Shown: in pieces, positions 1 through 26,936 of the stretch
Layout of the letters: each line of letters opens with the position of its first letter
Numbering within the stretch: position 1 is the stretch's first letter
Source of the DNA: a virus
DNA: 26,936 nucleotides
Reading direction: 5' to 3' (one strand)
Virus record (IMG/VR): IMGVR_UViG_3300037961_002519
Coordinates: 1-26,936 of that record
Notes under the pieces: generated by a model
What the model was told of the DNA's origin: nothing
What the model saw: the letters and a program-made list of their open reading frames with translations, nothing else
Database searches by the model: none
Made by a program: the position numbers and the translations under genes

Positions 1-861
1 AGCGGTAGCGGTGTTTTGTACAGCACCTTGCTCAGCAACCTTATAGATGGTTCTGATGACTTCACGGTTGATTTCAGCGAGGATCTCAGTTGACAGAATG
101 TTTGCCAACTCAGCTTCTGCATTCAGACCGTGGATTGCCTTGAGGTCCTGAGCGAGTTCTAACGAATACTCAGCCTTCAGGGCGCGTGACTTTGCAGTAA
201 CGGTGACCTTCTCGATCGAGAAGTTCATCTGGTTGAAGGCATTGTCGCCAGTGCCATCAAGTGCTTCTGCAGAGTCGGTTCTCATGCCCTGACCGACATT
301 GTAGCCGAGGGATGATGCAGAACCAACAGGGTTCAGTGCAGCAGGGTTAGTGCCAGACTGTGAAGTAGTACCCATACCAGCGATGGTATCGCTCTGTCCA
401 GTCTCGTCGTTGGAAGCGTTGTCGCGACCGGAGAAGGAGGTATCTGCTTCGTTGTAGAATGCCTCATCGCCAGCGGTACGGCTAGTACCATAGCGGGAGC
501 GCATTGCGAAGATCAGTCCAGTAGGACCGTTCATTGGTTGAACGCCAGCCAGGTCATAAGCGACCAGGTTAGGCATGGAGCGTCTGATCAAGGAGATCAG
601 AACGGGGTCGAAACCAGCAACAGGACCTGTTGCGGTTGCGTCAGCGGAGAAACCAGGGGTAGCACCAGAACCAGTGTTCATGGTGGGTTGCTCCATGAGC
701 ATTCCGCCATTTTCGAATGCGGATTGCTCTCTGAGGAATTTCTCTTGGTTTTCGAGCAGGACTGCGGTTACTGCCTTACGATGGGAATCTTTGATTGGAT
801 CAAGACCCTCATAGTTGAGGAGAGGTGCCCACTTTTCCTGCAGATGCTCTGATTGGAACAT
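1..861 (-). CDS. gp23: Major capsid protein gp23, N-terminal part (3' end runs out of window)
   Basis: This is the T4-like major capsid protein that forms the hexamers of the head shell. The reading frame is open from ATG at 861 to base 1, giving 287 codons, so the C-terminal part is missing. It starts MFQSEHLQEKWAPLL, similar to the T4 gp23 start region (LLNKWKPLL). The blocks NLVAYDLAGVQPMNGPTG and SRALKAEYSLELAQDLKAIH match conserved gp23 segments, followed by ELANILSTEILAEINREV. A probable prohead protease site, Leu-Met-Glu at residues 55-57, would remove the N-terminal delta region, as cleavage after Glu65 does in T4. A weak ribosome site (AAAGG) lies about 10 bases before the ATG. The gene follows scaffold gene gp22 after a 54-base gap, as in T4. 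Identity is secure; the exact cleavage point is inferred. Confidence 0.97.
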   Translation of the reverse strand, partial: MFQSEHLQEKWAPLLNYEGLDPIKDSHRKAVTAVLLENQEKFLREQSAFENGGMLMEQPTMNTGSGATPGFSADATATGPVAGFDPVLISLIRRSMPNLVAYDLAGVQPMNGPTGLIFAMRSRYGTSRTAGDEAFYNEADTSFSGRDNASNDETGQSDTIAGMGTTSQSGTNPAALNPVGSASSLGYNVGQGMRTDSAEALDGTGDNAFNQMNFSIEKVTVTAKSRALKAEYSLELAQDLKAIHGLNAEAELANILSTEILAEINREVIRTIYKVAEQGAVQNTATA

Positions 862-895
862 TTGCGTTTTACCTTTGTAGTGTGGATGTTTGCGT

Positions 896-915
896 TTGAA
901 TTATATTAAATTCAA
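896..915. repeat. AT-rich inverted repeat between gp22 and gp23
   Basis: The bases form a perfect 7-base stem, TTGAATT pairing with AATTCAA, around a 6-base loop. The repeat starts directly after the gp22 stop codon and lies 35 bases before the gp23 start. The stem has one G-C pair per arm and no T run follows, so it is not a good intrinsic terminator. It could be a weak mRNA hairpin affecting the message ahead of the most abundant virion protein, or chance in AT-rich DNA. On the minus strand it also contains TATAAT, but I see no matching -35 box. Confidence 0.4.
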
Positions 916-2001
916 TTATTTGCTAAAGGAACCCAGGGTTCTCATGTATGCAGCCATTGAATTGGAGTAAGACTCCGAATCTGCATGGTCTACACCTTCG
1001 GAAAGGGTTTCTTTCTTAGCGGTTGGAGAAACTGCTTTCTGAGGGAAATATGATTCCTTCAGAGTCTCCAGTTTTTCACGATATTCTTCTTCACTTTCAA
1101 ACTCAACACTTTCGGAAAGTGATGCGAGTTTCTCCTTCTGGGTCTGTGCAAGACCCTCGGAGACTTGATCTAAGACTCCATCAGCAACCGACTCTGCGAG
1201 ACGCTTGTTGAGAGAGATGTTCTTATCGATCTGCTCGTTGAGTTTTTCTTCCATCTCATCAAGTTTTTCTACCATGCTCTCAAGAACATCATACTTATCT
1301 TCAGGGATTGTTACATAATGTGCTTCAAAAAGATCCTTCATGCCTGAGAGGAAGCTCTCAGTCATTTCGGTCTTGAGTCCATGTTCGATAACGAGAGCGT
1401 TTTCTGAGTACCACTCATCAGCGACGTACTCAAGATAAGAATCGACACGCTCTGCGATTTCTTCTTTAACTTGCTCTACCTCTTCGGTGAGCTTTTCAGC
1501 ATACTGGGCTTCCAGTGCTTCTTTAATACCAGCAACCTTAGCGTTGATTGCTGCTTCAAAGATGGTCTTTGCCTTTTCTTTGAATTCCTCGGAGAGTTCT
1601 TCGCCGCCAAGGAGAGCATTGACATCTTCATCGACATCATACTCTTCTACAGTTTCTTCGGTCTCTTCTTCTACAACCTCATCGACGATCTCTTGACCCT
1701 CTTCGATTGTATCTTCTGCGGAAAGTTCTTCTTCTTCTTTTGCCATACCTTTTGCTGCTTCTGCTGGTTTTGCGCCTTTGGTTACAACATCCTTAACTTG
1801 CTTAAGGGTGCCACCAGGAGTCTTCAGCTTTGCTGAATCGTCATCTGGTTTGTAGTTCTCAGGAGTAGGACCCCCAAGATCTTCATAAGAACCAGCAACC
1901 GATGTATCCATTGGATCTGCTGGCTTAGCACCAGCATTAACAGCGGTTTTGGATTGCTGTGTCTTTACATCCATTTCTTGTAATTGTTTTCCACGAGACA
2001 T
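916..2001 (-). CDS. gp22: Prohead core scaffold protein gp22
   Basis: This is the main scaffold of the prohead core, on which gp23 assembles. It is later degraded by gp21. Residues 187-240 contain DSYLEYVADEWYSENALV and MKDLFEAHYVTIPEDKYDVL, which align with the conserved T4 gp22 segment (FLDHLAKEWLTENKLAV and GLFVEHNVVVPEE). The protein is 361 residues against 269 in T4. The excess is mostly at the N terminus: a Pro/Lys-rich stretch (residues 20-85) and a very acidic Glu block (residues 88-137). Long helical, coiled-coil-like sequence follows to about residue 315, and the end is MAAYMRTLGSFSK. Many Leu-x-Glu triplets fit cleavage by gp21. The ribosome site GGAG lies about 8 bases before the ATG, and a TATAAATA late promoter motif lies 37 bases upstream. 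Confidence 0.93.
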   Translation of the reverse strand: MSRGKQLQEMDVKTQQSKTAVNAGAKPADPMDTSVAGSYEDLGGPTPENYKPDDDSAKLKTPGGTLKQVKDVVTKGAKPAEAAKGMAKEEEELSAEDTIEEGQEIVDEVVEEETEETVEEYDVDEDVNALLGGEELSEEFKEKAKTIFEAAINAKVAGIKEALEAQYAEKLTEEVEQVKEEIAERVDSYLEYVADEWYSENALVIEHGLKTEMTESFLSGMKDLFEAHYVTIPEDKYDVLESMVEKLDEMEEKLNEQIDKNISLNKRLAESVADGVLDQVSEGLAQTQKEKLASLSESVEFESEEEYREKLETLKESYFPQKAVSPTAKKETLSEGVDHADSESYSNSMAAYMRTLGSFSK

Positions 2002-2037
2002 TTGAACTCTCCGATTTACCTGTATTAAATCTATATT

Positions 2038-2045
2038 TATTTATA
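2038..2045 (-). promoter_or_regulatory. Late promoter motif TATAAATA before gp22
   Basis: The minus strand reads TATAAATA, an exact match to the T4 late promoter consensus recognised by the gp55 sigma factor. A second, shifted copy (ATAAATA) follows directly at 2034-2040. The element is 37 bases before the gp22 ATG, in the 66-base gap after the gp21 stop. It would drive gp22 and gp23 separately from gp21. Confidence 0.75.
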
Positions 2046-2067
2046 AATTAAAATATTTTATCAATGA

Positions 2068-2718
2068 TCAAATACTATTGAGAAAATCATTGAACAGATT
2101 CAGTTTCTGCTCATCTAATTTCTTTTGATCTACCAGTGTATTAATGGTCTTGTATGTTTTTTCTGCATACTTCTCACGAAGAATGCCTCCATCCCATACC
2201 CACTCTTTACCTTCCATGATTCCCTCAACAAATGCATCGGGAGCTGAAGGATCAGCGACGATATCTGCAGCAGTTGCTAACATGAAATCTTCGCCAACTA
2301 CATTGTATCCTTCTTTGGTTTGCTTTAAAGAACCAATACCGCGAGAAGAAACGCCGAGTTTTACACCCTCACCTAAAAGTGATTGTGCAATCTTACCCAT
2401 CGGAGTTGAAAGAACCTTTGCTTTTCCGATGAAGTTTGAACCGCTTTCCTTCAAAGATACAATCTTATGAGATACACGATCCAAATTGACGGTAGGACCT
2501 TCGGGGTGACCAAGTTCTCCAAGAGCTCTGCCTTGGGCAACATGATTCTCATTATATCTAGTCACTTCACGACGAAGAGTTTCCATGGGATACATTCTGC
2601 CATTTCTGTTACAGATGTTTCCTTGAAGGAAAACTCCTTCAATGTAAAGTGATTGCTTACCGTTGCGATTTTCAACGATAATTTCAACCTTTTCGATTTC
2701 TTCTCTAATGAGTTTCAT
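2068..2718 (-). CDS. gp21: Prohead maturation protease gp21
   Basis: This is the serine protease inside the prohead that cuts the scaffold, the gp23 N terminus and internal proteins before DNA packaging. It is 216 residues, against 212 in T4. The N-terminal block SLYIEGVFLQGNICNRNGRMYP matches T4 GLYIEGIFMQAEVVNRNKRLYP in part. RALGELGHPEGP (residues 64-75) carries the expected catalytic His71. KLGVSSRGIGSL (residues 120-131) carries the nucleophile serine (Ser124 or Ser125), equivalent to the T4 GVSSRGLGSL motif. DPSAPDAFV (156-164) is also shared. The start ATG overlaps the stop of the preceding gene as TAATG, which suggests coupled translation. It sits between the core proteins and gp22, as in T4. 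Confidence 0.96.
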   Translation of the reverse strand: MKLIREEIEKVEIIVENRNGKQSLYIEGVFLQGNICNRNGRMYPMETLRREVTRYNENHVAQGRALGELGHPEGPTVNLDRVSHKIVSLKESGSNFIGKAKVLSTPMGKIAQSLLGEGVKLGVSSRGIGSLKQTKEGYNVVGEDFMLATAADIVADPSAPDAFVEGIMEGKEWVWDGGILREKYAEKTYKTINTLVDQKKLDEQKLNLFNDFLNSI

Positions 2719-3278
2719 TATGCTTGACCCGTAATTTGAACTTGTTGAACATGGATTGATCCACCAGTTCCGCCTTGACTAAGAGCAGAAACTTTCAATG
2801 ATCTTCTTAAAGTTGCATCAGGAGCAGAGAATGATGTGGTAATTGCAGCGGTGTTAGTATCAACCGTGATACTCGTCTGGAAATTTCCATCAAAAGTTGA
2901 TGTGGTATTAACAGAAATAACCTTAGCGTGTTTAATCAATGCATCGTAATGTGCAAAATTTGCACCAGTTAAAGTAACACGATCACCCTCTACGAATGGC
3001 ATTTGAGTACCTTCGGGGCAAGTAATAATTGTCGTTGTTCCTGTTGTAACTCCAACAACTCTTTGAGAAGCTTTAGTTACAGCAAGAGTTGCTGCAGTGT
3101 TCGCAGGAATAAGATAGTCAGTTTTAGTAGCAATCGGTTCCGTCCCAATAGCAACATAGGCATCTTGATTCACAGCAACGATTCTAAAAACGTTACTCTG
3201 AACAGATATTTCTCCAGTTGTTGCTGCAGTTCCAGTGACTGCAATTGACGATGCCGCCCCAATAGGTCTATGTGCCAT
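2718..3278 (-). CDS. Beta-rich protein of unknown function between gp67 and gp21
   Basis: I do not recognise this 186-residue protein by function. It is rich in Thr, Val, Ala and Ile with short alternating stretches such as VFRIVAVNQDAYVAIGTEP and ITTSFSAPDATLRRSLKVSA, so it is probably all-beta. There is no signal peptide or membrane segment. It lies in the head block where T4 has gp68, a helical core protein, but nothing in it resembles gp68. Its head-gene neighbours suggest a virion or capsid-surface protein, for example a decoration or vertex component. This is inference. A GATAAATA late motif lies 26 bases upstream and AGGA precedes the ATG. The stop overlaps the gp21 start. Confidence 0.85.
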   Translation of the reverse strand: MAHRPIGAASSIAVTGTAATTGEISVQSNVFRIVAVNQDAYVAIGTEPIATKTDYLIPANTAATLAVTKASQRVVGVTTGTTTIITCPEGTQMPFVEGDRVTLTGANFAHYDALIKHAKVISVNTTSTFDGNFQTSITVDTNTAAITTSFSAPDATLRRSLKVSALSQGGTGGSIHVQQVQITGQA

Positions 3279-3303
3279 TATTCCTAATAGTTCATTTACT
3301 AGT

Positions 3304-3311
3304 TATTTATC
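3304..3311 (-). promoter_or_regulatory. Late promoter motif GATAAATA
   Basis: The minus strand reads GATAAATA, seven of eight bases of the T4 late consensus. It is in the short gap after the gp67 stop and 26 bases before the start of the 186-residue gene. The same spacing recurs at other genes in the window. Confidence 0.6.
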
Positions 3312-3314
3312 AAA

Positions 3315-3512
3315 TTATTCATCCTCTTCGATCTCATCCTCAACCTCAATTTCGTTCTCGACTTCAGAATCGTCTCCGAACAAAGAATTGGCTGCAAAAG
3401 GACGAGATGCTTCAATTCTTTCTGCAGATTTTGCAAAGAGAAGGTCTTTGATTTTATCGCTGACTTGAGATGGAGACTCATCAGTTACCATCAAATCTAG
3501 AAGTTCTTCCAT
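3315..3512 (-). CDS. gp67: Prohead core protein gp67-like
   Basis: This small protein (65 residues) directly follows portal gene gp20, the position of T4 gp67 (80 residues), a prohead core component needed for correct head shape. It starts MEELLDLMVTDESPSQVSDK, a short helical region. It has a central SAERIEASRPFAANSLF and ends in an acidic tail (residues 48-65, nearly all Glu and Asp), as T4 gp67 does. Sequence similarity is weak, so the assignment rests on position, size, the MExL-type start and the acidic tail. There is no clear ribosome site. A perfect TATAAATA motif lies 27 bases upstream and overlaps the gp20 stop codon. Confidence 0.8.
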   Translation of the reverse strand: MEELLDLMVTDESPSQVSDKIKDLLFAKSAERIEASRPFAANSLFGDDSEVENEIEVEDEIEEDE

Positions 3513-3538
3513 TTTTAATAATCAATTATGATCTTGAG

Positions 3539-3546
3539 TATTTATA
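3539..3546 (-). promoter_or_regulatory. Late promoter motif TATAAATA before gp67
   Basis: Exact T4 late consensus on the minus strand, 27 bases before the gp67-like start. The TAA inside the motif is the stop codon of gp20, so promoter and gene end share bases. Confidence 0.75.
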
Positions 3547-5203
3547 TCTCCCCACCTTTAGGCAGTTCTGGTGCTTCCGTTGCAGAACCATCAATTTCTG
3601 GTTCCATCTGAGGTTTTCCCAAATCCATACCCGCTGCACTATCTAAAGGTTGTCCTGTTGCAGGATCAATTGTTGCAGGATCAGGGATGATTCCGTCTTT
3701 GATTTCTTTTTTAATCAAAGCGTCTTGTTCAATGATTTCAACATCAGTTTGACGAAGAATATGTCTTCTAACATAATCCTGAGAGAAATACTTTCCAATG
3801 TATGGCTCTGCAGTTTGCGCAAGAGTCAGTCTCTCATTCATCAACTCCGCATCTTTAAGTTCGGAGAAGTGATTGTCATAAAGGAAATCATACTGAATAT
3901 GCTCACTCATAACCTCCCAATCTTCGGGAGTAATTATGTTCTTCAGGAGTAATTGGGTCTTCAGCATGTCATTAAACATGTTGGAGAATCTCTTTCTCAA
4001 ACGACCGACGAACTTGGTGAACTTAAGTTCGTCTCTCAGGATCTCAGAAGATCTACCCAGATTAAATCCACCTTCTCCGTCCATTCTGCTTGGAGGTACG
4101 TTAAGGGACCTGAATAATTTCTTTTTAAAATATTCAATGTCGGTGATCTCCCCGAGATTCTGACCGCCCGGAAGAGTAGAAATTTCAGTTCCACGTCCTC
4201 CCTCTCTTCTAGGCAACCAGAAATCTTCCAGCATAGCCATGTATTTTTTGTCATCACGAATTTCTCCAGTATTCGCATCATATACGAGTTTGTTACGATA
4301 ACGCATCATAACATCACGCAGATATTGTTCTGCCTTGACTTTTGGAAGATTACCAACATCAATGTAGAAAATTCTACGCTCAGGTGCTCTGGATAATCTA
4401 TAGATAACCAGAGAATCCTCAATCATTCTCAGTTGATTGAGTGCTTTAATTGCTTTGTGGAGATATGAAAGACTAGCTCCCTTATTTCTATCTACCAGTC
4501 CAGAGGTGCAATAAGTGATTGCATCTTTTGCAATCTTGACTCCTTGAGATGCACCTTGTGCATTAATATTTCCTGTTGGATATGACTTCTTAGGATTGTA
4601 AATAAAATATTCTTCAATTTCTGGGAATTCATAATCCATTGGATTATCGCTTCTCAGTTTTTGGAAAACGTTCTGCTTATCGCCTTCCTTCTTTTTTTGT
4701 TGACGAACATAACGCATTTTCATTGCGTCAATATATCTCAACTCTTGAATACCCTCTTGAGGGTTCTTCATATCAATGATCTTGTGGTAATAAATTTTAC
4801 CGTCAATGTACCAATTTCTATAGATTTCGTGTGCCTTCTTGTCAAAATCTAAAAGATCAAGGATATACTTAAACTCTGAGCGAATCTTTTTCTTAATACC
4901 ATCGCTGGCATTTAAGTTTGATAATTCAATCTGAACTGGAGTGTCATTCGTATCGGTTACGATAGCTTCATTTACAATATCTTCAATAGCACCATCAACC
5001 TCTGGGTGCAGTGCCATCTCACGATATCTTTTAATAAGATCAAATTCGGTACGAAATACTCCTTCAATATCGACATAAGAACCAAAAAAACCACTACTCA
5101 TATAATGGTCAACCCCGTCCTCATTATTTGGAGGGACGGGGGAGACCGCAGTAGGAGATAGTGGTTCAGTGTCCTCTATTGAGAACCCAAATAACTTTGC
5201 CAT
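3542..5203 (-). CDS. gp20: Portal vertex protein gp20
   Basis: This is the dodecameric portal at the head vertex. It starts capsid assembly, docks the terminase during packaging and joins the neck. It is 553 residues against 524 in T4. Recognisable blocks are FDLIKRYREMALHPEVDGAI (residues 55-74), YRNWYIDGKIYYHKIID, RMIEDSLVIYRLSRAPERR, FYIDVGNLPKVKAEQYLRDV and RDELKFTKFVGRLRKRF. EDFWLPRREGGRGTEISTLP is the very conserved stretch used for marine myovirus gp20 surveys. The C-terminal 50 residues are Pro- and acid-rich and end KGGEI. No strong ribosome site is visible. An AATAAATA late motif lies 28 bases upstream, overlapping the gp19 stop. Confidence 0.98.
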   Translation of the reverse strand: MAKLFGFSIEDTEPLSPTAVSPVPPNNEDGVDHYMSSGFFGSYVDIEGVFRTEFDLIKRYREMALHPEVDGAIEDIVNEAIVTDTNDTPVQIELSNLNASDGIKKKIRSEFKYILDLLDFDKKAHEIYRNWYIDGKIYYHKIIDMKNPQEGIQELRYIDAMKMRYVRQQKKKEGDKQNVFQKLRSDNPMDYEFPEIEEYFIYNPKKSYPTGNINAQGASQGVKIAKDAITYCTSGLVDRNKGASLSYLHKAIKALNQLRMIEDSLVIYRLSRAPERRIFYIDVGNLPKVKAEQYLRDVMMRYRNKLVYDANTGEIRDDKKYMAMLEDFWLPRREGGRGTEISTLPGGQNLGEITDIEYFKKKLFRSLNVPPSRMDGEGGFNLGRSSEILRDELKFTKFVGRLRKRFSNMFNDMLKTQLLLKNIITPEDWEVMSEHIQYDFLYDNHFSELKDAELMNERLTLAQTAEPYIGKYFSQDYVRRHILRQTDVEIIEQDALIKKEIKDGIIPDPATIDPATGQPLDSAAGMDLGKPQMEPEIDGSATEAPELPKGGEI

Positions 5204-5230
5204 AATTTATTACTAGATTGGTCTTTGTAT

Positions 5231-5238
5231 TATTTATT
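5231..5238 (-). promoter_or_regulatory. Late promoter motif AATAAATA before gp20
   Basis: The minus strand reads AATAAATA, one base off the T4 late consensus. It is 28 bases before the gp20 ATG and overlaps the gp19 stop (GCC TAA TAAATA). Confidence 0.65.
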
Positions 5239-5833
5239 AGGCGTTTGGACCGCCAGCTCCAAGAACTCTGAACGACTGAACTTGGAATTCAACCGTAAAC
5301 TCTTCAAGAGTATCAGAGGAATCGTAAGAAAGATCAATCTGAGAAACATTAGTTGGGAAAATATCTTGAAATTCGTATTCAGCCAGAACAGAATTACTGC
5401 TTCCCAAGTTATTAGTGCTATTAATTACAGAACCTCTTCCGAGTTGGAATACATTAGCATTTGCCATGTAAGATGCTGGATTGGTAGCACCAATGTTATT
5501 TTCAAGTCTTGCGATTGCTTCTGACCAATCTTCGAATGCTCTTCTGAGTGAGAAGTCTTCATCGTTGATAACGGTAACAGTCCATGTATCAATGGTTCTG
5601 TCTCCAGCTACCTTGAAGATTCTTCCTCTAAAAGGAACGTCGATTGCTGCAATGTTTTGAGCAGGAAGTGCTGCTGACTTGCACATAAATCTAAACTTAC
5701 TTGCATCCCAGTCAGTGGATACTGCGCTGGGGAAAGTACTTAATTCTACCTCAAATAGATTGGGGCGTGCGCCGCCCCCCGAAAGTTCGGATTTGAACTG
5801 TGAGATTGTTCTGTTTGGTCTGGAAGTTGCCAT
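5237..5833 (-). CDS. gp19: Tail tube protein gp19
   Basis: This is the tail tube subunit, stacked in hexameric rings inside the contractile sheath. It is 198 residues against 163 in T4. Residues 14-45 (SELSGGGARPNLFEVELSTF) give the conserved start of the family. FRMCKSAALPAQNIAAIDVP-like sequence at about residues 47-67 (RFMCKSAALPAQ) is followed by FRGRIFKVAGDRTIDTWTVT and NDEDFSLRRAFEDWSEAI, which are hallmark tube-protein segments. The C-terminal part, FPTNVSQIDLSYDSSDTLEE, is also typical. It follows sheath gene gp18 with a 37-base gap containing a late promoter motif. Its ribosome site is the strongest in the window, as expected for a high-copy protein. Confidence 0.97.
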   Translation of the reverse strand: MATSRPNRTISQFKSELSGGGARPNLFEVELSTFPSAVSTDWDASKFRFMCKSAALPAQNIAAIDVPFRGRIFKVAGDRTIDTWTVTVINDEDFSLRRAFEDWSEAIARLENNIGATNPASYMANANVFQLGRGSVINSTNNLGSSNSVLAEYEFQDIFPTNVSQIDLSYDSSDTLEEFTVEFQVQSFRVLGAGGPNA

Positions 5834-5839
5834 GATTTT

Positions 5840-5849
5840 CTCCTCCTTT
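5840..5849 (-). promoter_or_regulatory. Strong ribosome binding site of gp19
   Basis: The minus strand reads AAAGGAGGAG ending 6 bases before the gp19 ATG. It is the longest Shine-Dalgarno match seen in the window, while many neighbours have weak or no match. This fits heavy production of the tail tube protein. Confidence 0.85.
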
Positions 5850-5852
5850 GGT

Positions 5853-5860
5853 TATTTATT
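5853..5860 (-). promoter_or_regulatory. Late promoter motif AATAAATA before gp19
   Basis: AATAAATA on the minus strand, in the 37-base gap between gp18 and gp19. It is only 20 bases before the ATG, with the ribosome site in between, so a transcript starting here would have a very short leader. Confidence 0.6.
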
Positions 5861-5870
5861 ACGTGTTAGA

Positions 5871-8102
5871 TCAAACTCTACCAACGACCTCTTCAAAACT
5901 GACCCCAGTTCGAGTCGCAACAAACGTCAGAGTGACGTAGTTGATCGATTTTGCTGGTTTCAGGAAGATGTCTGCTCTAAATTCATTATTATCAATAACG
6001 TCAGGAGTGTTATTCGTGGTATCACAAACAACCAGGAATCCATAGATTCCTCTCTTCGCCTCAACATCTCTGAGATAAGGTTCAACGATGTTTCTGAAGT
6101 TTGCTCTTGTTAACTCATCATTGAGTTCAAAGAGTTGTGCTTCTGCTGCTCTTTCAAGTGCTTGCTCAACAGTGAGGAACAAGCGACGGACGTTGATTCT
6201 GTCGAACGCAGATGCGTAACCGAGAGCAGTCTTATCACCAAACAGGAGTGAACCAATGCCAGGTTTCGTGACAATTGAGTTAATTCTCAGAGGATACAAT
6301 TGATCTCTTTGAGCCTTGTTTGGATTGTATGCAAGTTTGACAACGTTGTTAAGAATACCACGTTGCTGGCCAGCAGGTGAGAACCAAGGATATGCTTGGA
6401 TCGCTGTTCTAACCATCAATCCAGCAATGTCTGCATTGGTTGGAACATAACGGAATTCATTATTGAATCTGTCATACTTGTATGCGTATCCAGAATCAAA
6501 GACTGCATAAGATGAAGATTGAAGTGGTGAGAAGAACTCAATCAAGTTGTCGGTTTGTACGCTAGAGTTGGTCTCATTGACCAAATCACCTCTGTGTGGT
6601 CCAATGACTGCCATGCAGTCTTTTCTGCTATTTGCAAGAGAAATCAAGTGATTTGCTTTTGCCTGTGACAAGTTCTTGGCACCAAGACCAGGACCCATGA
6701 TCAGATAATCAACTGCGATTTCATCTCTGTTTAGGAAAAGATCGTATCCACTGACAAGATTTCCAAGAGTGGCTTCCATTCCACCGTTGGCTCCGATTTC
6801 AGGAACTCCTGCGGAGTAGTCTTCGCCACCACCAAGTGCGTAAGTTACGTTTCCAATTGAAGCAAAGGTAACGTCCTGCGCCTTCTGTCTCCAAAGTCCA
6901 CCAGCAGTGGTAATTGGAGTATAGTCTGTGGAGAATCCAACTGCTCTTGGCTCAGTGCCATGGTAGAGATCTGCTGCTGCGGATGGGTTATTTCCGGCAT
7001 AGACATAATCTGATCTATCTGCGACATACTGTTTATAGTAGATCTTGGTTGGAGCATCTACGTTTGAAACAGCGTCTTGTGCCTTAGACAGACTTACAAA
7101 CTTCTCAAGGATAGTTCCTTGGTTTCCAGTAATCGTACCAAAGTCGTCAACAACCGCAACGTGGATTCCGTCTCCTTTACCATTTCTATCCAGTGAATAG
7201 ACGTTTGATACTGGTTTTGGAGCAATTGTCTTCCAGTAAATAACCGCGTTATCCAGATCAAGCGTTTGCTGATCGTACCAGTCTTTTGCGGTTACAGGAG
7301 TGTATGCGGCATCGTCTGCAGAAAGTCCAGTGTTAATACCAGCGTTATTAACAAAGAACAGTGAGTCTGAAGTATCAAACTGCGAGTATGCTACTCCCTG
7401 ACTGTAGTCAATCTTTGTGGTAGTATTTACACCCGATGTCGTTTCTACACGAGCGACAACTTTGACATCAATTGTGCTATTTCCGCCAGTTGCGTCTGTG
7501 CTAACACCCGTAATAATACCTTTAAGATATCCATTGAAGGTGGAAGTTGTTCCAAGACCAACAATTACGGTATCATTAAGTGCTGCAGTAACACCATAAC
7601 CAATGATAGCACCAGCAGTGTTAAGGTTGGTTGTGTTAATACCGATTCTTTGGTCCGCAAGGTCGTCAATGACGCAAACCTTGAGTCCGTTGCCCCAGGA
7701 TCCAGGGTTCTTTGCTGCCCAAGCGTAGTTGGTTCCACTCTCGTGGTTGTTTTGGTAATCGTCGTAGTTGTCAATTTTCAATGCATTAGTCGATGCAATA
7801 CCAACACCGGCATTAGCGTTGTTTAAGTCGTCGTCGCCAACTCTAACAACCTTCAGAACTCCTCCATATGAAAGGTATGAAGCCGCACTCATCCAATACT
7901 CGTATTGAGAATCAGTAGAGAGTGGTTTACCAAAAGTGTTGATAAGTTCTTGCTCAGTAGTGATGTCAATCGCTTCATTAACAGGTCCAATTCTGAAAGG
8001 TCCAGCAATCGCACCGATATTATCTAAAACATTATCAGCTCTTCCTACTGTTAAGTCAACCTCCCTAATTAATACACCGGGAGATAATTGAGGAGTCGCC
8101 AT
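5871..8102 (-). CDS. gp18: Tail sheath protein gp18
   Basis: This is the contractile sheath subunit that shortens to drive the tube through the cell envelope. It is 743 residues against 659 in T4. The N terminus LSPGVLIREVDLTVGRADN is the classic sheath start, followed by GPFRIGPVNEAIDITTEQEL. The conserved C-terminal domain is present: NVRRLFLTVEQALERAAEAQ, TRANFRNIVEPYLRDVEAKR, and an end IFLKPAKSINYVTLTFVATR then TGVSFEEVVGRV. The middle (about residues 115-330) is a Thr/Asn/Gly-rich variable region, which probably forms the outward-facing insertion domains and explains the extra length. GGAGA lies about 10 bases before the ATG, with a late motif 35 bases upstream. It lies after the terminase genes, as in T4. 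Confidence 0.98.
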   Translation of the reverse strand: MATPQLSPGVLIREVDLTVGRADNVLDNIGAIAGPFRIGPVNEAIDITTEQELINTFGKPLSTDSQYEYWMSAASYLSYGGVLKVVRVGDDDLNNANAGVGIASTNALKIDNYDDYQNNHESGTNYAWAAKNPGSWGNGLKVCVIDDLADQRIGINTTNLNTAGAIIGYGVTAALNDTVIVGLGTTSTFNGYLKGIITGVSTDATGGNSTIDVKVVARVETTSGVNTTTKIDYSQGVAYSQFDTSDSLFFVNNAGINTGLSADDAAYTPVTAKDWYDQQTLDLDNAVIYWKTIAPKPVSNVYSLDRNGKGDGIHVAVVDDFGTITGNQGTILEKFVSLSKAQDAVSNVDAPTKIYYKQYVADRSDYVYAGNNPSAAADLYHGTEPRAVGFSTDYTPITTAGGLWRQKAQDVTFASIGNVTYALGGGEDYSAGVPEIGANGGMEATLGNLVSGYDLFLNRDEIAVDYLIMGPGLGAKNLSQAKANHLISLANSRKDCMAVIGPHRGDLVNETNSSVQTDNLIEFFSPLQSSSYAVFDSGYAYKYDRFNNEFRYVPTNADIAGLMVRTAIQAYPWFSPAGQQRGILNNVVKLAYNPNKAQRDQLYPLRINSIVTKPGIGSLLFGDKTALGYASAFDRINVRRLFLTVEQALERAAEAQLFELNDELTRANFRNIVEPYLRDVEAKRGIYGFLVVCDTTNNTPDVIDNNEFRADIFLKPAKSINYVTLTFVATRTGVSFEEVVGRV

Positions 8103-8136
8103 GTTTTTGTTCTCCGAATCTCAGTTTATCTGAAAA

Positions 8137-8144
8137 TATTTATT
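8137..8144 (-). promoter_or_regulatory. Late promoter motif AATAAATA before gp18
   Basis: AATAAATA on the minus strand, 35 bases before the gp18 ATG, in the 78-base gap after the zinc-binding gene. No other gene or hairpin is seen in this gap. Confidence 0.65.
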
Positions 8145-8180
8145 AAAAAGTTACTTTTCGCAGGGGAATCATGACGTGAA

Positions 8181-8393
8181 CTACCAATCTGGATATTGCC
8201 AGTGATCGGATGATTTTTTTACTCTCTTTTTGGTGCAGTCCTTACATTCATATGAATATGAGGAAGCAACCGCTCCACGATCTTTTCTTGTTCTATAGAA
8301 GTCATCAACTAAATTCTTGACTTCTCCACACACTCTACATTTTCTATCTTGAAGTAATAAATGACCTAACTTTAATTGACCATCTAAGTCCAT
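8181..8393 (-). CDS. Small zinc-binding protein after the terminase
   Basis: This basic protein of 70 residues carries two CxxC pairs: CRVC at residues 18-21 and CKDC at 50-53, about 28 residues apart. That is a zinc-ribbon layout. Between them lies LVDDFYRTRKDRG and after them KKRVKKSSDHWQYPDW. The Cys spacing resembles the zinc site of T4 endonuclease VII (gp49), but the protein is far too short to contain the rest of that enzyme, so I do not call it a nuclease. I chose the ATG at 8393 because it overlaps the gp17 stop as TAATG, the same joint used elsewhere here. An in-frame ATG at 8411 would add six residues. Its place between gp17 and gp18 suggests a DNA-binding helper in packaging or processing; this is inferred. 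Confidence 0.8.
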   Translation of the reverse strand: MDLDGQLKLGHLLLQDRKCRVCGEVKNLVDDFYRTRKDRGAVASSYSYECKDCTKKRVKKSSDHWQYPDW

Positions 8394-10042
8394 TATGATA
8401 GATAATCCCACATATAAGCTCTATCACCATACTCATCAGTAAACCATCTATCGCCATCATTATCAACAAAACTATCACTGTTTAAACCATCATCGATAAA
8501 TCCAAATGGTGACATGTCTTGTTCAATCTGATTCTTCTGTTCCTCATATAATCTTTTGCGAACGTCTTGATCAGTTAGTTCTTTGAAATAATCTTGTGCA
8601 ACCAACCATGCATAGATGACAAGACACATTGCTAAGTCATCATTACATCCATCTTCAGCCTCAAATGAATTATTCTTTTGAATGAACGTTGTTAGTTCAG
8701 AAATAATTTCGTAGTCATTAAATAATAACTTATCTTCCTCAATAATTGTTTTAAGATTAAGTGCTCCAACCTTCTTTACAGTCTTGGACATCTTGACACC
8801 AAGTTGAGTTTTCTTACCAGAAAAACCCTGACCTACAATTTGTCCCGCTCTACCTCTCATTGAACACATGAGAAGGTTTTGATATTCCAAATCATATTGG
8901 AGGATACTCGCTACCTGATCTCCAATATCATTTACTTCGCATAAAATAAACGCACTGTTATAACTCTTTGCTACTTCCCAAATTATATTGGGAAATAACA
9001 TGGGTTTAATCTCATTATTCCTATACTTAGCTACAATTCTGTGAGGAAACTCTGTAATGTCTACGACCACGAACGCTGAATAATCTTCACTCACTCCACG
9101 AGCAACGTCTACTGTTATGACATAATCGTGATTTTCTTGAGATGATTCATATACATCCAACCCAGCATTTCTTTTAGATGGATTATCATAAATGAGAGTT
9201 CTGAGTTTACTGGGTGCAATCAGGGTATCAACTGATCCTAAGAACTCACATTCAAACTCAACCTTGAACTGTGCTTCTGACGTGTTCTTAATAGTTGTTT
9301 TTTTCCACTTCTCATCCCTACCTGGAACTTCTGACCAGTGAACATCTGTAGGGACATAATCATTCTTTTGTTTTTCTGCATCGTGCCACAGACGGTAGAA
9401 GTGGTTCATACCATGTGGCGTGGACACGATAATTACTTTGGTGTTTTTACCAGAAGTAATAGTAGGATAAACAGATGCAAAGAACGAGTCAGCGACGTGA
9501 TTTGGGACAAACGCGAACTCGTCGAGAAAGAGGATGTTGAACGACATACCTCGGACAGCACTTGCAGACGTAGAAGCTGCCAATATCTTACTGCCATTTT
9601 CTAATTCCAGAGATCCTTTGTTCCATGCTATGATACCTTGTTGCATCCATCGTGGCAAGTTTTCATAAGCAGTCTGTAACCTTCCAAGAAGTTCTCTTGC
9701 GGTTGCTGCTTTGTTTGCCAGAATGCCAATGTTTACGCTGTCATTGAATACAGCATAATGCAAAAGGTAAGATACGACTGTAGTGGATTTACCAGTTTGT
9801 CGTGGCATCTTACAGATATTAAATCTGTTATTGTGGAAGTTATTAATTAACTTCTCCTGGAAATGATATGGGTGGAACTGAGTCAAACCCTCATCAAGAG
9901 AAATAATCTTAACATAGTTATTTGCAAAGTAAACAGGATCTTCTTTGCATTTCATAAACTCAATAACTTGCTCTTGAGTAAACTCAATCGCAGTATTTGC
10001 TTTTTTTAAATTAGGATTGCCAAGATATACATTATCAGACAT
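8393..10042 (-). CDS. gp17: Terminase large subunit gp17 (packaging ATPase and nuclease)
   Basis: This is the motor and headful nuclease that pumps DNA through the portal. It is 549 residues against 610 in T4. The ATPase domain holds Walker A at residues 79-87 (MPRQTGKST, Lys85) and Walker B at about 170-175 (ILFLDE, Asp174 and catalytic Glu175). STPHGMNHFY (207-216) is the coupling motif region. The RNase H-like nuclease domain begins about residue 305: VITVDVARGVSEDYSAFVVV carries Asp312, FILCEVNDIGDQV carries Glu369, and CNDDLAMCLVIYAW carries the last acidic residues. QFKVEFECEFLGS is also typical of the family. A good ribosome site, AAGGAG, lies about 13 bases before the ATG, inside the end of the 52-residue gene upstream. 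Confidence 0.98.
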   Translation of the reverse strand: MSDNVYLGNPNLKKANTAIEFTQEQVIEFMKCKEDPVYFANNYVKIISLDEGLTQFHPYHFQEKLINNFHNNRFNICKMPRQTGKSTTVVSYLLHYAVFNDSVNIGILANKAATARELLGRLQTAYENLPRWMQQGIIAWNKGSLELENGSKILAASTSASAVRGMSFNILFLDEFAFVPNHVADSFFASVYPTITSGKNTKVIIVSTPHGMNHFYRLWHDAEKQKNDYVPTDVHWSEVPGRDEKWKKTTIKNTSEAQFKVEFECEFLGSVDTLIAPSKLRTLIYDNPSKRNAGLDVYESSQENHDYVITVDVARGVSEDYSAFVVVDITEFPHRIVAKYRNNEIKPMLFPNIIWEVAKSYNSAFILCEVNDIGDQVASILQYDLEYQNLLMCSMRGRAGQIVGQGFSGKKTQLGVKMSKTVKKVGALNLKTIIEEDKLLFNDYEIISELTTFIQKNNSFEAEDGCNDDLAMCLVIYAWLVAQDYFKELTDQDVRKRLYEEQKNQIEQDMSPFGFIDDGLNSDSFVDNDGDRWFTDEYGDRAYMWDYLS

Positions 10043-10047
10043 TCAGT

Positions 10048-10206
10048 TCAAACTCCTTTTAACATTGACCCTTTTTTTATTTGGGACGGTTTTAGAGAAT
10101 CTGCCGGTTTTTGGGGATTGTTTATAGCTTTATATCTAGCATTAATACTGGCATCTTTTTGAACAGGAGTTAAAGATGTTTCGTAAAATTGCTTGAAAGT
10201 TTTCAT
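10048..10206 (-). CDS. Small basic protein starting MKTFKQF; possible internal head protein
   Basis: This 52-residue gene fills the gap between the 675-residue gene and gp17. Its ATG is one base after the upstream stop (TGATATG) and its stop is 5 bases before the gp17 ATG, so it fits the operon exactly. It starts MKTFKQFYETS. T4 internal proteins start with the capsid targeting sequence MKTYQEFIAE, which places them in the prohead core and is removed by gp21. Here FYE at residues 7-9 could be the cleavage site. The rest, such as PQKPADSLKPSQIKKGSML, is basic (about 8 Lys/Arg against 2 Asp) and probably unstructured. An AATAAATA late motif lies 28 bases upstream. That it is a real gene is well supported by fit and start; the internal-protein role is inference. 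Confidence 0.72.
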   Translation of the reverse strand: MKTFKQFYETSLTPVQKDASINARYKAINNPQKPADSLKPSQIKKGSMLKGV

Positions 10207-10207
10207 A

Positions 10208-12235
10208 TCAGCAGTTCCAAGCTCTTAATGATTTATTTATTCTACTGTTGGGATCGTTAGCAGTTTTAGATGAAGTCAACTTTTTCTTCATACCCTTCAT
10301 TCGAGCACAAAATGATGCGCGACGGGGGTTTCCAACCTTCTTGCTTGGTGCCTTAAGGTCGCTTCCAGGATTCTCTCTTTCGTAAGATTTGCGTCCTTTT
10401 TCGTTGAGTCCACCTGATTTTTTCTTTCCTTCCTTTCTTGTCCATGCTGCTGATTCTGCATGGAGAAGTGGTTGTCCTGGGACATACTCGGATACCTGGT
10501 AACTTTGAACTTTAGCGCCAGGATAGACCTTTTCAATCTGATCTTGTACTTCAGATCTACTTGGTTTCTTTACCGTTGGGAAAAACATTTTAATGCCATA
10601 ATATTTTCCTCTCCATGAGAGGTGAACCATAATAATGTTTCCAGTTTTTGCTGGGATGCGAATGGCTTCATTAACTTCTTCGGGGCAGGCATCGGAACCA
10701 TGAACTGGGCAATCTTTACCCTTCTTGGTGTGAACGCATTCTGCCTCTTCTTTTTTGACACAGTTTGGATATCTCTTACCAAACATGGTCTTCATGCCTT
10801 TCTTCTCATATCCTTTCCAACACTTCTCATCAAGTTCAAATTCTTCTTTCTTAGTCTTAGACTTGTTTCCCCAGTTGGCAGCACCAACTTTACGGCATTT
10901 GACCAGTGCTCCTGACGCATATGCACTTGGCCAAACAGAGTAGCGTGATTTGACTTTGTGGTAGCAAGCATCTTTCTTGCCTTCCTCAATATCAATTTGA
11001 TCACCTACTTCAACATTATTTTCTGCGAACCATCCACGGTTTACTTCTAACGCGCACAGTACTTCTCCATCCGAAGTTACTGGGGATTCGTCAAATGGTT
11101 CTAGTTCTTTTATGCTTTCGATTATGCCATCCTCTCTGATGAAAGCAATATCCAGAGGGATTTTGGTTTCTTTCATGTAGAAAGATTGCTCTGCTACTTC
11201 ATCAAAGACGAACAGCATTCCACTGTTTTCTTCTAAACTTTCGCGGAACATGAGTCCCAAGTTGAAATCTCTAATGTTATTTGGAATTTCGATGTTGAGT
11301 GGCAGAGTTACGAACTCTGTGCTTTCCTTTACAGATTTCATTTTTTTCTTGGGTTTATCAGTTGGAACATATGTGGGTTTTGCCGCACCAGTCTTTTGTG
11401 GTTGACCAGGATCAGCAGCTCTCTTTCTTCTTTGAGCAGACTCTCTTTCGGATTTGCTCATGCTTGCTCTCTTTGCAGAGGACACGCATTTAGGTGTTGA
11501 TTTTTGACCAGGTTGACGAGCACAGGGTTTACCTGACACTACTTGAACCCAACCAGGTTTCCCACCTTTTGATCTTGACTTACCAAACCAATCGCGAAGA
11601 CCTTCTTCACTTACAGTGCCACCGTTTCCGTTGCCACCATTACCATTACCATTACCATTACCATTTCCGTTGCCATTACCATTCTTTTTGGTATCGTCAA
11701 CAGAATGACCATTTTCTTTACGAAGCATTCCTGCACGACCAACTACTTTGAATCCTTTGGGGATTGGCTTACACTTTTCATCGGTGTAACAGTAGTATTG
11801 TCCTTCAGGGCAACGACCATTCTTCTTCTCTTCATTTACATCACCAGAAGTATCTTTCTTATGAAGATTCTTATAGAGATGTTTATGAAGAGGTTTTGCT
11901 TTATTCATGATTTTATCTTTTTCAGAATAGTCTTGCGCTTCATTCATTTTTTTGGTCTTCTTCTTCATTGAGTTAATGAACTTTCTATAAACCGCTGCTT
12001 CTGAAGTCTTTCCCATTTCTCTTGCTCTCTGTTCCATAGCAACAGCTGCCTGGATTTTGTGAGCATGAGATCTTGATGAATTACGAATCTTAGAAACAGA
12101 TGCTTTAGCAGTCGCAACATCCTTAAACCCAAGTCCATGAATCGTGCCTTTTGGATTTTCATCCGTATAAAGGTCAGAGTGTTTCTTGGAGTTTGCTGGT
12201 TGACCAGGTTTTCTTGGGATACGAGGATTGCTCAT
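10208..12235 (-). CDS. Mosaic lysine-rich protein with DUF192 domain and several Cys-bearing modules
   Basis: This protein of 675 residues looks like a chain of small basic modules. Residues 18-99 are a helical unit (HGLGFKDVATAKASVSKI). 139-166 hold CPEGQYYCYTDEKCKPIPKG. 185-206 are Asn-Gly repeats. 211-292 hold GLRDWFGKS, GWVQVVSGKPCAR and PKCVSSAKRASMSKSER. 306-419 are a DUF192 domain (GLMFRESL, GMLFVFDE, IPLDIAFI, ALEVNRGWF). 421-457 hold CYHKVKSRYSVWPSAYASGA. 468-493 hold CWKGYEKKGMK and RYPNC. 499-517 are a Cys/His knuckle. 525-592 are a small alpha/beta unit. 605-675 hold GGLNEKGRKSYERENPGSDL and end NKSLRAWNC. The function is unknown. No enzyme site is evident. Its strong basic charge and its place between the terminase genes suggest a DNA-associated virion protein. 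Its ATG overlaps the upstream stop as ATGA. Confidence 0.9.
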   Translation of the reverse strand: MSNPRIPRKPGQPANSKKHSDLYTDENPKGTIHGLGFKDVATAKASVSKIRNSSRSHAHKIQAAVAMEQRAREMGKTSEAAVYRKFINSMKKKTKKMNEAQDYSEKDKIMNKAKPLHKHLYKNLHKKDTSGDVNEEKKNGRCPEGQYYCYTDEKCKPIPKGFKVVGRAGMLRKENGHSVDDTKKNGNGNGNGNGNGNGNGGNGNGGTVSEEGLRDWFGKSRSKGGKPGWVQVVSGKPCARQPGQKSTPKCVSSAKRASMSKSERESAQRRKRAADPGQPQKTGAAKPTYVPTDKPKKKMKSVKESTEFVTLPLNIEIPNNIRDFNLGLMFRESLEENSGMLFVFDEVAEQSFYMKETKIPLDIAFIREDGIIESIKELEPFDESPVTSDGEVLCALEVNRGWFAENNVEVGDQIDIEEGKKDACYHKVKSRYSVWPSAYASGALVKCRKVGAANWGNKSKTKKEEFELDEKCWKGYEKKGMKTMFGKRYPNCVKKEEAECVHTKKGKDCPVHGSDACPEEVNEAIRIPAKTGNIIMVHLSWRGKYYGIKMFFPTVKKPSRSEVQDQIEKVYPGAKVQSYQVSEYVPGQPLLHAESAAWTRKEGKKKSGGLNEKGRKSYERENPGSDLKAPSKKVGNPRRASFCARMKGMKKKLTSSKTANDPNSRINKSLRAWNC
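10234..10241 (-). promoter_or_regulatory. Late promoter motif AATAAATA before the 52-residue gene and gp17
   Basis: AATAAATA on the minus strand, 28 bases before the ATG of the 52-residue gene. It lies within the last codons of the 675-residue gene (AGA ATA AAT AAA). Its spacing matches that of gp20 and gp67. It would give the large terminase and its small upstream neighbour their own late transcript. Confidence 0.55.
11618..11683 (-). repeat. Hexanucleotide tract encoding Asn-Gly repeats
   Basis: On the minus strand a GGTAAT/GGCAAC-type hexamer repeats, encoding eight Asn-Gly pairs then G, two more pairs and G (residues 185-206 of the 675-residue protein). The central copies are nearly identical (AATGGT), a typical slippage-prone tandem repeat. 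At protein level it is a flexible linker between modules. Confidence 0.9.
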
Positions 12236-12387
12236 TCAACTGGTTTAGATTTAGTTTGACCACCTGCTGCTCTTTTTTTACGTCCAGCACAGTGTGCTTT
12301 CTGAGAGAATCCTTTCGGATTTGAACAGTCAATACTCTTTTTATATTTATTAGACCAAGACTCTTGAAACTGTTTGTATGTTTTCAT
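12232..12387 (-). CDS. Small basic protein starting MKTYKQF with a paired-Cys module; possible internal head protein
   Basis: This 51-residue gene fits exactly between two neighbours: its ATG overlaps the stop of the 656-residue gene (ATGA), and its own stop overlaps the ATG of the 675-residue gene (ATGA). It starts MKTYKQFQESW, sharing MKTYxxF with the T4 capsid targeting sequence MKTYQEFIAE and MKTxKQF with the 52-residue gene before gp17. FQE at residues 7-9 could be cut by gp21. The remainder holds DCSNPKGFSQKAHCAGRKKR (residues 20-39), a compact Cys-x11-Cys basic unit, followed by AAGGQTKSKPVE. It carries roughly 11 Lys/Arg against 2 acidic residues after the proposed cut. The module style matches the adjacent mosaic protein. 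Coding reality is well supported by the two overlaps; function is inferred. Confidence 0.78.
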   Translation of the reverse strand: MKTYKQFQESWSNKYKKSIDCSNPKGFSQKAHCAGRKKRAAGGQTKSKPVE

Positions 12388-14354
12388 ACTTTTGTAAGAG
12401 TTTTTGAAACTTTGAATACTGTAGATGTATCAGAACTTGGGGTGGCTCTAACTCTTACGTTTCCAGAATTTATATCTGCGTCAAACGTTGCAAGAGATGA
12501 TCCAGTTTTAATAGTTCCAAATTCACTCAAATAAACTGATGATCCGTCATGTAAAACATTTAATGTCGTGACATGGTATGAAGAACCTTGAGTGATTTGA
12601 ACCTGATATTGTGCAGATCTAAACACCGATGCATCAAAAGTATCTATATTAGATTCACTGGTCGTCGTAGTTGTCGCTGTTGCAGCTCCTAAGGTAACGA
12701 GAGTTGTTATGCTACCAGCACCAATTTCCAAACCGCTTCTTGCGGTTGCAACTCCAACAGAATCGAGAAAAGTAACATCATCATATGTTATTGTTCCACC
12801 AACGGTTACGTTTCCAGAAAAAGTTGCACTAGATCCTTCAATAATATTGAACGTTGAAGTTCCTGTGGTGCTAATTCCTGGAATTGAAACGGGCAACGCA
12901 GTGCTAGCAATACCAACCCATTGACTTCCATTGTAGATGAGAAGCTTGTTGGTTCCAGTAGTTTGATCAAAACTTACATCATCAAGATCTTTGATGAATC
13001 CAGCACCACCACCGCCAATGGTAGAAATCTGTTGTTGGATTCTGTTGATAAAGAGTCTATAGTGACCAGCAAGATCATCAAGCGTTGCAAACTTTTGATC
13101 CATTGGAGTTAACGGATCTGCTTGACCACCTACAGATTCTTTTTCATTTGGAGGTTCATTTAAAAGACCTTCTTGAAGTTCCTCCTGAATATTTTGCTGT
13201 TCAGATTTAATTAATTCAACGATCTCATACAGTTGTTTGATACTAGATTTTACATCCTTAATATCTTCATCATAGTATTTTACTTCTGGAAGTTCCGATA
13301 CTTCCTTTCTAAGTTCTTCGAAATACTTAAGAAGTAATTGATCTGTATTGACACTATCTTCTACATATTTTTCAATGCTCTCATGAACATTTTTCTTTAA
13401 CAAATCATATTCGTTTCTGATTTGTTTTTTAAGTTTTTTATCGTCGTCTTTAAATTCTTTATGATATTCCCAAATCTTTAAAGATGACTCTCTAAGTTCT
13501 TTCCAGATTCTGTCCTTAGAGTCACTAAACTTTTTATCGAGGTCTTCAATTTTATTGCCAAACTCAACACCACTTTCAAAGTGCTTGGTCTCATTCTCTT
13601 CAGTAAATTCTTTGAAATCTATGTGAAGTCTTTGTTTTACTGTTTCAATTTTATCGTTGACTTTAATAAAGTCGTCGTCGATAACACTGAAAGTTTTTCC
13701 AATCCAAGAAAAATCTGGGACTTCATTTACCTCATTGACCCACTTTGGAAAGGTAGGAATCTGATTCTTTACTTCTTCAATATCTTCTCTGATTGATTGA
13801 AGATCTCCCTCATAATATTTTGGCTCAGGAAGTTCGTCAATATTTTGATTTACAAGATCAAGACGTTCCTCTAAAGACTTGATTTGATCATCATAATATT
13901 TTATCTCTGGTATATCTGCAGCATTCTTTTCTATTACTTCTTTTACTAGATCAATCTGCTCACAGATAGCCTCTATTTCTGCTTCATAATATCTAACTTC
14001 AGGAACCTCTGGTATTTGATCTTTTACCAGATTGATTTGCTCTTCTAAATCTTCAAGTTCCTTATCATAGTATTTGATTTCGGGGATATCTGGAATCTCT
14101 TCCCTGATATCATTTACTAATCTAAGTAACTCTGGCCATGGGGGAACAATATCTTTTACCTCTGCGAAAGTATTCCCGTCCAGGTCCTCTATTGTCTGAG
14201 TTGCCTCTTCTATTTCCTCTTTTTCTTCTACAATGAATTCGCTAACAGAAGGCAACTCCTCTGATACTTCTTCTGTTAAATAATCGTCAATTGACGGTAA
14301 ATTGCTGAGATCTTCAGCAAAGTCATCAATTGAAGGCAATCCTTCGTTTGACAT
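12384..14354 (-). CDS. Long coiled-coil virion protein with fibre-like C terminus
   Basis: The protein has 656 residues and is not a T4 core protein. The first 41 residues hold three LPSIDDF-like copies (positions 6, 19, 34). Residues 45-400 are highly charged and mostly coiled coil, including repeats that begin PEIKYYD, PEVRYYE, PEIKYYD and PEPKYYE at 91, 118, 149 and 176, with one more PEVKYYD at 356. Residues 446-500 turn to Gly-rich GGGGAGFIKDLDDVSFDQTT and a Ser/Thr-rich shaft (GISTTGTSTFN). The last 150 residues are beta-rich (YQVQITQGSSYHVTTLNVLH, ending VFKVSKTLTKV), resembling tips of marine phage fibre proteins. It is likely a trimeric fibre or whisker-like virion part attached at head, neck or tail. 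The genomic place between gp16 and gp17 does not tell which. The nearest late motif is 43 bases upstream, with no clear ribosome site. Confidence 0.9.
   Translation of the reverse strand: MSNEGLPSIDDFAEDLSNLPSIDDYLTEEVSEELPSVSEFIVEEKEEIEEATQTIEDLDGNTFAEVKDIVPPWPELLRLVNDIREEIPDIPEIKYYDKELEDLEEQINLVKDQIPEVPEVRYYEAEIEAICEQIDLVKEVIEKNAADIPEIKYYDDQIKSLEERLDLVNQNIDELPEPKYYEGDLQSIREDIEEVKNQIPTFPKWVNEVNEVPDFSWIGKTFSVIDDDFIKVNDKIETVKQRLHIDFKEFTEENETKHFESGVEFGNKIEDLDKKFSDSKDRIWKELRESSLKIWEYHKEFKDDDKKLKKQIRNEYDLLKKNVHESIEKYVEDSVNTDQLLLKYFEELRKEVSELPEVKYYDEDIKDVKSSIKQLYEIVELIKSEQQNIQEELQEGLLNEPPNEKESVGGQADPLTPMDQKFATLDDLAGHYRLFINRIQQQISTIGGGGAGFIKDLDDVSFDQTTGTNKLLIYNGSQWVGIASTALPVSIPGISTTGTSTFNIIEGSSATFSGNVTVGGTITYDDVTFLDSVGVATARSGLEIGAGSITTLVTLGAATATTTTTSESNIDTFDASVFRSAQYQVQITQGSSYHVTTLNVLHDGSSVYLSEFGTIKTGSSLATFDADINSGNVRVRATPSSDTSTVFKVSKTLTKV
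13809..14084 (-). repeat. Four protein-level repeats of about 27-31 residues (PExKYYD/E)
   Basis: Residues 91-182 of the 656-residue protein contain four units starting PEIKYYD, PEVRYYE, PEIKYYD and PEPKYYE, at spacings of 27, 31 and 27 residues. Each is followed by a helical stretch such as LEEQINLVKDQI or LEERLDLVNQNI. The DNA copies are diverged, so this is an old duplication kept at protein level. Confidence 0.88.
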
Positions 14355-14395
14355 GTTATTAGCAACTAGTGTACTTTGGAATTTTTCTTCCTTTT

Positions 14396-14824
14396 TTATT
14401 TATCGTCTTCTTTAAGTCCAGTCTTCAGCATTTTGGCAAGTTCTGCTGTAGAACCAACAAACAGTGCATTAGTTACATTCTGAGGTGATTTTGCTGCAGA
14501 TTCTTCTTGAACTTCTTTGAGTTCCTTCTGCAATTTCATCAGTTTATCGGTTGCATCAGCAACGTTCTTGATCAGTTGACCAGCAACCTCATATGCTCTT
14601 GGCATCTCACTTTCTTGCGCTAATTCCAAGATTCCATTAAGTGCCTCTTGACCTTTTTCTATGACTGAATATAAATTTCCTCGTGTATATTCATAGTCTT
14701 TAACAATATCATCTTTGGATTGTTGTTTCACAATATCAGTTTTTTGATCCTTTGATTCAGGAACAACCGTGCTCTCTACATTGAAAGCATCATCTAGATT
14801 GTCATACTTTTTTGTCATTTTCAT
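14396..14824 (-). CDS. gp16: Terminase small subunit gp16
   Basis: This is the small terminase that recognises DNA and stimulates the gp17 ATPase. It is 142 residues, against 164 in T4. The N terminus is charged and probably flexible. Residues 42-100 are two long helices (DYEYTRGNLYSVIEKGQEAL and SEMPRAYEVAGQLIKNVADA), which align in pattern with T4 gp16 (DYGVVRRNMHF, SPRHMEVFATLMGQM). The C-terminal NVTNALFVGSTAELAKML matches T4 QNATVFMGSPTELMDEI. The start ATG overlaps the gp15 stop (TGATG). A second in-frame ATG two codons later is an alternative. The next gene is not gp17 but the coiled-coil protein, so the two terminase genes are more than 4 kb apart, unlike T4. Confidence 0.92.
   Translation of the reverse strand: MKMTKKYDNLDDAFNVESTVVPESKDQKTDIVKQQSKDDIVKDYEYTRGNLYSVIEKGQEALNGILELAQESEMPRAYEVAGQLIKNVADATDKLMKLQKELKEVQEESAAKSPQNVTNALFVGSTAELAKMLKTGLKEDDK
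14397..14404 (-). promoter_or_regulatory. Late promoter motif GATAAATA before the coiled-coil gene
   Basis: GATAAATA on the minus strand, 43 bases before the 656-residue gene. It overlaps the last codons and stop of gp16 (GAT AAA TAA). Confidence 0.5.
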
Positions 14825-15810
14825 CAGTCAATAGATCCACTAAAGCCAAAGTCATCTCCTGCTTCAACCAGTGCATTATCTGCAGCTCCAATTGACTTGA
14901 CTTCCGCACCAGTTAAATGTGTTTGAATTGTTGTTCCGTCTTGTCCACGTTTTACTGTAACTGCTGTTCCATTTATTCCAGTCACGAACATTTCTTCTCC
15001 TCCAACCTCAACGTATGTTTTTGTTGTAATCGAACTTGCGTCATTAACGTTGATGATTGTGTCAACAACAGCAATGTCTTTCGATAAGTTTGTAAGAACT
15101 GTTCCTGTATAGTTCTTGATCGCTCTTGGAGTAACAGTATATGAGAGTTCTCTTGTAGTATTTGTTGTATCTGTACCAGAGAGGTAACTGACTCTTGAAG
15201 TCTTGATAATATCTCCAGTTGCAGTGGATACAGGACCAAACAGATATGTTTTAGCAGTAAATCTTAAGGTATAAAGAAGAACTCTTCTTGTAGAAAAGTC
15301 TCCTTCATAGTCGTCCTGCATCGTGATGTTTTCTAGGACAACTGGAATATCTCTTTTCTCATTTACTCCATTAGCAACTAGATTCACGGTCAAATTATAT
15401 GATGGTTGAAAATATGGTAGGATTTGTTCAACTATTTGCAGTGCATCATCATTTAATTTAGTCATAATACCCAATTCAAATTGCATATTATATGGAACGG
15501 GCATGAATGCTTTTTTAACGACAGTGCCATCATCGGCATCTTTCGTTGTAAATTGTTGAGTAGTGGTTACCTTTCTAGATGGATCATAAGTCATCCCATT
15601 AAACTCAAATGACATTCTTGGGAGAGTCATCTGGGTGGACTTGTTTAGATCTGCAGACTGCTCCAGTCTAGCTAAAAACTTTTGGGTAGGTCCATAAGCA
15701 AGAGGAACTCTTATAACTTCGTCCTCTTTTCTTATCTCCAAACCGTTGAAAAGTGTGCCAAAAGAGATAAGTGTTTTTCTCAGAATTTCGTGATAAAAAT
15801 ATTCAAACAT
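14824..15810 (-). CDS. gp15: Tail completion / sheath stabiliser protein gp15 with extra C-terminal domain
   Basis: gp15 forms the hexameric ring that caps the tail and joins it to the neck. The N terminus MFEYFYHEILRKTLISFGTL followed by FNGLEIRK resembles T4 gp15 (MFGYFYNSSFRRYATLMGDL). RVPLAYGPTQKFLARLEQ and LPRMSFEFNGMTYDPSRK are conserved family blocks. FELGIMTKLNDDALQIVEQI and LPYFQP, NITMQDDYEGDF, RRVLLYTLRFTAKTYLFGP complete the core to about residue 195. Residues 236-308 form an additional compact beta domain (VEVGGEEMFVTGINGTAVTV, RGQDGTTIQTHLTG) that T4 gp15 lacks. A related unit is in the 2533-residue protein. The total is 328 residues, against 272 in T4. AGAGGT precedes the ATG by about 6 bases. 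Confidence 0.95.
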   Translation of the reverse strand: MFEYFYHEILRKTLISFGTLFNGLEIRKEDEVIRVPLAYGPTQKFLARLEQSADLNKSTQMTLPRMSFEFNGMTYDPSRKVTTTQQFTTKDADDGTVVKKAFMPVPYNMQFELGIMTKLNDDALQIVEQILPYFQPSYNLTVNLVANGVNEKRDIPVVLENITMQDDYEGDFSTRRVLLYTLRFTAKTYLFGPVSTATGDIIKTSRVSYLSGTDTTNTTRELSYTVTPRAIKNYTGTVLTNLSKDIAVVDTIINVNDASSITTKTYVEVGGEEMFVTGINGTAVTVKRGQDGTTIQTHLTGAEVKSIGAADNALVEAGDDFGFSGSID

Positions 15811-15847
15811 TGTTACCTCTAAATTAAACGATGCACATTATAAAAAC

Positions 15848-15855
15848 TATTTAGA
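15848..15855 (-). promoter_or_regulatory. Possible late promoter motif TCTAAATA before gp15
   Basis: TCTAAATA on the minus strand differs at one position from TATAAATA and contains CTAAATA. It is 38 bases before the gp15 ATG, and its TAA is the gp14 stop. This is weaker than the other motifs because the change falls in the usually fixed ATAAATA core. Confidence 0.35.
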
Positions 15856-17263
15856 CTTGTCCGAATGGATTCCTCTCACTAAAGTCAATGATCGCATCTG
15901 CAGCAGTTTCAATATCAGCATTGTCTGCAAATCCATCATCAACTGGATCTGTGTTGGCCTTTCTCAGTGCATGAGAAGCACCAGAGGTTGAACCAACGAT
16001 GTCCTCTCCAACGCGGAAAGTTCCTGTAACGTTTGATACCTCCAGAATATTTGTGCCCGAGTTCCAAGAACGAACTCTTGCAGTTGTTCCAGAAGTTGAA
16101 CCTGTTACCACTTCGTTGAAAACAAAGTCTCCAACAGAACTCATTGATGGATCTGAGATTGTGATTGTTGGTGCTACTGTATATCCTGCACCAGAGTTTG
16201 TAATATGAATCGCTGAGATAGACCCAGAAGCGTTTATAACCGCTGTTGCAGCGGCAGAGACAGTAGATACCCCAGTGAAAGTGATTGTAGGTGATGTCGT
16301 GTATCCAGAACCACCACCTGTGACCGTTACAATTCCAATGGTTCCATTATCGATTACAGAGGTTGCTGCAGCTCCACTTCCACCACCACCAATAAATTTG
16401 ACTCCAGGTGCCACGGTATATCCTGCACCTGGGTTTACTATCCTGACTTCCTGAACAGAAGTGGATGCGGGATTTGCGCTATCCGAACAGACAACAATGC
16501 CACCAATCATAATCGCAGTGGCAATACCTGTTGTTCCTCCTGCAGGGGCAGATCCTATTCCAACAGTTGGTGCATATGTATAACCAGCACCTCTGTTGGA
16601 TACGGTGATTTTTCTGATACCACCATTGACCAACCCAGTAACTGCAGTTGCGGTGGCTCCAGTGCCAACCACTGTCAAAGTTTGAACGTGACCTATTGCA
16701 TATGAAGTTCCATCAGCACCATCAATTGGTTCTAAGGTGTCATCAATTTCATCAACACCAGTATCGATAATTTCATTTTCATATCTGAAGAGTTCGCACT
16801 TCAGTTCATAAACATAATTCTTTTGTAACTGATAAAATGGTTTTTCGTGCTCAACATATTTTATTTCAAATAATCTATCTCCAAGAGGGAAATAGATCAG
16901 GTCACCTTCTTTAGGTCTAGATGATAGTTTTATATTTTGTTCGTTCTCAATTAAAGGGGTTATATAAGTTTCAAACCTTTCCTTTGATATAATTAAAGTA
17001 ATTTCATTTGTTGCTTGAATACCAAACTTTGATAATAAGGTTACATTATCTCCATAACCATCAAAATTATCAACGTATGCTTCGATAGGATAAGCATCAT
17101 CAAATTTTGATTGAATGACTTCTTTTATTACCGTGTTTTCGTTAAGGTATTTTCTAGGAAGATAGTGTACTTCTACACCATACATTTTCAACTGCTCATT
17201 AATCAAACTTTGAACAAGACTTTGTTCTCCAGAAGATCCTTGTAAAAAATATTGGTTTAACAT
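15851..17263 (-). CDS. gp14: Neck protein gp14 with a large Gly-rich repeat insertion
   Basis: gp14 is part of the head completion and neck complex with gp13. Residues 1-180 are the family core: MLNQYFLQGS, SLINEQLKMYGVEVHYLPRK, FDDAYPIEAYVDNFDGYGD, LLSKFGIQATNEITLIIS, RPKEGDLIYFPLGDRLFEIK, HEKPFYQLQKNYVYELKCEL. The last 26 residues (NADIETAADAIIDFSERNPF then GQV) look like the usual gp14 tail. Between them, about residues 195-440 are an insertion with four GAGYT/GSGYT repeats (225, 279, 318, 358) and a TSGTTARVRSW unit near 390. This makes the protein 470 residues, against 256 in T4. The start is 6 bases after the gp13 stop. The insertion probably projects from the neck. That is inference. 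Confidence 0.95.
   Translation of the reverse strand: MLNQYFLQGSSGEQSLVQSLINEQLKMYGVEVHYLPRKYLNENTVIKEVIQSKFDDAYPIEAYVDNFDGYGDNVTLLSKFGIQATNEITLIISKERFETYITPLIENEQNIKLSSRPKEGDLIYFPLGDRLFEIKYVEHEKPFYQLQKNYVYELKCELFRYENEIIDTGVDEIDDTLEPIDGADGTSYAIGHVQTLTVVGTGATATAVTGLVNGGIRKITVSNRGAGYTYAPTVGIGSAPAGGTTGIATAIMIGGIVVCSDSANPASTSVQEVRIVNPGAGYTVAPGVKFIGGGGSGAAATSVIDNGTIGIVTVTGGGSGYTTSPTITFTGVSTVSAAATAVINASGSISAIHITNSGAGYTVAPTITISDPSMSSVGDFVFNEVVTGSTSGTTARVRSWNSGTNILEVSNVTGTFRVGEDIVGSTSGASHALRKANTDPVDDGFADNADIETAADAIIDFSERNPFGQV
16154..16609 (-). repeat. Four GxGYT repeats in the gp14 insertion
   Basis: Residues 219-370 of gp14 hold four copies of a pattern like I-x-V-x3-GAGYT-x-AP-x-V/I: ITVSNRGAGYTYAPTV, VRIVNPGAGYTVAPGV, VTVTGGGSGYTTSPTI and IHITNSGAGYTVAPTI. 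Spacing is 54, 39 and 40 residues. Similar units occur near residues 1945 and 2000 of the 2533-residue protein (SGIGYTP, SGTGYQVGD). Confidence 0.9.
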
Positions 17264-17269
17264 AGTAAG

Positions 17270-18115
17270 TTACCCAATCATATCTAAAGGTGGAAGTTCG
17301 TATGTATTTGACATTTTCTCCATCAGAGTTTCCATCTCTTTTTGAGCATCGTCATATATCTGACGGCCATTCAGTTCTACTCCACCTGGAAGTTTAACAC
17401 CTTGGAATTTGATTAGGTTTTGTCCCCACTGTTTTTTAATTAAAATTGTTAAGTATTTTTTGAGGAAAGAGTCATTGTAAACTCTTGTAAAATCATCTGG
17501 ATTCAATAGACGATAACAATCTATTACCAAATAGTCATCGACTGTTACACTTGCCCAATCAAGATCAAGATATAACCGATCGTCTCTTTGATTAAATCTT
17601 ATTTGCTTTTCTGTGCTCAATGCAAAATCTAAATCTTCCAGATATCTTTTTACCATTGCATAACTCAAAATTTCAGTTGAACTAAAATGATACATGTCAT
17701 TTAAGAACAACTGATATTTAACACTAAACATGTTACTGGTTCTAGTGTTAGACCCATCAAATCTGAATATTTTATTCACACCGATTACCGCTGGCGGCAC
17801 TTGAAGATAATTGCTATTTTCTTCGTATGAAAATGTTGTTGCAGTTCCAGCGATTGTTGTGCTTGCTGTTGTAGTTACAATACCTATTGGGTTACTACTT
17901 CCTCTTCCTCTTCCGCGATCAATATCGTCTTGAGTAATTTTATATTTCAAATACATCTGAGTGACACCATTAAAGTGTCTCTCATGAAAATATTGCAGAG
18001 CATCATCAACCAGATCTTCGACCTGTTCGTCTGCAACGTTAATTTCCAGCACTGGTGCTCCCAGTTGCCTTTTGCAGTACGTTATAAGTTCAGACCTACT
18101 GGATGGTTGAGCCAT
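17270..18115 (-). CDS. gp13: Neck protein gp13
   Basis: gp13 closes the filled head together with gp14 and forms the site for tail joining. It is 281 residues, against 309 in T4. Residues 9-50 (ELITYCKRQLGAPVLEINVA, DLVDDALQYFHERHFNG) are the conserved start of the family in marine T4-like phages. YLKYKITQDDIDRGRGRG follows. The C-terminal half holds SVKYQLFLNDMYHFSS, RFNQRDDRLYLDLDWASVTV, VIDCYRLLNPDDFTRVYND and FLKKYLTILIKKQWGQNLIK, ending PPLDMIG. AGAGGTG lies about 9 bases before the ATG, and a CATAAATA late motif 22 bases before it. It is followed directly by gp14. Confidence 0.95.
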   Translation of the reverse strand: MAQPSSRSELITYCKRQLGAPVLEINVADEQVEDLVDDALQYFHERHFNGVTQMYLKYKITQDDIDRGRGRGSSNPIGIVTTTASTTIAGTATTFSYEENSNYLQVPPAVIGVNKIFRFDGSNTRTSNMFSVKYQLFLNDMYHFSSTEILSYAMVKRYLEDLDFALSTEKQIRFNQRDDRLYLDLDWASVTVDDYLVIDCYRLLNPDDFTRVYNDSFLKKYLTILIKKQWGQNLIKFQGVKLPGGVELNGRQIYDDAQKEMETLMEKMSNTYELPPLDMIG

Positions 18116-18136
18116 TTATTTAACACCTCTTCTTAG

Positions 18137-18144
18137 TATTTATG
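18137..18144 (-). promoter_or_regulatory. Late promoter motif CATAAATA before gp13
   Basis: CATAAATA on the minus strand, 22 bases before the gp13 ATG. Its TAA is the stop codon of the 139-residue gene. It would start the neck and small terminase transcript. Confidence 0.6.
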
Positions 18145-18559
18145 GTGCGGAAGAAATACCTGGTTTTACAAGAATCATTCCGTCGATGATTCTGTAAACT
18201 GTTGCTCCAGAACTTACGAGAACATCGTAAACATATCTCCCTTCCACTAAAGAACGTGTATCTGTTGATCCCAAGGAGATATTAAACTTACCATCAGCAG
18301 CACTTGTAAACCCTACATTAAATGTAGCATGGGCGTATGATGTCGCTCCAACAGAAACACTCTTGCTCATTTGAGAAGATCCTGTCCATCCAGTTGTTGT
18401 TGCAATCCCAACTGCATTTGAACCAGAAAAATCAAATGCAGTGTTTGCAATACTGACCACTTCAAAATTTGTTTTAAACGTAGCTCCAGTATTAAGAGTT
18501 AAATTTATAGATTTGGGAGTTCCTGAATCGGGATCAAATGTAAATTTTTTATTCGCCAT
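18140..18559 (-). CDS. Beta-rich virion protein of unknown role
   Basis: This 139-residue protein has a beta-sandwich look: alternating hydrophobic strands such as ATFKTNFEVVSIANTAFDFS, SYAHATFNVGFTSAADGKFN, and a clear last motif SLVEGRYVYDVLVSSGATVY then RIIDGMILVKPG. The GRYxYDV...V...G.I.V.PG ending is a layout I associate with small baseplate or fibre-adaptor Ig-like domains, such as those in phage BppU-type proteins. The assignment to a virion accessory protein is inference from this and from its place between baseplate and neck genes. Its start overlaps the preceding gene by 11 bases. Confidence 0.85.
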   Translation of the reverse strand: MANKKFTFDPDSGTPKSINLTLNTGATFKTNFEVVSIANTAFDFSGSNAVGIATTTGWTGSSQMSKSVSVGATSYAHATFNVGFTSAADGKFNISLGSTDTRSLVEGRYVYDVLVSSGATVYRIIDGMILVKPGISSAP

Positions 18560-18731
18560 TTGGCACCCCTATGAAAGACAGTGTTTCTTGCTGTTTATAA
18601 TAAAGTTTGCAATACATTTTTGCTATGGATCTCAAATCATTTTTATCCTCTATATTATCTATTTCGGATGCAATTTTGAAATATTCAAAATTTTTCTCTA
18701 AATTTTTTAGAGTGATTTTGTCAGGATTCAT
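18549..18731 (-). CDS. Small helical protein, unknown function
   Basis: This protein of 60 residues is nearly all helical: KNLEKNFEYFKIASEIDNIE followed by DLRSIAKMYCKLYYKQQETL. It overlaps the genes before and after by 11 bases each, so translation is probably coupled. I believe similar small proteins are widespread in T4-like cyanophages, but no function is known to me. The helical pair could bind another small protein or act as a chaperone for the adjacent virion proteins. This is a guess. Confidence 0.75.
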   Translation of the reverse strand: MNPDKITLKNLEKNFEYFKIASEIDNIEDKNDLRSIAKMYCKLYYKQQETLSFIGVPNGE

Positions 18732-18945
18732 TGGCCAATTTCCTCAATAATGATTTAATTTCATTCAAGTCATCCTTCATATTAGCAACATCTTCCTCAA
18801 GTGTTTGTAACTTTTGTTTCTCTTCCATTTTTACGTCACGATTGCGAACATACTGCTCATATGCTGCTCTGTTAGTATTGATGATAGAGTTTGTTTTGGG
18901 ATCGCGGACTAGGTGTTCGCGACCCTTTACTTTAATATAGTCCAT
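18721..18945 (-). CDS. Small coiled-coil protein, unknown function
   Basis: The protein has 74 residues. The N terminus MDYIKVKGREHLVRDPKTNS, then IINTNRAAYEQYVRNRDV, looks like a small beta hairpin domain ending in a helix. Residues 38-72 are a coiled coil (LEEDVANMKDDLNEIKSLLR). Its ATG overlaps the stop of the 2533-residue gene as TAATG, so it is in the same transcription unit. The layout, a small head domain plus coiled coil, would suit an oligomerisation adaptor or a tail-assembly helper. The function is unknown. Confidence 0.8.
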   Translation of the reverse strand: MDYIKVKGREHLVRDPKTNSIINTNRAAYEQYVRNRDVKMEEKQKLQTLEEDVANMKDDLNEIKSLLRKLANES

Positions 18946-21900
18946 TATGCTAAGGTAATCACTTTGAGATCTTTTATTCTTGGTGGATATGTTTGGTCAG
19001 TAGATGTCAGAACAATCTTAATTCTATATGACTTGAAGTTTGGAAGATCATTCGCAGTAAATGTAAATTCTCTAAAGTCAATGTCAAGAGTGTCAAAAGA
19101 TCCAGAATTCACTGCAGGTACAAATGTATCAGGTTTTCCATTGCTATCCGAGAATGAAATAATTTCTCCCCTATCATTTAAATTATCAAATCCTGGGAAT
19201 GGTATAAAGATTGGTTTGAAGTTTGCATTTTCACTGATAGCATAGAAAGCTCTAATATCGTTATACTCATTAATATGTGCGTCAAGTAAGATTTTAATCG
19301 AAGAAGCGGATTCTTGCAGATCAATTTCTTTAGTAATATACTGACATGCAGATGGATCATCATCGAGAGTGTTGACTCTTCTGTCAATAGAATAATCTTG
19401 AATAAGGTTATCAACTCTGTTACTAACTAAAACAGCACTCATTCTTTGAGTATCAACTATAGGAGACAGTCTTGTATCTACTGTATTGAGATTCAACTTA
19501 AGATTAAGTGACCTATCTCCAGGAAGATCTTGAATTTGAGCGTTTGTAGTTTCATTAATTCTAGAAGCAATAATCCTTGGTGAATCCAAGTAGTTGGTTC
19601 TATTCAAATTAATTGGTTCAAATCCTTGATTTACGAATGGAATTTGAATTCCCTCACCAGAACCATCTCCAAGACTTGATCCAGAAACAGTTCTCAGTTC
19701 ACCAGTCAAACTCGTTCCAGGAACAGTGATGTTCTGAACATTAGGATAGATAATTTCAAATGGCATATTCTGAGTTGCTCTTGCCTGAACACCACCAGCA
19801 GACTTGGCCTGGTTCAGATAGAGTCTTGGGAAACTTACTCCATCAGTTCTGGCAATACCAGAAGTTGACATATCCAATTTAACATTATATGAATCATATG
19901 TAAGTGGGTAAGAAACAGTAACATCAGACAGATTGTGAGTCTTGTTGATTCTTCTCAGGGAAACGCCACCCATTTCATATTTGTAAACAGGAGTTCCAAC
20001 GATGTAGTTCTTTGGAATTGTTCCATCAACCCCTCTAGTAATTCCAGAGATTGTTCCTCCAGAAGCTCCAGTGTAGGAAATAATTTCATCATCAATCAGA
20101 ATGTATCCAGGATATGTGGTTCCAACTGAAACGTTTTCAAATGTTTCAAGATTATTTGTAGTTTCAACCGTAATATTTGCAGCTGAATCTGAGTTATATG
20201 GAAGTGTGAGTTTGGTTGGTATTACATCACTCTGTGCTTCAGAAATAGTCACCTTATTGGTTTCATGATACATTCCATGATTCTTGTGATCAACTTCAAT
20301 GTGGAGACCATCATTCACAACATCAATGCTATTAATCTGAACGCCACCAAGAGTTGAAGCATTTAACGTGGTTAGAACACCAACACTATTTGTGTATTGA
20401 ACTGTCTTACCAGCTCCAGCAACAACAAAGTTGCCTTGAACATTATCAAGAATCAGTTCATTTGTACTTGCAATAGAAACGACCGAGAGTCTTGCATTTC
20501 TACCAACAGAGTTATTGCCGATGGTAGCAATACCCAATACATCGCCAACTTGATAACCAGTTCCAGAATTGACAACGGTTGCAGCGACTGCAACACCATT
20601 CTCAATCATGACATTTGCAGTGATGTCTCTACCAGTTCCCGTGATATTTGTAAGACCGATTCCAGTGAAAGTAAAGGTTCCCAGAGACGGTGTATATCCA
20701 ATACCAGAGTTAATAATTCCAAGTGAACCGGTTGCAATTCCAGCACTTCCAACAAAGTTGCCAGTTGCATTAGTTCCTTGCTGGGAAATCGTATTGCCAA
20801 TAGTTAGTTGAGTTGCAATACCAATTCTATCAGTTACGTTAGATGAGAGACCAACACGGATTCTTCTGGAATTTAGATTCAGAGAATCTGGCATAAGTCT
20901 TGGAATCTGTGCATTTCCTTCGGACAAGACTGGATTGTAAGCCTGAACCTCTCCAGAAGTAGCAAACTCTGCTCTGTAAAGAACAAACTTAAGATCTTCC
21001 CACTGACTTGGTTCCCATGTAGAAGCGTTTTGTGACTTAAACAGAGATCCAAGATATGGTTGGTTAGAGATAAATTCATCAGTTATGATATCAGACTCAC
21101 CAACTCTAGAGATGAATACTCTATATTTGGTTGACCAAGATGCAAGGGTTATTGCATATTCAGTTCCACCCTCAACATAGACCGGCGCTTCAAATGTAAT
21201 TCGAGTTGGAACAGTTCCATCCTGAGATACATTGATTTGACCTGGTTCAACCACAACTTCAGAGAATGGGAGGATCTTTTGAGTTGGAGTTCCATTCTGC
21301 ATTGTGCGTAACTGGAATGTCATTGGAATATCCATGTCGTCTTTCGACTGGAAGAATATATCACAACTTGTTAAGAAAACTCCAGTTTCGTCCTCAACTT
21401 GGAATGATTGAGCAAGTGGGTCATACCAACCAACTTTAACTTGCTCACTCTGTGTGCGAATTACCGTGCTACCTACGAACTCCATACCAAGACTTCTGCT
21501 TGCTGCTTTAGCTTCAGATTCATGCTGTTGAGAAATTCTAGCGTTTCTAACAGAAATAATTTGTTCTTGGACAGTCTCTAAAGTTCCACTTGCACTGTAA
21601 CTTTCTTCTCCAATAGTATCTGCTGTATCCTGATTATTTGTTGGATTATTAATCAAGGTAAAAGTTTTTGTTCCAGTATTAAATCTAGGATTCGTTGCAA
21701 TATTTGGATCTGGAATATAGAAACTACCAATACAAGTTGCTCCAAGATCAGAGATAAGTCTTACATTTGTAATTTCTGCTTGAGCCCCGCTTGTTTGTCC
21801 AACAAGAATCATTCCGCTTTCAACATATCCACTGTAATCACCCTGCGCCTGTTCAGACAGTGAGAATGTATCAACATTTAAAACAGTAGATGTTGCCGAA

Positions 21901-24900
21901 TAGGTGGATGGCAATACAGTGCCTCCCTGACCTCGTAACTGAGTAATTCCGGGAGTTCCAGTATATGTTTCAACTTCACTCGCACTAACTTGTGACACAT
22001 ATGGATTATTAGTAAAAACTGAAGTTGGTGCGTTGTAAGGACCTTCTTTGTGGTTCGTTTGAGCAACTCTGAAGGTAATCTTTGGACCTGCCTCACCGTT
22101 TACTGGTGACAGTCCAGTTCTTCTTACTCTACCAACAACCTTTTCACCAACCTGGAATACACCAGATTGCATGTTAATTTCCATGAGTTTTGGTACACAA
22201 TATTTTGTTACGTTAACTCCATCAAAGAATGCATAGATTTGAGTTAAAGGCTTAAGTTTCTTAGAAACAAACTGAAGGTTTCTAGAGCGCATGAAGGAAA
22301 TTACTTCCCTACTCAGAACTTTATCTCCTTGAGATGTTTGATCGAACTGTTCAACGACAGCAGTTCTAACTCCGGTTCTAGATGAAGTACCAGTTTGAAT
22401 GGTTTCTGCATACTCGTCTTCAAAGTCCGTAACAGTTCTAGTTCCCCAAATATGACCAGGTTGACCAGGACGAGCAATAAATCCAACCCACCTTGGATTT
22501 TTAGTTTCAGTTCTTGTTTTCTTATGTGTTTTAACTTCAGTTCCTGTCCAAGTGGTTTCCCAAGAGTTCCATAAAATTGGACCCAATCCAGTTTGAGGAT
22601 CAATGCCTTGAGTCCTGGACAAATTGGCCATGGTCTCACTATAATTACCTTCAACCTGAGTAATTTTTGCTTCAACTCTAGCAGTATCGACCCAGGTATC
22701 TGAAGATGGAGTCAACTCCAAACTTGCTTGCCAGAAACTGACGAGGAAAGGTGTAACACTTTCTGTTCTAGTTGCAAACGATTGTTTTAACCACTCAACT
22801 TCAGTGTAGTCTAGAGTAATGATATCCTGCGAACGTCTGACATTGACACCTTCCGGTTGAACAAATCTTGAATCCGCATCTGGATTTACATTTTCAACAG
22901 GACCAAGCGTTAGGTCAATAGAGTTTGTGAAGTGTCTTGGTCTCAGTTCTTGGTTTTTAATGTCAACTGAGTTTTTGATATCTCTTCTTTCTTCTTGAAG
23001 AGTGAAAGATGTGAAGTTATCAACAAAGAATCCTGATTTAAATTTGTTTAAACCAGCAGAGTCTGGAATGAACAGATTTTCAGTTTTGGTTTCGAGTAAG
23101 TTTAGAGATGTGTAATATTCAAGATTTTTAATTCTAGTTTCAAGTTCTCGGATATCTTGCATCCGATATCTCTTATGGTTTAGGAAGTCTAACTGTGCCT
23201 GATTAACGTGTAAGAGGTACGCAGGGAGTTCTACAGTAGCGATTTCTAGCGCATCATCAACTGGAACAGGTTTTTCGGGATTTTCTGCAGGTTCTCCATA
23301 CTGAACTTGGAATTTACCAAATTTTGTACAGAAGATGGAGTCTGTTCTTCCAAGGAAAAATGAATAATCAGTTGTAATGGATTCATCGGAAGCTAAAATA
23401 TTCGCAGAAGAATTTCCTGATCCATCAAACTTTCTTCCAAAAAACTCAAGAGGTGATCTCGAATTTTCAGTTACAACATATTGTGAAACTTTTGGTCTAA
23501 TATCAATGATATCAGTATTTCTATAACCATCGACTATTTGAATATCAGTTTTATAATTCATAGTATCATATGAATTCTTAGTCGTGATATCTCCATCATC
23601 TGAAGACTCATAGTATCCATTGGAAAAATAGATTTTCAGTCTTCTGGAAGCAGGTTTAAAGTTTCTTTTTCTAGTGATAAATGAGTGGTCAAAGAAAGTC
23701 CCTTGCTGATTAGTATCAAAATTATACCCAGCAGTTACAGTTTTACTTGGAGTTTCTAGCGTTGTTACGATTCCTTGAACTCTTGACTCTTCAAACGTAA
23801 CAGTTTCTCCTTCTTTAAATCCAATTTTGTTCTTCAGAACGTATGTAATTTCAGAATCTGAAAGTCTTTCGCAATAAATTGCAACTGCACCAGTATCATT
23901 GCCAATGATTCTTTCTCCAATAATCAAATCAGTTGTTTTCCCAGTTGGACCGTTTAGATTTGATAAGGTTACTTTAGGTGCAGATGGAGTATCATTATCA
24001 AATGATTCAAAGATTCCAAGAATTTTTATAGCGTCACCATGATTAAGTGAAATGATTTCATCTTGTACTCTTGTTCCAAATGGATAAATTCCATACGATA
24101 GTCCATCATTTAAAGTAGTTGCACCAACACCAGATGCTGCGTTTGTGGATTTATCAACAACAACCGCATTTACTCTGTTGAGTCTCTTTACTTTTGATTT
24201 TGGTTTAGTCTTCTTCAAAGTAGCTACTAAAGTAGCACCAGTATCATTTGAACCTAAATTGTTAATTTGGAGAACTGTAGATCCAGCAGTGTATGAAAAC
24301 TTATCTGGAGTCAGAGCTTCAGTATTGCCATTAGATCTGATTAGAGTATATCTTTCTTCGTCAAAAGGAAGGAAAGTTTCATTAGCTCCTGCAACTAGAG
24401 CAGACGATAACTGATTGCCAGAAATATTTACGGTATATGATCTTCTGATGTTGATCGACGCATTTGTCAAATCAACATTAGAAATCAACATTTTAGGCAT
24501 CGGAGCATATAATGTATTATCCTCAGACTTATTGACGTGAGTCTTGAGAAGTTTTAAATCAGTGACCGAAAGGTTGGATGATCCAGTTGGAAGAGTACCA
24601 CTTGCAACACCAGTAACTGTTGTAACACCAACAACTTCAATAGAGGTTGATCCAACACTTACAACTTCACCAAACGTTGGTTCTGCAAATCCCAATCCAG
24701 TGAATTGAACAATGTCATTCAGTTTTACGATTGTTCCTGGGAAAAGTGTATTTGTGCTTCTGATAATACTTCTTCCAGTAGAGGCATTATATGGAGTAAT
24801 AGTAGCGATGCCAATATTAATGAACTCTTGCTGGATTGTGTCTGCAGCGAAAGTTTTTGCAAATCCAACATCACCATTTTGGGGTCCACCATAAACTGAT

Positions 24901-26546
24901 TTAACATCGGCAAAACCATGAGATGTTACTGCAGTTGCAACTCTATTATTTTCAACACCATCAAAGATAAATGGCTCATTATTTAAGAATTGACCAGAAG
25001 TTTCATATACAGTAAGTGCTGTGCCTGCTGAAACAGAACTTCTTAAGAATCCGGTTGCACCACTATATCTTCCTCTAACAAAAGTTGGAACTGGAAGAGT
25101 GATAGGTTCACTCAGCGTGATATTTGTAAATGTCTGAACATCATATAAAGAAAGATCCCACTCATTGATATCTTGATTGCTGAACGAATATGATCCTGAT
25201 TCTAAAGCAAAGTCATAAACTCTAGCAACACCAATCTCTTTTCCAGGTGCTACGAGACCTGTGGCTCCGACTCTACTATCTCTAAGACTTACAATGTAAG
25301 TATTACCCAAACCAACGACTGGACTTCCAAATACTCTGTTAACTCTTAAATTAGATCCAGTTGTATAATTGATTGCTTGACTCTGTAACGTTTTTGACGT
25401 TCTTGGTTTTACAACATCAAGATAAGTTGAATTAAGAGTTTCAACCTCATATCCTTTTACAAATGCCTTTCCTGGAGAGACTACGTAGTTAATTAAGTCT
25501 TCACTAGCAGGCTCTCCTGAATATGTAAATTGCCCTGCTTCGAATAAACCGTTATTTCCAGTTCTATTATTGAGAGTTTCTTTTAAGGTAACATCAAAAG
25601 GAGTTACTGTATAATCACCAGATTCAGCAAATGTTCTTCTTGCTAATTCATCTGCAATAATGCTATATTGAGTATTCTTAATTTGTGATCTTAATTGACC
25701 GTCTCTAATGGTTGCGAGCTCGACAAAATTAGAATCGTTAAAATCGTCTAGTGGTTTAGCAAACAGAGAGAGATTAATTTTTAAACGATCTGCACCTGGT
25801 GCAGCATAGTTGTTGTATCCTCTAGAATTATCCGTCAGAGTTTCGTCTTCATCTGCATTGATGATCTCTTCTTGAATTCTAAGACCAACTCTAACGCTTG
25901 GCGAACTTGAATATTGAGTTAAGACAAGAGTTTCATCTGCAACATTTACAAAAGTTCCACGGACGAAATATACACCATTAACAATCGAAAAAGCAGATCC
26001 AGTTGAGGATGCATTTTCAGAAATCAAAGATGCAAATGCTTCGCCAGAAGGAATAAAAGGATTGTTTAGTGGTCCACTTATAATATCTCCATCACATGTT
26101 AAAGATTCACCATCAGTGAATTGCTTCTGATCATCATTGATTCCAGTAGTAAGGTATGAAATATAGAGAGTCAGATTTCCCCTTTCTGAATCTTCAGGTA
26201 AAAGAATCTTATCAACAATTGCAGTTACACCAGATACCAGACCAATAATTCTTCTGCCAACAAGTTGGTCTGCATAATGTGATACAGGAACACCCAGGTG
26301 AGTGTTGTTAAGTTCAATTCCAGGGTATTCTTGGGTATATGCTGTGTTACCAGGAATTACCTTAGCACCTTCTTTGAAGAAGTGTTGACCAAACTTTTCA
26401 ATTTGGTTCTGCAAAATTGACTGCAGACCAGTTAATTCTCTTGCCTGAACCGGATAACCTGGCTTGAAAAGAACTCTGTAGTAATTATCATTCGGATCAA
26501 AATCGTCAAAGTATGGGGAAACATTGAGATTTGTAAGTTGAGCCAT
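18945..26546 (-). CDS. Very large DUF4815-type virion protein, probably baseplate-linked tail fibre
   Basis: This is one open frame of 2533 residues. The N terminus holds DFDPNDNYYRVLFKPGYPVQ (about residues 15-34) and ARELTGLQSILQNQIEKFGQ, which matches the start of the DUF4815 family found in marine T4-like phages. The rest is mainly beta with many Gly/Ser/Thr stretches. Landmarks: VRGRYSGATGFLR near 490; a Trp-rich part (ILWNSWETTWTGTEVKTHKK) near 1330; LKPLTQIYAFFDGVNVTKYC near 1440; WYDPLAQSFQVEDETGVFLT near 1710; GxGYT-like units near 1945 and 2000; ILIDDEIISYTGASGGTISG near 2150, followed by TRGVDGT. It ends with TYPPRIKDLKVITLA. There is no membrane segment. It probably forms a long part of the baseplate or fibre network used in host contact. 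Its ATG is 6 bases after the gp8 stop. Confidence 0.93.
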   Translation of the reverse strand: MAQLTNLNVSPYFDDFDPNDNYYRVLFKPGYPVQARELTGLQSILQNQIEKFGQHFFKEGAKVIPGNTAYTQEYPGIELNNTHLGVPVSHYADQLVGRRIIGLVSGVTAIVDKILLPEDSERGNLTLYISYLTTGINDDQKQFTDGESLTCDGDIISGPLNNPFIPSGEAFASLISENASSTGSAFSIVNGVYFVRGTFVNVADETLVLTQYSSSPSVRVGLRIQEEIINADEDETLTDNSRGYNNYAAPGADRLKINLSLFAKPLDDFNDSNFVELATIRDGQLRSQIKNTQYSIIADELARRTFAESGDYTVTPFDVTLKETLNNRTGNNGLFEAGQFTYSGEPASEDLINYVVSPGKAFVKGYEVETLNSTYLDVVKPRTSKTLQSQAINYTTGSNLRVNRVFGSPVVGLGNTYIVSLRDSRVGATGLVAPGKEIGVARVYDFALESGSYSFSNQDINEWDLSLYDVQTFTNITLSEPITLPVPTFVRGRYSGATGFLRSSVSAGTALTVYETSGQFLNNEPFIFDGVENNRVATAVTSHGFADVKSVYGGPQNGDVGFAKTFAADTIQQEFINIGIATITPYNASTGRSIIRSTNTLFPGTIVKLNDIVQFTGLGFAEPTFGEVVSVGSTSIEVVGVTTVTGVASGTLPTGSSNLSVTDLKLLKTHVNKSEDNTLYAPMPKMLISNVDLTNASINIRRSYTVNISGNQLSSALVAGANETFLPFDEERYTLIRSNGNTEALTPDKFSYTAGSTVLQINNLGSNDTGATLVATLKKTKPKSKVKRLNRVNAVVVDKSTNAASGVGATTLNDGLSYGIYPFGTRVQDEIISLNHGDAIKILGIFESFDNDTPSAPKVTLSNLNGPTGKTTDLIIGERIIGNDTGAVAIYCERLSDSEITYVLKNKIGFKEGETVTFEESRVQGIVTTLETPSKTVTAGYNFDTNQQGTFFDHSFITRKRNFKPASRRLKIYFSNGYYESSDDGDITTKNSYDTMNYKTDIQIVDGYRNTDIIDIRPKVSQYVVTENSRSPLEFFGRKFDGSGNSSANILASDESITTDYSFFLGRTDSIFCTKFGKFQVQYGEPAENPEKPVPVDDALEIATVELPAYLLHVNQAQLDFLNHKRYRMQDIRELETRIKNLEYYTSLNLLETKTENLFIPDSAGLNKFKSGFFVDNFTSFTLQEERRDIKNSVDIKNQELRPRHFTNSIDLTLGPVENVNPDADSRFVQPEGVNVRRSQDIITLDYTEVEWLKQSFATRTESVTPFLVSFWQASLELTPSSDTWVDTARVEAKITQVEGNYSETMANLSRTQGIDPQTGLGPILWNSWETTWTGTEVKTHKKTRTETKNPRWVGFIARPGQPGHIWGTRTVTDFEDEYAETIQTGTSSRTGVRTAVVEQFDQTSQGDKVLSREVISFMRSRNLQFVSKKLKPLTQIYAFFDGVNVTKYCVPKLMEINMQSGVFQVGEKVVGRVRRTGLSPVNGEAGPKITFRVAQTNHKEGPYNAPTSVFTNNPYVSQVSASEVETYTGTPGITQLRGQGGTVLPSTYSATSTVLNVDTFSLSEQAQGDYSGYVESGMILVGQTSGAQAEITNVRLISDLGATCIGSFYIPDPNIATNPRFNTGTKTFTLINNPTNNQDTADTIGEESYSASGTLETVQEQIISVRNARISQQHESEAKAASRSLGMEFVGSTVIRTQSEQVKVGWYDPLAQSFQVEDETGVFLTSCDIFFQSKDDMDIPMTFQLRTMQNGTPTQKILPFSEVVVEPGQINVSQDGTVPTRITFEAPVYVEGGTEYAITLASWSTKYRVFISRVGESDIITDEFISNQPYLGSLFKSQNASTWEPSQWEDLKFVLYRAEFATSGEVQAYNPVLSEGNAQIPRLMPDSLNLNSRRIRVGLSSNVTDRIGIATQLTIGNTISQQGTNATGNFVGSAGIATGSLGIINSGIGYTPSLGTFTFTGIGLTNITGTGRDITANVMIENGVAVAATVVNSGTGYQVGDVLGIATIGNNSVGRNARLSVVSIASTNELILDNVQGNFVVAGAGKTVQYTNSVGVLTTLNASTLGGVQINSIDVVNDGLHIEVDHKNHGMYHETNKVTISEAQSDVIPTKLTLPYNSDSAANITVETTNNLETFENVSVGTTYPGYILIDDEIISYTGASGGTISGITRGVDGTIPKNYIVGTPVYKYEMGGVSLRRINKTHNLSDVTVSYPLTYDSYNVKLDMSTSGIARTDGVSFPRLYLNQAKSAGGVQARATQNMPFEIIYPNVQNITVPGTSLTGELRTVSGSSLGDGSGEGIQIPFVNQGFEPINLNRTNYLDSPRIIASRINETTNAQIQDLPGDRSLNLKLNLNTVDTRLSPIVDTQRMSAVLVSNRVDNLIQDYSIDRRVNTLDDDPSACQYITKEIDLQESASSIKILLDAHINEYNDIRAFYAISENANFKPIFIPFPGFDNLNDRGEIISFSDSNGKPDTFVPAVNSGSFDTLDIDFREFTFTANDLPNFKSYRIKIVLTSTDQTYPPRIKDLKVITLA

Positions 26547-26552
26547 AGTTAG

Positions 26553-26936
26553 TTAGAACTGCAATATAACTTTGATGTCTTCTCTTTGACTGGAAGATCT
26601 TTTGATAGCTGGTCTGTTGTCAACGTAAATAATGTTTCCAGAGTATTTTTTAACCTCTGGATTCGATACTCCATTAGTAAAGTTTTGACCAAGATAATAT
26701 GTCTTATTATTTATTGAGGTAGTGAAGCCACTAAAATTGGTGCTGATTGACAGATTATTTGTTCCACCAACGATTGATAAACTACCACCAGATGCTGGTG
26801 AAGCAGTAAAGCGCGTCAAATTGAATCCATAGGTTGGATTGGTCTGAGCAGTCCCTACGGTGTTAAATCCTGCAAGAGTTCTATCTTGCCAATATTTCAA
26901 AACACCCGTGGTTTGATCATAACTTACAACTTTACC
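26553..26936 (-). CDS. gp8: Baseplate wedge protein gp8, C-terminal part (5' end outside window)
   Basis: The frame is open to the window edge at 26936, so 127 residues of the C terminus are present. The end YSGNIIYVDNRPAIKRSSSQ, then REDIKVILQF, matches the end of T4 gp8 (HSGEMIYMENRPPIIMAMDQ then TEEINILFTF). Upstream GVLKYWQDRTLAGFN and NPTYGFNLTRF are beta-rich. gp8 forms part of each baseplate wedge. A TTG at 26898 could be mistaken for a start, but GKVVSYDQTTGV continues in frame before it, so this is a truncated gene. The assignment rests on the short C-terminal match and on position. Confidence 0.75.
   Translation of the reverse strand, partial: GKVVSYDQTTGVLKYWQDRTLAGFNTVGTAQTNPTYGFNLTRFTASPASGGSLSIVGGTNNLSISTNFSGFTTSINNKTYYLGQNFTNGVSNPEVKKYSGNIIYVDNRPAIKRSSSQREDIKVILQF

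Follow-up and report, generated by a model that had tools for sequence, protein, structure and literature searches.

Between the gene for the large terminase subunit and a long mosaic gene of a T4-like cyanophage lies a reading frame of 52 codons, which raises the question of what so small and basic a protein does in a cluster of head genes. The stretch of DNA analysed here (the window) is a whole IMG/VR record of 26,936 bases from a phage close to SynMITS9220M01, S-SM2 and Bellamy, and wider comparison of the N-terminal tag of this protein was therefore made in relatives. We propose, with a probability of roughly 0.78, that the gene encodes a T4-type capsid targeting sequence (CTS) on a 43-residue basic internal head peptide, which would be cut after Glu9. 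What the sequences show directly is the tag itself, its spread, its Glu pattern, the late-gene setting, and that both gp21 and the gp23 processing site are conserved. Taken together, the sequence comparisons make an assignment to the T4 CTS/internal-protein kind appear well supported.

Features of the tagged gene, its neighbours and the presumed processing machinery (window coordinates)
Feature	Position	Strand	Basis or remark
52-aa tagged basic protein (main finding)	10048..10206	-	ORF and sequence; relative S-SCSM2R_206, 47%; mature pI 10.2
Tag at the N terminus, MKTFKQFYE; propeptide and cut after Glu9 both predicted	10180..10206	-	
43-residue basic body, first residue Thr10, motif ARYKxxxNPxxP	10051..10179	-	
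ATAAATA late-promoter-like motif, end 27 nt upstream of the 52-aa ATG	10234..10240	-	
gp17 (large terminase subunit), directly downstream of the 52-aa ORF	8393..10042	-	
Mosaic gene, 675 aa, DUF192 + DUF6321, phrog_727, T4-GC119-like	10208..12235	-	
51-aa gene, tag MKTYKQFQE, widespread family	12232..12387	-	
gp21 prohead protease, presumed cutting enzyme	2068..2718	-	Peptidase_S77 1.1e-36; T4 gp21 5jbl 3.5e-25
Predicted gp23 processing site Leu-Met-Glu57-/-Gln	691..699	-	By-eye alignment, T4 and nine other cyanophages

A small gene in a variable slot

The late genes of the window lie on the minus strand in the order gp23, gp22, gp21, a DUF7243 gene, a gp67-like gene, gp20, gp19 and gp18, followed by a small endonuclease VII-like gene, gp17, the 52-aa ORF, the mosaic gene and the 51-aa gene. 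Here gp18, gp19, gp20 and the endonuclease VII-like gene are named from relatives, and the gp67-like gene is so called on our assumption from its place and size. The DUF7243 gene (2718-3278) separates the gp67-like gene from gp21; S-SM2 carries a smaller gene, SSM2_116, at this position. The 52 codons run from an ATG start to a TGA stop, begin 1 nt past the mosaic stop and end 5 nt short of gp17, so the frame was found exactly in the gap that a preliminary description of this DNA had it fill.

This gap behaves as a slot whose content varies between phages. Across 62 distinct loci, counting the window as L001, the interval between the mosaic 3' end and gp17 is empty in 33, starts with a tagged gene in 23 and holds another gene in 6. 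A tagged gene thus comes first in 23 of the 29 occupied slots, a proportion partly biased since several loci were fetched by the tag itself. The 51-aa gene was the query for loci L005-L084, among which a hand count gives 11 tagged, 3 with another gene and 23 empty. At least six kinds of tagged body occur in the slot: that of the 52-aa protein of the window, a family of ~105 aa, and those of L213, L217/L302, L194/L260 and L253. A tag start follows the end of the DUF6321 gene (RINKxLRxWNC, stop) within 20 nt in 13 of 40 ends, again among fetched loci with their tag-search bias. Judged from these sequences, the mosaic 3' end is one place where tagged genes are swapped.

Most relatives lack a gene in the slot (33 of the 62 loci are empty), as would be expected if the 52-aa ORF were no more than a chance frame in the space separating gp17 from the mosaic gene. 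We consider this scarcely credible, however, because S-SCSM2R encodes a 47% identical protein with the same tag at another place, because the match between the N-termini of the 52-aa and 51-aa proteins beats all 2000 shuffles (see below), and because the promoter motif ahead of the ORF is spaced as for gp18-gp20. On sequence grounds the ORF is a real gene, a conclusion that rests on this S-SCSM2R relative (S-SCSM2R_206), a protein of 45 aa with a different neighbour gene. The sole close copy in IMG/VR (L004) differs at 2 of 667 nt, too little divergence for demonstrating constraint.

The body motif is common to S-SCSM2R_206 and recurs weakly at the C terminus of PSSM2_115, a tagged P-SSM2 protein with a short stretch around NNPxxP that resembles the 52-aa body (E 0.003). 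A Pfam search with the body gave no match, and the 'head protein' families phrog_20538 and phrog_12582 match residues 9-28 weakly and not significantly (E 0.05 and 0.17). The 52-aa protein found one candidate relative and a poor Vibrio match in a tblastn search against phages, and nothing further than L004 in an alignment scan of IMG/VR; a two-row profile, made hastily, detected no additional significant relative of the body among 36,362 ORFs. The protein is rare: apart from a single near-identical contig, it has one or two distant relatives.

A late-promoter-like motif

A late promoter motif had been described upstream of the gene, and ATAAATA is present there, in a form that fits a T4-type late promoter. 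The window holds 12 copies, all on the coding strand (5.7 expected over both strands), and 10 of these end 19-42 nt ahead of a start, including those of gp18, gp19, gp20, gp22 and the gp67-like gene. The copy ahead of the 52-aa gene overlaps conserved Arg-Ile-Asn-Lys codons of the mosaic gene. Most relatives have ATC or ATT at that Ile, so the exact ATAAATA is missing there. Where this Ile is encoded by ATA, which gives the exact motif (the window and its copy L001, L260 and L289 among 40 ends), a tag start follows in all cases, which is suggestive only of a tie between motif and tagged gene. The shorter ATAAAT falls within the Arg-Ile-Asn-Lys codons in 18 of the 40 gene ends, with or without a tagged gene after it. 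The motif as a mere by-product of these codons was considered and rejected, strand bias and spacing favouring a real promoter.

Two tags in one window

The tags of the 52-aa protein (MKTFKQFYE) and the 51-aa protein (MKTYKQFQE) share 7 of 9 residues. After the initial Met, 6 of 8 residues are identical between these two small genes in a comparison of all 231 pairs of the 22 window genes; when the N-termini of the 22 genes were shuffled 2000 times, the best pair reached 5 and never 6. The first nine residues are hence a near repeat, as had been claimed from the sequence. The remainders are unrelated, again in line with that account: the tags agree at 20 of 27 nt and the bodies at 39 of 129, aligned ungapped. 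Four of the 7 nucleotide differences between the two tags are synonymous, so the peptide is what is kept.

Spread of the tag

The same start recurs widely. IMG/VR holds at least 120 stretches for MKTFKQF and at least 120 for MKSFKQF; MKFTKQF, a control with the same codons as MKTFKQF in another order, yields 11 in all, just 4 frames of which reach 30 aa. Requiring an upstream stop within 30 codons and a frame of at least 30 aa, we kept 159 of 167 tagged sites read and dropped 8. The 159 ORFs form 64 body clusters at E 1e-3, a cautious figure because some clusters merge unlike bodies, and 13 Pfam families are matched among the 64 cluster representatives. Mapped examples are an S-AdoMet lyase (L205), ART-PolyVal (L380), a phage lysozyme (L384) and an HK97-type capsid protein (L229). 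Some matches, such as L210 and L249, look like chance. One tag is therefore found on unrelated mature bodies, both in the window (51-aa and 52-aa genes) and over the 64 clusters, and by sequence it is real and mobile. The movable targeting tag of the preliminary description gains support from this diversity of bodies, from the aromatic residues 4 and 7 and from a Glu pattern that fits a protease.

Several of these loci merit mention in their own right. The MKTFKQF-tagged S-adenosylmethionine lyase (L205, 1921-2421; Pfam 5.9e-16) is possibly a head-delivered anti-restriction enzyme. Four tagged genes stand in a row on a single contig (L237, 6505-9422), and three on another, one of them ADP-ribosyltransferase-like (L380, 4066-5406). 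The HK97-type major capsid protein starting MKTFKQFLES (L229, 4567-5838) lies outside the T4 type and counts against reading the tag as a mark of head cargo.

Glu pattern and presumed cleavage

In T4, according to a review, residues 4 and 7 of the CTS serve targeting and residues 8 and 10 processing, and gp21 cleaves after L/I-x-E (PMC9026906). The 52-aa tag has the aromatic residues Phe4 and Phe7, as the T4 frames discussed below have Tyr/Phe4 and Phe7, and ends in F7-Y8-E9, as against T4's stated L/I-x-E.

The tag search fixed residues 1-7 only, so residues 8-10, which lay outside the pattern, provide an independent view of processing. Glu9 and/or Glu10 occurs in 56 of the 64 cluster representatives and neither in 8, compared with 1-6 of 64 for Glu at any single position from 11 to 25. 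A protease reading the hydrophobic residue two before Glu predicts Phe7 with Glu9 and a hydrophobic residue 8 with Glu10. At residue 8, 25 of 28 Glu10-only tags carry I, L, V, M or F, compared with 4 of 20 Glu9-only tags (Fisher 2e-6). This pattern fits what a T4 gp21-type rule would leave, and the Glu9 class over the 64 clusters suggests that F-x-E may be used where Glu stands at position 9.

The shared start might instead be a translation or stability leader, or the product of a recombination hot spot that copies 5' gene ends, which would suit its place at the extreme 5' end and in the swap slot. Neither expression nor DNA copying, however, explains why the choice between Glu9 and Glu10 depends on residue 8, and the two window tags differ mostly synonymously, with the peptide kept; we regard this explanation as improbable and retain the targeting tag.

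The preliminary description made its reading depend on whether gp21 of this phage cuts F-x-E sites. The window encodes a gp21 of the S77 type, and the [LI]xE of the gp23 processing site is kept in 10 of 10 cyanophage gp23 proteins (the window and nine others) and in T4, aligned by eye; the Glu9 class suggests that F-x-E itself may be cut as well. In a count confined to the longer contigs, 26 tagged ones measured 40 kb or more and 13 of these encode Peptidase_S77; it is encoded by 4 of 4 above 120 kb and by 0 of 7 control contigs.

Tagged proteins in T4 and cyanophages

A loose DNA pattern finds four places in the T4 genome, gp61.1 and three frames that start MKTFKEF (95 aa) or MKTYQEFIAE (100 aa and 193 aa). 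From their lengths and starts, we take these three frames to be IPI, IPII and IPIII. They share with the 52-aa protein the tag MK[TS][FY]xxF with aromatic residues 4 and 7 and often Glu at 9/10, as well as short, basic, mutually unrelated bodies in a genome that has a gp21-type protease. They differ in that no body similarity to the 52-aa protein was detected, that Glu often stands at 9 (F-x-E) and not at 10, and that the 52-aa gene lies in the head cluster beside gp17, whereas the T4 frames, at 65-74 kb, are far from T4 gp23 at 105 kb.

A link to virions is provided by T4-GC190, a cytidylyltransferase-like protein reported among the S-SM1 virion proteins in a proteomic study (PMC3037559). Its S-SM1 frame can start MKKFSAFLNEA, and similar starts, such as MKSFFQFLSEA, occur in its homologues from S-SM2, Bellamy, SynMITS9220M01, P-SSM2, S-SCSM2R and Syn9; the homologues of P-HM1 and S-PM2 show no clear tag. 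The start is thus of the same type as in the 52-aa protein, but T4-GC190 is ~400 aa long, enzyme-like and conserved, whereas the 52-aa protein is small and rare. The strict tag pattern, in a scan that left out P-HM1, has no match in S-PM2, Syn9 and S-SM1, and Syn9 and S-SM1 have the looser MKKFSAFL form. Together with the tag comparison, this virion-borne family agrees with the idea, put forward from the window alone, of an internal-protein set like that of T4, in which the 52-aa protein would be packaged likewise.

Whether such starts are equally common in cytoplasmic early genes, which would refute the targeting function, was addressed in annotated S-SM2. Of its two tagged genes, one is a late gene next to gp16/gp17 and the other T4-GC190, the protein detected in virions. 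On the other side, three tagged hypothetical genes of P-SSM2 (L428, 7544-17155) lie around gp61, nrdA and nrdB; T4 gp61.1 likewise adjoins gp61.

A proposed route into the head

From these observations we infer the following path. Phe4 and Phe7 of MKTFKQFYE would bind a gp22-type scaffold core, so that the protein is built into the prohead, and gp21 would cleave Phe-Tyr-Glu-/-Thr after Glu9. The 43-residue peptide, small and strongly basic, would stay in the head with the DNA and would probably be ejected together with it. Its most likely task is binding of DNA or of a host target. The tag would act as a module that can precede many unrelated bodies among marine T4-like phages.

Alternatively, the tagged protein may be a transient component of the scaffold core, as T4 gp67/gp68 are, targeted and cut but removed at maturation. 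Its very small size, basic character and place beside head genes would suit such a role, and most core fragments are described as leaving the head (PMC9026906). The only Glu of the 52-aa protein, however, is at position 9, leaving none in the body, so that gp21 could not degrade it, and enzyme-like tagged relatives (ART, S-AdoMet lyase, lysozyme) suggest kept cargo. Transient use is therefore unlikely, if less so than the other alternatives, and we prefer an internal peptide that stays in the head.

Copies of the capsid arm and a wider view

Some tagged proteins carry a further element. In T4 gp61.1 (L085, 18966-19130), a CTS-like start is followed by a match to the gp23 arm and a Lys-rich tail. 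The match to the start of mature gp23 spans 26 residues ungapped and is almost in register with gp23 after the cut, and 0 of 5000 shuffles reached its score. In S-SM2, the tag of SSM2_108 (L087, 41376-41804) precedes a copy of the mature arm of this phage's own gp23, and the body of the 51-aa protein is fused at the C terminus. At a shuffle fraction of at most 0.002, a gp23-arm match is present in 7 of 166 tagged proteins (5 of 71 groups), and none was found in the 52-aa and 51-aa proteins. The 52-aa protein thus resembles the gp61.1 family as a small CTS-tagged protein (MKTFKEFIKE in gp61.1, which has a basic tail) and differs from it in that its body lacks the copy of the gp23 N-terminal arm with which mature gp61.1 starts.

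These data allow a tentative generalisation, for which we claim somewhat less than even odds. Marine T4-like phages may share one short capsid tag with two registers, either F-x-E at 9 or [ILVMF]-x-E at 10, that forms an open loading dock for a large, fast-changing set of head cargo; anti-restriction enzymes, ADP-ribosyltransferases and wall hydrolases would be among it. In some of these proteins, in T4 (gp61.1) as well as in cyanophages, processing would lay bare a copy of the mature N-terminal arm of the phage's own capsid protein, by which small basic proteins would be anchored to the inside of the capsid wall. The 52-aa gene would be one interchangeable cargo.

The breadth of the tag is more interesting than the 52-aa gene itself. 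A general loading role of the CTS in T4-like phages has been suggested (PMC9026906), and the present scans extend the argument from sequence to cyanophages and to further IMG/VR phages, with cargo of many types. Literature searches did not find the tag heptapeptides or, judged by titles, a survey of the tag in marine phages; a search on capsid targeting in cyanophages returned only that T4 review. With a signature of nine residues and an independent check on cleavage, head cargo can be predicted from sequence alone and listed by search, which bears on what T4-like marine phages carry in their heads and may inject into hosts. In the proteomic study, 18 hypothetical virion proteins are in need of assignment (PMC3037559). 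As a query, gp61.1 matches 1437 phage records, some possibly via gp23 itself, and a few of these matches are annotated 'major capsid domain-containing protein'.

Follow-up and report, generated by a model that had tools for sequence, protein, structure and literature searches.

The question raised by this locus was what a gene of 51 codons, lodged among the structural genes of a phage, provides to the virion. The window (the whole 26,936-nucleotide stretch analysed) represents part of the genome of a T4-like cyanomyovirus closely related to S-SM2 and Bellamy (gp17 identity 91% and 88%, respectively), with its main genes all on the minus strand in the order gp13, gp14, gp15, gp16, tail-fibre-like protein, 51-aa gene, 675-aa protein, 52-aa gene, gp17 and gp18-gp23; names were assigned by comparison with S-SM2, those of gp21 and gp22 being confirmed by Pfam. 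The 51-aa gene (ATG at 12387-12385, stop at 12232-12234) had been singled out as a short basic frame with two Cys, joined by ATGA overlaps at both ends and opening with a T4-style capsid-targeting start. These features were confirmed, and the strand, which had been omitted, is the minus one; the overlaps link the gene to its upstream and downstream neighbours (Table 1).

Table 1. Features of the window (h-x-E, hydrophobic-x-E)
Feature	Position	Strand	Remark
gp13	17270-18115	-	
gp16	14396-14824	-	
Tail-fibre-like protein, upstream neighbour of the 51-aa gene	12384-14354	-	
51-aa gene, MKTYKQFQESWSNKYKKSIDC...	12232-12387	-	ATGA overlap at either end; conserved, 79 aligned copies
Leader, residues 1-9, MKTYKQFQE, capsid-targeting-like	12361-12387	-	putative cut after E9
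Predicted mature basic peptide, 42 aa	12235-12360	-	boundary is the module start in other proteins
675-aa modular protein (PHROG 727, DUF192, DUF6321)	10208-12235	-	mostly basic modules in a string
Junction MNE AQDYSE, residues 97-99 of the 675-aa protein	11939-11947	-	h-x-E
Junction VNE EKKNGR, 675-aa protein	11831-11839	-	h-x-E
Junction VSE EGLRDWF, 675-aa protein	11606-11614	-	h-x-E
Junction VKE STEFVT, DUF192 start	11324-11332	-	h-x-E
Junction IEE GKKDACY, 675-aa protein	10982-10990	-	h-x-E
Junction LDE KCWKGY, 675-aa protein	10826-10834	-	h-x-E
Junction VNE AIRIPA, 675-aa protein	10667-10675	-	h-x-E
Junction LNE KGRKSYE, DUF6321 module start	10400-10408	-	h-x-E
Second leader gene, 52 aa, MKTFKQFYETSLTPVQ..., adjoins gp17	10048-10206	-	
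gp21 prohead protease (Peptidase_S77)	2068-2718	-	presumed processing enzyme; Pfam PF03420, E=1e-36
gp22 prohead core scaffold	916-2001	-	presumed docking partner of the leader; Pfam T4_CASP, E=1e-81
gp23 (major capsid protein), 5' part	1-861	-	propeptide end ..GGMLME QPTMN, L-x-E site

The frame is a real gene, since a counterpart 94% identical is annotated at the same place in Bellamy (gp122) and relatives are abundant in IMG/VR; it is tiny and easy to overlook. Its product, MKTYKQFQESWSNKYKKSIDCSNPKGFSQKAHCAGRKKRAAGGQTKSKPVE, has a calculated net charge of +10, a pI of 10.1 and a mass of 5780 Da, the mass being that of the window sequence, from which orthologues differ slightly. Pfam and PHROGs returned no useful match for the 51-mer or its family, the mature part resembling no known family, and no PDB match was found for its AlphaFold model. 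This model, of modest confidence (pLDDT 71), places helices at residues 4-14 and 27-40, with Y4, F7 and W11 predicted to lie on one face of the former.

At least 598 IMG/VR stretches were confirmed to encode a relative. Among the best 80 of these, the gene stands alone with an MK[TS][FY] start in 78, and the MKT[FY]KxFxE start, on whose conservation the original prediction depended, was likewise kept in 78. In 79 aligned copies K2, F7 (79/79), E9 and W11 are invariant and position 4 is F or Y; position 10 is E in 40, D in 26 and S in the rest. The leader is the most constrained part of the gene: pN/pS was 0.058 over codons 2-9, rising to 0.146 over codons 10-40 and to 0.31 in the tail, figures that are relative and usable as a ranking only, since synonymous sites are near saturation. 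The downstream gene, reached through a short overlap, differs between contigs and is usually a modular protein.

The T4 genome bears out the likeness originally proposed: IPII and IPIII start with MKTYQEFIAE, and IPI with MKTFKEF (MKTFKEFTSTTTPVSTITEA). Genetic work in T4 assigned targeting to residues 4 and 7 of this signal and processing to residues 8 and 10, the gp21 motif being L/I-x-E; D at position 10 stops processing and leaves targeting unaffected (PMC9026906). The 51-mer has the targeting half (Y4, F7), with Q8-E9-S10 where T4 has I8-A9-E10. No L/I-x-E site occurs anywhere in it, and the sole candidate cut is F7-Q8-E9↓S10 (↓ marks a cut or boundary here and below), which fits a relaxed hydrophobic-x-E only; with Q at position 8 and E at 9, a cut would therefore be F-Q-E↓S instead of L/I-x-E. 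A site at 8-10 is missing from T4 IPI as well, so the site need not sit there. The gp23 of the window phage has the standard site, GGMLME↓QPTMN, at the same position as in T4. If cut after E9, the 51-mer would yield a peptide of 42 aa with a net charge of +9, a pI of 10.2 and a calculated mass of 4595 Da. In the main texts of the papers searched, no match to the leader string or to cyanophage capsid targeting was found beyond one T4 review.

The leader is not confined to this gene. When searched for in three complete cyanophage genomes with a strict expression (^[MVL].{0,3}[FYLW]..F[LIVMF].E), annotated starts carried it ∼43-fold more often than other start codons did (9/719 vs 4/13,650; p=1e-9). 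In metagenomic loci, leaders of this form were found on about nine (at least nine) unrelated cargo clusters, one further cluster looking falsely matched. Examples are MKTYNQFVLE↓A in S-PRM1, MKSFNQFLSE↓S in S-CAM9 and DSL-LC02, MKSYKQFLSE↓S in S-CREM1_177 and MKTFKQFISE.. in locus L239; MKTYNDFITE↓V precedes a DUF6321 module alone in S-CREM1_179, and MKSFSKFFSE↓A precedes NMNAT in S-SCSM2R. The 52-aa gene of the window, on the far side of the 675-aa gene from the 51-aa gene, starts with MKTFKQF. A search for its relatives returned one contig only. P-SSM2_115 resembles it (MKSFKQFLEE, later YKDINNPKKP), the P-SSM2 relative (L182:270-530) having the standard leader MKSFKQFLEE↓A; as the window leader ends in FYE and that of the P-SSM2 relative in FLEE, members of one family can differ in how the leader ends. 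A weak PHROG 'head protein' match of the 52-aa gene (E=0.05) was disregarded. In locus L200 (MKTFKQFQEAQV..YKDITSP), MKTFKQFQE is joined to a cargo like that of the 52-aa gene and unlike that of the 51-aa one.

The most telling case of leader swapping is S-SM2_108 (MKTLKQFLKE↓TPTNSVGNGGYTSAGG), in which the leader is fused, at the homologous cut position, to the mature N-arm of gp23. Its cargo, TPTNSVGNGGYTSAGGQTVAGYD, copies that arm starting right past the predicted cut of gp23 (MIAE↓QPTNAVGNGGYTSSGG, MIAE↓QPTNAVGNGGYTSSGGQTVAGFD), and its C-terminal end bears a second leader-like stretch and the WSNKYKKSIDC module. Copies of the gp23 arm (..GFTGAAAPEGPVAGYDP..) were observed in minor proteins (L001:31377-31805, L096:28342-29235, ORFs in L263 and L181, and S-SCSM1_97 at 93121-93306 of MK867354, L267), two of the gp23-arm proteins having been detected in virions by others. 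In the middle of the 707-aa basic protein S-SZBM1_194 (L095, 23252-25375) stands EGFITYREFIAE↓GNRT, nearly identical to the T4 capsid-targeting sequence.

Published virion proteomes were used to relate the leader to packaging: those of S-CREM2 (52 of 219 ORFs detected; PMC10665884 Table 3), S-SZBM1 (30 proteins; PMC9146016), S-SCSM1 (45 proteins according to the paper, PMC9602691; 48 by our own count of GenBank 'virion protein' flags) and S-SM1 (41 proteins; PMC3037559). All five S-CREM2 proteins matching the strict expression were in virions (SAM hydrolase gp6, gp13, kinase gp14, gp136 and cytidylyltransferase gp154; PMC10665884). S-SZBM1 and S-SCSM1 each had one match detected (a cytidylyltransferase and NMNAT, respectively) and one not. 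Over these three proteomes, strict-leader proteins were thus detected in 7 of 9 cases, against 130/719 (18%) overall (p=1.4e-4). The expression was fixed after S-CREM2 had been inspected, and S-CREM2 drives the association (2/4 without it, p=0.12), so the link between leader and virion detection is suggestive rather than a clean test. Virion preparations may, moreover, hold contaminants.

The cytidylyltransferases S-SZBM1_140, S-SCSM1_91 and S-SM1_190 carry the leader and were detected (PMC9602691, PMC3037559), and in 80 relatives every readable start was FxxF[ILV]xE↓A, ahead of a variable linker. T4-GC190 of S-SM1, reported in virions, starts with MKKFSAFLNE↓A. Near-misses among detected proteins were S-CREM2 gp12 (RFASFMAE↓A at residues 18-25; its Cas9 annotation had no Pfam support), S-CREM2 gp15 (MNFSEFNE↓S) and S-SCSM1_89 (MDSKTFNSLSE↓A). 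A leader protein of 105 aa (S-SZBM1_191, S-SCSM1_30) went undetected in those proteomes, and no 51-mer peptide has been reported in published work. The modular proteins S-CREM2 gp137 and S-SCSM1_29 (the latter bearing GenBank's 'virion protein' flag) were detected in virions by others. In P-SSM2 and S-SM2, T4-GC119 and GC190 share with known structural genes the annotation 'similar to Synechococcus phage S-SM1 protein', a pattern that may reflect detection in S-SM1 virions too. As side observations, cyanophage NMNAT/cytidylyltransferases (L091:2736-4028, L100-L179) have an N-terminal F-x-x-F-h-x-E↓A, consistent with their reported virion detection, and the SAM hydrolase, kinase and Cas9-annotated protein of S-CREM2 (L092:3837-5081, 10579-12846 and 7704-10313) bear either a leader of the T4 type or a stretch resembling one.

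What the original prediction missed is that the body of the 51-mer is mobile, serving as a module in larger modular proteins associated with the head. This body (W-x-x-K-Y-K-x-S-I-D-C...) is one of ∼10 small modules reshuffled in large proteins, mostly beside gp17, and is internal in those of P-TIM68, S-PRM1, S-CAM9, DSL-LC02 and S-SCSM2R. Its start is fixed, right after an E: FQE↓SW in the window, MNE↓GWSDKYKK in P-TIM68, VKE↓GWSDKYK in DSL-LC02, S-SCSM2R and locus L226, AKE↓GWSAKYKK in S-PRM1 and RE↓SWSNKYKK in S-SM2; in S-SRM01 it opens the protein (M↓GWSEKYKK), and in SynMITS9220M01 the gene retains only the leader and the module (39 aa, MKTFKQFQEGWSNKYKKSIDCSNPKGFSQRAHCAGRKKK).

The start of a local homology block coincided with h-x-E 68 times out of 151, vs 31 expected (z=7.6), and in 38/74 cases (14.7 expected) when ten divergent representatives were taken; 51 non-redundant metagenomic proteins, gathered afterwards, gave 451/1100 vs 243 (z=15.5). 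In tail/fibre proteins of the same phages h-x-E was not enriched (11/114 vs 17.6 expected, z=-1.8), and h-x-K/Q/N was depleted at module starts. The larger set was also enriched, though less than for h-x-E, in non-hydrophobic x-E (z=9.3) and h-x-D (z=6.6), so acidic linkers explain part of the signal. Sorted by distinct upstream context, h-x-E preceded the module in 33/34 cases for KCWxGY, 6/6 for NPRIPRK, 3/3 for KGRKSYE, 10/11 for DKKGKG-DACY, 10/13 for HEYxM, 6/8 for DWQxVNRK, 5/6 for the window's own module, 16/33 for LRxWF, 5/12 for DUF192 and 0/6 for YYCYTD (background 0.106). FQE itself occurs at internal junctions (VTFQQFQE↓KCW, VSYTEFQE↓KCW, LSFQDFQE↓K, GEQVEFQE↓DWQ). In the AlphaFold model of the 675-aa protein, which is weak (mean pLDDT 59), the blocks that hold the eight junction sites average a pLDDT of 47; its other h-x-E motifs, nearly all within the DUF192 fold, have a mean of 77. 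The DUF192 domain (COG1430, residues 314-416) stands apart from the other modules in being acidic and folded. With h-x-E at its module junctions, the 675-aa protein is put forward as a candidate polyprotein of the prohead protease.

Taken together, the 51-mer is probably an internal protein, packaged by means of its leader and probably processed. The original prediction is supported by the conserved start, the sharing of the leader among unrelated cargoes and the mass-spectrometric link; in one detail, the putative gp21 site, the protein departs from T4. Targeting of the 51-mer to the prohead by the leader is very likely, and targeting followed by cleavage after E9 is rated somewhat better than even. 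The reading that competes with cleavage is that the leader targets to the prohead core but stays on, the intact 51-mer being a minor DNA-bound core protein. The missing L/I-x-E, a position 10 that is D in 26 and E in 40 of 79 copies and the T4 signal with D10, targeted yet unprocessed (PMC9026906), speak for it. E9, however, is invariant in all 79 copies despite the variable position 10, F-Q-E recurs at junctions of modular proteins, and the module begins after E in unrelated contexts; retention of the leader is accordingly judged unlikely.

Regulators are frequent among small basic phage proteins, and the exact 51-mer family is unseen in virions, which would suit a non-virion protein (e.g. 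a late regulator binding DNA or RNA) with an N-terminus that is T4-like by descent or chance. Such a protein would not be expected to have a leader that outdoes the body in conservation, is common to unrelated cargoes and is tied to virion detection, nor to be encoded between gp16 and gp17, in a structural block, with module neighbours that occur in virion-detected proteins, and this origin is considered quite improbable. That the gene is an unselected fragment shed by the neighbouring modular protein and kept by drift might be suggested by the module being internal in the five phages named above, but strong purifying selection (pN/pS well below 1) and the hundreds of contigs with a relative, stand-alone in 78 of the best 80, make it scarcely credible.

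Under the preferred reading, that of a packaged and processed internal protein, the ATGA overlaps suggest that the 51-mer would be produced together with its structural neighbours. By analogy with T4, residues 1-9 would form a short amphipathic helix (F/Y4, F7, W11) docking on the gp22 prohead core; gp21 would then cut after E9, and the remaining basic peptide would stay bound to the packaged DNA. Delivery into the host with the DNA, and any role there, is speculative. In the window, the module is set apart as a gene of its own with its own leader, other cyanophages carrying it inside a large modular protein.

A general head-loading code of marine cyanomyoviruses, to which we give an even chance, would have an F-x-x-F-(h)-x-E leader load single proteins and a string of modules loaded as a polyprotein and cut at h-x-E, modules switching between the two forms by gain or loss of the leader. 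If true, single loads would range from a 42-aa peptide to NMNAT, SAM hydrolase, a kinase and a Cas9-annotated protein, and the polyprotein would be a long string of small basic modules beside gp17 from which the prohead protease makes units. NMNAT, SAM hydrolase and kinases have been found in cyanophage virions by several groups, which left undecided whether they are cargo or contaminants; a common T4-type leader offers a simple cargo test for virion-found enzymes. Sequence alone could then list the probable head cargo of very abundant ocean viruses, and the large conserved 'hypothetical' family PHROG 727/T4-GC119 gains a candidate processing map.

Three known systems invite comparison. The phiKZ-like ejection proteins (SPN3US gp53 and gp54) are also internal and are cut by a gp21-related protease, C-terminal to A-x-E (PMC10052503). 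They differ in their long propeptides, that A-x-E motif and their other cargo. They are not known to have a short MKTFxxF leader. The 675-aa protein shares with the polyvalent proteins of phages and plasmids, P1 DdrB included, a multi-domain build beside virion genes and the occurrence of distinct modules in varying combinations, here in the named phages and the 51 non-redundant metagenomic proteins; polyvalent proteins are packaged, and their processing into units has been proposed (Iyer et al. 2017, PMC5512222). They have an embedded metallopeptidase, whereas in the 675-aa protein only DUF192 and DUF6321 scored above the Pfam cut-off, and the motif that its junctions fit is that of the prohead protease encoded by the phage itself, an enzyme that would act in trans; its modules are tiny and basic, DUF192 excepted, and those of polyvalent proteins enzymatic. 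With T4 IPI-III and their capsid-targeting sequence, the 51-mer shares the MKT[YF]xxF start with aromatics at 4 and 7, a small basic product, a phage that encodes gp21 (S77) and a gp22-type core, and a leader common to otherwise unrelated proteins. It differs in the F-Q-E of its leader, with E at 9 and not 10, in an unrelated body (mature IPs also differ among themselves) that doubles as a module of larger proteins, and in a much shorter mature product. Because L/I-x-E is absent and the mature part has no detectable family similarity, the 51-mer is kept out of the IP family in the strict sense, and is best read as a T4-internal-protein-like element in a new setting.

Follow-up and report, generated by a model that had tools for sequence, protein, structure and literature searches.

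The internal proteins of phage T4 are encoded by single genes with one leader each. For packaging in T4, the ten N-terminal residues of IPIII are sufficient, and mutagenesis has assigned leader residues 4 and 7 to targeting and residues 8 and 10 to processing by gp21, which cuts after L/I-X-E (PMC9026906). In the T4 record, ipII and ipIII begin MKTYQEFIAE/A (here and below, a slash after E marks a known or predicted cleavage position) and IPI begins MKTFKEF. In SPN3US and phiKZ, a prohead protease with A-X-E specificity cuts ejection proteins packed with the DNA, and some propeptides are cut at several sites (PMC10052503). Polyvalent proteins, in turn, carry many enzymatic domains in one phage polypeptide that is thought to be delivered at infection, and their processing is attributed mainly to zincin-like or assemblin-like peptidase domains within the chain (PMC5512222).

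For marine phages, it is an open question which proteins travel in the head and reach the host first. A literature search outside subscription papers found no earlier report on a T4-type leader in cyanophages, on DUF6321 or on internal-head polyproteins. Here we analyzed a window of 26,936 nucleotides (IMG/VR record IMGVR_UViG_3300037961_002519, positions 1 to 26,936), which encodes a 675-residue modular protein (10208..12235, minus strand). We consider it likely that this protein is an internal-head precursor, cut by a gp21-type protease into small, mostly basic proteins.

The locus and the segments of the 675-residue protein

The DNA of the window is part of a T4-like cyanophage genome, with SynMITS9220M01, S-SM2 and Bellamy as its closest isolates. 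Its genes, part of which were named through synteny with annotated relatives, follow on the minus strand in the order gp13, gp14, gp15, gp16, a tail-fibre-like gene, a 51-residue gene, the 675-residue gene, a 52-residue gene, gp17, gp18, gp19, gp20, gp21, gp22 and gp23. The 675-residue gene had been placed between the terminase subunits, and it indeed lies between gp16 (14396-14824) and gp17 (8393-10042). The gp21-type prohead protease, our proposed processing enzyme, is assigned to 2068..2718 (minus strand) by synteny and by alignment with annotated gp21 of relatives. The window's gp23 carries an LME/ motif (691..699, minus strand), presumably at the position of the T4 gp23 maturation site, where gp23 of relatives has FLAE/APTN or LLTE/APTQ. 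The gp14 homologue (15851-17263) has 470 residues, and its C-terminal half gives matches to virion structural and baseplate protein profiles.

The 675-residue ORF is real and conserved: tblastn identified homologues over the full length in SynMITS9220M01, S-SM2 and Bellamy, as well as partial ones in 500 phage records, and the phrog_727 profile covers residues 1-675. The gene is a member of the phrog_727/T4-GC119/DUF6321 cyanophage proteins, recorded as of unknown function, for which neither modular processing nor a leader is described in the papers found. The protein contains 15 Cys and 95 Lys (pI 9.65, net charge +49). When it is compared with proteins of IMG/VR, GTDB contigs and reference phages, nine segments can be told apart, DUF192 and DUF6321 among them, in agreement with the original prediction of a string of short modules. 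That the modules are basic holds for eight of the nine segments, but not for the DUF192 segment, which is acidic (pI 4.1, net charge -20).

All segments are given on the minus strand. M1 (residues 1-99; 11939..12235) is basic (net charge +14) and ends KKMNE/; it also stands directly behind a leader in a partial ORF of contig L168 (MKTFKQFIE/APRIPRKKGQ). M2 (residues 100-135; 11831..11938) ends GDVNE/, and M3 (residues 136-210; 11606..11830), of CPxGxYYC type with an NG repeat, ends GTVSE/. M4 (residues 211-304; 11324..11605) is basic (net charge +18), has two Cys and ends KSVKE/. M5, the DUF192 domain (residues 305-418; 10982..11323), ends DIEE/. M6 (ACYHKVK..; residues 419-470; 10826..10981) ends FELDE/ and is weakly DUF5872-like; the PF19197 cut-off of 27.5 was reached neither by M6 (17.5 bits, E 0.006) nor by M6 followed by M4 (18.7 bits), so that a possible kinship with DUF5872 is a lead only. 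M7 (CWKGY..PNCV plus a Cys-rich tail; residues 471-523; 10667..10825) ends EEVNE/. M8 (RIPAKTGN..WRGKYYG; residues 524-594; 10454..10666), also found as single genes behind a leader, meets M9 at HAE/S. M9, the DUF6321 domain (residues 595-675; 10211..10453), is basic (net charge +17) and also occurs as single leader-bearing genes and as stand-alone podophage genes.

The two Pfam domains are clear. DUF192 (PF02643) matches residues 314-416 with 93 bits against a cut-off of 27, and the segment also matches the solved structures 3m7a and 3pjy at the sequence level. Its presence in a phage had been called unexpected, and it is rare: it was found in eight of 50,697 records, which represent three cyanophage isolates and three gut phages. 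DUF192 is a cassette present in part of the relatives only. DUF6321 (PF19846) matches residues 603-673 with 77.5 bits against a cut-off of 28.5, and is widespread (518 records). In small podophages, DUF6321 genes adjoin capsid, scaffold or terminase genes as well as other tiny basic proteins (L306:4959-5377, L307:4828-5192, L308:4992-5714). Modelled alone, DUF6321 gives a confident structure (pLDDT 86, pTM 0.64), for which Foldseek found no PDB match below E 3 and a second look with VIA gave one row only, at Z 2.2; among viral structures, the well-scoring matches to the model were either DUF6321 proteins or proteins without a name. No function was therefore read from the fold, and the absence of the model from lists of structure matches does not show that the predicted fold is new. 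The AlphaFold2 model of the whole protein has low confidence (mean pLDDT 47, pTM 0.22), and for this reason it was not used to judge the accessibility of cleavage sites.

Pfam detected no enzyme or peptidase domain in the 675-residue protein, DUF192 and DUF6321 being the only matches above cut-off. Searches with single modules gave no match above cut-off; matches to MMPL, Toxin_32 and DsbC_N, all below it, were discarded as noise. These results bear on the possibility that the protein is an injected effector string like the polyvalent proteins (Iyer et al. 2017), delivered uncut and, if processed at all, cut inside the host by a different peptidase. A multidomain chain and a virion-gene context would fit such a string. 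Nevertheless, the protein does not have the several enzymatic domains, often with a peptidase, that characterize polyvalent proteins, DUF192 is the only module for which we found relatives outside viruses, and the motif at the module junctions (see below) agrees with gp21-type specificity; of all the explanations considered, this is the one to which we give least credence.

Leaders on the flanking genes and on other proteins

Two small genes that flank the 675-residue gene are the only leader-bearing ORFs in the window. The 51-residue gene (12232..12387, minus strand), which overlaps the 675-residue gene by 4 bases (ATGA), encodes the leader MKTYKQFQE/ (next residue S) followed by module M10. 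As anticipated, it carries one more module of the same style, which is also found fused inside long proteins. The 52-residue gene (10048..10206, minus strand) encodes the leader MKTFKQFYE/ (next residue T) and a basic remainder of 43 residues. What had been predicted did not include this second ORF, the leaders of T4 type on the two small genes, or the protease-like motif at the junctions. In both leaders, positions 4 and 7 are aromatic and the residue before the cut is E, and the pattern MKTFKQFxE agrees with the capsid-targeting sequence (CTS) found on T4 internal proteins.

No T4-type leader was found at the N-terminus of the 675-residue protein itself (MSNPRIPRKPGQ), and hence we do not class it as an ordinary T4-type internal protein. 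The missing leader counts against the precursor reading, which does not account for entry into the core. Translational coupling to the 51-residue leader gene through the ATGA overlap, or affinity of one of the modules for the core, are guesses as to how this might happen.

We scanned viral contigs for DNA encoding MKTFKQF, used as the sole criterion, and obtained 80 proteins after removal of similar ones. Glu is found at position 9 or 10 in 70 of the 80, against a background of about 6%. One leader on 80 proteins that are dissimilar after it is what a targeting signal predicts. Six modules were found behind a short leader (M4, M7, M8, M9, M10 and M11), in addition to M1 in the partial ORF. Of the multi-module genes, 30 of 88 have a leader ORF within 700 bases on the upstream side and 24 of 94 on the downstream side; these rates are upper estimates because part of the loci were picked by the leader pattern.

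The leader also precedes enzymes. Cytidylyltransferase/NMNAT proteins are repeatedly found in cyanophage virions, and every cyanophage copy examined has the leader, the HTVC008M relative having a variant start; the leader would explain their route into the head. Examples are MKSFFQFLSE/, MKKFSAFLKE/ and MKNFSSFLTE/ (loci L299:31761-32987, L300:4001-5152, L302:3001-4149, L158:38819-40048 and L304:20609-21469). MKTFKQF also heads predicted cytidylyltransferase-like proteins (L167, L170, L249), a phospholipase A2-like protein (L270, below cut-off) and two proteins that by eye are cell-wall hydrolase-like (L194, L265).

Separately, several leader-bearing or small virion proteins (L155:5576-6004, L197, L222, L304 gp160 and S-SCSM1_97) were seen to contain a stretch similar to the N-terminus of mature gp23 (APTNAVGxxGFxG...GPxAGFDPVL); one example is MKTLKQFLKE/TPTNSVGNGGYTSAGGQTVAGYD.

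Module exchange and the junction motif

With profiles of ten modules we found 285 module-bearing proteins, which display 75 architectures, module repeats and insertions among them. The layout is thus not constant among relatives, and the idea of exchangeable modules that exist alone or fused is well supported. A second locus with module strings lies near the cytidylyltransferase gene (L299:32995-34404, L300:5149-6123, L158:40061-41623, L304:24343-25236); its strings contain M4, M6, M7 and others, with hydrophobic-x-E junctions.

The linkers had been described as low-complexity, which is correct as far as it goes, but they also carry a prohead-protease-like motif, hydrophobic-x-E. The pattern [LIVMF]xE is present in 93% of 208 distinct linkers, compared to 60% when each linker is shuffled, and it lies within 8 residues before the core of the next module in 168 of the 208, compared to 50 ± 5.5 after shuffling. 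Since linkers share ancestry, z-scores overstate the significance of these differences. As a partial remedy, one linker was taken per module pair, and the motif was near the next core in 35 of 38, compared to 21 ± 2.8 in shuffled linkers. With very short linkers included, 179 of 214 had the motif (shuffled, 83 ± 6.7). The control motifs [LIVMF]xD, [LIVMF]E, [LIVMF]xxxE and [AGSTP]xE showed no enrichment in the 208 linkers relative to shuffled ones, and [LIVMF]xxE showed a mild one. The 675-residue protein has the motif at seven of its eight module borders, the M8-M9 border (HAE/S) being without a canonical one. The commonest P3 residue at junctions is V (58 of 168), followed by L, I, M and F, a range broader than the published L/I of T4, which counts against the protein being a precursor cut by gp21.

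Within the modules of the 675-residue protein, hydrophobic-x-E occurs ten times in DUF192 and once (LNE) in M9. If the chain is cut as we propose, these copies must be shielded by folding or tolerated. LNE in DUF6321 was set aside as a cleavage site, since distant M9s do not conserve it. Given their own composition, module cores were not convincingly poor in the motif, and we make no claim of a depletion.

These observations have to be weighed against a multidomain head protein that stays uncut: its modules would act jointly as a single long and flexible basic chain, DNA-binding or scaffold-like, with motifs that are not cleaved. Cleavage at the junctions is deduced from the motif, virion homologues have been detected under the name of the full-length gene, the N-terminus is leaderless, and we found no published observation of a cleaved terminus of such proteins. 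We nonetheless consider an uncut chain unlikely, given that the motif just before the next module exceeds the expectation from composition by far while control motifs do not, that the same modules occur singly behind leaders of cleavable type, and that whole leaders are found within fused proteins.

The last point concerns the origin of the chains. We identified 15 internal leader-like sequences in module-bearing fused proteins, mostly directly before a module (e.g., MKTFAEFQAE/CWKTHKK and KTFEQFQE/DWSDKYKK). Such clear internal leaders could mean that the junction motifs are remnants of fused leader genes, decaying neutrally in fusions that work uncut. However, the targeting half of the leader has mostly decayed, while 36 of 38 module-pair types retain the x-E half, a pattern suggestive of selection for the part needed for cleavage; neutral relics are in our opinion very improbable.

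Podophages offer a comparison. In P-SCSP1d and HTVC304P, GLYANIH and DUF6321 are encoded by separate neighbouring genes, both leaderless, beside capsid or scaffold genes, and no prohead protease annotation was found in the stretches examined. The T4-like contig L088 encodes GLYANIH and DUF6321 in one leader-bearing protein of 140 residues, in which FELEE/ separates the two modules. The comparison is small, and points in the same direction as the polyprotein reading.

Under the precursor reading, the 675-residue protein would be built into the prohead core, and, as the head matures, the gp21-type protease would cut it behind hydrophobic-x-E at the majority of module borders. The freed modules would stay in the head with the packaged DNA, at least in part, and would probably be ejected with the DNA and enter the host. 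To judge from charge alone, DNA condensation by the modules, in line with the DNA-condensing or DNA-protecting head protein first suggested, is possible. Each module would be an exchangeable unit that may also exist as its own gene with a T4-type capsid-targeting leader, like the 51- and 52-residue genes. New polyproteins would arise by fusion of leader-bearing genes, in which the targeting half decays and the cleavage site is kept.

Virion proteins of relatives and comparison with known systems

Published proteomics of two relatives, S-SCSM1 and S-CREM2, support a virion location, mass spectrometry of virions reporting presence in the particle and not position inside the head. In S-SCSM1, 45 proteins were detected by mass spectrometry (PMC9602691), and the homologue SSCSM1_29, labelled as a virion protein, has the motif at every module border. 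The published virion list of S-CREM2 includes gp136, gp137, gp154 and gp160. Leaders are present on gp136 (MQTFSMFFSE/) and on the cytidylyltransferase gp154 (MKNFSSFLTE/), gp137 contains relatives of M8 and M9, and gp160 contains M4, M7 and M6. In S-SM2 and P-SSM4, the GenBank note "similar to Synechococcus phage S-SM1 protein" is attached to virion genes and to T4-GC119, and is absent from replication genes, gp16 and gp17. Read from these notes, T4-GC119 was very likely detected in the S-SM1 virion.

A broader reading would be that marine T4-like phages have an open cargo system, in which a CTS leader, or a place between hydrophobic-x-E sites of a polyprotein, would be enough for any small protein to be loaded into the head, freed by gp21 and delivered to the cell, with a shared pool of cargo, including NAD-synthesis-like enzymes and DUF192, shuffled among cyanophages and their relatives. 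We advance it tentatively, as somewhat less probable than not. With the 10-residue leader and the junction motifs, "hypothetical proteins" would become head-cargo candidates that can be listed and tested, and the hypervariable region adjacent to the terminase would acquire a function; the leader would explain why cytidylyltransferase/NMNAT proteins recur in cyanophage virions.

We propose that the arrangement of the 675-residue protein is an extension of the T4 system of internal proteins. As with IPI, IPII and IPIII, there is a leader of the form MK-x-F/Y-xx-F-(hydrophobic)-x-E, the mature parts are small and basic, the genes stand in the company of head-protein genes, and a gp21 gene is present. 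Unlike the T4 internal proteins, the cyanophage chain joins many modules, has no N-terminal leader, carries protease-like motifs between modules that are shuffled between phages, and its cleavage is a prediction. In being a single precursor with several gp21-type motifs, it resembles the T4 core proteins gp22 and gp67, each of which gp21 cuts into several fragments (PMC9026906); these fragments are mostly discarded scaffold waste, whereas the cyanophage pieces are conserved modules that are also encoded separately. The likeness to SPN3US and phiKZ lies in the action of a prohead protease on proteins packed with DNA; there, cleavage removes propeptides, and a string of exchangeable mature modules is not described in the text of PMC10052503 consulted. 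The many domains in one polypeptide recall polyvalent proteins (PMC5512222), from which the cyanophage modules differ in being tiny, basic and without a recognised enzyme. Judged by its sequence, the 675-residue protein most likely behaves like several T4 internal proteins linked together, and such a polyprotein would represent a novel means by which a phage provides more than one internal protein through a single gene.
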